The translations under genes and the position numbers were made by a program. DNA of 45,239 bases, taken from the NCBI GenBank assembly GCA_016184125.1, contig JACPDG010000074.1, forward strand, positions 1-45,239. The letters run 5' to 3'. Under the pieces are notes generated by a model. That model was not told the DNA's origin, did not search any database, and worked only from the letters and a program-made list of their open reading frames with translations. Positions within the stretch are counted from its first letter, which is position 1; each line of letters starts with the position of its first letter. This document shows, in pieces, positions 1-45,239 of this stretch. This DNA comes from Candidatus Rokuibacteriota bacterium (lineage in GTDB: Bacteria; Methylomirabilota; Methylomirabilia; Rokubacteriales; CSP1-6).

Positions 1-60
1 TCTCATCGCCATGCTCACCACTCGCACGCTCTACGACCCCGCGCGGCGGTGCGCCCAACC

Positions 61-218
61 GGCTTGACAAAATGGTGGGAAGTCCGGGCCGCTTCCGAGT
101 GTGGGGGGGCCATGTCGGGGCCCCCACTCGCCCAGCGCAGCCCCGAGGAGCGGCCCGGGTCCCCCGGGCCGCTTCCGAGCGTGGGGGGGTGTGGGGGGCC
201 ATGTCGGGGCCCCCCACT
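61..218 (+). repeat. GC-rich palindromic element, copy A (two units)
   Basis: Two head-to-tail units. The first (about 61-127) has only a remnant of hairpin 1 and a hairpin 2 around 102-126. The second has hairpin 1 with arms CGGCCCGGG/CCCGGGCCG and loop TCC at about 151-171, the linker TTCCGAGCG plus a G-run, and hairpin 2 (TGGGGGGCC, loop ATGTCGG, GGCCCCCA) ending at 218. The element stops one base before the TAG of the prepilin gene (219-221). Orientation is box-hairpin 1-hairpin 2 on +, so it converges on the prepilin gene. Confidence 0.85.
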
Positions 219-797
219 CTAACGATTTCGCAGGCGGACGCGCGTCGAGACCGTCGTGCGCACGCCGGTTCCGACCACGCTCACCGGCTCGGTCGTGAGC
301 GTGATCTCCACGCTGCGCACGTCCTCGGGGACCGCCGCCGGCGCGCCCGCGGCATCGAAGTAGCGGATGGCGAGCGCCCGGACACCGTTCACGATCGGCT
401 GAGCGCCGCCGCCGGCATCGCGGCGCAGGATCCCGGCGTCGAGCTTCCAGGTGATCGTCTCGCGCGTCCCCGCGATGACACGATCGTCGTTCTCGTCGCG
501 GTGGAACACGATGCGGGCGGGCTCGGCCACCGTGACCGCGGCGAACGTGGCGGCTGCGCCGGCGCCGGCCGTCTTGATGTCGCGCGCCATGCGCGTCAGG
601 GCGACGCGCGCGTTCTCCTGCGCTTCCACACGGGCGGCCCCCGTCTCCCACGCCCGACTGCCGGCCTGGAGCACGGTCAGGTTGGCCGTCATGAGGAGGC
701 CGAGCACGGCGACCGAGACGAGGAGGTCGGTGAGCGTCACGCCCCGAGCGTGGCCGTGCGCTCGGGCGGCGTCAACGTCCACGATCGGAGGCACCAC
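219..797 (-). CDS. minor type IV prepilin / type II secretion pseudopilin (PilW/GspJ-like)
   Basis: A 192-residue protein with a class III prepilin signal. A basic leader ends in Arg-Gly, followed by V-T-L-T-D and a hydrophobic helix (LLVSVAVLGLLMTANL). Pilins are cleaved after the Gly and N-methylated; the usual Glu at +5 is Asp here. The rest is a soluble domain with beta-rich stretches, as in PilW/GspJ minor pilins that prime pilus assembly at the inner membrane. The start is GTG without a clear ribosome binding site, and a GTG six codons in is equally possible. The gene is divergent from the cNMP-binding gene and runs out towards the window edge, where other pilin genes may follow. Confidence 0.75.
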   Translation of the reverse strand: MVPPIVDVDAARAHGHARGVTLTDLLVSVAVLGLLMTANLTVLQAGSRAWETGAARVEAQENARVALTRMARDIKTAGAGAAATFAAVTVAEPARIVFHRDENDDRVIAGTRETITWKLDAGILRRDAGGGAQPIVNGVRALAIRYFDAAGAPAAVPEDVRSVEITLTTEPVSVVGTGVRTTVSTRVRLRNR

Positions 798-847
798 GAA
801 GCGATACGCCCGAGCGCGGTCGGCGGTACCCTAACAGCAGTCACGTC

Positions 848-889
848 GGGCGCGGCCGCGCGCCCCTCGGGCGCGGCCGCGCGCCCCTC
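848..889. repeat. perfect 21-bp tandem duplication, each unit nearly palindromic
   Basis: Positions 848-868 and 869-889 are identical. Each unit contains GGGCGCGGCCGCGCGCCC, which can form a hairpin. It lies in the divergent intergenic region just upstream of the Shine-Dalgarno of the cNMP-binding gene at 912, where it could affect transcription or be a recent slippage duplication. Confidence 0.85.
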
Positions 890-911
890 GAGGCCCGCCG
901 AGGAGGACGGC

Positions 912-1430
912 ATGGAACTCGTGAACCGGATGATGGACGCGTTCGAGGACCTGAAGGACGCGATCCCGAAGCCCGTCGTGTCCGGCTTCCGCATGGCGCA
1001 GGACGAGAAGATGGAGCGGCTCGCCACGGTGCCCATCCTCCAGGAGTGCACGGGCCGGCAGCTCCGGGAGGTCGCGCGCATCACCGAGGTCATGGAGGCG
1101 CCGCCGGGGACCGTGCTGACGCGTGTCGGCCAGCCCGGCGACGAGTTCTTCATGATCGTCGACGGCACCGCGCACGTGGAGGTGCCGAGCGGCGCCACGC
1201 GAACGCTCGCGCCCGGGGACTTCTTCGGCGAGATGAGCCTCCTCGACGGCGGTCCGCGCTCGGCGACGGTCACCGCGGCCACGGGCATCCGCCTGCTCGT
1301 CATCCGCCGCCGTCACTTCACGACGCTGCTCAGGGAAGCGCCGGCGCTCACGCAGAAGATCCTCGTCGTCATGGCTCGTCGCGTGCGCGACCTGGAGCGT
1401 TCGCTCTCGAACTCGCTCACGGGCGATTAG
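912..1430 (+). CDS. cyclic nucleotide-binding domain protein
   Basis: 172 residues. After a 45-residue N-terminal helix region comes one complete cNMP-binding fold (about residues 45-160), with the phosphate-binding cassette visible as FFGEMSLLDGGPRSATV and the preceding PGDEFFMIVDGTAHVEV strand pair. Glu and Arg of the cassette (G-E-M-S and R-S-A-T) are present, so cAMP or cGMP binding is plausible. There is no C-terminal helix-turn-helix, so it is not a CRP-type transcription factor but a stand-alone sensor. The ATG is preceded by GAGGAGG at a good distance, which decides the start against the much longer upstream open frame. The same kind of domain recurs at the C-terminus of the protease fusion at 39002. 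Confidence 0.85.
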   Translation: MELVNRMMDAFEDLKDAIPKPVVSGFRMAQDEKMERLATVPILQECTGRQLREVARITEVMEAPPGTVLTRVGQPGDEFFMIVDGTAHVEVPSGATRTLAPGDFFGEMSLLDGGPRSATVTAATGIRLLVIRRRHFTTLLREAPALTQKILVVMARRVRDLERSLSNSLTGD

Positions 1431-1437
1431 GGTCCGG

Positions 1438-2850
1438 CTATGCGAGCGGGGGGCGCCGATCGGCCCATGGCCTCGCGCGCTCGAACGCCGCGGACGCGCG
1501 CAGCACCGTCGCGTCGTCGAATCGCCGCCCGACGATCTGCAGCCCGATCGGCAGCCCGCTCTTCGTGAAGCCACACGGCACCGACGCGGCCGGCTGGCCC
1601 GTCAGGTTGAACGGGTACGTGAACGGGATCCACCCGTACGGGGGCACGGCCCTGCCCGCGATCTCCGGCGGGTTGTCGAGCCCGACGGCGAACGGCGGGC
1701 AGGCGATGGTTGGCGTGAGCAGCAGCTCGTACTTCTCGAAGAACGCGCGCGGGTGCTGCCACCACGCGAGCCGGTCGAACCACGCCTGGAGGTACGCGGT
1801 CGGCGGCTGCCGCAGATACCACTCGACGATCTCCCAGAGCCCGGGCTCGATCTCCTGCCGCCGCTCGCGATAGGGCGCGAGACGCGTGGCGATCCCACCG
1901 CAGAAGATCGTGTGCCACGCGTCACGCGGTGAGGGCCAGCGCGGCTTGACCTCCTCGACGCGCGCCCCGGCCTCGCGGAACGCCCTCGTCGCCTTCGCAC
2001 AGCTCGCTGCGACCTCCGGATCCACGGCGTCGGCGAAGCCGAGGTCCACGCTCCACGCGATGCGCACGCCGTCGAGATCGCCCTTGAGTGCCTTGACGTA
2101 GTCGACGCGCTCCGCCGGCAGCGAGCCCGGATCGCGCTCCTCGGGCCCCGCGCACACGTTCATCACGAGCGCGGCGTCGGCCACCGTGCGCGTCATCGGG
2201 CCGATGTGCGAGAGGCTCCACGCGGCGCTCCACGGGTACACGGGAATCCGCCCGAAGGACGGCTTGTGGCCGAAGATGCCCGCGAACGACGCCGGGATGC
2301 GGATGGAGCCGCCGCCGTCGGTGCCGATCGCGAGCGGTCCGAGCCCGGCCGCCACCGCCGCGGACGCCCCGCCGCTCGAGCCGCCCGGCGTCGTCTCCGG
2401 GTCCCACGGATTCCTCGTGGGCCCGAACAGCAGGTTGTGCGTCGCGCCGATCCACCCCAGCGTCGGCGTGTTCGTCTTGCCGATCATGATCCCGCCCGCC
2501 GCCTTCATCCGCGCGACCATCGGCGCGTCCTCGGCCGGGACGTTGTCGCGATAGAGCGGCGTGCCGAACGTCGTCAGCACGCCCCGGGTGATCACGAGGT
2601 CCTTCACCGAGAACGGCACGCCGTGCAGCGGCCCGAGCGTGGCGCTCCGGCGCGTCACCGCGCGCTCGGCGAGGCGCGCCTGGCGCCGCGCGTCCTCGGC
2701 CGCCAGCGTGCAGTACGCGTTGAGCCGGGGGTTGAGCTTGTCGATCCGGTCGAGGACGGCGTTGACGATCTCCACGGGCGAGAGCTTCTTCTTGCGGATC
2801 AGCGACGCCAGCTCGGTGGCCGGCAGCCAGCACAGGGCGTTGGCGCTCAT
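1438..2850 (-). CDS. amidase (amidase signature family)
   Basis: 470 residues, the normal size for the amidase signature family (PF01425), which hydrolyses carboxamides with a Ser-cisSer-Lys triad. The triad is readable: Lys83 in SVKDL, Ser158 in GGSSGGAS and Ser182 in GGSIRIP; the 24-residue spacing of the two serines matches the family. No signal peptide, so cytoplasmic. The ATG has GGAGG upstream. It is the last gene of a same-strand group with two ABC permeases and a substrate-binding protein, from which it is separated by repeat array B. The likely role is to deamidate an imported amide or peptide-like compound, but the substrate cannot be read from sequence. The frame is open through the repeat into the permease frame; that 871-residue frame is an artefact. 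Confidence 0.9.
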   Translation of the reverse strand: MSANALCWLPATELASLIRKKKLSPVEIVNAVLDRIDKLNPRLNAYCTLAAEDARRQARLAERAVTRRSATLGPLHGVPFSVKDLVITRGVLTTFGTPLYRDNVPAEDAPMVARMKAAGGIMIGKTNTPTLGWIGATHNLLFGPTRNPWDPETTPGGSSGGASAAVAAGLGPLAIGTDGGGSIRIPASFAGIFGHKPSFGRIPVYPWSAAWSLSHIGPMTRTVADAALVMNVCAGPEERDPGSLPAERVDYVKALKGDLDGVRIAWSVDLGFADAVDPEVAASCAKATRAFREAGARVEEVKPRWPSPRDAWHTIFCGGIATRLAPYRERRQEIEPGLWEIVEWYLRQPPTAYLQAWFDRLAWWQHPRAFFEKYELLLTPTIACPPFAVGLDNPPEIAGRAVPPYGWIPFTYPFNLTGQPAASVPCGFTKSGLPIGLQIVGRRFDDATVLRASAAFERARPWADRRPPLA

Positions 2851-2910
2851 CGGGGCCTCCGGGCGCGCCGGCGGGCGGCGCCGGGCGCAGATCTGGGAAA
2901 TGTCGAGACA

Positions 2911-3180
2911 TCGAGGAGCGCCCCGGGTTTCACCGGTGCGTCCGCGCACCACGGGTGCGTCCGCGCACCCCCCGGGGCGCTTCCGAGCGCGGGGGGTGTG
3001 GGGGCCATTTCGGGGCCCGGGAGCCAGGCGTGAAACGAGGAGCGCCCCGGGCTTCCGAGCGCGGGGGGTGTGGGGGCCATTTCGGGGCCCGGGAGCCAGG
3101 CGTGAAACGAGGAGCGCCCCGGGTTTTCCCGGGGCGCTTCCGAGCGCGGGGGGTGTGGGGGCCATCTCGGGGCCCCCACT
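2911..3180 (+). repeat. GC-rich palindromic element, copy B (three units, expanded loop)
   Basis: Three tandem units fill the interval between the permease stop (3216) and the amidase start (2850). The box sequence GCCAGGCGTGAAACGAGGAG recurs between units. Hairpin 1 of the first unit keeps arms GCGCCCCGGG and CCCGGGGCGC, but its loop holds two copies of GGTGCGTCCGCGCACC (2935-2950 and 2954-2969), each a 6-bp hairpin with a TCCG tetraloop. Hairpin 1 of the second unit is reduced. The third hairpin 2 ends near 3180. Nothing coding is seen in the interval. Confidence 0.88.
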
Positions 3181-3215
3181 TCCCTCGGACCCGATGCCAC
3201 CGCGGCGCCGCATCG

Positions 3216-4124
3216 CTACGCGCCGCGCAGGCGCGGGTCGAGCGTGTCGCGAAGCGCGTCGCCGAGCAGGTTCGAGCCGAACACCGCAAGCGAGATCGCG
3301 ACGCCGGGGAACAGCACGAGCCAGGGCGCCTTCTGCGCGTACTCCGCGGCGGACACAGAGAGCATCCGGCCCCAGGAAGGATACGGCTCGGGCACGCCGA
3401 GGCCGAGGAACGACAGCGTCGCCTCGACGAGGATCGCGCTGCCGAGCTGCGCGGTGGCGAGCACGATGAAGGGGCCCATCGTGTTCGGCAGCACGTGACG
3501 GAATGCGATGCGCAGGTGCCGGATGCCGAGCGCGCGCGCCGACTCGATGTACTGCATCTCCCGGATCGACAGCACGCTGGAGCGGATGACCCGCGCCGCG
3601 CGCGGGATGATCGGGACCGAGATCGCGATGATGACGTTGTGCACCGCGGGTCCCAGCGCCGCGGACATCACCAGCGCCAGCACGAGCAGCGGCAGCCCCT
3701 GGAGGATGTCGAGGAAGCGCTGCGTGATCAGGTCGGTCTTGCCGCCGAAGTACGCCGAGAGCAGGCCGATGAGGCCGCCCAGCACCGAGCCCAGCAGTGT
3801 GGAGAGCACCCCCACGATGAGCGACACGCGCGAGCCGTGGACGATGCGGCTGTAGATGTCGCGTCCGAGGTGGTCGCTGCCGAGCCAGTGGTCCCTCCCC
3901 GGCCGCGCCAGCGTGTTCGACGCGTCCGTGGCGATCGGGTCGTGGGTGGACAGCGGCTCGACGAAGAGCGCCGCCACGACGATGACGAGCATGAGCGCGC
4001 CACCCGCCGCGCCAAGCGGCTTCTTGCGGCAGAAGCGGGCGACGCTCGCCCACGTGCCCCCGGTCGCCGGCCGCGCGGGCCGGACCATCTCGAGCCCGGT
4101 GTCGGCGACGGCGCGCTCAGCCAC
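3216..4124 (-). CDS. ABC transporter permease, DppC/OppC-like
   Basis: 302 residues. Layout typical of the second permease of dipeptide/oligopeptide/nickel importers: an N-terminal cytoplasmic stretch, one membrane helix (LMLVIVVAALFVEP), a periplasmic loop with HWLGSDHLGRDIYSRIVHG, then a five-helix core. The EAA-type loop that contacts the ATPase is visible (YIESARALGIRHLRIAFRHVLPN). The GTG start has GGGGAGGAG upstream. The DppB-like gene lies 45 bp upstream on the same strand and a family 5 binding protein precedes that. No ATPase gene is in the group, so the ATP-binding subunits must be encoded elsewhere. Confidence 0.92.
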   Translation of the reverse strand: MAERAVADTGLEMVRPARPATGGTWASVARFCRKKPLGAAGGALMLVIVVAALFVEPLSTHDPIATDASNTLARPGRDHWLGSDHLGRDIYSRIVHGSRVSLIVGVLSTLLGSVLGGLIGLLSAYFGGKTDLITQRFLDILQGLPLLVLALVMSAALGPAVHNVIIAISVPIIPRAARVIRSSVLSIREMQYIESARALGIRHLRIAFRHVLPNTMGPFIVLATAQLGSAILVEATLSFLGLGVPEPYPSWGRMLSVSAAEYAQKAPWLVLFPGVAISLAVFGSNLLGDALRDTLDPRLRGA

Positions 4125-4169
4125 GTGCGCTCCTCCCCGCGCGAGCTCCAGCCACGCGCATCGCCGGGC

Positions 4170-5069
4170 TCACGACGAGTACCGGACGCGGGGATCGAGC
4201 CATCCGTAGAGCAGGTCCACGAGCAGGTTCGAGAGCACGACGACGACGGCGATGAACAGGACGAGGTTCTGCACGATCGGATAGTCCCGCCAGAGGATCG
4301 CCTCCACCAGGAAGCGGGCGACGCCGGGGAGGTTGAACACCGTCTCGGTGACGACGAGCCCGCCGATCAGGAACGCGAACTCGATGCCGATCACGGTCAC
4401 CACGGGCAGGATCGCGTTCTTGAGCGCGTGTCGCCAGATCACGGCGCGGCCGTTCTGGCCCTTGGCCCAGGCCGTCCGCACGTAGTCTTCGCGCAGGACC
4501 TCCAGCATCGCCGAGCGCGTGATGCGCATCAGCAGGGCCGAGGAGCGGTAGCCGACGGCCGCGGCGGGCAGCAGGAACTGGACGAGGTGACCGGCCAGGT
4601 CCTCGCGGGGCGAGACGTAGGTGACCGCGGGAATCCATCCCGCCCACGCGACCAGGCCGAGGATGATGACCATGCCGAGCCAGAACGACGGCAGCGAGAG
4701 GCCGGCCAGGGACACGACGCGGAGCACGTAGTCCAGCGTCGTGTCCTGCCGCACGGCGCTCAGGATGCCGGCAGGCACCCCGAACAGGATCGAGAAGATC
4801 GTCGCGAGCGCCGCCAGCTCGACGGTCACCGGGACCAGCGGCCCGATGACCTCCCAGGCCGACTGGTCGTAGCGGTAGGACTTCCCGAGGTCGCCGGCGG
4901 CGAGCCCACGGAGCCAGTCCACGTACTGGGCCCAGATCGGCTTGTCGATCCCGAGCTCCTTCATCAGGAACTGCTTGTCGGATTCGTTCACGTATCCGGC
5001 GGCGGCGAAGAGGACGTCGACGATGTCGCCGGGAGCCAGGCGCATCAGCACGAAGATCACCACCGACAT
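4170..5069 (-). CDS. ABC transporter permease, DppB/OppB-like (N-terminus uncertain)
   Basis: 299 residues from the first in-frame ATG, with the DppB hallmarks: LMRLAPGD after the first helix, several core helices, and the coupling loop DYVRTAWAKGQNGRAVIWRHALKNA. It forms the inner-membrane pore with the DppC-like partner downstream. The family normally starts about 15-20 residues earlier (Y-x-L-x-R-L..). Exactly that sequence, YVLQRLGIALITLFG, is encoded just upstream in frame (5070-5114), but before the in-frame stop at 5127-5129 there is no ATG, GTG or TTG. Either a CTG at 5106-5108 is used, or one extra base near 5115-5120 has disrupted the true start. The listed start is therefore a minimum. 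Confidence 0.85.
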   Translation of the reverse strand: MSVVIFVLMRLAPGDIVDVLFAAAGYVNESDKQFLMKELGIDKPIWAQYVDWLRGLAAGDLGKSYRYDQSAWEVIGPLVPVTVELAALATIFSILFGVPAGILSAVRQDTTLDYVLRVVSLAGLSLPSFWLGMVIILGLVAWAGWIPAVTYVSPREDLAGHLVQFLLPAAAVGYRSSALLMRITRSAMLEVLREDYVRTAWAKGQNGRAVIWRHALKNAILPVVTVIGIEFAFLIGGLVVTETVFNLPGVARFLVEAILWRDYPIVQNLVLFIAVVVVLSNLLVDLLYGWLDPRVRYSS

Positions 5070-5200
5070 CCCGAAGAGGGTGATGAGGGCGATGCCGAGT
5101 CGCTGCAGGACGTAGGTCCGCGTAGGTCAACTCCGACGGCGGCCGCGACGGGTGGTGGCAGGCCGGAGTGGAGCCGTCCACCCCGGCCCGCGGCCCGCGA

Positions 5201-6868
5201 CTACTTGTCGAGCCACACCTCTTGCATGCGACCGTAGTTGTAGATGTTGTGGTGCGGCACGAGGTTCTTCACGTGCGGCGCCATCGGGAAGTGGTCGAGC
5301 CGCCAGCCCATGATGGGCCGCGCGGCGTCCTGCTCGAGCTTCCGCTGGATCTGCGCCACGAGCGGCTGGCGCTTCTTCAGGTCGAGCTCCTGCGACTGCG
5401 CGTCGATCATCTTCATGACCTGCTCGTCGCAGTAGTCGGTGTAGTTGCGGGGCGACCCGCAGGCGAAGTTCTCGTAGAAGTTCCCGTCCGGGTCGTCGAT
5501 CCCGAGCCCGGTGAGGTTGGCCCCCATCTGGTACTCGCGCCGCGTGACGAGGGGGTGCCACTGCGCCGTCTCCACCTGCTTCAGCGTCGCCTCGATCCCG
5601 ACCTGCTTCAGCTCGTTGATCACGAACGACGCGAAGTCGACGTAGATGGCGATGGCGCGCGTGCCCATCTCGACCTGCAGGCGCTTCTGCGGTCCGTAGC
5701 CCGCCTCGGCCAGGAGCTTGCGCGCCTCGGCCTTGTTCTCCTCGGGCTTGCCGTAGCCCGGCAGCCTGGCCAGGTCCTTCTCGAGCAGTCCCCAGAAGCC
5801 GTAGGGCTTCGGCTGCATGGAGGCCCCGGCGACCGCGCCCCCCTGGTGGACCGCCTTCGCGTAGGCGCGCCGGTCGACGGCCAGGCTGATCGCGCGCCGC
5901 ACCTTCACGTTGTCGAAGGGCGGCTTCTTGATGTTCATGATGAGGTTGTCGTTCACGTTCGTGCCCACCGGCGTGAAGTTGAGCTTCGCGCCGGAGGCCT
6001 TGAGCTGGTCCGCGATCGGCTTGGTCGCCTCGCCGGGGAACGAGATGTCCAGGCGGCCGGCCTGGAGGGCGGCGAACCGCGTGCCGCGCTCCTTGACGAT
6101 GACGTAGCGGATGCCGTCGAGGTAGGGACGGCCGGGCGCCCAGTAGTCAGGGTTCCGCGTGAACTCGATGTACTCGCCCTTCCTCCACTCCTTCAGCTTG
6201 AAGGGCCCGGTGCCCACGCACTTCGACCGGAACTCCGCGACGGGCACGTGCGCGGGATAGACGGGCGAGTAGCCCGAGGCCAGCATCATCAGCAGCGACG
6301 GCTGGGGCCGCTTGAGGTGGAAGATCACCGTGTGGGGATCGGCCGCTTCGATGGTCTCGACGTTCGCGTACCAGTCCTTGCGCGGGTTGATGCGGAGCCT
6401 GGTCTGCGCATCCGCGGCCTGGCGCACCATGTCGAACGTGTACTTCACGTCCTTCGACGTGAACGGCTGGCCGTCGTGCCACTTCACGTTCTTGCGAAGG
6501 AAGAGGACGAGGTTGCGGTAGTTGTCCTGCCACGACCACCTCTCGGCGAGGTCGGGGATGACGGTGTCGAGGCTCTCGACGGGCTTGAATGGGTCGAACA
6601 TGACGAGGTTGTTGAAGCACGGCATGGAAGGCCACACCGTGGCGATCGTCGCCGTCTCGTGGATCGAGAAGCCCTGGGCGAGGTCTTCCCGATGCATGGC
6701 GAGGAGAATGCCGCCCTTCTTACCGTTCGGATGCGGAGCGCGTGCGCCCTTCGTGGACGCGGGGGCTTTCCCGGTGTCGGCGCCCTTCTGCGCCTGCCCG
6801 AGCACCGGCCCGGCCAGCAGGGCGACGCCGACGATCGCGAGGAGAGCCGCGGGAAGTCGAAGTCGCAT
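5201..6868 (-). CDS. ABC transporter substrate-binding protein, family 5 (DppA/OppA-like)
   Basis: 555 residues with a signal peptide (MRLRLPAALLAIVGVALLAG, cleavage near VLG-QA) and the SBP_bac_5 architecture: GGILLAMHREDLAQGF at the mature N-terminus, then the family segment PDLAERWSW..LRKNVKWHDGQPFTSKDVKYTFD, and the C-terminal lobe with NYTDYCDEQVMKMID. It is periplasmic and captures oligopeptides, amides or other solutes for the two permeases downstream. ATG at 6868 is chosen because GGAGG sits 5 bases before it; an in-frame GTG at 6874 would overlap that site. It is the first gene of the operon, and the amidase at the end suggests the cargo carries an amide bond. Confidence 0.92.
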   Translation of the reverse strand: MRLRLPAALLAIVGVALLAGPVLGQAQKGADTGKAPASTKGARAPHPNGKKGGILLAMHREDLAQGFSIHETATIATVWPSMPCFNNLVMFDPFKPVESLDTVIPDLAERWSWQDNYRNLVLFLRKNVKWHDGQPFTSKDVKYTFDMVRQAADAQTRLRINPRKDWYANVETIEAADPHTVIFHLKRPQPSLLMMLASGYSPVYPAHVPVAEFRSKCVGTGPFKLKEWRKGEYIEFTRNPDYWAPGRPYLDGIRYVIVKERGTRFAALQAGRLDISFPGEATKPIADQLKASGAKLNFTPVGTNVNDNLIMNIKKPPFDNVKVRRAISLAVDRRAYAKAVHQGGAVAGASMQPKPYGFWGLLEKDLARLPGYGKPEENKAEARKLLAEAGYGPQKRLQVEMGTRAIAIYVDFASFVINELKQVGIEATLKQVETAQWHPLVTRREYQMGANLTGLGIDDPDGNFYENFACGSPRNYTDYCDEQVMKMIDAQSQELDLKKRQPLVAQIQRKLEQDAARPIMGWRLDHFPMAPHVKNLVPHHNIYNYGRMQEVWLDK

Positions 6869-6914
6869 GACCACCTCCGAGGAAGCAAATGGACTGGGAG
6901 TGGTGGGAGTCTAC

Positions 6915-6982
6915 GTGATTCGCGATCACGCGACAATGCGCGGAGCGTCGAGATGCGCCTGACAGCTCGTGCGTGCTGTCAG
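6915..6982. promoter_or_regulatory. inverted repeats upstream of the transport operon
   Basis: Between DUF445 (stop at 7016) and the binding-protein gene (start 6868) lie CTGACAGC-N8-GCTGTCAG (6959-6982) and GTGAT-TCGCG-ATCAC (about 6915-6929). The first could be a weak terminator hairpin for DUF445, although no T-run follows; either could be an operator of the transport operon. No confident -10/-35 pair was seen. Confidence 0.35.
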
Positions 6983-7015
6983 ATCGGTCGAGGCGAAAGA
7001 CGACGGCGTGGGGAG

Positions 7016-8302
7016 CTACAGCAGGCGAAGCAGCAGGTGCAGCCCGTAGAGCGCGCCGCCCGCGAGGCCACCCACGACCGTGCCGTTGACGCGGATGTAC
7101 TGGAGGTCGTCGCCCGCGTGCTCCTCGATGAGCCGGACGGCGCCCTCCGGGCCGAGCGCGCGGACGCCGTTCTCGATGAAGAGCGCGATCCGCGCGTGGT
7201 AGCGCTCGACCCAGCCGACGACGTGCTCCTTGACCCAGCGGTCGATGTCCCGCCGCATCTCCGCGTCGAGGAGGAGCGCGTGCCGCGCGCGCTCGAGCCG
7301 GTCCGCGATCCAGGCGACGATCTGCGAGCGCGGCGCGGCGATGTCCGCGGACACGACCGTCCGCACCTCGGCCACCGCGTCCTCGATGAGGCGGCGGATC
7401 GCGTCGCTCTCGAGCAACTCGACCTTGAGCGCCTCCACGCGCGCCGCCAGCTCGGGCTCGCCGCGCAGGCGCTTCGGGAGCTCGGCCACCATCTCCGCGA
7501 GCCGCGCGCGCACGGGATGCTCCGGGTCGTGCGCGACCTCGCGGACGCCCGCGTGGATGGCGGCCACGATCCGTGCCCGGTCGATCAGGCCGAACACGCT
7601 CGCGAGCCCCATCAGCATCCGCGGGTAGCCGTGCATGTGCTCGCGGTAACGGTCGAGCACGTCGTCGACCAGGTCCTCGACCGCGTTCCGGAACGCCGGC
7701 CGATCGAGGGCGTCGTCCACGACGCGGGCGAGGGCGGCCATCGCGCGCTGGTCCCAGCCATGCTCGCGGGCGAGCTCGAGCGCCGAGGCGAGCAGCGGCG
7801 CGACGCGCCAGTCGCGCAGCACCACGCGGAGCCTGGTCCCCACTTCCGTCCCGGCGCCGGACGGCACCTCGGACATCGCCCAGCGCACGATCGTCGCGGT
7901 GAGCGCCTCGAGGTCACGCCGCCGGACGGTGCCGGCCGCGCGCGCGATGAGATCCGCGAGGTCGACGCGTCCGATCTCGCTCGTCACGTACGCCTTGGTC
8001 AGCACGCGATCGCCGACCATCGTGCCCACGCGTCGAGCCATCAGCTCCCAGTTCGCGGGAATCAGCGCGGTGTGCGGGATCGGCAGGCCGAGCGGACGCC
8101 GGAAGATCGCCGTGACGGCGAACCAGTCGGCCAGGCCGCCGATGATCCCCGCTTCCGCGATCGCGAGCACCCAGCCGCCCCACCACGTCGTGCGCACCGG
8201 GAACGCGGCGATCGCGAGCGCGGCGGCGCCCAGCAGCACGCCGAGCGCGAGGCGGCGCTTCGAATGCCGCGGCACGCCGGCGACCGCCGTCACGGGCGGC
8301 AC
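7016..8302 (-). CDS. DUF445 membrane protein
   Basis: 428 residues with the DUF445 (PF04286) pattern: an N-terminal membrane segment (WVLAIAEAGIIGGLADWFAVTAIFRRPLGLPIPHTALIP, where GLADWFAV is the hallmark), a long helical middle with repeated 'lseigrvdladli / vvddaldrpa' type segments, and a C-terminal hydrophobic helix (VGGLAGGALYGLHLLLRLL). The family is membrane-anchored with an extended coiled region; its function is not established. The GTG start at 8302 lies inside the truncated adenine deaminase frame (overlap 8290-8302), suggesting that the deletion which removed the deaminase C-terminus placed DUF445 here. A later GTG, nine codons in, would also keep the first membrane helix. Confidence 0.88.
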   Translation of the reverse strand: MPPVTAVAGVPRHSKRRLALGVLLGAAALAIAAFPVRTTWWGGWVLAIAEAGIIGGLADWFAVTAIFRRPLGLPIPHTALIPANWELMARRVGTMVGDRVLTKAYVTSEIGRVDLADLIARAAGTVRRRDLEALTATIVRWAMSEVPSGAGTEVGTRLRVVLRDWRVAPLLASALELAREHGWDQRAMAALARVVDDALDRPAFRNAVEDLVDDVLDRYREHMHGYPRMLMGLASVFGLIDRARIVAAIHAGVREVAHDPEHPVRARLAEMVAELPKRLRGEPELAARVEALKVELLESDAIRRLIEDAVAEVRTVVSADIAAPRSQIVAWIADRLERARHALLLDAEMRRDIDRWVKEHVVGWVERYHARIALFIENGVRALGPEGAVRLIEEHAGDDLQYIRVNGTVVGGLAGGALYGLHLLLRLL

Positions 8303-8616
8303 CGGCTTCCGAGCGGCACCCGGGACCGCTTGACGTCCCGGACGCCGCGCGGCGTGAGGCGCACCGACGGGAGGACGTCCGCGGCGAGGTACCCGGGCAC
8401 GAGCACCCGGCCGGCGGCGTCCACCACGCGCGTCTTCGGACCGACCATGTCGTCGCGCACACCGACGTACGCGATGCGCGCGCCGGCGATCGCGACGTTC
8501 GCCCGGTAGATCTCACCGGTGTAAACGTTCAGGAGCGTGCCGCCCGCGACGTAGATGTCGGCGGGCGCGGCAGCACGCGCGACGGCCGTCAGCCTCCTGC
8601 GTTCGGCCAGCGTCAT
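8290..8616 (-). pseudogene. adenine deaminase-like N-terminal remnant
   Basis: 108 residues. The N-terminus matches adenine deaminase/amidohydrolase composite domains: a helix followed by ADIYVAGGTLLNVYTGEIY, VAIAGARIAYVG and VVDAAGRVLVPGY. At the point where the metal-binding D-x-H-x-H segment should follow, the sequence changes to an unrelated basic tail and stops. No catalytic residue remains and the family is normally about 550-600 residues, so this is a deletion remnant whose end runs into DUF445. ATG at 8616 is the likely original start; a GTG at 8643 extends the frame by nine codons. Confidence 0.7.
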
Positions 8617-8663
8617 AGGGCGGAGCTTATCGCGCGTGGCCACCGCCGCAAATGGCGTCCCGT

Positions 8664-8669
8664 TACAAT
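8664..8669 (+). promoter_or_regulatory. -10 element for a probably leaderless arfB transcript
   Basis: TACAAT lies 6 bases before the ATG at 8676, which would put the transcription start at or next to the start codon. No Shine-Dalgarno precedes the ATG, in keeping with a leaderless mRNA. No clear -35 element is seen. Confidence 0.4.
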
Positions 8670-8675
8670 CAGCGT

Positions 8676-9107
8676 ATGAGCGAGGCGATCGTGCTCACCC
8701 CGTCCGTGCGCGTGCCCGCCCACGCGATCCGCACGCGGGCGGTGCGCGCGTCCGGGCCCGGCGGGCAGAACGTGAACAAGGTCGCGACGAAGATCGAGCT
8801 GCGGGTCGACCCGGGCGCGATCGAGGGCCTCGACGACGCGGCGCGCGCGCGATTGCTCGCGCTCGCGCGCCGCCGCCTCGACGCGGAGGGTCAGCTCGTC
8901 GTCACGAGCCAGGTGACGCGCAACCAGGCGCGCAACCTCGAAGACGCGCGCGACAAGGTCGCGACCCTGCTCCGCGCGGCGCTGGCGCCTCCGCGCCCGC
9001 GCAAGCGGACGCGGCCACCGGCGAGCGTCGCCGAGGAGCGGCTCGCGATCAAGAAGCGTCGCGCGGCCGTCAAGCGCGCCCGCTCAGCGCCGCGCGACGA
9101 CTGGTAA
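8676..9107 (+). CDS. arfB: alternative ribosome-rescue factor ArfB (peptidyl-tRNA hydrolase, YaeJ)
   Basis: 143 residues. It has the class I release factor catalytic domain with ASGPGGQNVNKV; the GGQ is at residues 29-31 and hydrolyses peptidyl-tRNA on ribosomes stalled at mRNA 3' ends. The C-terminus is lysine/arginine-rich (KRTRPPAS..AIKKRRAAVKRARS), the tail that enters the empty mRNA channel in ArfB. No codon-recognition domains are present, which separates it from RF1/RF2. ATG 8676 gives the usual short N-terminus; an ATG at 8652 would add 8 unconserved residues. Confidence 0.92.
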   Translation: MSEAIVLTPSVRVPAHAIRTRAVRASGPGGQNVNKVATKIELRVDPGAIEGLDDAARARLLALARRRLDAEGQLVVTSQVTRNQARNLEDARDKVATLLRAALAPPRPRKRTRPPASVAEERLAIKKRRAAVKRARSAPRDDW

Positions 9108-9145
9108 GGAGGCAGGCGCGACGGCGCAGTGGCGAACCGCGACCG

Positions 9146-9655
9146 TCACGGTCCGCCGGCGCTTCTCGGCGTCCGCCGCCGGCGCGCCCGCGCCTGCCGA
9201 GCTTCCGCCAGCGTTCGCAGCGCTTGAACTGGCGTGACGATTCCCACCTCGGACGCGAAGGGTCTGAAGTCATCCAGGTTCAACGAGACGATCGCGCGCA
9301 CGCGGTGAACGAGTGCGGTCGCCACGATGTGAGCGTCGTGCACGCGCGTGCCCGTGCACGGCACCCGTGCCAGCAGTGCCAGGAAGGTCGCGAGGATCGG
9401 ACGCTCCTCGGGGAGGAGCCGGACGGTCCGGCGGAATTCCCTGATGTTCGCCAGAGCGTCCACCGTGGACAATCCCAGGCCGTTGGCCGCGACGGGCCGC
9501 GTGGCGACGGCCAGATACTCGCGCACGACCTGGGACGAGAAGGTCAGCGGTGCGACGGATTCGAGCAACGCGACGGCGTCGGCATGATGTGCGCGGTGCT
9601 CGTCGGTGGCCTCGAGCAGGACATTGGTGTCGACGAGGGCCGGCTCAGCGGCCAC
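9146..9655 (-). CDS. PIN-domain toxin of a type II TA pair (VapC/FitB-like)
   Basis: 169 residues. PIN-domain acidic residues are visible: Asp9 in ALVDTNVLLEA, a mid-protein acidic position in VHDAHIVATA, and SLNLDDFRPF near the end. These proteins are Mg-dependent ribonucleases that cut tRNA or rRNA when not bound by their antitoxin. The C-terminus carries an extra Arg-rich tail (QARARRRRTPRSAGGP). The start overlaps the antitoxin gene by 11 bp, so the two are translationally coupled with the antitoxin first. Confidence 0.88.
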   Translation of the reverse strand: MAAEPALVDTNVLLEATDEHRAHHADAVALLESVAPLTFSSQVVREYLAVATRPVAANGLGLSTVDALANIREFRRTVRLLPEERPILATFLALLARVPCTGTRVHDAHIVATALVHRVRAIVSLNLDDFRPFASEVGIVTPVQALRTLAEARQARARRRRTPRSAGGP

Positions 9656-9881
9656 GATCGTCGTAGATCACGTCACGGGAATAGGACACCGCTCGACCAA
9701 CGCGGACCGTGCGCAAGCGAAGTCGGACGCGGCCCGTGCTGCTGCGCGAGCCGCCCGCGCCCGCCGCGGCCTCGAGGAGGCTGCGAACCTCGCCTTGAAG
9801 GCTGCGATGGTGACGTGCGGCCCGAGCTTTGAGCGCGGCGATGACGGCGTCGTCGACGTTGCGGATGTGCAGCGCGGGCAC
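9645..9881 (-). CDS. FitA-like ribbon-helix-helix antitoxin
   Basis: 78 residues. The N-terminus (LHIRNVDDAVIAALKARAARHHRSLQGEVRSLLEAA) is the Arc/MetJ-type ribbon-helix-helix DNA-binding fold of FitA/VapB antitoxins: a short beta strand, then two helices. The C-terminal half is a toxin-binding tail. It starts with GTG immediately downstream of a perfect palindrome (9888-9897), a likely operator for autorepression by the antitoxin-toxin complex. The PIN toxin follows with overlap. Confidence 0.88.
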   Translation of the reverse strand: MPALHIRNVDDAVIAALKARAARHHRSLQGEVRSLLEAAAGAGGSRSSTGRVRLRLRTVRVGRAVSYSRDVIYDDRGR

Positions 9882-9887
9882 GACGCT

Positions 9888-9897
9888 ATGCTAGCAT
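9888..9897. promoter_or_regulatory. putative TA operator palindrome
   Basis: ATGCTAGCAT is a perfect 10-bp palindrome located 7 bases upstream of the antitoxin start, the position expected for autorepression by a ribbon-helix-helix antitoxin. The surrounding GCTATGCTAGCATTGCGC is imperfectly symmetric. Confidence 0.45.
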
Positions 9898-9931
9898 TGC
9901 GCTATCCTCCCAACAACGCGTCCCCACGACC

Positions 9932-12900
9932 TCAGAAGCCGAGCGCGCGCACCTCGGCCCGGAAGCGCTCCACGCTCCGCAGCTTGACGTCTTCGTAGCC
10001 CCGGATCACGTCGGGCAGCGCGGCGAGCTTCACGGCGCGCTCGTGGGTCTCGGGTCCCAGATCCGTCAGGGCTTTCTCCACCAGCGTCCTGTACTCGTCG
10101 ACCAGCGCGCGCTCCACGCGCCGCACGGCGGCCCTGCCGAACGGGTCGAGCGCGGTGCCGCGCAGCCGCCGCAGGGCCACGAGCGCACGGAAGGCGGTGT
10201 CGAACCAGGTGCCCAGCTTCAGCTTCCGCTGGAGCCCCAGGGCGCGAAGGATCGGCGGGTGCAGGTGGTAGTGCACGCGGACACCGTCCGGATACTCGCC
10301 GGCGAGCTGCGCCGCGACGCTGTTCTTCAAGTGGAGCCGCGCCACCTCGTACTCGTCCTTGTACGCCATCAGCTTGAACAGGTGGCGGGCCACCGCCTCA
10401 CCGAACCGCGTCTCCCCCGGCACCTGCGTGCGCTCGGCGCCGGCGACGCGGCGCACGAGCTCGACGTAGCGCGTCGCGTACGCGGCGTCCTGGTACTCGA
10501 TCAGCTCGGGAACGCGGATCTCGAGCAGCCGTCGCAGCTCGCCCGTCGCGCCGGCGGAGTCGACCAGCGCCCGGGCCTCGGCCGTGAGCGCCGGCTGCAC
10601 GTCGACCGCCCCCACGCGCTTGCCGCGCAGCGTGGTCACCCACGCGGGATCGGCGACGAACAGGCGGCCGGCCCGGAACGCCTGCGTGTTCATCTCGACG
10701 CCGACGCCGTTGAGCGCGATCGCGCGTTCGACGGCGGTCGCGCTCACCGGGAGCGCACCCGCCTGGTAGGCCGCCCCGAGCAGGATCATGTTGGCGGCCA
10801 TGTGGTCGTCGAAGAGCGTCTCGGCCAACTGGATCGCGTCCAGGGAGACGTTTTCGTCCTTCCGCGTGACGCGGTCGATCGACGTCAGCATGCCGGACGG
10901 ATCGGGGAAGGCGACGTCGGTGCGCGTGACCATCGCCCCGGTCGGCACGCGGCTCGTCGACACGACCGCGATCGTCTTGTCCGGCCGCGCGTGGTCCAGG
11001 TTGGCGGCGGACGTGGCGACGAGGAGATCGAAGCCGAGGTAGCAGTCGGCCTCGCCCGCCGCGATCTTGTTCGCGGCCTCCACCGGCCGCTCCCAGATCT
11101 TGAGGTGCGAGACGACCGGCCCGCCCTTCTGGCTGAGACCGGTCTGGTCGAGACCGCGCACGTGCTTGCCGTCCAGCAGGGCCGCGGTGCCGAGGATCTG
11201 GTTGACGGTCACGACGCCCGTGCCGCCGATGCCCATCATGAACACGCTCGCGTCGGCGGGCACACGGAGCGCGGGCTCGGGCAACGCACGGTCGAGCGAC
11301 CACCCGCTCATCGCCTTCTTCCTGGCCGGCCCGAGCGGGACGACGGTCAGGAACGAGGGGCAGTCGCCGCGCAGGCACGAGTAGTCCTTGTTGCAGGACG
11401 ACTGGTGGATCTGGGTCTTCCGTCCGAGCTCCGTCTCCACCGGGTGCACGCTGAGGCAGTTCGATTTCACGCCGCAGTCGCCGCAGCCCTCGCAGACCGC
11501 CTCGTTGATGTACACGCGCATCGCGGGGTCCGGGAGCTTCCCGCGCTTGCGGAGGCGGCGCTTCTCGGCAGCGCACCGCTGGTCGTAGACGAGCGCGGTG
11601 ACGCCCGGCGTCTCGCGCAGCAGCCGCTGCGCCTCGTCGAGCCGGTCGCGGTGCCACACCCCGACGCCGGCCGCCCAGCGCGTGTCCTTCGCGTACGTGT
11701 CCGGCTCGTCGGTGACGACCAGGATCTTCCTGACGCCCTCGGCCTCCAGCGCGCGCGTCAGCTCGGGCACGGGCATCGCGCCGGCCGCGTCCTGACCACC
11801 GGTCATCGCGACCGCGGAGTTGTAGAGGATCTTGTACGTGATGTTCGTGCCGGCGGCGACGGCCTGGCGGATCGCGAGCGAGCCGGAGTGGAAGAGCGTG
11901 CCGTCACCGAGGTTCTGGAAGATGTGCGGCGTCTCGGTGAACGGCGCCATCCCGACCCACTGGGCGCCTTCGCCGCCCATGTGCGTGATGCCGGCCGTCT
12001 TGCGGTCCATGAGCAGCACCATGCCGTGGCAGCCGATGCCGGCGCCCGCGATCGAGCCGTCGGGCACCACCGTCGACCGGTTGTGCGGGCAGCCCGAGCA
12101 GAAGTAGGGCTGACGCCCGAGCGTGATCGGTACCTGCCGCTCGCGCAGCGCCTCGAGCAGCGCGACGCGGGCGGTGATGGAGTCGAGGCGCACGCGCGGC
12201 TCCAGCCGGGACGCGATGATCTGCGCGATCCGATCGGCGTCGAGCTCGCCATGCGCCGGGACGAGCGTGCGGCCGGCCGGGTCGCGCTTGCCGAGGACGC
12301 GCGGCCGATCCGGAGCGCTGTAGAGGACGTCACGCACGAACAGCTCGACGAACGCGCGCTTCTCCTCGACGACCAGGATCTCCTCGAGCCCGCGCGCGAA
12401 GTCACGGACGATGCCGGGCTCGAGGGGGAAGAGCATGCCGACCTTCAGGAGACGGATGCCGTGGCGCCCGAGCTCCGCGTCGCCGAGGCCGAGCTCGGCG
12501 AGCGCCTCACGGACGTCGTAGTACGTCTTCCCGGGCGCGACGATGCCCAGCCAGGCGTCCGGCGTGGGGACCGTGATGCGGTTGAGTCCGTTCGCCGCCG
12601 CGAACGCCTTCGCCGCTTCCAGCCGGCCCTCGTGGATCTCGCGCTCGAGCTCGAGGGAAAACGGCGGCAGCAGCGACGCGTTCTGCGTCGGGCGCCAGGG
12701 CCGGCCGTCGAGGGTGAAGCCGGGATCGACGATGCGGACCCGATCGGGGGCGACCTCGGCGCTGCTGATCTCGTCGGCGACGTTCGTCACGATCTTGAAG
12801 CCGACCCACAGGCCGGTGTAGCGCGACAGCTCGAACCCGAGCCGGCCGAGGTCGAGCACCTCCTGCACGTTGCCCGGAAACAGGACCGGGAACAGCGCGT

Positions 12901-13396
12901 CGTAGAACGCGACCTCCGAGTGTGTCGGCAGCGTGGACGACTTCGCCACCGGGTCGTCACCGCCGATGGCGAGCACGCCGCCGTTCGGGCTCACGCCGGC
13001 GTAGTTCGCGTGCTTGAAGACGTCACCCGTGCGGTCGACACCCGGGCCCTTGCCGTACCACATGCCGAGCACGCCGTCGTACTTCGGTCTCGGGAACGTG
13101 TGAGCCAGCTGCGAGCCGTAGATCGCCGTCGCGCCCAGGTCCTCGTTGACGCCCGAGATGAAGTGGACGTTGTACTCGGCCAGCATCTTCCGGTGGCGCT
13201 CGATCGTGAGATCGAGGCCGCCGAGCGGCGAGCCGCGGTAGCCCGAGACCAGCGTCGCGGTGCGGAGCCCGCGGGCGCGGTCCGCGCGGTGCTGATCGAT
13301 CGCGAGCCTGACGAGCGCCTGGACCCCCGAGAGGAAGATCAGGCCCGCTTCCTGACGGTACTTCGCGTCCAGCGTGAAATCGTGCGTGGTCGCCAT
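9932..13396 (-). CDS. indolepyruvate ferredoxin oxidoreductase, single-chain (IorA-IorB fusion)
   Basis: 1154 residues, the length of the fused alpha-proteobacterial-type enzyme that decarboxylates aryl/indolepyruvates to acyl-CoA with ferredoxin reduction. N-terminal pyruvate:ferredoxin-type domain (SGYRGSPLGGLDLTIE, YGKGPGVDRTGDVFKHAN); thiamine-diphosphate domain with FCSGCPHNRST and GDGTLFHSGSLAIRQAV; a cysteine cluster CEGCGDCGVKSNC with further cysteines for Fe-S binding; C-terminal gamma-type domain starting GIGGTGVVTVNQ and containing GLDQTGLSQKGGPV. The ATG at 13396 has GAGGAGACC upstream, so the longer upstream frame is not used. A good promoter lies at 13464-13493. Likely role: amino acid (Trp/Phe/Tyr) catabolism. 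It stands alone between the TA pair and repeat array C. Confidence 0.93.
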   Translation of the reverse strand: MATTHDFTLDAKYRQEAGLIFLSGVQALVRLAIDQHRADRARGLRTATLVSGYRGSPLGGLDLTIERHRKMLAEYNVHFISGVNEDLGATAIYGSQLAHTFPRPKYDGVLGMWYGKGPGVDRTGDVFKHANYAGVSPNGGVLAIGGDDPVAKSSTLPTHSEVAFYDALFPVLFPGNVQEVLDLGRLGFELSRYTGLWVGFKIVTNVADEISSAEVAPDRVRIVDPGFTLDGRPWRPTQNASLLPPFSLELEREIHEGRLEAAKAFAAANGLNRITVPTPDAWLGIVAPGKTYYDVREALAELGLGDAELGRHGIRLLKVGMLFPLEPGIVRDFARGLEEILVVEEKRAFVELFVRDVLYSAPDRPRVLGKRDPAGRTLVPAHGELDADRIAQIIASRLEPRVRLDSITARVALLEALRERQVPITLGRQPYFCSGCPHNRSTVVPDGSIAGAGIGCHGMVLLMDRKTAGITHMGGEGAQWVGMAPFTETPHIFQNLGDGTLFHSGSLAIRQAVAAGTNITYKILYNSAVAMTGGQDAAGAMPVPELTRALEAEGVRKILVVTDEPDTYAKDTRWAAGVGVWHRDRLDEAQRLLRETPGVTALVYDQRCAAEKRRLRKRGKLPDPAMRVYINEAVCEGCGDCGVKSNCLSVHPVETELGRKTQIHQSSCNKDYSCLRGDCPSFLTVVPLGPARKKAMSGWSLDRALPEPALRVPADASVFMMGIGGTGVVTVNQILGTAALLDGKHVRGLDQTGLSQKGGPVVSHLKIWERPVEAANKIAAGEADCYLGFDLLVATSAANLDHARPDKTIAVVSTSRVPTGAMVTRTDVAFPDPSGMLTSIDRVTRKDENVSLDAIQLAETLFDDHMAANMILLGAAYQAGALPVSATAVERAIALNGVGVEMNTQAFRAGRLFVADPAWVTTLRGKRVGAVDVQPALTAEARALVDSAGATGELRRLLEIRVPELIEYQDAAYATRYVELVRRVAGAERTQVPGETRFGEAVARHLFKLMAYKDEYEVARLHLKNSVAAQLAGEYPDGVRVHYHLHPPILRALGLQRKLKLGTWFDTAFRALVALRRLRGTALDPFGRAAVRRVERALVDEYRTLVEKALTDLGPETHERAVKLAALPDVIRGYEDVKLRSVERFRAEVRALGF

Positions 13397-13463
13397 GGTC
13401 TCCTCGGGCGCGGCCGGGGTGAGTGTCCGAACGCCAGGGCAAGACTGCGCCGGGCTTGTCCGT

Positions 13464-13493
13464 ATCATACGGGGGCCCGTGGGAGTGACGCAA
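13464..13493 (-). promoter_or_regulatory. sigma-70-type promoter of the iorAB fusion
   Basis: On the minus strand TTGCGT (13493-13488) and TATGAT (13469-13464) are separated by 18 bp, predicting transcription from about 13456 and a leader of about 60 bases before the ATG at 13396. The -35 overlaps the zone between the gene and repeat array C, whose hairpin 2 begins at 13508. Confidence 0.5.
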
Positions 13494-13507
13494 ACGGACT
13501 ACCGGAG

Positions 13508-13733
13508 TGGGGGGCCCCGACATGGCCCCCCACACCCCCCCGGCGCTCGCAAACCGGCCCGGGAAACCCGGGCCGGTGCTCGACTTCGGTCGGCGCTCCC
13601 GGGGGCCCCGACATGGCCCCCCACTCCCCGCCCCACTCCCCCCCCCGGCGCTCGCAAACCGGCCCGGGAAACCCGGGCCGGTGCTCGACTTCGGTCGGCG
13701 CTCAGGGAGGCCTGAACTGGCCGCCCACTCGAA
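13508..13733 (-). repeat. GC-rich palindromic element, copy C (two units plus degenerate hairpin)
   Basis: Minus-oriented. From the iorAB side: hairpin 2 (13508-13532, loop CCGACAT), linker, hairpin 1 with arms CCGGCCCGGG/CCCGGGCCGG and loop AAA (13554-13576), then a second hairpin 2 near 13601-13625, a second identical hairpin 1 near 13661-13683, and a decayed hairpin 2 ending at the TGA of the alpha/beta hydrolase gene (13734). The 42-base block from GGCGCTCGCAAACC to TCGGTCGGCGCTC is repeated exactly in both units, suggesting recent duplication. Confidence 0.87.
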
Positions 13734-14345
13734 TCACACGCTCACGTGCCGGTCGACGTGCGGGGCGATCTCGAAGGCGCGGTCCCGAGCGAAGGCGTGA
13801 TCGCCGCCCGGGATCACGACCAGGTGCGCGTACGGAAGGGTCCTCGCCAGGTGCTCTCCGACCGCCACCGGGCTGACCGCGTCCGCGTCACCCCACAGAA
13901 GCAGCGTCGGCGCCGTCACGTCCCGGAGGCGCGCCTCGAGATCGGTGCGGTCGTGGGCGAACCAGGGCGGCTCGTCCGGTCGCTCGCGACGTCGTTGCTC
14001 GCGCCAGTCGGCGGCGCCGAAGCGCCGGACGTCGATCCCCCCGGACGTCGCCGCCAGCACCAGGTGGCACACCAGCGCGGGCAGGTCGAGCGCCGCCCGC
14101 ACGGCGAGCACGCCGCCCATCGACTGGGCGATCAGGTCAACCGGCCGGTCGATGACGTCGACGACGAGACGGTACAGGTCATCCAGGCTCTGGACGTCAG
14201 CGCGTCCGGCGTTCGGACCGAAGCCGGGCCACCCGAGGAGCACGCGCTCGCCCCGGTGCTCGAGCCGATCGGCCAGCGGCTTCCAGAAGGCGGCGTCTCC
14301 CCCGGCGCCGGGCAGGAAGACGAGCCGCTCGGGTCGCGGCCTCAC
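13734..14345 (-). CDS. alpha/beta hydrolase
   Basis: 203 residues. The fold is clear: oxyanion segment LVFLPGAGGDAAFW, nucleophile elbow AQSMGG with Ser75, acid in LLLWGDADAVSP (Asp153 or Asp155), and His183 in GGDHAF. It is shorter than typical (250-280) because the cap region is small. Substrate unknown; esterase or thioesterase-type activity is plausible, and there is no signal peptide. GTG start with a GAGGGACGAG-like site upstream. The stop codon abuts the last decayed base of repeat array C. Confidence 0.85.
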   Translation of the reverse strand: MRPRPERLVFLPGAGGDAAFWKPLADRLEHRGERVLLGWPGFGPNAGRADVQSLDDLYRLVVDVIDRPVDLIAQSMGGVLAVRAALDLPALVCHLVLAATSGGIDVRRFGAADWREQRRRERPDEPPWFAHDRTDLEARLRDVTAPTLLLWGDADAVSPVAVGEHLARTLPYAHLVVIPGGDHAFARDRAFEIAPHVDRHVSV

Positions 14346-14364
14346 GCCGGGGCTCGTCCCTCCC

Positions 14365-14862
14365 TCACGCTGGCCGCCAGAGCCCGCGGCCGCTTTCGCG
14401 TGCTTGTCGCTGCAGGTCGATGAACAGGTCCTGGTACCGCACGTTCGGTGGGACCGTCATCACCTGCGCGTAGCCACGGCTGACGAGTTCGGCGTTCACC
14501 ATCACGTCCCCGACCCAGACGTACGCCAGCACGCGGCCGTAGCGGTCGCGTTCCTGCACGTCGAGCTCGAGACGCACGCGCTTGCCGTCGGTGAGCGCGC
14601 GGTTCACGCGCATCGCCTCCCGGCCACCCGGCTCCGCGCCCTTGCGCGGATGGTGCACCTCGGGAGTGTTCACCCCGATGTAGCGAACCTTCTCGATCCG
14701 GTCACCGAGCCTGACGTGAATCGTGTCCCCGTCGACGACGCGGACGACCGTGCCTTCGAGCGCCCGTGACGGTGCCGCGCCGCCGAATGAGCCCCAAGCG
14801 GCGAGGACGGCGAGGACGAGGACGACCAGCGCGGGCGCGGACCACCGGAGGGGGCGTCGCAC
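14365..14862 (-). CDS. secreted thermonuclease-like nuclease (SNase family)
   Basis: 165 residues. An N-terminal signal or anchor helix (ALVVLVLAVLAAWGSFGG) precedes a staphylococcal nuclease-like domain: VVDGDTIHV (Ca-binding acids), RYIGVNTPE (Arg60 and Glu68, equivalent to Arg35 and Glu43 of nuclease A) and DRYGRVLAYV (Arg110, equivalent to Arg87). All catalytic residues are present, so an active Ca-dependent exported nuclease is likely. It ends with the usual helix GYAQVMTVPPNVRYQD and RESGRGLWRP. GTG start; the hydrolase gene follows 19 bp downstream on the same strand, so they may be cotranscribed. Confidence 0.9.
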   Translation of the reverse strand: MRRPLRWSAPALVVLVLAVLAAWGSFGGAAPSRALEGTVVRVVDGDTIHVRLGDRIEKVRYIGVNTPEVHHPRKGAEPGGREAMRVNRALTDGKRVRLELDVQERDRYGRVLAYVWVGDVMVNAELVSRGYAQVMTVPPNVRYQDLFIDLQRQARESGRGLWRPA

Positions 14863-14936
14863 GCCCTCACGGTGTCACCGGTCCGATACAGTGTCAACGT
14901 TTGTGCACAGTCAAGTCGCCCGGGGTTGGCACCGCG

Positions 14937-15173
14937 TCACTCTGGGACACGCACGACCGTCCATCCCCGCTCGGCGAGCTCGTGCTCGTTCAGCGGCCGC
15001 ACCCGGCGGTCCCACCGGCGGCGTTCCGTGGGATGCGGTGCGTCCCGCTCACGGCGATGCCACTGGCGCCGGTCGACGACGACGTGGACGAGGGGTTCCG
15101 TCACGAGCGCCGCCTTCAGGGTCGCGTACAGCTTCTCGCGGTCGCGGCGGACGATGAAAACGAGGCGGTCCAT
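14937..15173 (-). CDS. small conserved Arg-rich protein, function unknown
   Basis: 78 residues: MDRLVFIVRRDREKLYATLKAAL followed by VVVDRRQWHRRERD and RRRWDRRVRPLNEHELAERGW. The repeated DRR-x(5-6)-RR pattern is one I associate with small hypothetical proteins of delta-proteobacteria and Rokubacteria, without known function. Start chosen at ATG 15173 because GGGAGGACGGAG lies directly upstream; a longer frame reaches 15272. The 250 bases between it and the VanZ gene hold no convincing gene. Confidence 0.6.
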   Translation of the reverse strand: MDRLVFIVRRDREKLYATLKAALVTEPLVHVVVDRRQWHRRERDAPHPTERRRWDRRVRPLNEHELAERGWTVVRVPE

Positions 15174-15423
15174 GACTCCGTCCTCCCTGCCGACACCGGG
15201 TTCGCCTCCACGCGCGACGCTCGTCGCATCGCGCACGGCGCGATCGTAGGCGGTCCGAGCCACGGCCACCAAGGAACAAAAATCGGGATGGCGGCGCGGT
15301 GCGCGGCGTCAGTCGCGGGCGTGGAGGGGCCGATCGAGGAACCGGCGGCCGCAGTCGAGGCAGACGGAGCGGCGGCACCGCACGAGCCTGAGCGCAGCAG
15401 GCTCGGCCGCTACGCCGACCGCC

Positions 15424-15819
15424 TCACGGCGGGCCACCGCCGGCCGGCGGCGCGGCTCCACGCGAGCGACGGAGCGGCCCGAGGGCGAGCGCGACGAGCT
15501 GGCCGAGCGCCGCGCCCGTGGCGTCGAGCGCGACGTCGAGCGGGCTGGCGCTCCGCGCCGGCACGTGCCTCTGGCTCGCCTCGTCGAGCACGCCGCAGAC
15601 CACGGCGAGCGTGAAGGCGAGCAGCGCACGCCGCGCCGTGGAGCGGGACTGCGCCCCGAGCGCCAGGAAGATCAGGAAGCCGAGCACCGCGTACTCGGCG
15701 AGATGCACCGCCTTGCGGACCATCCACGGGTCGAGCCCGAAGGGGTTCCGCCCGATGAACGCCATGTCGCGGCCCGACGCCCAGAGGGCGAAGGCGACCG
15801 CGACGAGCGCGACCACCAT
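15424..15819 (-). CDS. VanZ family membrane protein
   Basis: 131 residues with the VanZ-like pattern: a first membrane helix, K-A-V-H-L-A-E-Y-A-V-L-G-F-L in the second, and the signature CGVLDEASQRHVPARSASPLDVALDATGAALG (D-E-x-x-Q, R-S..D-x-x-x-D-x-x-G). The family is known from teicoplanin resistance in enterococci, but most members are uncharacterised. The ATG at 15819 is immediately adjacent to repeat copy D, so no normal Shine-Dalgarno exists; the upstream bases are the hairpin 2 arm. The frame is also open through the element to 15900, so initiation inside the repeat is possible. Confidence 0.8.
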   Translation of the reverse strand: MVVALVAVAFALWASGRDMAFIGRNPFGLDPWMVRKAVHLAEYAVLGFLIFLALGAQSRSTARRALLAFTLAVVCGVLDEASQRHVPARSASPLDVALDATGAALGQLVALALGPLRRSRGAAPPAGGGPP

Positions 15820-15907
15820 AGTGGGGGGCCCCGAAATGGCCCCCCACACCCCCCGACGCTCGGCAGCGCCCCGGGGGACCCGGGGCGCTCCTCGTTTCAC
15901 GCCTGGC
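15820..15907 (-). repeat. GC-rich palindromic element, copy D (single clean unit)
   Basis: The best single reference unit. On the minus strand: box GCCAGGCGTGAAACGAGGA (15907-15889), hairpin 1 with arms GCGCCCCGGG/CCCGGGGCGC and a three-base loop (15866-15888), linker, then hairpin 2 (15822-15846, loop ATTTCGG). It occupies nearly the whole 93-bp gap between the NYN gene stop (15913) and the VanZ start (15819). Confidence 0.9.
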
Positions 15908-15912
15908 CCCCC

Positions 15913-16479
15913 TCAGCGCCCGCGCAAGCGGCGCAGCGCCCTCAGCTTCGTGCGCGCGTCCTTCGAGAGCCGGCGCGGATTGCCGCGCTTCCCCGCCCGG
16001 CGCTCGTCGAGGTCAGCCGGCTCGGAGTCCCCCGGGTCGGGCTCACCGCCGCCGCCCTCGCGGAGCGCGCCGACGAACTCGTCCACCTCGAGCACGCTCG
16101 CGCCCGTGCGGCGGGCGGCGTCCTGCACCGTCCGGTCTGAGCTCACGACGATCGCCCCTTCGTGATAGCGGTGCGCGAGACGGATCAGCACGTCGTCGGC
16201 GGTCTCCGGCGGGCGGGAGAAGACGACCTGGACCTGACCGCCGCTCGGGGCGAGCGCGGGCCCCGGCGCCCCGTCGAAGACGACCGTGAACGGATCACCC
16301 GTGCGGCGGGCGGCCATGGCGACCAGCGCCAGCAGCGCACGCCGTCCCTCCACGAGCCCGCGCCCCTCGGCGGTGCGCAGGTCGGGCTCGCGGCGGATCA
16401 GGTTGTAGCCGTCGACGAGCCAGCGCAGGGCAGGCTCACACCCGCTCCCAGCGGATGTCCATCTCTTCGCGACCGGCAA
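15913..16479 (-). CDS. NYN-domain (YacP-like, DUF901) RNA-binding nuclease
   Basis: The domain begins LRWLVDGYNLIRREPDL, with the NYN/PIN-like acidic residue in VDGYN, then TVVFDGAPG, ETADDVLIRLAHR and VVSSDRTVQDAARRTGASVLEVDEF. This is the PIN-like fold of YacP/Rae1, a ribosome-associated endoribonuclease in Bacillus. The C-terminus is basic (GKRGNPRRLSKDARTKLRALRRLRGR), suitable for RNA binding. The start is unclear: TTG at 16479 gives 188 residues with an unconserved N-terminus, while CTG at 16428 would begin exactly at the domain, right after the upstream gene's stop (16436). The upstream small gene overlaps. Confidence 0.8.
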   Translation of the reverse strand: MPVAKRWTSAGSGCEPALRWLVDGYNLIRREPDLRTAEGRGLVEGRRALLALVAMAARRTGDPFTVVFDGAPGPALAPSGGQVQVVFSRPPETADDVLIRLAHRYHEGAIVVSSDRTVQDAARRTGASVLEVDEFVGALREGGGGEPDPGDSEPADLDERRAGKRGNPRRLSKDARTKLRALRRLRGR

Positions 16480-16672
16480 GCGCCTTCCTCAGCACACGGA
16501 CGAGCTCGGGATCCAGCCCGTTGCTCTCGATCATGTCGGCCACCTCGACGTTCAGGTAGTAGTCGCGGTCGTCGGGGCCTTCTTCCTCGAGCGCGTCCGC
16601 GAGGATCTCGAACTGCTCCTCGCTGAGTGTGCCGCACGGCTCGTCCGTCTCGGCGTCATAGAGCTGGATCAT
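16436..16672 (-). CDS. small acidic conserved protein, function unknown
   Basis: 78 residues, strongly acidic: MIQLYDAETDEPCGTLSEEQ, then LADALEEEGPDDRDYYLN, and a C-terminus EEMDIRWERV. The ATG has AGGAG 9 bases upstream. I know this type as a small conserved hypothetical protein in several phyla; no catalytic motif is visible. It is cotranscribed with the NYN nuclease gene, whose open frame overlaps its 3' end. Confidence 0.7.
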   Translation of the reverse strand: MIQLYDAETDEPCGTLSEEQFEILADALEEEGPDDRDYYLNVEVADMIESNGLDPELVRVLRKALAGREEMDIRWERV

Positions 16673-16739
16673 CGCAACACTCCTGGGCTCGGGACTGATG
16701 GTCGAACGAGCCGGAGGGTAGCGTGCGACGCGACCACGG

Positions 16740-19556
16740 TCAAGGACGCACGGCGGGCCTCGGCGGCAGCGGCCAGGCCCGCCGTGCGAGGAACCGGTCG
16801 ATCCCCGCGCGGCCGTCGCCGGACGCGACCAGCCGCCCGAACTCGCGCGCCTCCGCCGCGAGCCCCTCCTCGATGCCGCGCGTGAGGCCGAGCCGGACCA
16901 GGTCGATGATCGCGCGCGCCGCCGCGCTCCGGGGCACGCGGTCGTGATGCGCGACGAGCCCCTGGACCTCGGCGTCGCGCTCGACGTTCGGGAACGCGAT
17001 CGTGCGCGACTCGGCGAGCGGTGACCAGAGCCGGACCGCGCCCTCGCCGCGCGCGAGGCGTCCGGCGATGCCGAGCGCGTGCGACAGCGCGTCGGAGGGC
17101 GCCACCTCGTCGACGATGCCCAGCGCCAGGGCGTCCGCCGCGGACTGCCGGCGGCCGTCGAGCAGGACCGAGAGCGCGGCGACCAGCGACGAGTACACCT
17201 GGTCACCGGTCGCGACCGCGTGGCGGATCGCCAGGCGCGGCAGCATCTGCGTGCCGCCGAAGCCGGGGATGACGTGCAGGTTGATCTCCGGCTGCCCGAG
17301 CTCCGCGCGCGCCGAGGCGACGCGGTACGCGCACGCCATCTGGAGCTCGTTGCCGCCGCCGAGCGCGTAGCCGTCGATCGCCGCGATGATCGGGACCTCG
17401 GAGCGCGCGATCCGCACGAATGCGCGCTGCGCCCGGACGGCGAACGCGTGGACCTCGTCGGCGCTCGCGAACGCGCGAAGCTGGCGCACGTCTGCGCCGG
17501 CGACGAACATCGCGCCGGCGCCGGCGAGCACCGCCGCCTTCACGTGCGACTCCTGCTCGAGCAGATCGAGGACCCGCTCGAGGTCCTCGAGCGTCGCGCG
17601 GCCGATCGTGTTGGCCGGCGGCACGTCGACCGTGATCAGCGCGACGAGATCGACGGACCGGGGCCGCACGGGATCGAGCCGCACGTGCACGGCGCTCCCG
17701 GTGACGAACCGGGAGCCCCAGGCCTCCAAGACGGCGCGCGCGGTCCGGGCGCCGTCGAGATCCGGCGTCGCGCCCACGCGCACCGTGAGCGTGCCCGTGT
17801 GCCGGTTCTCGTGCATCGCCTGGTCGGCCTCGGCGAGATCGTCCCATGGGTGGATCGCCGGCGCGTGGATCGCGAGCGCGCCTCGATCGATCAGGCGCAC
17901 CACCTCGTCGGCCTGGTGGGCATTGGACAGATGACTCCCGAGGATCGAGAATGAAGGGAACAGGATGCGCTTCTGGTGCATCCAGACGTTCGGGGCGTAC
18001 AACGACAGGCGCTGGCCGGCCGTCGATTCGAGGTACACGACGCGGCCCGTGAACGGCCGCGCGAGGAACGCGCTGATCCCGAGCGTGTCCTGGCCGGCCC
18101 GCTCGACGATCACGTCCGGATGGCCCCGGGGGTTGTCCGCCGTCGCGAGCAGCCGCCCGATCGCCTGGCCGATCGGCTTCAGCGTGCGCTCCTGGTACGC
18201 GCGGTACCCGTCCGGATCGCGGTCGTAATCCGGCATCGCGGCCGGCCACGCGAAGGCCGGGCTCCGGCCGAGGGTCTCGAGGCTCACGACGCCGGCGACG
18301 CCGCGCATCGGCTGCACGTGGGCCGCCTGGGCGTCGGTCCGCGTGACTGCAACCACCCGCGCGCCGGCATGGCCCGCCGCGCTGATCGCGTCGACGCCCA
18401 CCGTGTCGTCGATCTCGCCCGTCACGCCGTAGTAGACGAGGAGACTGTCGGCCGGCCTGAGCCCCACCCGGCGGTACATCTCGCCGGCGCGCGCGGCGCC
18501 CGGCTTGCCGAGGAACGTCAGCGTGTAGCCGCTCGTCGCCCCGTAGAACACCAGGCGCCCGCCCGGGCCCAGGAGATCGATCGTCCGGGGAAACAGGTCG
18601 CGGCCGACCGACGACACGACGACGTCGATCGGCCTGCCCTGGTTCTTCTCCCGGACGAGCGCCAGGAACCGCTGGCCGGCGGCGCGCCACGCCCCCTGCT
18701 CCGCGGGACCGGCGGGCACGGGCCCGAAGACGCCGGCGAGCTCCGGGAGTGTGCGGTTCACGAACGCTTGCGCGCCCCGCGCGAGCACCAGACGCCCCTT
18801 CTCCTCGGTCGAGACGAGACCGGTCACTCGCGCGCTGCGCAGCGCGGCGCAGGCGACCGCGTAGAGACCGGTCCCGCCCGCGGCCCCCTCGATGAAGACA
18901 CGCTCGTCGTAGCCGACCTGCGCGACGTCGTAGAGCGCCTTGAACACGGTCTCGAGGTCGAGCATGTACGAGGACCCCGCGGCGAGCGTCAGGCGCTCGG
19001 AGTGCGCGAGGAGCTGCGGCGCCTGGCAGCGCACGAACTGCGCGAACGAGCCGTCCGGCGTCTCGTACCCCTGGATCTTGAAGTCGGCGAACATCGGGTC
19101 GTCGCCGGCGCGCGGTGACAGCAGGTTCGACACTCCCGGATAGAGCACGCGCAGCTCGCCGATGCGCAGGCGGCCCTCTCGCGCCGCCTCGCTGCCGAGC
19201 GCAGCCACGAGCACCACGGCACCGCTGCCCGGCACGTGCGCGTCCTCGTCGTGCAGGTCGAAGACCGAGATCGGCACGCCACGCGCCGCGAACACGGTGT
19301 TGTACGTGAGCCCGGCGTACAGCACGTACCCGAGGGCGTCATTCGGCCCAATGGACGGGACGCGGGTCGTGATGCGGCGCAGCGCCTCGCGCGGCTCCCC
19401 GTGCGCCGGCCGTCCCCAGCGGTCCTTCACGACCGCCCACGCATGATGCCACGCAGGAAGCGGATCGAGTCCCGGCCTGAACGGCGCGCCGACGGGCAGC
19501 GCCTGCACGTCGCGCTGCCACCACGCGGCGTCCACCTCCTTCGGATCGCCCTGCAT
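16740..19556 (-). CDS. bifunctional enoyl-CoA reductase (Ccr/acrylyl-CoA reductase-like) / enoyl-CoA hydratase
   Basis: 938 residues. Residues 1 to about 640 form a medium-chain reductase resembling crotonyl-CoA carboxylase/reductase and the reductase of propionyl-CoA synthase: AGLTYNTVFAARGVPISVFDLH, VFIEGAAGGTGLYAVACAALRS for the nucleotide-binding fold, and MHQKRILFPSFSILGSHLSN. Residues about 675-938 form a crotonase with LGGGNELQMA (Glu737) and GQPEINLHVIPGFGGTQ (Glu757), 20 residues apart like rat Glu144/Glu164, so the hydratase looks intact. A plausible reaction is 3-hydroxyacyl-CoA to enoyl-CoA to saturated acyl-CoA, for instance 3-hydroxypropionyl-CoA to propionyl-CoA. In propionyl-CoA synthase the hydratase precedes the reductase and a ligase is attached; here the order is reversed and no ligase is present. 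ATG with GGAGG upstream. Substrate is inference. Confidence 0.85.
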   Translation of the reverse strand: MQGDPKEVDAAWWQRDVQALPVGAPFRPGLDPLPAWHHAWAVVKDRWGRPAHGEPREALRRITTRVPSIGPNDALGYVLYAGLTYNTVFAARGVPISVFDLHDEDAHVPGSGAVVLVAALGSEAAREGRLRIGELRVLYPGVSNLLSPRAGDDPMFADFKIQGYETPDGSFAQFVRCQAPQLLAHSERLTLAAGSSYMLDLETVFKALYDVAQVGYDERVFIEGAAGGTGLYAVACAALRSARVTGLVSTEEKGRLVLARGAQAFVNRTLPELAGVFGPVPAGPAEQGAWRAAGQRFLALVREKNQGRPIDVVVSSVGRDLFPRTIDLLGPGGRLVFYGATSGYTLTFLGKPGAARAGEMYRRVGLRPADSLLVYYGVTGEIDDTVGVDAISAAGHAGARVVAVTRTDAQAAHVQPMRGVAGVVSLETLGRSPAFAWPAAMPDYDRDPDGYRAYQERTLKPIGQAIGRLLATADNPRGHPDVIVERAGQDTLGISAFLARPFTGRVVYLESTAGQRLSLYAPNVWMHQKRILFPSFSILGSHLSNAHQADEVVRLIDRGALAIHAPAIHPWDDLAEADQAMHENRHTGTLTVRVGATPDLDGARTARAVLEAWGSRFVTGSAVHVRLDPVRPRSVDLVALITVDVPPANTIGRATLEDLERVLDLLEQESHVKAAVLAGAGAMFVAGADVRQLRAFASADEVHAFAVRAQRAFVRIARSEVPIIAAIDGYALGGGNELQMACAYRVASARAELGQPEINLHVIPGFGGTQMLPRLAIRHAVATGDQVYSSLVAALSVLLDGRRQSAADALALGIVDEVAPSDALSHALGIAGRLARGEGAVRLWSPLAESRTIAFPNVERDAEVQGLVAHHDRVPRSAAARAIIDLVRLGLTRGIEEGLAAEAREFGRLVASGDGRAGIDRFLARRAWPLPPRPAVRP

Positions 19557-19594
19557 CGTGTCCTCCGCCGCGAGCGCGCGGCACACTGAAATCA

Positions 19595-19741
19595 TGGGGG
19601 GCCTCGACGGGCCCCCCAATCCCCCCGGCGCTCGGACACGGCCCGGGAAACCCGGGCCGCGCCTCGGGCCCACCCGCGCCCTGGCGGGCCTCGACGGGCC
19701 CCCCGAGCCGTGGCGCTCCTCGGCCACCCGATTGGTTCACA
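19595..19741 (-). repeat. GC-rich palindromic element, copy E (one full and one partial unit)
   Basis: Minus-oriented. Hairpin 2 (19595-19618, loop TCGACG) is nearest the reductase/hydratase gene, then the linker, then hairpin 1 with arms CGGCCCGGG/CCCGGGCCG and loop AAA (19639-19659), then a second hairpin 2 around 19684-19704 without its hairpin 1, and the box GCCTGTGAACCAATCGG ending at 19741, five bases from the metallo-beta-lactamase gene stop (19747). Confidence 0.87.
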
Positions 19742-19746
19742 GGCAC

Positions 19747-20502
19747 TCAGGCGAGCCGGATGATCCCGGGCTCCACGACCTTGAAGCGCTCCGCGACCTC
19801 GGGGTCGTGGCCGGTCACGACGAGCCGCTCCCGCCCCGCGAGCTCGTCGATGCGCTCGAAGGCCGCGAGCATGTCCGGCAGGCTCGTGATGATCTGCACG
19901 GGCTGGCGGCGCTCGATGTTGCGGTAGAAGTGCGAGGCGTCGGACGTGAGGACGAGCCGGCCGCGCGGTGTGTCGACGGTGACGATCTGGAGGCCCGCGG
20001 TGTGACCGCCGACGCGGTACAGCCTGAGGCCCGGCATCACCTCGACGTCGCCGTCGACGATGCGGATGCGTCGCTCGTAGTTCAGCGTGACGAGGCTCGA
20101 GAGCGAGCCGACGTTCGCCGCGCTGCGGAACGCGTCGTAGCGACCCCACGGCCCTGTCCAGAACGCGACCTCGTCCTTCTGCACCCAGAACTCGGCGGAC
20201 GGGAACAGCGAGTGGCCGGCCCAGTGGTCGTAGTGCAGATGCGTGACGAGCACCAGCGGGATGTCGGACGGCTTCACGCCGGCGCGCTCCACCATCGCCG
20301 ACGGCGGCACGTAGTTGCGGATGTGACGCTGCGCGGCGTCGTCCTCGCGGAAGCCGACGTCGACCAGCACGGGGCGCGGCCCACCCGTGACGAGCCACAC
20401 GAAGTAGTGGAGCGTCACCGGCTCGTGCGAGGTCTCGCGGTAGAAGAACTGGCAGGCCGGCGTGTCTCGCTCGCCGTACTTCAGGGCGTAGACCTCGTAC
20501 AT
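19747..20502 (-). CDS. metallo-beta-lactamase-fold hydrolase (N-acyl homoserine lactonase-like)
   Basis: 251 residues with the dinuclear metal motif THLHYDHWAGH (His88, His90, Asp92, His93), a later metal ligand in GGHTAGLQ, Asp in LTSDASH and the final His in TGHDPEV. The N-terminal segment VWLVTGGPRPVLVDVGF and overall length fit the AHL lactonase/AttM-type subfamily, which opens lactone rings; the real substrate is unknown. No signal peptide. ATG with AAAGGAG upstream. Its stop is next to repeat copy E; the upstream gene ends 77 bp away on the same strand. Confidence 0.88.
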   Translation of the reverse strand: MYEVYALKYGERDTPACQFFYRETSHEPVTLHYFVWLVTGGPRPVLVDVGFREDDAAQRHIRNYVPPSAMVERAGVKPSDIPLVLVTHLHYDHWAGHSLFPSAEFWVQKDEVAFWTGPWGRYDAFRSAANVGSLSSLVTLNYERRIRIVDGDVEVMPGLRLYRVGGHTAGLQIVTVDTPRGRLVLTSDASHFYRNIERRQPVQIITSLPDMLAAFERIDELAGRERLVVTGHDPEVAERFKVVEPGIIRLA

Positions 20503-20578
20503 GGCGCGTCTCCTTTCACCGCGGAGTGCGCGGGGTGCGACGGAGCCTCGCGCGCACCAGGCGCGCGTTCCCGCGATA

Positions 20579-21682
20579 CTACCCGCTGCCGGCCGCGTTG
20601 GAAACCGGGGGGACGGTCCGCGGCACCTCGCACGATTCGCGCCGCGCGGCGCCGAGGCGGCGCGCGACCACCCACGCCGCATCGCGCGGATGGTCGAGCA
20701 TCAGCAGCGGCACGACGTAGTCCTGGAACGGCACCGGCCGGCGAGCGAGCCGGTGGATGACCGGGCGGTGCGCGAGCAGCGCGCCGCCGATCGATCGCCG
20801 GCGCAACGCCGCGACGAGCGCCGGCGGGACCGGGGCGCCGAGCGTGTCGCAGGCTCCCGCGAGCGCCACCGCGACCGCTCCCGCAACGCGCGCGGTCGTC
20901 GCGGCGTCCACGACCGCGTCCGGATCGATCTCATCGCCCCAGCGGTCGAGCATCAGCGCGATGTCGCAGTACCACAGGAGCCCGCCCAGTCCATGGTTGG
21001 CGACGAGGTGCAGACACGCGTGGACGAGGGCGTCGGCGGGCGCCAGCGCCCCGACGGTGGCGTGGCCGAGCGTGACCGTGCGCGACCGCTCCGCGGCGTG
21101 CGCGGCCCATCGCCATGCCGCGGGTCCCGACTTGTCGTCGACGAGCGTCCAGTGCAGGTCGATCACGGGCCGCGTGGACACGGGGCCGGCTGGCACGAAT
21201 TCCGTCGCGGCACGCCGCCGGACGTCGTCCTCGAAGCTCGGAGCCGCGTAGCCCAGACCGGAGAGGACGTCGCGCACGGCGCGTGCTTCGTGCCGCGAGA
21301 CGAGCAGGTCCACGTCGTCCATGGGGCGCAGGGCGGGATCTCCGTAGAGTGTCTCGGCGAGCGAGAGCCCCTTGAGGACCATGGTCTGGATGCCCTGGCC
21401 CTGGAGCCGCGCGACGACCTCCTCGAGCGCCGCGAGCCGGAGGAGCGACCGGCCGAGGCTCGCCCGGTGGTCCTGCGCGAGCGCCTCGACGAAGCGTGCC
21501 GGTGGCACCGGCGTCACGCGGGCCCGTGCGAAGAGCGCATGGAGCACCGGCGTGAGGCGCTCGTGCCGTGCCCGGCCGAGGAGCACGTCCCAGTCGGGCG
21601 GGGAGAGCGTCACGGTCTCGGCGCCCGCCAGCCAGGCGCGACCGCAACGGCAGAGGGCGTCGAACGCCGCGCTACGGCGCAT
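20579..21682 (-). CDS. nucleotidyltransferase family protein (PF14907-type)
   Basis: 367 residues. It has the features of the 'uncharacterised nucleotidyltransferase' family: helical N-terminus, VLKG (Lys104-Gly105), then LRPMDDVDLLV with Asp122, Asp123 and Asp125 as the metal-binding pair of a nucleotidyltransferase fold, and LHWTLVDD / ADALVHACLHLVANHG further on. Members occur in peptide-modification clusters together with HPr-kinase-like and PqqD-like genes, including some lasso peptide clusters, where nucleotide transfer to the peptide is proposed. The ATG overlaps the 3' end of the PqqD-like gene by 11 bp, so the two are coupled. It is the last gene of the candidate RiPP-like operon. 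Confidence 0.82.
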   Translation of the reverse strand: MRRSAAFDALCRCGRAWLAGAETVTLSPPDWDVLLGRARHERLTPVLHALFARARVTPVPPARFVEALAQDHRASLGRSLLRLAALEEVVARLQGQGIQTMVLKGLSLAETLYGDPALRPMDDVDLLVSRHEARAVRDVLSGLGYAAPSFEDDVRRRAATEFVPAGPVSTRPVIDLHWTLVDDKSGPAAWRWAAHAAERSRTVTLGHATVGALAPADALVHACLHLVANHGLGGLLWYCDIALMLDRWGDEIDPDAVVDAATTARVAGAVAVALAGACDTLGAPVPPALVAALRRRSIGGALLAHRPVIHRLARRPVPFQDYVVPLLMLDHPRDAAWVVARRLGAARRESCEVPRTVPPVSNAAGSG

Positions 21683-21941
21683 GCACCATCTCGACCAGGT
21701 GCTTGTCGGCGAGCTCGGCGACGAACGCGTCCACGTCGGCGCGCGCGCGCTCGGCCTCCACCCCGAACTCCCGCGCGATCTCGGTGGCGATGTCGTCCAC
21801 GGCACGGTGCCCGTCGATGAGCTCCCAGACGCGCGTCCCGACCGGATTCAGACCGCGGAGCATCCGCGTGTCCAGGCTCAGGACGACGCCTTCGCCCGCG
21901 ATGGTTCGCCACGCGACACGGGGGCTCTTGCGGATGACCAT
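21672..21941 (-). CDS. PqqD-like peptide recognition protein (RRE)
   Basis: 89 residues. Pattern of PqqD/RRE domains: a strand-rich N-terminus (KSPRVAWRTIAGEGVVLSLDTRMLRGLNPVGTRVWELIDG) followed by the winged-helix part (AVDDIATEIAREFGVEAERARADVDAFVAELADKHLV). Such proteins bind the leader of RiPP precursor peptides and present it to modifying enzymes. It lies 10 bp downstream of the RelE-type toxin stop and overlaps the nucleotidyltransferase start. The likely partner peptide is the 52-residue ORF at 26346-26504. Confidence 0.85.
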   Translation of the reverse strand: MVIRKSPRVAWRTIAGEGVVLSLDTRMLRGLNPVGTRVWELIDGHRAVDDIATEIAREFGVEAERARADVDAFVAELADKHLVEMVHAP

Positions 21942-21951
21942 GCGAGCGGGT

Positions 21952-22269
21952 CTATTCCTTCACCACCCGATCGAGCCAGTAGCCGGGTCGGCGCTTCGCG
22001 TGGGCCACGGCAAGGACTCTGACGTGCGGGCCGAGGTCCATGAAGATCACCGCGTACGGAAAGCGCGGGAGCAAGGCGCGGCGAACGACCAAATCCTCTG
22101 GTAGATCAAGCAAGCGTGGAAACGAGGCTGGAGAGCTCCCGATCAGCGGCAGGACGCGATCGATCTCGGCGAGGAACTCCGACTCCAAGCCCGGCCGTCG
22201 CGCCATGTACCACACGGTCGCTTCGAACACCTCGTCGATCGCCTCTGGGGAGAGGCGGACCGGCTTCAC
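21952..22269 (-). CDS. RelE/ParE-family toxin
   Basis: 105 residues with the ParE/RelE pattern: VRLSPEAIDEVFEATVWY at the N-terminus, then RRALLPRFPYAVIFMDLGPHVRVLAVAHAKRRPGYW, where the F-P-Y-x-V-x-F and V-L-A-V-A-H-x-K-R-R-P-x-Y-W strands are diagnostic. Its GTG start overlaps the antitoxin stop (GTGA), the usual coupling. It lies inside the peptide-modification cluster, between the S26 peptidase and the pqqD-like gene, on the same strand. Confidence 0.88.
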   Translation of the reverse strand: MKPVRLSPEAIDEVFEATVWYMARRPGLESEFLAEIDRVLPLIGSSPASFPRLLDLPEDLVVRRALLPRFPYAVIFMDLGPHVRVLAVAHAKRRPGYWLDRVVKE

Positions 22270-22514
22270 CGAGTGGAGAGCCGGCTCCGAATCTGCTTGC
22301 GCGCCTCGGTCCAGGGCACGCCCGGAGCACCCCGCATCCCCGCGCGGGCGCGCCGCTCGATCTCCTGAATCCACTCCTCGTCGCTGCGCCCCTGACTCGC
22401 CACGTCAGGTTCCAGCGTAGCCAGCAACTCCGCCACAATTCGGGCGCGCTCGTCGGCGGGGAGCTTGAGGGCTTCGTCGAGGACTCGGTCGACGGTACCA
22501 GCCATGACCTGCAT
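22266..22514 (-). CDS. addiction-module antitoxin (PF09720-type)
   Basis: 82 residues: VDRVLDEALKLPADERARIVAELLATLEPDV followed by DEEWIQEIERRARA, the 'putative addiction module component' pattern (A-L-x-L-P-x-x-E-R-x-x-L/I-A-x-x-L-L-x-S/T-L). These short helical proteins pair with RelE/ParE toxins, here the overlapping gene downstream. Two ATG codons (22514 and 22505) are possible starts; neither has a strong ribosome binding site. The S26 peptidase gene ends 31 bp upstream. Confidence 0.85.
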   Translation of the reverse strand: MQVMAGTVDRVLDEALKLPADERARIVAELLATLEPDVASQGRSDEEWIQEIERRARAGMRGAPGVPWTEARKQIRSRLSTR

Positions 22515-22545
22515 TCTACGCCGCGCGACGATTCCCCGAAGTAGT

Positions 22546-23280
22546 TCAGCCGAGCCCCACCGTCCAGGCGACCGCGTACGGCGGGATCCGGGCCAGTCCG
22601 CGCACCACGCGTGGCGCGGCCACGACGCGCGCTCCGACGCACCGCCGTGAATGGAGAGCGAGCACTCGATCGAGGATCGTCCAGACGGCGCCGTCGACGC
22701 GCACGACGCGGCCGGCGCGTTCGATCGCGACGACGCGCCCGATCACCGACGCGGGGTCGACGGGGGCATCTGGGGACGCGAGCGCGTCGCCCTTGAGCAC
22801 GAGGCGCGCGCCGGAGCGAGCCACGAGCCGGTGGACCACCATCATGGGGGGCCCCGGCATGGCCCCCCACCATCGCACGAAGGGGGCTGACGCCCCCCTC
22901 GGACTCCCCCGGCCCCCGCCCTCGGCGCCGTCCCGGGACACCCGGGACGGCCCTCGATGACCCGATTTGTTCACGGCCTCCGAGCCGTCCGCGACAACCG
23001 CGAGCAGCTCGCCGAGCCTCGGGGCTGTGTGCGTCAGCGGGGCCAGGCAGACGCGGTCGCCGGGCCGCACGACAGGCGCCATGCTCGACGTCGCGACCGC
23101 GCACCAGAGCTGACCGTCACGTGCGACGACATTGCCGGCGAATGCCGCCGTGTACGCGGCACGCTCGGCCCTGCGGTCGCGCAGGCGTACCGTCTCGCTC
23201 GGACGAACGCCAGGTGTCGACGCGCCACGCCTCGCCCGGGACGCCGCGGTGCGCGCGGCACGCTCGTCCGCGCCGGTCAC
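22546..23280 (-). CDS. S26/SipW-type signal peptidase with in-frame palindromic element
   Basis: 244 residues including the insert. The catalytic Ser box is TSSMAPVVRPGDRV (Ser66-Met67 followed by the GD-V motif) and the second box is VVHRLVAR with His150, followed by LVLKGDALASPD: the Ser-His arrangement of ER/SipW-type signal peptidases rather than the bacterial Ser-Lys type. Between VVADGSEA and MVVHRL, about 45 codons (roughly residues 102-146) are encoded by palindromic element F without breaking the frame; removing them gives a normal spacing. GTG start overlaps the methyltransferase stop (GTGA), fixing the start. No clear membrane helix is visible. In this cluster it could remove a leader peptide. 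Whether the enlarged protein is active is unknown. Confidence 0.8.
   Translation of the reverse strand: MTGADERAARTAASRARRGASTPGVRPSETVRLRDRRAERAAYTAAFAGNVVARDGQLWCAVATSSMAPVVRPGDRVCLAPLTHTAPRLGELLAVVADGSEAVNKSGHRGPSRVSRDGAEGGGRGSPRGASAPFVRWWGAMPGPPMMVVHRLVARSGARLVLKGDALASPDAPVDPASVIGRVVAIERAGRVVRVDGAVWTILDRVLALHSRRCVGARVVAAPRVVRGLARIPPYAVAWTVGLG
22845..22977 (-). repeat. GC-rich palindromic element, copy F (inside the S26 peptidase gene)
   Basis: On the minus strand: box GCCGTGAACAAATCG (to about 22977), hairpin 1 with perfect 10-bp arms CCGTCCCGGG/CCCGGGACGG and loop of 3 (22928-22950), a GC-rich linker with an extra small hairpin (AGGGGGC-TGAC-GCCCCCCT, about 22881-22898), then hairpin 2 (22845-22869, loop ATGCCGG). 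The element is stop-free in the coding frame and encodes about 45 residues. Confidence 0.9.
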
Positions 23281-24407
23281 GCGAGCGCCCGCACGACCAG
23301 CGCGACGTCGGCCACCGCGCGCGCCAGCGACGGATAGCGATCCGGAAACCGGAGACGGAGCCGCTCGGCGAGCTCGCCCACCGTCGTCGTGCCGTCCAGG
23401 TGCGGCGCGGCGGCCGCGGCGGCCTCGAACAGCGGCGTCGCGGCCGGCACCGCCGTCTGGCTGGCCCGCCCGGCCGTGACCTCGTCGATCGTCGAGTGAT
23501 CGAAGGCGACCCGCGCCCGCCTCGGACGCTCGACCTCGCCGCGCCAGCTCCACACGACGCTCCGGCCGTCGACGAGCGCGCCGAGCGCGACGGTCAGTCG
23601 ATCGCCCGCCTCGACGCCGATCGGCGTCTCGAGTGCGAACACCGCGTGCTTCCAGTGTGTGCCCGGTGCGCCGGGGGCCGTGGTGAGCTGCACCCCGGGG
23701 ACGAGCGTGGCTTCGAACCAGCCGGCGAGACCGCTGAGATGGCCTGGCCGGCGCATCTCGAACGCGAGCTCACCGGCCCAGCACGCGGGCGGCGGCAGCC
23801 GCAGCGTGTCGAGACGGACCGAGACGAACGGTTGCGGGCTCGCGAGCAGGTCGTCCGGCGTGACGCAGATCGCGTCGAAGGCGTCCGCCGCCCAGCGGCG
23901 CGCGGCCCGGAAGTCGATCCCGAAGCGCTCGCCGCCCCAGAACGCGATCCGGCGCGCCGACTCGGCCGAGTCGACGGGAGCGACGACCAGCGTGACGTCC
24001 GCGGGGATGATCCGTCCGCCGGGCTTGAGCCAGCGCGCCCGGGCATCGGCGAGCGCGTGGACGATCTGCTCCTCGAGCGCGAAGTGGCCGAGGGTCTCGG
24101 TCACGATGACGTCGGCCGGCTCCGGCAGCTCGATGGCCGCCGAGGTCGCGGCGACGAAGGTGATCACGTCCGCGCAGCCGTTCGCCCGCGCCACCGCGCC
24201 GGCGAGCCCGACCAGCGACGCGTCGCGCTCGATCGCGAACACGCGCCGGGCGCCCGCCTGACACGCGAAGAACGCGAGGAGGCCGGTCCCGGTGCCGAGA
24301 TCGACGACGACGTCACCGGGACGCACCGCGGCGTGGATCGCGTCGCGGTAGGCGCTCCCGCGCACGCCGTCGGCCAGCATGATCGCGTGGGCGGCGAGCA
24401 GCGACAC
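23277..24407 (-). CDS. PRMT-type SAM-dependent methyltransferase with PqqD-like C-terminus
   Basis: 376 residues. The N-terminus follows the protein arginine methyltransferase pattern: HAIMLADGVRGSAYRDAI, SAM-binding VVVDLGTGTGLLAFFACQAGA (residues 33-53), acidic Glu60 in AIERD, then VTETLGHFALEEQ (Glu104, Glu112) resembling the double-E loop, and a beta-barrel C-terminal part. The last 45 residues (HLDGTTTVGELAERL..ARAVADVALVVRAL) look like the winged-helix half of PqqD domains, so this enzyme may carry its own peptide-recognition element; that is inference. GTG start lies 6 bp after the radical SAM stop; its own stop overlaps the S26 peptidase start. A modified amino acid in the peptide product is the likely outcome. 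Confidence 0.78.
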   Translation of the reverse strand: MSLLAAHAIMLADGVRGSAYRDAIHAAVRPGDVVVDLGTGTGLLAFFACQAGARRVFAIERDASLVGLAGAVARANGCADVITFVAATSAAIELPEPADVIVTETLGHFALEEQIVHALADARARWLKPGGRIIPADVTLVVAPVDSAESARRIAFWGGERFGIDFRAARRWAADAFDAICVTPDDLLASPQPFVSVRLDTLRLPPPACWAGELAFEMRRPGHLSGLAGWFEATLVPGVQLTTAPGAPGTHWKHAVFALETPIGVEAGDRLTVALGALVDGRSVVWSWRGEVERPRRARVAFDHSTIDEVTAGRASQTAVPAATPLFEAAAAAAPHLDGTTTVGELAERLRLRFPDRYPSLARAVADVALVVRALA

Positions 24408-24412
24408 GGCGG

Positions 24413-25486
24413 TTACCCCGAGACGCCCAGCACGTCGCCGTGGATCGTGAGCAGGAACCCCAGGCAGCGAGCGCACTCGCCGGCTCCGTGCCCGCAGTCG
24501 CCCGCCGCGCCGGTCAGGTCCCGCGCGGACAGCCGTCTGAGGCGCTGCATGATCCGCGCCTCGCGCCAGATCTCTCGAAAGCTCCGCGTGCGCAGCGAGC
24601 CTGCCGAGAGGCCATACGGAAACGCCAGGCACGGGTACACCTCGCCCGAAGGGGAGATGTCGCAGCCCCACCGTCCCGCGCCGCACGTGCCGCTGTCCTC
24701 GCCGCACGCCTCACGCCGCTCGATCGTCCCCTCGAGCAGCGGGTCACGACCGAGCGTCGTGATCCGGCTCGCGACGAGCTGGTAGCCGAGCGGGACCAGG
24801 TCGCCGTCGCGCCGTGGCGCGACGGTCACGTCGAACCGGTGGCTGGCGCCGACCGATTCCGCGAACGCCGCGACCTCGCGGTACGCGCCGGCGTTCAGCG
24901 TCATGAGAGGGGCCTTCACCACGACCGGCACGCCTCGCTCGCGGAGCAGCCGCACCGCCTCGAGCGTGCGCGCATTCGACCCGGCGCGCCGGGTGATCGC
25001 GTCGTGCACCGCGGGCGTCACGCTGTACACGGTGATCTCGACCGCGCAGGGGGCGAGCGCGGCGACCTCGTCCGCGAGCGCGGGCGTGATGAGCGTCCCG
25101 CTCGTGAAGCACGTGAGGACGAAGCCCCGCTCGCGCGCGGCGCGCAGGATCGCGATCAGGTCCTTGCGCAGGAAGATCTCGCCCCCCGTCACCGTCAGGA
25201 AGAGCGTCCCCTCGGCGGCCAGCTCGTCGAACACGCGGCCATACTCGTCGGCCGTGAGCGGCCGCTCCTTCGGGTCCTGACCGATGTAGCACTGCACGCA
25301 GTCGAGCGGGCAGGCGTGGTTGACCTCGATCATGACGCCGAGCGGGATCCAGGCCTCGGCGGCGCGCTCGAAGAGCCGGTCGAGGTGACCGCCCGTGAAC
25401 GACTCCGACCTCGAGCCGCGCCCCGGGTCCCCCGGGGCGCGTGCGAGCGCTTGGGGGGTATGGGGGGCCATTTCGGGGCCCCCCAT
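24413..25486 (-). CDS. radical SAM/SPASM peptide-modifying enzyme
   Basis: 357 residues if started at the first repeat-borne ATG. Radical SAM cluster motif C-x3-C-x2-C at NHACPLDCVQCYIG (Cys59, Cys63, Cys66), TVTGGEIFLRKDL for SAM binding, and a C-terminal SPASM-type cysteine set: CGAGRWGCDISPSGEVYPCLAF and CGHGAGECARCLG. Such enzymes (PqqE, MftC, anSME relatives) form C-C or thioether bonds in peptides. There is no ATG, GTG or TTG between element G and the conserved region (HLDRLFERAAEAWIPLG), so the only canonical starts are ATG 25486 and ATG 25471, both inside hairpin 2 of the element and in the same frame. The methyltransferase follows after 6 bp. Confidence 0.85.
   Translation of the reverse strand: MGGPEMAPHTPQALARAPGDPGRGSRSESFTGGHLDRLFERAAEAWIPLGVMIEVNHACPLDCVQCYIGQDPKERPLTADEYGRVFDELAAEGTLFLTVTGGEIFLRKDLIAILRAARERGFVLTCFTSGTLITPALADEVAALAPCAVEITVYSVTPAVHDAITRRAGSNARTLEAVRLLRERGVPVVVKAPLMTLNAGAYREVAAFAESVGASHRFDVTVAPRRDGDLVPLGYQLVASRITTLGRDPLLEGTIERREACGEDSGTCGAGRWGCDISPSGEVYPCLAFPYGLSAGSLRTRSFREIWREARIMQRLRRLSARDLTGAAGDCGHGAGECARCLGFLLTIHGDVLGVSG
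25398..25485 (+). repeat. GC-rich palindromic element, copy G (5' end of the radical SAM gene)
   Basis: Plus-oriented, i.e. antisense to the gene it precedes. Box-like CCGTGAACGACTCCG (about 25393-25408), hairpin 1 arms GCGCCCCGGG/CCCGGGGCGC with loop TCC (25418-25440), linker GCGAGCGCTTGGGGGG, hairpin 2 with TGGGGGGCC (25461-25469), loop ATTTCGG and GGCCCCCCA (25477-25485). Confidence 0.9.
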
Positions 25487-25492
25487 GAACTC

Positions 25493-25540
25493 AGTTCGAG
25501 CAACAATCGACCGTCGGGGCGGTCGATTGTTGCTCGAACT
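25493..25540. repeat. perfect 21-bp stem / 6-nt loop hairpin
   Basis: Positions 25493-25513 and 25520-25540 are exact reverse complements with loop TCGGGG. The arm starts AGTTCGAGCAACAATCGACC. It is less GC-rich than its surroundings, lies 14 bp downstream of the HPr-kinase-like gene stop and 7 bp from palindromic element G. No T-run follows on either strand, so it is not a classic intrinsic terminator. Confidence 0.9.
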
Positions 25541-25554
25541 CTCGGTCGCGCCGC

Positions 25555-26349
25555 TCATGCGCGGTCCGCGGCGATGGCCGCGTCGACGAGCGGCCAGAAC
25601 GGCCGTCCGCGGACGACGCTCAGCTCGAAGACGGGGACGAGCGGCACGAGGCGCGCGAGCGTCCCGAGGACCGCGTCCCCGAGCGCGCCATCCGGCGCGG
25701 GCACGAAGAGGCTCTGCATGAGCTCGCGCGCGGCCAGCGCCGGCGGAAGGGCGCGGATGCCGGCGGTGCCCGTCCGGCGCAGGCGGTGGAGGGCGCCCAG
25801 CGGCGCCGACAGGTTCCGGCCGCGCCACGGTGTGCCGTGCGCGCGGGCCGTCTCGCCGTCCACGCGCAGCGCGACGACCTCGTCGGACAGCACGCCGTGG
25901 CGCCGGCGCCGCGCGAGCGTCGTCTTGCCGCTGCCCGACGGCCCGAAGAACACGTGGGCCCGCCCGCCCCAGGTGAGCGCGGCGGCGTGCACCAGCAGCC
26001 CGCCGCGCGACGGAAGCTCGAGGCCGAACACGCCGGCGAGGAAGCGATGGAAGACGCCGAGCGACGCCGGCTGGCGGATCGCGCCCCGGCGCTCGACGCG
26101 GTCGTACCGGCCCTCGAACCCTGGACCGACGAGCTCGAGCGCGCGCGCGTCGAGCGCAAACGCCCCCGGCCCTCCACCGCCACGGCGGCCCGGCACGATG
26201 TCGGCCTCGACCGTGAAGTCCGGGGCGCGGCCCTCGACGGCGAACGCAGCGAGGCGCGCCGCGAGCGCCGACCGGAAGGCGAGCGGCTTCGCCTCGATCG
26301 CGGCCGTCACGCCGGCGACGGCCACGACGAGCGGCCCGGCCTCGCTCAC
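25555..26349 (-). CDS. HPr kinase-like protein
   Basis: 264 residues with the HPr kinase/phosphorylase C-terminal ATPase features: LLVHAAALTWGG (His121), Walker A FGPSGSGKTT (residues 136-144), and LSDEVVALR (Asp156-Glu157) as the metal/Walker B position. The spacing from Walker A to LSDE is shorter than usual by several residues. Related stand-alone kinases occur in lasso peptide clusters, for example the paeninodin kinase that phosphorylates the peptide C-terminal Ser. GTG start overlaps the stop of the precursor-like ORF (GTGA), so peptide and kinase are translationally coupled. Confidence 0.83.
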   Translation of the reverse strand: MSEAGPLVVAVAGVTAAIEAKPLAFRSALAARLAAFAVEGRAPDFTVEADIVPGRRGGGGPGAFALDARALELVGPGFEGRYDRVERRGAIRQPASLGVFHRFLAGVFGLELPSRGGLLVHAAALTWGGRAHVFFGPSGSGKTTLARRRRHGVLSDEVVALRVDGETARAHGTPWRGRNLSAPLGALHRLRRTGTAGIRALPPALAARELMQSLFVPAPDGALGDAVLGTLARLVPLVPVFELSVVRGRPFWPLVDAAIAADRA

Positions 26350-26504
26350 GTGCGAAGCCCTCCCGCGCGGCGCAGGCAGCTCGTGTTCTTCCTGCCGCAG
26401 GCCGAGAACGTCTCCGGCACGAACGGCTCCTCCCAGACGATGCGGGGAGGCTCGTACGGAGGCCGCGGGGCCTGGTCGTCGTCACGCGGCGCGGTCGGCT
26501 CCAT
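26346..26504 (-). CDS. RiPP precursor-like small peptide
   Basis: 52 residues from ATG 26504. The N-terminal half is acidic/proline-rich (MEPTAPRDDDQAPRPP), the middle has YEPPRIVWEEPFVPETFSA, and the C-terminus is short, basic and contains two Cys (CGRKNTSC..RRAGGLRT). Y-x-x-P-x-I resembles the Y-x-x-P-x-L leader motif bound by the recognition domains of lasso peptide systems, with the following residues as the presumed core. Small ORFs of this kind next to HPr-kinase-like and PqqD-like genes are known in soil bacteria, but their products are mostly unstudied. The TGA overlaps the kinase GTG. The ribosome binding site is weak, and an upstream GTG/TTG start would add up to 9 residues. Confidence 0.7.
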   Translation of the reverse strand: MEPTAPRDDDQAPRPPYEPPRIVWEEPFVPETFSACGRKNTSCLRRAGGLRT

Positions 26505-26553
26505 GGCGGTCACCGTGCCCGCGGCACACACCGCGTGCCGGAGGCGGGGCCGG

Positions 26554-27033
26554 TCAGCGGGTGAGCGACAGCGGCCTCACCGCCCGGGGCTGCGAGTCGC
26601 CGTCGAGCCACACCTCGAGCCGCCACCGGCCGGTCAGCGCGTGCCGGGTGATCGACGTCCCGGCGACCGGAATCCGTGTCGTGCCCGCGGCCTGCGTTCG
26701 CCCTCGGCGCCCCGGCGCCGGGGCCAGCGTGTTCTCCCACTCCTGGTAGACGTGTCCTTCCTGCGTGATGAGCTTCACGCGCTCGGTCCGATCGCTCGTC
26801 AGGTACCACCATTGAGTCTCGACGATTATCTCCCGCACGTCGTTGATCCTGAAGCGGTGGCCGCGGACGCGCGCGCCGCTCGCGAAGTGCCCCTGCGCCG
26901 TCAGCCGGTAGAGCATCGCCTCGCGCGCCGGGCGCGCCGGGCGCGCCGGCGCCCCGGCCGTGGCCGAGACCGCGGGCATCAGCGTCGCGAGCAACGCCGC
27001 CACGGCGAGGAGCGCGCGGCCGCGGCGCCTCAT
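26554..27033 (-). CDS. small secreted protein of unknown function
   Basis: 159 residues: signal peptide (RRRGRALLAVAALLATLMPAVSATAG), a Pro/Ala-rich linker, then a beta-rich domain (VREIIVETQWWYLTSDRTERVKLITQEGHVYQEW .. GRWRLEVWLDG) that may be an immunoglobulin-like fold. I do not recognise the family. Its ATG overlaps the stop of the large propeller protein (ATGA), so both are made from one mRNA and may act together outside the cell. The precursor peptide ORF follows 49 bp downstream, so this may be the upstream part of the same transcript. Confidence 0.7.
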   Translation of the reverse strand: MRRRGRALLAVAALLATLMPAVSATAGAPARPARPAREAMLYRLTAQGHFASGARVRGHRFRINDVREIIVETQWWYLTSDRTERVKLITQEGHVYQEWENTLAPAPGRRGRTQAAGTTRIPVAGTSITRHALTGRWRLEVWLDGDSQPRAVRPLSLTR

Positions 27034-28769
27034 GGCAGGGGGATCGGCACGGCGTGCAGCCGGCCGGCGCTCGAGCCGACGTACACCCTGCCCCCGACGA
27101 AATCCACGGTCGGGTCTCCCAGCGTCTCGGCGGCCTCGCCCGGAAACGCCGTCGTCATCGCCCCGGAGGCCGTGTCGATCTCCACGAGCCGGCCGCCCGA
27201 GCCACCGACCCAGAGCGTGCCGCGATCCTCGTCCACCACGGGGCTCGACGCGCTCGGGATCGCCGTCGCGGTCCTCCAGAGCTCCGTCGCCGACGCGCCG
27301 TTGTCCCGGATCGCGCGGACGTAGCCATCCTGCGTCGTGAAGTAGAGGGTGCCTGGATCGTAGAGGTCTTCCCAGATGTAGCCGACGATCGGGCTGCCCG
27401 CATCGAAGTTCGCCGCCCACTTCTCGGTCAGGTCGGGGAGGTTCAACGCCACGACGTAGCCGCTCGCCGTGCCGGCGTAGATCGTGTTCACCTCCCAGCA
27501 GTCCCAGCACGCGTAGCCGAATGTCACTTCCGAGGTGATGTCGCCCAAGTGGGCGGGCGGCCCGTTACCGAGAACCCCCTTGCTGGCGACCAGCGCGCCG
27601 GCGGGCCCGTTGACGCCGGTGACCCCGTTGATCGCCCACAGGCTCGGCTGCGTCTGGCCCGCCGAGTAGCTGCCGACGATCACTAGGTTGTGAGGCGCCG
27701 ACGTCGGCTGCGGCGCCGCGACCACGATGTCCATCGGCGCGGGCGGCACGAGATTCTGGGGATCGAAGGTCCAGATCGACGTGCCCCCGTCCGGCGTGCC
27801 TCCGGAGGCCGCGAAGCCCCGCAGCGCGGAGACCGTGTTGTTCGTCGTGCTGCCGTTGCGCGTCGCGACGAACACCACGTCCATCGGGCCGCCGGCGCCG
27901 TCCGTGTACGTCAGCTGGAAGTCCGGGTTCAGGAACTCCAGGTCCCACGATTGCGGGCTGACGGTGGCCTGGATCCCGTCGCCGAGCACCCCGCTCGCCC
28001 AGACCTGGTTGCCGCTCGTGTCGAACGCGTAGGCCTTGCCGTCGGTCGCTCCGGCGTAGAGCGTGTACGCCGTCCAGTCGCCGAGCACGTCCGAGTACGT
28101 GCCGCTCTTCGGCCAGGGCACGAGCCACCCCTCGACGCTGCCGCCGAGCGGCGAGGTGATCCAGTCCTGGGCACCGGTCGCCCGGTCGAGCGCGAAGAGC
28201 CGGTTGCCGCGCGCGGCGATCACCCGCGAGCCCTGCGTCAGCGGGATGCCGAGGCTGGCCCCGGCGCCCGCGAGCGAGTAGGTCCACGCCGGTGTCCCGC
28301 CCGTGCCAGGGGTCGGCGTCGAATCGATGGAGAGGTTCGAGGTCTCGGAGTAGAGGTCTTTGTAGGCGTTGAAGATCTTGTAGTAGTACTTCAGCCCGTT
28401 CGTCAGGCCACCGTCGACGACGCTCGCGCCGTCGGTGTCGAGCACCTTGATCACGGTGCTCGACCCGACCGTGGCCCCGTTCCCGTAGCTCGTGAAGTCC
28501 GTGAGCGTCTCCGTCGGGACGCTGGTCGGGTTCCGGAGGGCGATGACCGAGTCGCTGTACTGCGGCGAGACCGGCGTGGACCAGTAGAGCGTCACCTGGC
28601 CGCTCTCGGCCGTCGCCGCGAGGTAGCCGACCGGGTTCACGGCGATCCCGGTGAACGTGATCGTCGTGCTCACGCTGACGACGGACGCGAAGGACACGGT
28701 CACGGTGCCGCTCGATCCCGACTTGCTGACCGGCGGCGTCAGCGCGAGCTCGGCGTAGCCGCTCGCGTG
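27030..28769 (-). CDS. C-terminal part of frameshifted DNRLRE/beta-propeller surface protein
   Basis: About 579 residues. After a fibronectin-like segment (YLAATAESGQVTLYWSTPVS) comes a PQQ-type beta-propeller with repeated blade sequences: VIAARGNRLFALDRATGAQDW, TLYAGATDGKAYAFD, TIYAGTASGYVVALNL, TLWVGGSGGRLVEIDTASG and VYVGSSAGRLHAVPIP. No start of its own is convincing; the first GTG (28703) lies within a conserved strand. The segment upstream of it (SGYAELALTPPVSKSGSSG) continues the N-terminal part exactly if one base is removed around 28769-28771. Extracellular adhesion or pilus-tip function is possible but unproven. Confidence 0.75.
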   Translation of the reverse strand, partial: HASGYAELALTPPVSKSGSSGTVTVSFASVVSVSTTITFTGIAVNPVGYLAATAESGQVTLYWSTPVSPQYSDSVIALRNPTSVPTETLTDFTSYGNGATVGSSTVIKVLDTDGASVVDGGLTNGLKYYYKIFNAYKDLYSETSNLSIDSTPTPGTGGTPAWTYSLAGAGASLGIPLTQGSRVIAARGNRLFALDRATGAQDWITSPLGGSVEGWLVPWPKSGTYSDVLGDWTAYTLYAGATDGKAYAFDTSGNQVWASGVLGDGIQATVSPQSWDLEFLNPDFQLTYTDGAGGPMDVVFVATRNGSTTNNTVSALRGFAASGGTPDGGTSIWTFDPQNLVPPAPMDIVVAAPQPTSAPHNLVIVGSYSAGQTQPSLWAINGVTGVNGPAGALVASKGVLGNGPPAHLGDITSEVTFGYACWDCWEVNTIYAGTASGYVVALNLPDLTEKWAANFDAGSPIVGYIWEDLYDPGTLYFTTQDGYVRAIRDNGASATELWRTATAIPSASSPVVDEDRGTLWVGGSGGRLVEIDTASGAMTTAFPGEAAETLGDPTVDFVGGRVYVGSSAGRLHAVPIPLP

Positions 28770-28770
28770 G

Positions 28771-31224
28771 GCCGGGGAACGTGCCGCCCGTCGTCGCGTA
28801 TGTCAGGGTCTCGCTGCCCTGCCCGGCGCCCGTCCTGGTCAGCCGGACCCGGATGGTGGACGTGGTGGCGCCGTCCGCGGGGAGCGACGAGGTCACCGAG
28901 ATCAGCTCGAGGACGTACCGCGTGACGAGCACCGTCCCGGTCACCGTGCTCTCGTTGCCGCTCTGGTCGCCCCGGCGATGGACCGCGACGCCGAACGTGT
29001 ACGTCGTGTCCAGGCCCGGGTCGCCGACGGTGGCGAACGTGACGATGAAGTCCTTGGTCGCCCCACTGGCGGCGATGTCGCTCGCGACCCCCGGGGAGGT
29101 GTATCGGTACGCCGACGCCGTCGGCTGGCTCGAGGTCCAGGTGCTCGAGCTCGTGCCGCTGTTGTTGCTCGCCCACGTCGCGTCCGTCACCCAGAACGTC
29201 GTGTTCGGGTTCGTCACCGTGATCCGGTCGACCGTGCCGGCCGCGAGCGTGTTCTGCACCGTGAACCTGATCTGGACGGCCGCCGATCCGGCCGTCACGG
29301 AGGTGGGCGCCACCGTCAGGCCGTAGCTCGCGATGCGGCCCGTGTTCGAGACCGTCGGCCCGGCCGTCAGGCCGCCACCGTTCGCCTGCACCGTGCCCGA
29401 GAACGCGTACGTCTGGTCGACGCTGCCCGTCACGGTGTACACCCACTCGAAGCTCGTGCTGGCCCCGCCGGCGAGCGCCGGGACCGACGGCGGCGTCGGC
29501 CCGCTCGCGTAGCTCGTCCCCGCGGTTCCAGCCGGCGTCAACGTCGAGCTCGGCGTGACGTCCGTGAGCGTGCTCGAGCCGCGGTTGCGGACCGTCATGA
29601 CGATGGTCACGTTGCCGCCGCTCGCCGCCGTGGCGTCGACCGTCATCGCGGTGACCTCGAGGGTCGGGATCCTCACGGTGATCGACGTCTGGACCAGGAT
29701 GTCCTGCACCTTCCCGCGCTGCCGCACCGTGACGTCGAAGTTGTAGACGGTGTCGATGCCCGGATCCGCCACCGTGTCGAAGGTGATCGTGAAGTCCCTG
29801 TAGTTGTCGCCCGTCCCCGTATCCGGGGGAATGTCCTGGCCGGCGCCGGGCGACACGAACCTGAAGCTCACGCCCTGCTGGACCGTCTTGCTCCAGCCCG
29901 ACGTGTCGTTGGCCTGCCACGCGGGATCGCTGAACCGCCAGATCCCGGTGGCCGGATCGACGATGTTCAGCCAGTCGATCGTCCCGGTCGTGAGCCCGTT
30001 GGTGACCCTGAACGTCACCTGCACGTTCGTCCCGACCGACTGCACCTCGACCGGCGTCACCGACACCGTGTAGATGCTGATGCGCCCGGGCGTCCCGGCG
30101 TTCGTCTCCGCAGCGGGCGCCGTGACGATCGCCGACCCGTCGCTCGCCGAGCCGGTGAACAGGTACGTCTGGTCCTGGCTCCCGGTCATCGTGTAGGTCC
30201 ACGTGAACGTCGCCGACGCCGCGGGCGCCAGCGAGGCGACCGACGCGGGGCTCGGACCGCTCACGAGCGCCGGGGTCGCGGTGCCGCTGAAGCCCAGCGG
30301 GGAGGAGGGCGCGACGCCGGCCAGCGCCGTGGCGCCGTTGTTCGTCACCGTCATCCTGACGGTGACGGTGTCCGTCGAGAACACGCTCGGATCCACGGTG
30401 AACGAGGTGATCTGGAGGGCGGGCGGGTCGTACGTGATGGACAGCCGGGGCCTCAGCGCGCGCGCCGGGTTGAAGTTGTAGTCGAGGCCGGCGTTCTCGC
30501 GCGTCGCGAAGTCCGCGCGGTACTGCGTCGTCGAGTCCTCGAGCACATCCTTGACCAGCACGCCGAGGTTCGTGGACGGCGACGCGAACCAGGCCTGCAC
30601 CGTCGCCGTCACGTTCCACGTCAGCCACACCCCGTTCGCCGTGCCTGATTCCGCAGTCGCGAGCGGCGCCGGGCCGAAGTCGCCGCCGGGCGTCGTCCAG
30701 GGCGTGGTCCCCGCGTTGTTCCAGGTGGCGCCGCCCTCCGTCCACGACGTGAGGATCTGGTGAACGCTGTACGTGCGCGACACCGCCGACGCGGTCGCCA
30801 TGTAGAGCTCGAGCGTCGCCGAGACGATCGCGCTGCCGGCCGGAATGCCTGCGAGCGAGAACTGCTGGAGCGCGCGGATGTTGCGCCCCGAGCCACCCTG
30901 GAAGTGGCTCTTCGCCGTCATGGTGGTGATCGAGCCCTTGTTCTGGTTGGGGCTCTGGAGATCGATCTCGGTGTCGGCGACCGACTCGCGGGTGAGCACC
31001 GTCGTCGCGACCGCCGGGCTCGCCACGCCGAGGAGGACGGCGACACACGCCAGCGCCGCTGCCGCAACGGAGAGCCGCGCGAGGAGCCTGTCGGAGAAAC
31101 GGCGAATCGAGGAGCGCCACGGGTTTCCCGGGGCGCTCCGAGCGTTGGGGGGTGTGGGGGGCCATTTCGGGGCCCCCCACGTCACACGGAGTGCCGGCAG
31201 AACGTGACGATGCGCGGGCGTCAT
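28771..31224 (-). CDS. N-terminal part of frameshifted DNRLRE-domain surface protein
   Basis: About 818 codons. The N-terminal extension contains palindromic element H, then a signal peptide (LLARLSVAAAALACVAVLLG..VAT), a DNRLRE domain (DTEIDLQSPNQNKGS .. RALQQFSLAGIPAGSAIVSATLELYM) and repeated beta-sandwich modules of about 190 residues (TVDPSVFSTDTVTVRMTVTNNG.., TVDATAASGGNVTIVMTVRNRG..) ending at a partial bacterial Ig-like repeat (TYATTGGTFPG). There the frame is lost by one extra C in a C-run; the old frame then runs on as low-complexity Arg-rich sequence to 27565. ATG 31224 is the best start; GTG at 31188 is an alternative. Confidence 0.75.
31085..31179 (+). repeat. GC-rich palindromic element, copy H (in the N-terminal coding region)
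   Basis: Plus-oriented, antisense to the DNRLRE gene. Box region GCCTGTCGGAGAAACGGCG, hairpin 1 arms GAGCGCCACGGG/CCCGGGGCGCTC with loop TTT and one A-G mismatch (31112-31138), linker CGAGCGTTGGGGGGTG, hairpin 2 with TGGGGGGCC (31155-31163), loop ATTTCGG and GGCCCCCCA (31171-31179). In the gene's frame it encodes WGAPKWPPTPPNARSAPG and the residues that follow, immediately before the signal peptide. Confidence 0.88.
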
Positions 31225-31517
31225 GACATGGCCGCGGATACCGGAAAGCCGAGTGGTGACTATACAATTCATCGCGTGTCGGACGGTAAAACATTCGGAG
31301 CAATCGGGGAGCCAGTTGTAGGAAGTGCCAAGGCGCGCTCGGCGTCCTTCGGAAGTCCGCGAAATCTCGCCGTTCTGGCTCTCGTATCCCCGACATGCCA
31401 CGCTAGCTCGTGCCCGGGGGCTCGGATGATTCCTTGCCACGCGGTTGGACCAGAATCCGCCGCCTGCCGCGCGCCCAGGCAGCCAGCGCCGACGTGCGCT
31501 CGGAGGGCGTCGGAACC
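31225..31517. other. divergent intergenic region, comparatively AT-rich
   Basis: Separates the DNRLRE gene (-) from the gamma-glutamyltransferase remnant (+). Around 31258-31270 GACTATACAATTC offers a -10-like TATACA on + and TATAGT on -, so the DNRLRE promoter may lie here, 35-45 bases upstream of its ATG. No further gene is seen. Confidence 0.4.
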
Positions 31518-31874
31518 GTGACTGACCCGACCCGCTGGCCCGAGGCGCGCGGCACGCGCGGCGTCGTGGCCTCTCCTCACCGGCTCGCGTCCGAGGCCGG
31601 TCTCGCCATCCTCCGAGCGGGCGGGAACGCCCTCGATGCCGCCGTCGCCGCCGCCACGGCGATCGCGGTCGTCTACCCGCACATGAACGCCATCGGCGGC
31701 GACAGCTTCTGGCTCGTCCACGACGCCGGCCGCCGGGCGCTCCTGGCGCTCAGCGCGGCGGGGCGCTCGGCCGCATCCGTGCGCCTCGACGACTACCGCG
31801 CGCGCTTCGGTGCCGCGATCCCGGCGCGCGGCGGCCCCGCCGCGCTCACGGTCCCGGGCGCCGTGATAGCGTGA
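31518..31874 (+). pseudogene. gamma-glutamyltransferase N-terminal remnant
   Basis: 118 residues. It reproduces the start of the GGT large subunit: GTRGVVASPHRLASEAGLAILRAGGNALDAAVAAATAIAVVYPHMNAIGGDSFWLVHD, then LDDYRARFG and GGPAALTVPGAVIA. Full GGTs are about 530 residues with an autocleavage Thr far downstream, which is absent, so the remnant cannot be an active transferase. It stops at a TGA that overlaps the GTG start of DUF2877 (GTGA). It may survive only as the translated leader of that gene. The start is GTG 31518; open frame continues upstream to 31410 without GGT similarity. Confidence 0.75.
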
Positions 31875-32749
31875 CCGCCGTGCGTGTGCCGGCCGGGGAC
31901 GTGGGCGTGAAGGCGAGCGAGGCGCTGGCGAGAACCGGCGGAGCGGCGCGCGTCCTCGCGGTCTTGCGCGAGTCCATCTATCTCACCGCCGGGGACGACA
32001 TCGTGTGGCTCGGACCCCAGGGCGCGCCGCTGCACGCTCGCGCCATCCTCACCAGCATGGACGCGGCCTCGCGTGCGGATCGGCCCATCGCGACCGGCGA
32101 CCTGATCGCGATCGACACGGCCGGCGCACGCACGTGGCGGCCGGAGCCGCTCCTGCTGGACGGCGATCGCGCAACCGTGCTCATCCACCGGGCTCGCGAG
32201 CTTCGCGAGCGGCTCGACGCGGTCGGTCCGCCGGCCGGTCTCGCCGTCCTGATCGGGGGTCGCACGACCGCGCACGCGACGGCGCCATCACGCCTGAGCG
32301 ATGCGAGCGCTCACCGCGCAGCGCCGCACGTGCGCGCGCTGGCGCGCGCATGCGCGGCCGGCGACGCCTTCGCGGCGACCGGGCCGGCGACCGCCCTCCT
32401 CGGTCTCGGCGCCGGCCTCACGCCGTCCGGCGACGATCTCGTCGGCGCCATGTACTTTGCGCGCCACCTCCTGGCGCACGCCTCTCTCGTCGACGCCGAT
32501 GCGTGGCGGGCATCGGCGAGCACGGTGGTCGCATGCGCGCGCACGCGCACTCATCGGATCAGTGCGGCACTCCTGCACGACCTCGCGACCGGCGATGGCC
32601 ACGCGCCCCTGCACGACCTCGTCGCCGCGCTTTCGCGCGGCGCCGCGCCCGTGCCCGTGTTCGACGTGGCACGGCGGCTGGTCCGCATCGGCCACTCGTC
32701 GGGCTGGGACATGCTCGCAGGATTGTTCATCGGCCTCGGCCAGGGTTGA
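31871..32749 (+). CDS. DUF2877 domain protein (AllH-like)
   Basis: 292 residues with the DUF2877 hallmark LLGLGAGLTPSGDDLVGAMYFARHL (G-L-G-x-G-L-T-P-S-G-D-D) and the C-terminal VARRLVRIGHSSGWDMLAGLFIGLGQG. Family members are found with purine/allantoin or carbamoyl-phosphate-type catabolic genes (AllH/YlbF), where they take part in ureide degradation; no such partners lie next to it here. The GTG start overlaps the stop of the GGT remnant, indicating translational coupling. Confidence 0.85.
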   Translation: MTAVRVPAGDVGVKASEALARTGGAARVLAVLRESIYLTAGDDIVWLGPQGAPLHARAILTSMDAASRADRPIATGDLIAIDTAGARTWRPEPLLLDGDRATVLIHRARELRERLDAVGPPAGLAVLIGGRTTAHATAPSRLSDASAHRAAPHVRALARACAAGDAFAATGPATALLGLGAGLTPSGDDLVGAMYFARHLLAHASLVDADAWRASASTVVACARTRTHRISAALLHDLATGDGHAPLHDLVAALSRGAAPVPVFDVARRLVRIGHSSGWDMLAGLFIGLGQG

Positions 32750-32878
32750 GGCGGCGCGGGACGGACCGGCGCTCGTGGCACCAGCCGTGCATTTCGCCGT
32801 CGGTGTCGGTGCGAACGGACCGTGCAACCTTTTCAGCCCGGCGTTCCCGTGCCGGGCCGCAAACCGCGAGGGACAGAC

Positions 32879-33634
32879 ATGGCGACGATCGGCAGCGGGG
32901 CGGATGTGGGTCGGCGACACGAGGACCCGCCGCGCGCGGGCGGCCAGACGACGGGCCGCGGTCACTTCGCGCGCGGAGTGAACGTGGGTGAGGGCGAGCG
33001 CGTGGCCTCCGCGATCGGCGGCGGGGCGTTGCTCCTCTACGGGCTGTCCCGGGGCGCCGTGGCCGGATGGGGCCTGGCAGGCGCCGGCGCCGCGCTCGCG
33101 TGGCGCGGGATCTCGGGCGTCTGCCCGCTCTACCGCCTGCTCGGCATCGACCGGGCAGGCGACGAGGGCACGATCGAAGGCAACCTCGGCGTCAAGGTCG
33201 ACCGCTCGATCGTCGTCAACGCGCCGCCGGAGCGGATCTACGCCGCGTGGCGGAACCTCGAGAACCTGCCGCGCTTCATGTCGCACCTCCAGGAGGTGGA
33301 GGTCCTGGACCGCGCGCGTTCCCGCTGGACGGTGAAGGCGCCGGCCGGCATCGACCTCGGCTGGGACGCGGAGATCATCAACGAGATCCCGAACGAGCTC
33401 ATCGCCTGGCGGTCCGTCGACTCGACCCTCGTCCGGCACGCCGGCAGCGTGCACTTCGAGCGCGCCCCGGACGGTCGCTCGACCCTCGTGCGCGTGTCGC
33501 TTCAGTACGACCCGCCGGGCGGCGAGCTCGGCCACGCCGTCCTGCGGTTCATCGGGGAGAACGCCGACGGGCAGATCGCGCAGGACCTGATCGAGCTCAA
33601 GCGCGCGGTCGAGGCCGGCGAGCTGGCCGCGTAG
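32879..33634 (+). CDS. SRPBCC-fold protein with DUF2892-like membrane segment
   Basis: 251 residues. Residues about 40-95 form a glycine-rich membrane hairpin (VASAIGGGALLLYGLSRGAVAGWGLAGAGAALAWRGISGVCPLYRLLGI) as in DUF2892/YgaP-type proteins. The rest is a START/polyketide-cyclase-like domain: VDRSIVVNAPPERIYAAWRNLENLPRFMSHLQEVEVLD and LVRVSLQYDPPGGELGH..IAQDLIELK. Such proteins may bind a lipid or other hydrophobic ligand at the membrane. ATG 32879 has GAGGGACAG upstream; an upstream GTG (32822) would add 19 unconserved residues. Confidence 0.85.
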   Translation: MATIGSGADVGRRHEDPPRAGGQTTGRGHFARGVNVGEGERVASAIGGGALLLYGLSRGAVAGWGLAGAGAALAWRGISGVCPLYRLLGIDRAGDEGTIEGNLGVKVDRSIVVNAPPERIYAAWRNLENLPRFMSHLQEVEVLDRARSRWTVKAPAGIDLGWDAEIINEIPNELIAWRSVDSTLVRHAGSVHFERAPDGRSTLVRVSLQYDPPGGELGHAVLRFIGENADGQIAQDLIELKRAVEAGELAA

Positions 33635-33640
33635 GGAACT

Positions 33641-33664
33641 CGGAGGGGCTTCGCCCCCCTTCCG
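33641..33664 (+). terminator. GC-rich hairpin after the SRPBCC gene
   Basis: Stem GGGGC-TTC-GCCCC (33645-33657) flanked by CGGA/TCCG pairing (33641-33644 with 33661-33664), six bases after the stop codon. There is no T-run, so termination is only suggested by position. A related G5C-loop-GC5 hairpin occurs inside palindromic element F. Confidence 0.35.
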
Positions 33665-33734
33665 AAACCTCCCCCCGGGAGCGCGATGGTACAGTAAGGC
33701 CGCATCGCGCCATCTCTCCACCGGAGGACTCCTC

Positions 33735-36302
33735 GTGGACCCGTACAGGCTGCCGCGCGCCGTCGTTCCTCACCGCTACGACCTCCGGCTCGAGCCCGAC
33801 CTGACGGCGCTCGCGTTCGATGGCGAGGTGACGGTCGCCGTGACGGTCGCCGAGCCCGTCCACGAGATCGTGCTGAACGCCGCCGAGCTCTCCATCGACG
33901 ACGCCAGCATCGCCAGCGACCGGGGCGAGCGCGTGCCCGGACGCGCGACGCTCGAGCCGGACGCCGAGCGCGCTCGCCTCGCGTTCGACGGCGTCATCGC
34001 GGCGGGACAGTGGCGGCTGCATCTGAAGTTCCGCGGCGTCCTGAACGACAAGCTGCGCGGCTTCTACCGCTCGACGTACAAGGACGCGAGCGGCGCCACG
34101 CGCACGCTCGCCGCGACGCAGTTCGAGGCGACGGACGCGCGCCGGGCCTTCCCGTGCTGGGACGAGCCGGCGTTCAAGGCGGTCTTCGCCGCGACGCTCG
34201 TCATCGACCCGGCGCTCACGGCGGTCTCGAACACGCGCGTGGTGTCGGAGACGATCGAGCGCGGCAAGAAGGTCGTCCGCTTCGCGGACACCATCACGAT
34301 GTCGACGTACCTCGTCGCATTCGTCGTCGGCGAGCTCGAGGCGAGCGACGTGGTGCACGTCGGCCGCGCGCCGGTCCGGGTCTGGTGCGTCCCGGGCAAG
34401 ACGCGGCTCACCGGGTTCGGGCTCGCGATCGGGGCCGCCTCGCTCGAGTTCTTCGAGCGCTACTACGGCCTGCCGTATCCCGGCGACAAGCTGGACCTGC
34501 TCGCCATCCCGGACTTCGCGGCCGGGGCGATGGAGAACCTCGGCGCCATCACGTACCGCGAGACCGCGCTCCTCGTCGACGAGGCGCAGGCGACGCATGC
34601 GGAGCTCGAGCGCGTCGCCGACGTCGTCGCGCACGAGAACGCGCACATGTGGTTCGGCGACCTCGTGACGATGAGCTGGTGGAACGGCATCTGGCTCAAC
34701 GAGGCGTTCGCGACGTTCATGGAGATGCTCGCGGTCGACGACTGGAAGCCCGAGTGGCGGCGCTGGGACACCTTCGGGGTGTCCCGGGCGGCGGCCTTCA
34801 ACGTCGACGGGCTCTGGAGCACGCGCTCGATCGAGTTTCCGGTGCATGCGCCGCGCGAGGCCGACGCGATGTTCGACGTGCTGACGTACGAGAAGGGCGC
34901 GTCGGTCCTGCGCATGCTCGAGCAGTACCTCGGCGCCGGCGTCTTCCGCGACGGGGTGAGGGACTATCTGCGGACCCACACCTTCGGCAACGCGGACACC
35001 ATCGACCTCTGGTCGGCGCTCGGTCGCGCGTCGAAGCAGCCGATCCCGGAGGTCATGAACGCCTGGATCTTCCGCCCCGGCTACCCGATCGTGAGCGCGC
35101 GCGCGGATGGCGGCGAGCTCGTCCTGTCCCAGCAGCGCTTCACGTACCTCGCGACGCCTCCGGCCGGCACGCCCATCGACGGCGACGCCGGCGAGCGATG
35201 GCACGTGCCGCTCCGCGTGCGGATCGTGGCCGGCCGCGAGAGCCGCGTGACGACGGTGCTGCTCGCGGATCGCGAGGCCCGCGTGCCCCTGCCCGCCGGC
35301 TTCGAGGCCGCGGTCGTCAACGAGGGCGGCCACGGCTTCTACCGCGTCCGGTACGCGCCGGACCTCGCCGGACGGCTCCTCGAGCGCCTCGATCACCTCG
35401 CCGCGATCGAGCGCTTCAACCTGGTGAGCGATGCATGGGCCGCGACCGTGGCGGGCCTGCTGCCGCTCACGGAGTACCTCGAGCTGACCGCGCGCTTCCG
35501 CGGCGAGCGCGACCGCGCCGTGTGGTCGATCCTGCTCGGCGCGTTCCACGCGCTCAATCGCATCGTCGATCCCGGGGACCGGCCGCGGCTCGAGGCGCTC
35601 GTGCGCGATCGTCTCGGTCCGATCGCCGCGGCCCTCGAATGGACGCCCGCCCCGGGCGAGGACGAGCTCACGCGCCAGCTCCGGGGCGACATCCTCCGCG
35701 CCCTCGGCACGCTGGGCAACGACGCGGAGACGCAGCGGCGTGCGGCGGAGCTCTACGAGACCGCATCGCGGGCGTCGAACGGGGTCGACCCGAACGTGCT
35801 CCCGGCCATCATCGCGACGCTCGCGCACGCCGGCGACGCGCCACGCTACCAGCGGTTCCTCGAGCGGTTCCGTTCCGCGACGACCCCGCAGGACGAGCAG
35901 CGCTACCTCTACGCGCTCGCCGCGTTCCGGCAGCCGGCGCTCCTCCAGCAGACGATCGAGCGCACGATCAACGGCGAGATCCGCACGCAGGACGCGCCGT
36001 TCGTGGCGCGGTCGCTGCTCATGAGCGTGTATGCGCGCGAGCTCGCCTGGGAGTTCGTCAAGACGAACTGGGACACGATGGATCGCCGCTACCCGAAGCA
36101 CGGCCTCCGGCGGATGTGCGAGGGGGTCACGGCGCTCGCCACGCCGGCGCTCGAGCAGGACGTGCACCGCTTCTTCGCCGAGCGCAAGATCGACCTCGGC
36201 GGCAAGACGCTGGCGCAGTACCTCGAGCAGCTCCGCATCGCGATCGTCCTGCGCGAGCGCGAAGGCGGCGCGCTCGCCACGGCGCTCTCCCGCTTTGCCT
36301 GA
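33735..36302 (+). CDS. M1 family aminopeptidase (PepN-like)
   Basis: 855 residues. Gluzincin motifs are complete: GAMEN exopeptidase loop followed by [12 protein letters not shown], zinc site HENAH (His300, Glu301, His304) and third ligand Glu323 in [11 protein letters not shown], then the [18 protein letters not shown] helix. N-terminal beta-saddle domain begins [20 protein letters not shown] and the C-terminal ERAP1-like helical domain starts near residue 540. It removes N-terminal residues from peptides in the cytoplasm; no signal peptide is seen. GTG start with GGAGGA 6 bases upstream. The DUF423 gene follows 13 bp downstream. Confidence 0.93.
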
Positions 36303-36315
36303 CCGCGACCGCCCC

Positions 36316-36687
36316 ATGGACCGCGTCTTCGTCGTGGTCGGCTCGCTGTCCGCCGGGCTCGCGGTCGTCCTCGGGGCGTTCGCCGCGCACGGGCTGCGCG
36401 GGCGGCTTCCCGCGGATCTGCTCGCGACGTTCGAGACGGGCGCACGCTACCACATGTACCACGCGCTCGCGCTGTTCGCGGTGGCGTGGGCCAGCGGGCG
36501 GTGGCCGAGTGCATCGCTGACCGCCGCCGGCTGGCTGTTCCTCGCCGGGACCGCGCTCTTCTCCGGCTCGCTCTACGTGCTCGCGGTGACCGGCCAGCGC
36601 TGGCTCGGCGCCATCACGCCGTTCGGCGGCGTGGCGTTCATCGCCGGCTGGCTCCTCCTCGCCTACGCGATCGCGTCCGCCCGATAG
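36316..36687 (+). CDS. DUF423 membrane protein (YgdD-like)
   Basis: 123 residues with four membrane helices and the DUF423 signature: [18 protein letters not shown] (G-A-F-G/A-A-H-G-L), [14 protein letters not shown] (Y-Q/H-x-x-H), [20 protein letters not shown] and [21 protein letters not shown]. Function is unknown; the family is small and inner-membrane. Tightly follows the aminopeptidase and probably shares its transcript. Confidence 0.92.
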
Positions 36688-36831
36688 CCCGCGCGCGCGG
36701 CGCCGATCAGCCTCGCACGCCTCGCAGGACCTCTAATCGCGAAGCACGCGCCTCCAGCTCAGCTGGACTTGGTTTCGCGGTGCCCGCGGCGAACCCCAGC
36801 CGCGCGGCCTTCCGGCTCCCGTCTCGGTTGG

Positions 36832-37464
36832 TTACGCGTCGTCCTCGGCGGTGGGAGGCCCCAGGCGGTCGGTCTCCCTCCACAGCGCATCGAGGTCGAG
36901 CCGAAGGCCCGGGCAGCCAGGCACGGAATCGACCATGCCGCCAGTGACTCCGAGAGCGTGCACGTAGCGGCCGTCCGGGGAGAGCTCGAAGACCTGAAGG
37001 CTGCGCTCCTCCGGATCGACGATCCAGTAGAACCGTACACCGAAGGCCGCGTACTCGTTGAGCTTCTCGACCCGATCGCGACGGCCGTCCCGTGGGCCGA
37101 TGGACACGACTTCAACGATGATGTCGGGCGGCACCCTGATCAACCCGCGGGCGGGAGGTACGCGTCCCTCGGGAAGGAAGACCGAGAGATCCGGTTTGCG
37201 ACCCCGGCGCGGTGAGACCGCGAACTTTGCGTCCGAGCCCCCGACGAATCCTCCCTGGTCGGCGAGCCACGCGCGGAACTGAGCCGCGAACCATACGACA
37301 ACCACCTCGTGGAGGTAGTCAGTCACTTCCTCCTCCACGAGGAGCCCATCCACCCACTCGCCAGATTCGTCTTCAGGGAGATTGGCCCATTCGGTCATGG
37401 CGAGCGGCGATGAGGCCGAGCTCGCGACGTCGGTAGGTCTTCGCTCTTCCATTTCGGCCATCAT
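36832..37464 (-). CDS. Uma2-family endonuclease-fold protein (DUF820)
   Basis: 210 residues. The restriction-endonuclease-like core is visible: GRKPDLSVFLPEG and PPDIIVEVVSIGPRDGRRDRVEKLNEYAAFGVRFYWIVDPE, giving the PD..(D/E)xV pattern of Uma2 proteins, which are abundant in cyanobacteria and Chloroflexi and have no established role. Several ATG codons (37464, 37461, 37452) could start it. No partner gene is adjacent. Confidence 0.82.
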   Translation of the reverse strand: MMAEMEERRPTDVASSASSPLAMTEWANLPEDESGEWVDGLLVEEEVTDYLHEVVVVWFAAQFRAWLADQGGFVGGSDAKFAVSPRRGRKPDLSVFLPEGRVPPARGLIRVPPDIIVEVVSIGPRDGRRDRVEKLNEYAAFGVRFYWIVDPEERSLQVFELSPDGRYVHALGVTGGMVDSVPGCPGLRLDLDALWRETDRLGPPTAEDDA

Positions 37465-37602
37465 AGCAAGCCAGGTCTCCAACGGGGCCGGCGTGCGGCC
37501 GTGGCGCTCCTCGACCACCGGATCCTTCACGGGTTTCGAGTACGCCGCAGGGAGCGGCGACGAGCGCAACGAAGCCATGCGACGCTCACCGGCGTCGCGA
37601 GG

Positions 37603-38895
37603 CTACTGGATCTCGATGCCCAAGACCACGGAGGCGAGGCGGCCGAGACCGTAGCCGACGATCCCCGACCCGAGGCCGAGCGCAACGACCTCGAGGCCGG
37701 ACCGCACGGGGGACACGTGCGCGAGCCGTCCCTTCACGACGCCGACGGCGAAGAGCGCCAGGACGGTGAGGAGTCCGGCGAGCCCGAGCGCGAGGGACAC
37801 GCGCGGCATCAGGAACGGCAGCAGGGGCAGGAGCGCGGCGCCGCCGAACGCTCCGGCCATCACGAAGGCGTCACGGACCGGGGTGCCGAGCCGCTGCGGC
37901 GCCAGCCCGAGCTCGAACATCCCGAGCGTCGCGAGCAGCAGGTCGGGATGCCGGGCGACGCGCCGGCCCACCTCGACGGCGTCGGCGCGCGACATGCCAC
38001 GTGACATCAGCGACGCGACGAGCTCGGCGACTTCCTCGCCCGGGTGGTCGCGGATCTCGCGCCGCTCACGCGCCAGCTCCGCCTCGTACACTTGCCGCTG
38101 CGCGCGCGACGACAGGAACGTGCCGATCGACATCGACAGCACGCCGGCGGCGGCGGACACCAGCCCCGCGAGCAGCACGACGAGGTGATGCGCGCCGGCG
38201 GCCGCGAGGCCCGCCACGACCGCGAACGTGGAGACGAGGCCGTCCTGCGCGCCGAAGACGAGCTCGCGGATGGAGCCGAGGCGCTCGATGCGCTCCGGCT
38301 CGGTCGCCAGCTCGGCGCCGTGGCCCTGGGCCTTGCCGTCCGACCCGAGCATCGCGCTCGCCCGCGCGCCGAGCGCCGCGGCTCCGTGCGCCCGGTCTCG
38401 CTCGGGCGGCGCCGGCGGCGCTTCGACGGATCTCCCCTCGGCGGCGACGGCCGTCGCGGGCGGCGGAGGCGGCGACGCCTCCGGCGGGCGCGCCGGCGGC
38501 ACGCGGTCGAACGCCGCCAGGGCGGCGCGGAACATGTCGCGATGGTGGCGCTCACGATCGAGCGCGAGGCGGAAGGAGGCGGCGGCGTCCTGTCGCGCTT
38601 CCTCCTGCGCCTCCTGGATCATCCGGGGCAGGATGACCTCGATCTCTTCCATCTCGCCGGTCGCCGCCCGCTCGAGGTTCTCGCGCGTCGTGCCGATCGC
38701 GCGCATCGTTCGCAGATGGTTGAGCGCGTGGACGGTCTCCGCGCCCGCCGCCTCGAAGAAGAGCTGCGCGATCTCCGGCCGGCCCTCGTTGAGGGCTTGC
38801 ACGCCGTAGGCGATGTAGCGCCGGTTGGCGTCGGCCTCGCCGGCCAGCGCGACCTGGAGGTTGGCGTCCGTCTTGGATGTGATGCCTCGTGTCAT
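37603..38895 (-). CDS. rubrerythrin-VIT1 fusion iron/manganese transporter (MbfA-like)
   Basis: 430 residues. N-terminal ferritin-like/rubrerythrin domain with GEADANRRYIAYGVQAL, AETVHALNHL, EEIEVILPRMIQEAQEE and DRERHHRDMFRAAL supplying the carboxylate and His ligands of a di-iron site (residues about 15-130). A Pro-rich linker follows, then a VIT1/CCC1 membrane domain: LVFGAQDGLVSTFAVVAGLAAAG, VLSMSIGTFLSSRAQRQVYEAEL and three more helices to the C-terminus. This is the erythrin-vacuolar iron transport arrangement of MbfA in Rhizobiales, which exports iron and protects against iron/H2O2 stress. ATG at 38895; divergent from the protease fusion gene. Confidence 0.9.
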   Translation of the reverse strand: MTRGITSKTDANLQVALAGEADANRRYIAYGVQALNEGRPEIAQLFFEAAGAETVHALNHLRTMRAIGTTRENLERAATGEMEEIEVILPRMIQEAQEEARQDAAASFRLALDRERHHRDMFRAALAAFDRVPPARPPEASPPPPPATAVAAEGRSVEAPPAPPERDRAHGAAALGARASAMLGSDGKAQGHGAELATEPERIERLGSIRELVFGAQDGLVSTFAVVAGLAAAGAHHLVVLLAGLVSAAAGVLSMSIGTFLSSRAQRQVYEAELARERREIRDHPGEEVAELVASLMSRGMSRADAVEVGRRVARHPDLLLATLGMFELGLAPQRLGTPVRDAFVMAGAFGGAALLPLLPFLMPRVSLALGLAGLLTVLALFAVGVVKGRLAHVSPVRSGLEVVALGLGSGIVGYGLGRLASVVLGIEIQ

Positions 38896-39001
38896 GACGA
38901 CGCCATTCTATGCGCCCGACCGGACCCCGGCCAGCCCGAGGGTACAGCCCGGGACGCTGCCCCGTGGCGCCCGGGGGCTAGCCCGTGGTAGGTTTCCGGC
39001 G

Positions 39002-40966
39002 ATGAGCCGCCTGGGTGTCCTCGGTGCCGCGATCCTCGCGTGGCTTTCCGGTGCGCCCGCCGCACCGGCGTTGACCGTGCAGGAAGCCATCCTCCGCGCG
39101 AAGCCGGCCGTCGCGCTGATCACCGCGGAAGTCAAGGCGGAGGTCACGATGAACTGCGGGACGGGGCCGGTCACCGTCCAGCCACCGCCGTTCATGGAGA
39201 CGGGGACCGGCTGGTTCATCGACGGCCGCGGATGGCTCATCACGAACGCGCACGTCGTGGACCCGGTCCACCGGCTGCCGCCGTGGGTCACCCACGAGCT
39301 CAAGAAGAAGGCGATCGATCAGGCCTGCGTGGATCCCGCGCTGCGCGAGCGAGGGATCGCGCCCGGTCAACGCCCCGAGCTGGAGGAACGCATCCGCCGG
39401 GTCGCAACGGATCGCACGCTCGCGACCATGAAGCTGAACACGACGGCCTCGATCACCGTGATGCTGTCGAGCGGCGTGACGCTGCCGGCCGAGGTGAAAA
39501 AGTTCAGCCCGCCACTCGGGCTCGACGCCCTCGGGCAGCCGGTGAAGGACTCCGGCCGCGATCTCGCGCTCCTCCGCGTGAAGGACGGCGTCTACCCGGC
39601 GCTCGCGCTCACGGCGCGTGACACGAAGATCGGCGATCCGGTGCACATCCTCGGCTTCCCCGGCGTGGTGCTGTCGCACGAGCTCCTCCGGCGGGACGTC
39701 ACGCCCGAGGCGTCGGTGACGAACGGCGCGGTGTCGGGGTTCAAGCCGGACGCGATCGGCCAGGACGTCATCCAGACCGACGCGCCCGCCGCGCACGGCA
39801 ACAGCGGCGGCCCCGCGATCACCGACGATGCGAGCGTGGTCGGGGTCATGACGTTCGTGTCGCTGTCGCCGACGGGCGGCGCCATCGTGCAGGGCTTCAA
39901 CTTCCTGATCCCGGCGAAGGACGTGCGGACGTTCCTGAAGGACACGCCGGTCCGCCCGGGCGAGAGCACGTTCAACCCGCTCTGGGCCGCGGGCCTCGAC
40001 GCCCTCTTCCAGGAGCGCTACTCGACCGCGGCCGCCCGGCTCGCCGAGGCGAACCGGCTCACGCCGAACCTGGTCGACGTCAAGCGCGCGCTGGCGGAGG
40101 CCGAGCAGAAGGTGAAGAACCCGCCGCCGCGGCCGTTCCCGTGGGCGTGGGCGACGCTGGGCGTGACGCTGCTCTCGGCCGCCGGCTTCGGCGCCCTGTG
40201 GGGGCGGCGCTGGTGGAAGAACCGGTTCCGCATCCTGCCCACCCAGGTGATCACGCTCATCGAGAAGGGCGTCTCGCCGGTCATGCTCGACGTGCGGTCG
40301 ACGACCGACTACGACACGAGCCCGCTCAAGCTGCCGGGCGCGGTCCGGCTGTCTCCGGAGGACGCGGCGGCGGGGCACCTCGATCTCCAGCTGGAGCCGA
40401 AGCAGCCGGTCGTCGCGTACTGCACGACGCCGGAGGAGCGCACGAGCGCCCAGGTCGCGCAGCTCCTCCGGCAACACGGGTACCGAAACGTCCGCATCCT
40501 CAAGGGTGGGCTCGGTGGCTGGACGAACGCGCGGCTGCCGGTCGAGACCAAGTCGCACCTGCCGTCGATCGGGCTCGAGATCTACAAGAACCTCACGCTC
40601 GGCGACGTCGAGCGGCGGCGCTTTGCCCGCGACCAGGTCATCTTCCGCGAGGGCGACGAGGCGCACGGCGAGGCGTACGTCGTGCACGCCGGCTCGGTGG
40701 AGATCCGCAAGCGGATCGACGGGACCGAGCGCGTGCTCACGAAGTACGGCGAGGGCGAGCTCTTCGGCGAGATGGCGCTCTTCCGCAAGGCGCCGCGGTC
40801 CGCGGACGCGTTCGCGGCCAGCGACGTCGAGTTGCTGGTCATCAAGAACGAGCGGCTCGACTGGCTCATCCGGAACCGGCCGCAGCTCACCATCGAGATC
40901 CTCAAGCGCCTGAGCGACCTCGTCGTCCGCACCGACGCCGACCGGGCTGCCCTCCCGGCGCGATGA
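39002..40966 (+). CDS. membrane trypsin-like protease / rhodanese / cNMP-binding fusion
   Basis: 654 residues with four parts. (1) Signal peptide (MSRLGVLGAAILAWLSGAPAAPA) and trypsin-like protease domain, residues about 25-325, with His84 in LITNAHVV, Asp187 in RDLALLRV and Ser268 in HGNSGGP, so the triad is intact as in HtrA. (2) A helical stretch and one membrane helix near 378-398 (WAWATLGVTLLSAAGFGALW). (3) A rhodanese domain near 405-520 with VMLDVRSTTDYDTSP and Cys474 in YCTTPEERTS. (4) A cNMP-binding domain near 530-640 with EGELFGEMALFRKAPRSADAF. The protease would lie outside and the sulfurtransferase and nucleotide sensor inside, suggesting a signalling protease. dUTPase starts within its stop (ATGA). 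Confidence 0.88.
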   Translation: MSRLGVLGAAILAWLSGAPAAPALTVQEAILRAKPAVALITAEVKAEVTMNCGTGPVTVQPPPFMETGTGWFIDGRGWLITNAHVVDPVHRLPPWVTHELKKKAIDQACVDPALRERGIAPGQRPELEERIRRVATDRTLATMKLNTTASITVMLSSGVTLPAEVKKFSPPLGLDALGQPVKDSGRDLALLRVKDGVYPALALTARDTKIGDPVHILGFPGVVLSHELLRRDVTPEASVTNGAVSGFKPDAIGQDVIQTDAPAAHGNSGGPAITDDASVVGVMTFVSLSPTGGAIVQGFNFLIPAKDVRTFLKDTPVRPGESTFNPLWAAGLDALFQERYSTAAARLAEANRLTPNLVDVKRALAEAEQKVKNPPPRPFPWAWATLGVTLLSAAGFGALWGRRWWKNRFRILPTQVITLIEKGVSPVMLDVRSTTDYDTSPLKLPGAVRLSPEDAAAGHLDLQLEPKQPVVAYCTTPEERTSAQVAQLLRQHGYRNVRILKGGLGGWTNARLPVETKSHLPSIGLEIYKNLTLGDVERRRFARDQVIFREGDEAHGEAYVVHAGSVEIRKRIDGTERVLTKYGEGELFGEMALFRKAPRSADAFAASDVELLVIKNERLDWLIRNRPQLTIEILKRLSDLVVRTDADRAALPAR

Positions 40967-41445
40967 CCGCTCGCCCGCGGAGCGGCCGGCGCTCCGCGAC
41001 CACGGCGGAGCGCGTCCGCGTGCTCGTCAAGCGACTCGACGACGGTCTTCCGCGCCCCGCGTACGCACGTGCCGGCGACGCCGGGCTCGATCTCCGGGCC
41101 GTGCGAGACGTGACGATCGACGCCGGCGGCAGAACCACCGTCGGCACCGGCCTCGCGGTCGCGATCCCGGCGGGCTTCGCCGGCTTCGTGCTGCCGCGAT
41201 CGGGGCTCGCGCGCGACCACGGCGTGAGCGTGCTCAACACCCCCGGCCTGATCGACGCCGGGTATCGCGGCGAGGTCCAGGTCATCCTCGTGAATCACGA
41301 CCCGGTGCAGAGCGTGACGCTCGCGCGCGGCGAGCGGATCGCGCAGCTCGTGATCCAGCGTGTCGCGCATGCGGAGCTCGTGACGGTCGACGAGCTGCCG
41401 TCGAGCGAGCGGGGCCCGGGAGGTTTCGGCAGCACCGGCCGCTGA
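40963..41445 (+). CDS. dut: dUTP diphosphatase
   Basis: 160 residues. The five dUTPase motifs are readable: AGDAGLDLRA (motif 1), LPRSGLARDHGVSV (motif 2), NTPGLIDAGYRGEVQVILVNH (motif 3), RGERIAQLVIQ (motif 4) and the glycine-rich C-terminal arm ERGPGGFGSTGR (motif 5). It hydrolyses dUTP to dUMP as a homotrimer. The N-terminal 18 residues are an unconserved basic extension. ATG overlaps the previous stop by 4 bp. Confidence 0.95.
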   Translation: MTARPRSGRRSATTAERVRVLVKRLDDGLPRPAYARAGDAGLDLRAVRDVTIDAGGRTTVGTGLAVAIPAGFAGFVLPRSGLARDHGVSVLNTPGLIDAGYRGEVQVILVNHDPVQSVTLARGERIAQLVIQRVAHAELVTVDELPSSERGPGGFGSTGR

Positions 41446-41784
41446 AGCGACGCATCGAGGCCCCGACAGGGCGCCCACCTCGGTGGAGGACGCGCGGTGG
41501 CAGCAATGACCACGCTCGCGCCGCCCGGTGCGCGACGTCCGCTCTGCACCGAGGCGCGGGCCTTCGTGCGTCCGCCTCGTGTGCCGTGCCCGGAACCCCG
41601 ACGGCCGACGCGAGCGGCAGGACGGGTGGAGTGATCCGGGAAAAAGACGCGACGGCGCCCCGGCGCGCGGCGGGCCGCGCGCCGAGTCGTCTGGCTGTGC
41701 ATGGCCGTTCTCCTTGCGCGAAGCGTTCTTGCAGCCAGCCCAGCAACGCCGCTGCCAGCGAGAACGGATCGCGCTCCGTCGAAG
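41446..41784. other. region with no recognised gene
   Basis: Several open frames cross this stretch on both strands, the longest on minus containing DPFSLAAALLGWLQERF, preceded by normal-looking codons but continuing as Arg/Ala-rich low-complexity sequence. An AAGGAG at about 41713 (minus) precedes an ATG with an unconvincing basic product. I see no family match; it may be the remains of a gene. Confidence 0.3.
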
Positions 41785-41936
41785 CCGGGCCCGGGTTCAT
41801 CCCGGGCCCGGCGAACGTCGGGGGATCGGGAACCATGGCAGGCTCTCCCAACGCATCGTGTGCCAGAGCTGGGCCCGGGTTCATCCCGGGCCCGGCGAAC
41901 GTCGGGGGGTATGGGGGGCCATCTCGGGGCCCCCCA
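41785..41936 (+). repeat. GC-rich palindromic element, copy I (two units)
   Basis: Plus-oriented. Unit 1: hairpin 1 with 11-bp arms CCGGGCCCGGG/CCCGGGCCCGG and loop TTCAT (41785-41811), followed by GCGAACGTCGGGGG and then a non-repeat segment (about 41826-41869) in place of hairpin 2. Unit 2: same hairpin 1 core (41871-41893) and a complete hairpin 2 (41912-41936, loop ATCTCGG). The element ends 5 bases from the stop codon of the cytochrome gene at 41942. Confidence 0.88.
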
Positions 41937-41941
41937 TGACG

Positions 41942-42586
41942 TCAGTCGAGCGCGTGGCAGGCGACGCAGAGCGACTTCTTCGCGACGTCGTCGCCGGGCT
42001 GCGGCGGAGGCAGCGCGCGGGCGCTCTCGTACGTCATCGGACGCCGGAGATCGACGCCGGGCACCGGCTTCGCGCCCTGCGGGAGCTTGATGTGGAACTT
42101 CCACGGCGAGCTCGCGTCGTGGCAGGTGACACACCGGACCTGCCCGTCCGGCAGCGACAGCCCGCGGCGCTGAACCTCGCTCACCGGGCGAAGCGCGATC
42201 GTGCCGCTCCCACGGCTCCACCGCGCGTAGTCGAACTCGGTCGGATGGCCGTGGTCTGCTTGCCGTCCGTGGCACAGACGGCAATCGTTCGAGGTCGCGG
42301 CGACCGAGCCGGGCTGGAGCATCCCGCACATCATGTTCGCGTTCGCCAGCATGTTGCCACCCGGCCCGCCGGTCGGCGAGGCCGCAGCGAGCGGTGACAC
42401 GGACACGGGCGAGGCGTTCGCCGGCGACGCATTCACGGGCGTGGCGTCCGCAGCTCCGACCGAGGGCGGCAGAGCGCGCCGACTGTCCGTTTGCGCGAAC
42501 GTGAGTGCCACCGTCGAGCAGACCAGCCCGGTCACGACGATGGCCTGGGTAACGAGAGAGCGTGGGTGGATCGATCGGCCTATCAC
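41942..42586 (-). CDS. exported triheme c-type cytochrome
   Basis: 214 residues. N-terminal signal/anchor helix (LVTQAIVVTGLVCSTVALTFA), a low-complexity Ala/Ser/Pro linker, then three CxxCH heme sites: CRLCH (102-106), CVTCH (152-156) and CVACH (207-211). Extra His and Met residues (MMCGM, HGHPTEF, WKFHIKL) may be distal ligands. The length and spacing fit a small periplasmic multiheme carrier; there are no other respiratory genes nearby. GTG start lies 9 bases downstream of a good promoter, so the mRNA may be nearly leaderless. The 3' end abuts palindromic element I. Confidence 0.85.
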   Translation of the reverse strand: MIGRSIHPRSLVTQAIVVTGLVCSTVALTFAQTDSRRALPPSVGAADATPVNASPANASPVSVSPLAAASPTGGPGGNMLANANMMCGMLQPGSVAATSNDCRLCHGRQADHGHPTEFDYARWSRGSGTIALRPVSEVQRRGLSLPDGQVRCVTCHDASSPWKFHIKLPQGAKPVPGVDLRRPMTYESARALPPPQPGDDVAKKSLCVACHALD

Positions 42587-42594
42587 GACCCGAA

Positions 42595-42623
42595 ACGGTA
42601 CGCTGCCATGGCGAGTGAGTCAA
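42595..42623 (-). promoter_or_regulatory. putative promoter of the cytochrome gene
   Basis: Minus strand: TTGACT (42623-42618), 17-bp spacer, TACCGT (42600-42595). An A/T stretch lies directly upstream of the -35. Predicted transcription start is within a few bases of the GTG at 42586. The -35 is good and the -10 poor. Confidence 0.35.
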
Positions 42624-42943
42624 AAAAATCTACCTATTGTACTGGCGCGTACGGGCTAGGCTCGGGTCAGGCTCGGGTCAGACTGTCACGTTCCGTGGGG
42701 TGCTCTTGCACCAGCGCCTGGCTCCGTAGTCTCTGGACGCGCCCGCGCGGCGGTAGGACGACCCGGCGAACCCTGCCCTCCCCCCTTCATCGGCGGGATC
42801 AGCGCTAACCGCAGCCCGCTAAGCCCTCTCCCAGCGCCAGCCCGTTGCCCGATCTGGTACGGTTTCTTCACTCCGGCGTGTCATAAACGCCCCGGTCTGA
42901 ACCGTCGTGGCTGTAACTTTCTTGGAATCCATGGTTTTAGGCC

Positions 42944-42959
42944 TGGCACGCCCGATGCT
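42944..42959 (+). promoter_or_regulatory. sigma-54-type promoter
   Basis: TGGCACG-CCCG-ATGCT, i.e. GG, 10 bases, GC, close to the RpoN consensus TGGCACG-N4-TTGC. It lies about 50 bases upstream of the ATG at 43010. The 350 bases between it and the cytochrome gene contain only a short direct repeat (GGCTCGGGTCA twice at about 42659-42681) and no gene I can support. Confidence 0.4.
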
Positions 42960-43009
42960 TTCATTTCGCGAAACGGGCATTGCGCCGACGACGCCGGGAG
43001 GCGCTTAAT

Positions 43010-43333
43010 ATGCGGACCATGGGTGCAACGGTTCTCGATGTCGCGGCTGCGTACCGGGATCGCATCACCGGTCTCCCGCTCACCGGCGCCTTCATGCTCT
43101 ACGACCGGCCACGCAACACGATCGTGTTCATCACGTTTTTCGAGTCTGTCGACGAAAAGGCCGAAAGCGAGCTGGCGAGCGTCGAGGCGTCCATGGTCGA
43201 TGCGTTCGGTGAGTTCTTCCTGGACTTCCGCACGATCCACCTGATGGGTCGCGATCTAGCGAAATTCATTCCGGCCGGCGCCATCCCCCTCCTGCCGGCG
43301 CCAGGGCCCGCGTTCCATCGCGCTTCTCGTTAG
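43010..43333 (+). CDS. small protein of unknown function
   Basis: 107 residues from ATG 43010; ATG 43019 is also possible. Sequence looks genuinely coding: TVLDVAAAYRDRITG, IVFITFFESVDEKAESELASVEASMVDAFGEFFLDFRTIHLMGRDLAKFIPAG. I do not recognise the family. It is less GC-rich than most of the window. The next gene, HEPN-like, overlaps or follows without a clear start, and the pair may form a two-gene unit under the sigma-54-like promoter. Confidence 0.6.
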   Translation: MRTMGATVLDVAAAYRDRITGLPLTGAFMLYDRPRNTIVFITFFESVDEKAESELASVEASMVDAFGEFFLDFRTIHLMGRDLAKFIPAGAIPLLPAPGPAFHRASR

Positions 43334-43418
43334 CAGCGACGATCATCTCGCGTCGGCGCGTCGGTTCGAAGCTCTCGTTCCCCTGATCCCGGCGGCGTAT
43401 TCAGAGTGGAAGGTCATC

Positions 43419-43679
43419 GTGTTGTTCTACAGCGCGCTCCATTACGTGGAGGCCTTTCTGGTCACGAAGTCGACGGCCTACCGTGATCACCTACTCCGAG
43501 CGCCAGAGATGCGCCGCCACCCGGAAACCCGGGCGATCTTCACGCAGTACGAAACGCTGAAGAAGGCCGCCCATGAAGCACGATACGAAGGGACGCCTTT
43601 TCAGCCGAGCGATGTCGGCCGCTTCGAGGGCTGTCATAACATCGTCCGGGACGCGATGGTAAGGGCCGTCGCCAACTAA
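43419..43679 (+). CDS. HEPN-like small protein, N-terminus unresolved
   Basis: 86 residues from GTG 43419: FYSALHYVEAFLVTKSTAYRDHLLRAPEMRRHPETRAIFTQYETLKKAAHEARYEG, the helical HEPN-type pattern (F-Y-x-A-L-H-Y-x-x-A-x-L). Family members usually have another 30-40 residues upstream, and those are visible in frame (DDHLASARRFEALVPLIPAAYSEWKVIV, from about 43326), but no ATG/GTG/TTG precedes them in that frame. A frameshift, an unusual start, or translation coupled to the preceding gene (stop at 43333) must be assumed. HEPN proteins are often RNases or partners of nucleotidyltransferase antitoxins. Confidence 0.6.
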   Translation: MLFYSALHYVEAFLVTKSTAYRDHLLRAPEMRRHPETRAIFTQYETLKKAAHEARYEGTPFQPSDVGRFEGCHNIVRDAMVRAVAN

Positions 43680-43766
43680 GTTAAGTACTCTGGCTCGCAA
43701 TTACGGTGACGTATCGGTCGGTCATGGATCAGGCTGCGGCCAAGCGGTCCTTGGCCGCGAGCTTCG

Positions 43767-44285
43767 TCAGGAGCGCCGCGAGATCCTGGCGGGTGAAGGT
43801 CCGCTGAAATGGGGTCGCCGCCCGTTCGTAGCTACACGGATGACCTGGTCCATCCTCTCGAAGTCGCGATCGTGGCTTGCCACTACCAAGCGCTCGGCCG
43901 TCGCAGTTGCACCGACAAGAAGGTCGGCGACGTGGCCGCACTCTTCAACCAACCGCCCGAGGTTGCGAAACGTCTCGGAGGCGTCCCGCGGGTTCACCGG
44001 GAACGTCTTGATGCTGTTTTCGCCAAGCCACGCCGCTCGCCTCGTCCGTTCCCCCTCCGAGATGCCGCACAGAAATTCGTAGAGGTTCACGACCGTCGTG
44101 TATCGCCGACCCGGCGTGACGCGGAGCAGCCGTGGGTCCGGCGCACCGTGGCGCGGCGGCTTCAACTTCACAACCGTGCCATCATCCAGAAGATACTCGT
44201 CCCAATGTTCTCGGACGTTCTGGAAGCCGATCTCCGTTCCATCGTACTCCTGGCCATCCGGTCCCTTGATCCTTCTGTCTGCCAT
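43767..44285 (-). pseudogene. chimeric fragment: small charged protein N-terminus joined to PIN-domain C-terminus
   Basis: 172 residues in one frame. Residues 1 to about 43 (RRIKGPDGQEYDGTEIGFQ..EHWDEYLLDDGTVVKLK) match a widespread small beta protein of 70-80 residues. The rest (RRYTTVVNLYEFLCGISEGERTRRAAW .. RNLGRLVEECG..ADLLVGATATAERLVVASHDRDFERMDQVIRV) is the C-terminal two thirds of a VapC-type PIN toxin, lacking the N-terminal Asp-containing strand. Thus the nuclease site is incomplete. The last 20 residues are again unrelated; another frame there reads TFTRQDLAALLTKLAAKDRLAAA. Looks like a deletion product. Confidence 0.65.
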
Positions 44286-44388
44286 GTGGGGGAAGCGATT
44301 CTAGCCCAACTCTGAGTATCGTAGGGGCACTGACGGACCTGACTTAACAGGTACGGCCGCCCGTCAGGTTGTGGCCGCATGCACCCCT

Positions 44389-44628
44389 TCATGTCGTGTT
44401 CTTCGCTGCCGAACCCGCCGGGGTCGTGGTCTCGATCGCCTGGTCGAGCACCACGAGATCGATGCCGAGGCCCTCGAGCTCGCCCGCGAGCGTCACCAGG
44501 TGCCGCGTCGACCGCGCGAGGCGATCGAGCTTCGTGACGGCCACGACATCGACCCGGCGCGCCCGGACGGCGGCCATCATCGCGTCGAGCGCCGGCCGGC
44601 GGTCCTTCGCCCCACTGATTCCGTCCAT
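44389..44628 (-). pseudogene. serine recombinase/resolvase fragment
   Basis: 79 residues: DGISGAKDRRPALDAMMAAVRARRVDVVAVTKLDRLARSTRHLVTLAGELEGLGIDLVVLDQAIETTTPAG, then an unrelated SAAKNTT end. This is the second half of a resolvase catalytic domain (L-D-R-L-A-R-S/D motif and T-T-P-A/x-G). The N-terminal Ser nucleophile strand and the DNA-binding domain are missing, so it is a dead remnant of a mobile element. Inverted IS-end-like repeats lie 50 bp upstream (44681-44821). Confidence 0.8.
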
Positions 44629-44680
44629 TTCCGTGTCTCACCTTAGGGGTTCACTCCACAACGCCACCGCGACGCCCGAC

Positions 44681-44821
44681 CTTCCCGATCCGGTGACATG
44701 CGGTGACAAGCCGCATGAATACTGGCGATTCCATCGTTTCTCAGTTCACGCAACGATCCGATGACAGCGTCGGGACCCGCATGAATACTGGCTCGTCACC
44801 GCTGTCACCGGATCGGGGAAG
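44681..44821. mobile_element. paired inverted repeats, remnant of insertion-sequence ends or a MITE
   Basis: CTTCCCGATCCGGTGACA (44681-44698) recurs inverted at 44803-44821 with one extra G. Each side has a second CGGTGAC copy (44701-44708; 44795-44801), and CCGCATGAATACTGGC occurs on both sides in direct orientation (44711-44726, 44777-44792). Multiple transposase-type binding sites and the neighbouring resolvase fragment suggest IS-derived ends. No transposase gene is present. Confidence 0.6.
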
Positions 44822-45079
44822 GGGGCCGTCCGCGCCGACGCCCTTCGCGTCGGACGCTGAGCGCGTTGCATTCTGCACGCGTGATGCAGATCGCCACGCG
44901 CACCGCCCGGGGTGCGCGGACCATCGTCGCCACGATCGCCCTCGGATTCGTCAATCGCTGCGTGATGTTCCAGCTCGCGCCAGGCCGGCGCTGACGTCTG
45001 GCAGCGTCCTTGCCCTTCCTGCGCGCGCCCGCGCTGGCGCGGCGAGCAGCGGCCCGAACGACGCAGAGGAGGGGCAGCC

Positions 45080-45239
45080 ATGAAGAACGGAACGTGCCTC
45101 GCACCGGTGGCGCTCACCACCATCGAGCCCGTTCGCAACCCGAGCGGCAGCGTGCTGTGGAAGCGCGTGCCCGGCTTCATGCCGTGGCTCGGGCACTACG
45201 CGCCCGGTCTGACGAACCGGGAGCTCAGGCTCGCGATCC
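45080..45239 (+). CDS. unknown protein, truncated by the window end
   Basis: 53 codons, open to the end: MKNGTCLAPVALTTIEP, then SVLWKRVPGFMPWLGHYAPGLTNREL. The ATG has a strong AGGAGGGG site 6 bases upstream, which argues for a real gene. I recognise no family. The 250 bases upstream hold no gene I can support; a 37-codon frame at 44881-44994 is open but unsupported. Confidence 0.55.
   Translation, partial: MKNGTCLAPVALTTIEPVRNPSGSVLWKRVPGFMPWLGHYAPGLTNRELRLAI

Follow-up and report, generated by a model that had tools for sequence, protein, structure and literature searches.

The locus studied here raises the question of whether a palindromic repeat can settle within the coding sequence of an enzyme gene, leave the reading frame open and be carried into the protein. 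In the window, by which we mean the whole stretch of 45,239 nucleotides that was analysed, a signal-peptidase-like gene carries such a segment between two catalytic boxes, as a sequence-only reading of this DNA had proposed. We consider it very likely that a GC-rich, multi-hairpin repeat, present in hundreds of copies and probably mobile in a non-autonomous manner, is inserted there in frame, and we predict that it adds a flexible loop of 46 residues to the protein, between the Ser and His boxes. The host gene, its boxes, the insert and a conserved neighbour are located as follows.

22546..23280, minus strand: host gene, signal-peptidase-like (S26/archaeal-type), 244 codons, from the list of open reading frames
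23074..23088, minus strand: Ser box (SSMAP), with S and M unchanged in all six orthologues aligned
22843..22980, minus strand: insert, long-form repeat copy, 138 bp, 46 codons, defined by the gap against P0001 and four relatives and by the repeat alignment
22828..22839, minus strand: His box (VVHR), one codon past the insert, with H and R unchanged in all six orthologues aligned
22786..22791, minus strand: Gly-Asp within the Asp box (LKGDAL), with both residues unchanged in all six orthologues aligned
21672..21941, minus strand: pqqD-family gene, conserved neighbour of the peptidase gene (PF05402, E 6.6e-20)

The catalytic Ser, His, Gly-Asp and Asp are all kept, in this order, and are invariant across the six-sequence alignment, which includes the window protein. 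We take these motifs to be the Ser, His and Asp boxes, which presumably places the window gene in the archaeal/SipW type of S26. The match of the window protein to TIGR02228 was weak (E 0.0038, below the curated cut-off), and the matches of four orthologues were clearer (E 1.9e-9 to 6.1e-11) but likewise all below the cut-off of 51.85 bits, the best reaching 42.4 bits. No Pfam signal-peptidase family scored above its cut-off. The box motifs together with the sub-cut-off TIGR02228 matches suggest the S26 assignment, and the gene is termed signal-peptidase-like here. Its GTG start overlaps the stop of the methyltransferase gene upstream.

The insert corresponds to residues 101-146 of the window protein and lies between the Ser and His boxes, as had been proposed. 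Against P0001, a metagenome protein of 168 residues that is 78% identical to the window protein, the alignment contained a single 46-residue gap; the earlier estimate of about 45 element-encoded residues and the claim that no host codon was lost both agree with this. P0001 came from a search of ~5.8 billion proteins, which gave two matches among 7997 scored candidates. Orthologues in the relatives G027, G008, G022 and G015, which are more distant than P0001, likewise lack the insert, so that the element-free orthologues sought by alignment were obtained. The four were used because a single gene holds both of their boxes; a match of some kind was present in 12 of the 60 relatives, and in the rest of the 12 the matching part was mostly the half with the His box, in other peptidase-like genes, or the repeat. 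A scan for the peptidase in GTDB representative contigs found three loci in 132 stretches. The ends of the insert coincide with those of the repeat: the left end, GAGGCCGTGAACAAATCGG, is the repeat left end, where other copies read GAG(C/G)CCGTGAACGAATCGG, and the right end, CCCCCCATG, is the right end seen in other copies. The insert is also 94% identical over 117 bases to another copy in the same genome. Structure models had low confidence, with mean pLDDT of 35.6 for the insert-bearing protein and 50.0 for P0001, values from which loop tolerance is not readable.

With regard to gene location, the pqqD gene (PF05402) directly follows the peptidase gene in the same four relatives. In the window, a toxin-antitoxin-like pair (21952-22514, minus strand) lies between the two genes that are adjacent in those relatives; the antitoxin carries PF09720 (22266-22514), and the partner open reading frame at 21952-22374 is ParE/RelE-like by eye. 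Within 20579-26485 on the minus strand, radical SAM/SPASM, methyltransferase, pqqD and nucleotidyltransferase (PF14907) genes surround the peptidase gene, a gene set that looks like a peptide-maturation cluster.

The insert belongs to a repeat family of two forms. Three hairpins were found in the window copy.

22918..22961 (core 22927-22951), minus strand: hairpin 1, from the RNA fold, common to the copies
22879..22900, minus strand: hairpin 2, from the RNA fold, long form only (49 genome copies)
22844..22870, minus strand: hairpin 3, from the RNA fold, both forms (430 pattern hits in the genome)

The fold of these three hairpins reached -87.4 kcal/mol (z = -3.44), and none of 200 shuffles was as good, in agreement with the earlier statement that the hairpins are intact. 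The short form (~70-90 bp) consists of hairpins 1 and 3 and is often found in tandem, and the long form (~124-140 bp, 49 copies) has hairpin 2 between them. In the source genome (4.09 Mb in 121 contigs, 92.8% complete, 71% GC), which comes from an uncultured bacterium judged by kinship to belong with Candidatus Rokuibacteriota, the hairpin-3 pattern had 430 matches at up to two mismatches, compared with 2 for the reversed control, and the hairpin-2 pattern had 49 at up to three mismatches, compared with 0. The window itself holds further copies, as follows.

84..217, plus strand: sister copies, tandem pair
2908..3180, plus strand: sister copies, tandem array
13505..13712, minus strand: sister copies, tandem pair, short form
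15820..15894, minus strand: sister copy, short form
25409..25486, plus strand: sister copy, short form
31104..31180, plus strand: sister copy, short form
41861..41937, plus strand: sister copy, short form

Among 60 relatives, 29 matched the long repeat at E <= 0.001, many of them partially. Near full-length matches were obtained in the same genus (G001 and G002) and in at least two other genera of the family (G019; G007 and G028). The exact hairpin-2 pattern had no match in the GTDB representative contigs, a set that possibly does not include the own genome and those near it, and the window had no match in Rfam. Two side features were observed. The loop of hairpin 1 is often enlarged by tandem units around GTGCGTCCGCGCAC (for example in clusters L040, L051 and L104), and 46 of 153 clusters have a unit of this type no more than 80 bases away. 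A second palindrome, with arms GTTCGAGC(A/G)ACAATCGACCG, abuts some repeat copies (L030 at ~2580-2640, the window near 25490, and L099), and its arms had 16 matches in 493 kb.

The copy number, the filled and empty sites, and the tandem forms suggest that the repeat is a mobile, non-autonomous element. Shared flanking words of at least 8 bases, taken as possible target-site duplications, occurred in 8 of 85 copies compared with 6.7 expected, with no excess over shuffled pairs; an 8-base direct repeat that flanks the insert in carA (described below) was not accepted as evidence of target-site duplication in view of this null result. Terminal inverted repeats, which like target-site duplications are a mark of MITEs, were not seen by eye in an alignment of 21 copies. 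A RAYT enzyme (a Y1 transposase, whose gene the repeat flanks in GTAG families) was considered as the mover and rejected: no RAYT-type gene was found in five repeat-rich relatives (G001, G002, G007, G017 and G019; genomes incomplete), and the own genome, also incomplete, gave one partial RAYT-search match at a contig end, which was IS200-like by eye and had no repeat hits nearby.

The distribution of the copies was determined in a sample of 493 kb around 153 clusters, comprising all 49 long copies, the first 100 hairpin-3 places listed and their neighbours, so that the short-form sample is not random. Genes were called by codon usage ignoring the repeat itself, and 10 clusters at stretch ends were dropped. 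Of the 143 left, 17 lay inside called genes and 126 outside, whereas random 120-base stretches of the same sequence fell inside genes in 13556 of 20000 cases. The intergenic clusters were placed between co-oriented (88), convergent (28) or divergent (10) genes, and in the co-oriented class the median distance from stop codon to repeat was 0, with repeat ends being approximate. None of a further twelve own-genome clusters, picked mainly for translated matches in long open frames, lay in a called gene, and a long open frame was rejected as evidence of an in-gene copy, having little meaning at 71% GC. The long and short forms did not differ significantly in their presence in genes (8/49 vs 9/94, p 0.28), nor when, by our own choice, only copies with a two-sided coding signal were counted (6/49 vs 4/94, p 0.09). 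A first look at 105 clusters by phase statistics was also set aside, with same-strand coding flanks in phase in 13 of 39 cases, as expected by chance; relied on by itself, this count would have missed the copies in genes, which homology was needed to reveal. That so few copies lie in genes suggests either selection or a preference of the repeat for sites between genes.

In six of the 17 in-gene clusters, the flanks to either side of the repeat show homology in a single frame: the window gene, carA, mutS, birA, a DUF512/radical-SAM gene and a flavin reductase gene. Of the 11 without two-sided homology, five are plausible by codon usage, with homology on one side or none, and six are near a gene end or short-sided and were not counted as insertions. 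In carA on contig C19 (72333-73622), the CPSase and GATase domains flank the repeat, and the gene is 141 bp longer than an uninterrupted second carA of the same genome on contig C11 (13843-14952), the two proteins being 83-84% identical. The two halves of carA are contiguous or slightly overlapping in 21 same-order relatives (our count, among the matches listed with both halves), and nine class-level orthologues have ~12-31 other residues at the linker (our count), whose length thus varies. In mutS on contig C106, the repeat is antisense and splits MutS domain II into two stretches; the insert amounts to 60 residues more than in G001, G007 and, by alignment, G010, and the two parts are at most 20 bases apart in 25 relatives of the order (our count, among the matches listed with both). 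No second MutS1 was found in the own genome among the 23 candidates scored out of 189. In birA on contig C5, which carries a tandem pair, the protein has 52-62 residues more than seven aligned relatives, in which the loop at this site has 8 to 18 residues. The DUF512 domain appeared in two Pfam stretches, the position being known for the first, and the flavin reductase matched solved structures in two stretches with the repeat between them.

Seven clusters were examined for in-gene copies in relatives. G001 has in-frame tandem repeats in a copper-ATPase-like gene, and G017 has them in a xanthine-dehydrogenase-like gene; four other clusters lay outside called genes, and one was dropped owing to a run of N. 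The dropped cluster (L187, contig C89 of G001, ~1975-2164) shows tandem repeats between parts that are nuoG-like and nuoH-like by eye, beside the run of N through which alone it was called in-gene. That in-frame copies recur, both elsewhere in this genome and in genes of two relatives, is in line with the earlier proposal that the element may supply coding sequence.

The reading frame of the peptidase-like gene is open through all 244 codons (22546-23280, minus strand), so that the claimed absence of a stop was borne out, but an open frame is expected here and not special because the GC-rich repeat rarely has stops. Whichever of the six frames is taken, 123-138 of 145 short-form copies were open, and for the long form the count varied by frame from 13 to 46 of 49; the frame used in the peptidase gene (+2) is the one least often open in the long form, at 13/49. 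Stops being rare in the repeat, an insertion whose length is a multiple of three will often leave a gene open. One alternative builds on this composition, which by itself makes open frames through the repeat common: the gene would be decaying, the insertion having broken a dispensable gene whose frame merely happens to be open owing to the high GC content. The codon-usage score is weak in the 5' part of the window gene (0.11 per codon, and 0.02 beside the insert), and the toxin-antitoxin-like pair separates the peptidase gene from pqqD, unlike in the four relatives. We regard decay as unlikely, as the gene has no stop or frameshift, has kept its catalytic residues and is 78% identical to P0001 outside the insert, and the like arrangement is found in mutS and birA.

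The two carA copies also speak against decay, with similar numbers of changes. They differ mostly at synonymous sites (dS 0.66, dN 0.114), and mutS compared with that of G001 gave dN 0.185 and dS 0.66, values that for both genes also cover the time before the insertion. With six outgroups, the repeat-bearing carA had 14-27 lineage-specific residues and the empty copy 14-22, the former having slightly more with five of the six. The repeat-bearing carA thus shows no apparent sign of decay in its substitutions. The carA case is no proof of tolerance in an essential gene because carA is present twice. The decorated proteins are probably working, as judged from their sequences.

It is quite improbable that the segment is present in the DNA and absent from the protein, its hairpins being excised from the RNA or skipped by the ribosome. 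The hairpins are stable, and hairpin-mediated bypassing is known in other systems, but the measured inserts are divisible by three and free of stops, which neither removal nor skipping would need, although the search for in-gene copies favoured in-frame cases. In addition, a small Pfam test of five gene pairs, from 25 tight co-oriented pairs around the repeat, revealed no gene that had been split out of frame. An assembly artefact, in which repeats caused wrong joins, is very improbable: near-identical short repeats can be misjoined in a draft as fragmented as this one (121 contigs, 92.8% complete), but in six genes both flanks of the repeat match one homologue consecutively, which a wrong join would not give. 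An ordinary length-variable loop merely resembling the repeat has practically no probability left, since, although lengths at such sites do vary (the carA linker and the birA loop), the insert ends are the repeat ends and the DNA match to another copy excludes it.

The insertion of a probably mobile repeat that is predicted to be translated with its host gene is preferred here, and among known systems its nearest behaviour is that of the Rickettsia palindromic elements (RPEs), which the repeat resembles in how it works. According to PMC2229807 and PMC10969869, RPEs are hairpin repeats of ~100-150 bp that lie either between genes or in frame within conserved genes unrelated to one another, and they have reading frames of their own; for one Rickettsia gene with an RPE, the product is described as made and active (PMC2229807), and the same review places nearly half of RPEs inside genes. 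The long form is like them in size (~124-140 bp) and in its many copies, whereas the short form is smaller, and insertion in frame in unrelated conserved genes (sipW-like, carA, mutS and birA) with empty orthologues is also shared. The present repeat differs from RPEs in being a GC-rich mosaic of up to three hairpins, the likeness being one of behaviour and not of a comparison with RPE sequences, and only ~12% of the sampled clusters lie in called genes. Of the RPE-like behaviour proposed by the sequence-only reading, the in-frame insertion and the supply of coding sequence held up, and empty orthologues exist, whereas most sampled copies are intergenic and the in-gene ones a minority. Its suggestion that such behaviour would be new in an unrelated lineage is only partly right, since in-gene palindromes are already published for other bacteria (PMC3733652 and PMC2229807).

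Tagged REPs, as described in PMC3733652, have many copies and tandem groups, lie mostly close after genes in co-oriented or convergent settings and are found in genes in a minority of cases. That source reports palindromic repeats inside open reading frames of O. terrae, Thauera, Thioalkalivibrio, Xanthomonas and others, with many DNA-repair genes among them; the inserts are mostly 20-30 residues, but reach 43-82 where repeats are clustered, as in Thauera and R. conorii. The words MutS, Rokubacteria and Methylomirabilis are absent from its main text. The repeat studied here is like the GTAG/CGTC REPs in copy number, tandem grouping, co-oriented or convergent placement just after stops, and an in-gene minority that includes a repair gene. 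It is unlike them in lacking a consistent tag and a RAYT-type match in the five repeat-rich relatives and in having larger units, and the inserts of 46 to ~60 residues are unlike most tagged-REP inserts. A GTAG tag was near an end in 5 of 87 copies, and of the same 87, 4 had a CGTC tag immediately at the left end and 26 had one anywhere near an end, counts that are affected by the automatic end finder misplacing the left end in some copies. In-frame gene fusions of ERIC, Correia and Yersinia elements are reviewed in PMC2229807, which also attributes both target duplications and terminal inverted repeats to the Correia and ERIC elements. Like ERIC, Correia/NEMIS and Yersinia RU-2 (~100-170 bp), the present repeat is short and probably non-autonomous and may fuse in frame with genes; unlike Correia and ERIC, it has no detectable target duplication and, by eye, no terminal inverted repeats. 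No literature on such repeats in Rokubacteria or Methylomirabilota was found.

As to mechanism, an enzyme acting in trans would move the repeat, and copies would insert widely. Selection would then purge most in-gene insertions and leave those whose length is a multiple of three, that contain no stop and that sit in a loop or a linker between domains, most frames being free of stops thanks to the high GC content. A more far-reaching proposal, which we hold to be rather doubtful, is that the family is an ongoing generator of protein segments, acting repeatedly and recently in core enzymes including MutS, with new insertions having a fair chance of giving loops of at least 46 residues because the hairpins contain almost no stops. 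If it were true, a weakened MutS could ease further spread of the repeat.

Protein-decorating palindromes are best known from Rickettsia, and here an untagged family, with no detectable RAYT, is in an RPE-like arrangement in an uncultured GC-rich lineage. Annotators of this lineage are warned that repeat-derived segments may lie inside conserved enzymes. The natural pairs of filled and empty carA, within one genome, and of mutS, birA and the peptidase gene make the question of whether such segments are neutral, harmful or useful directly testable.
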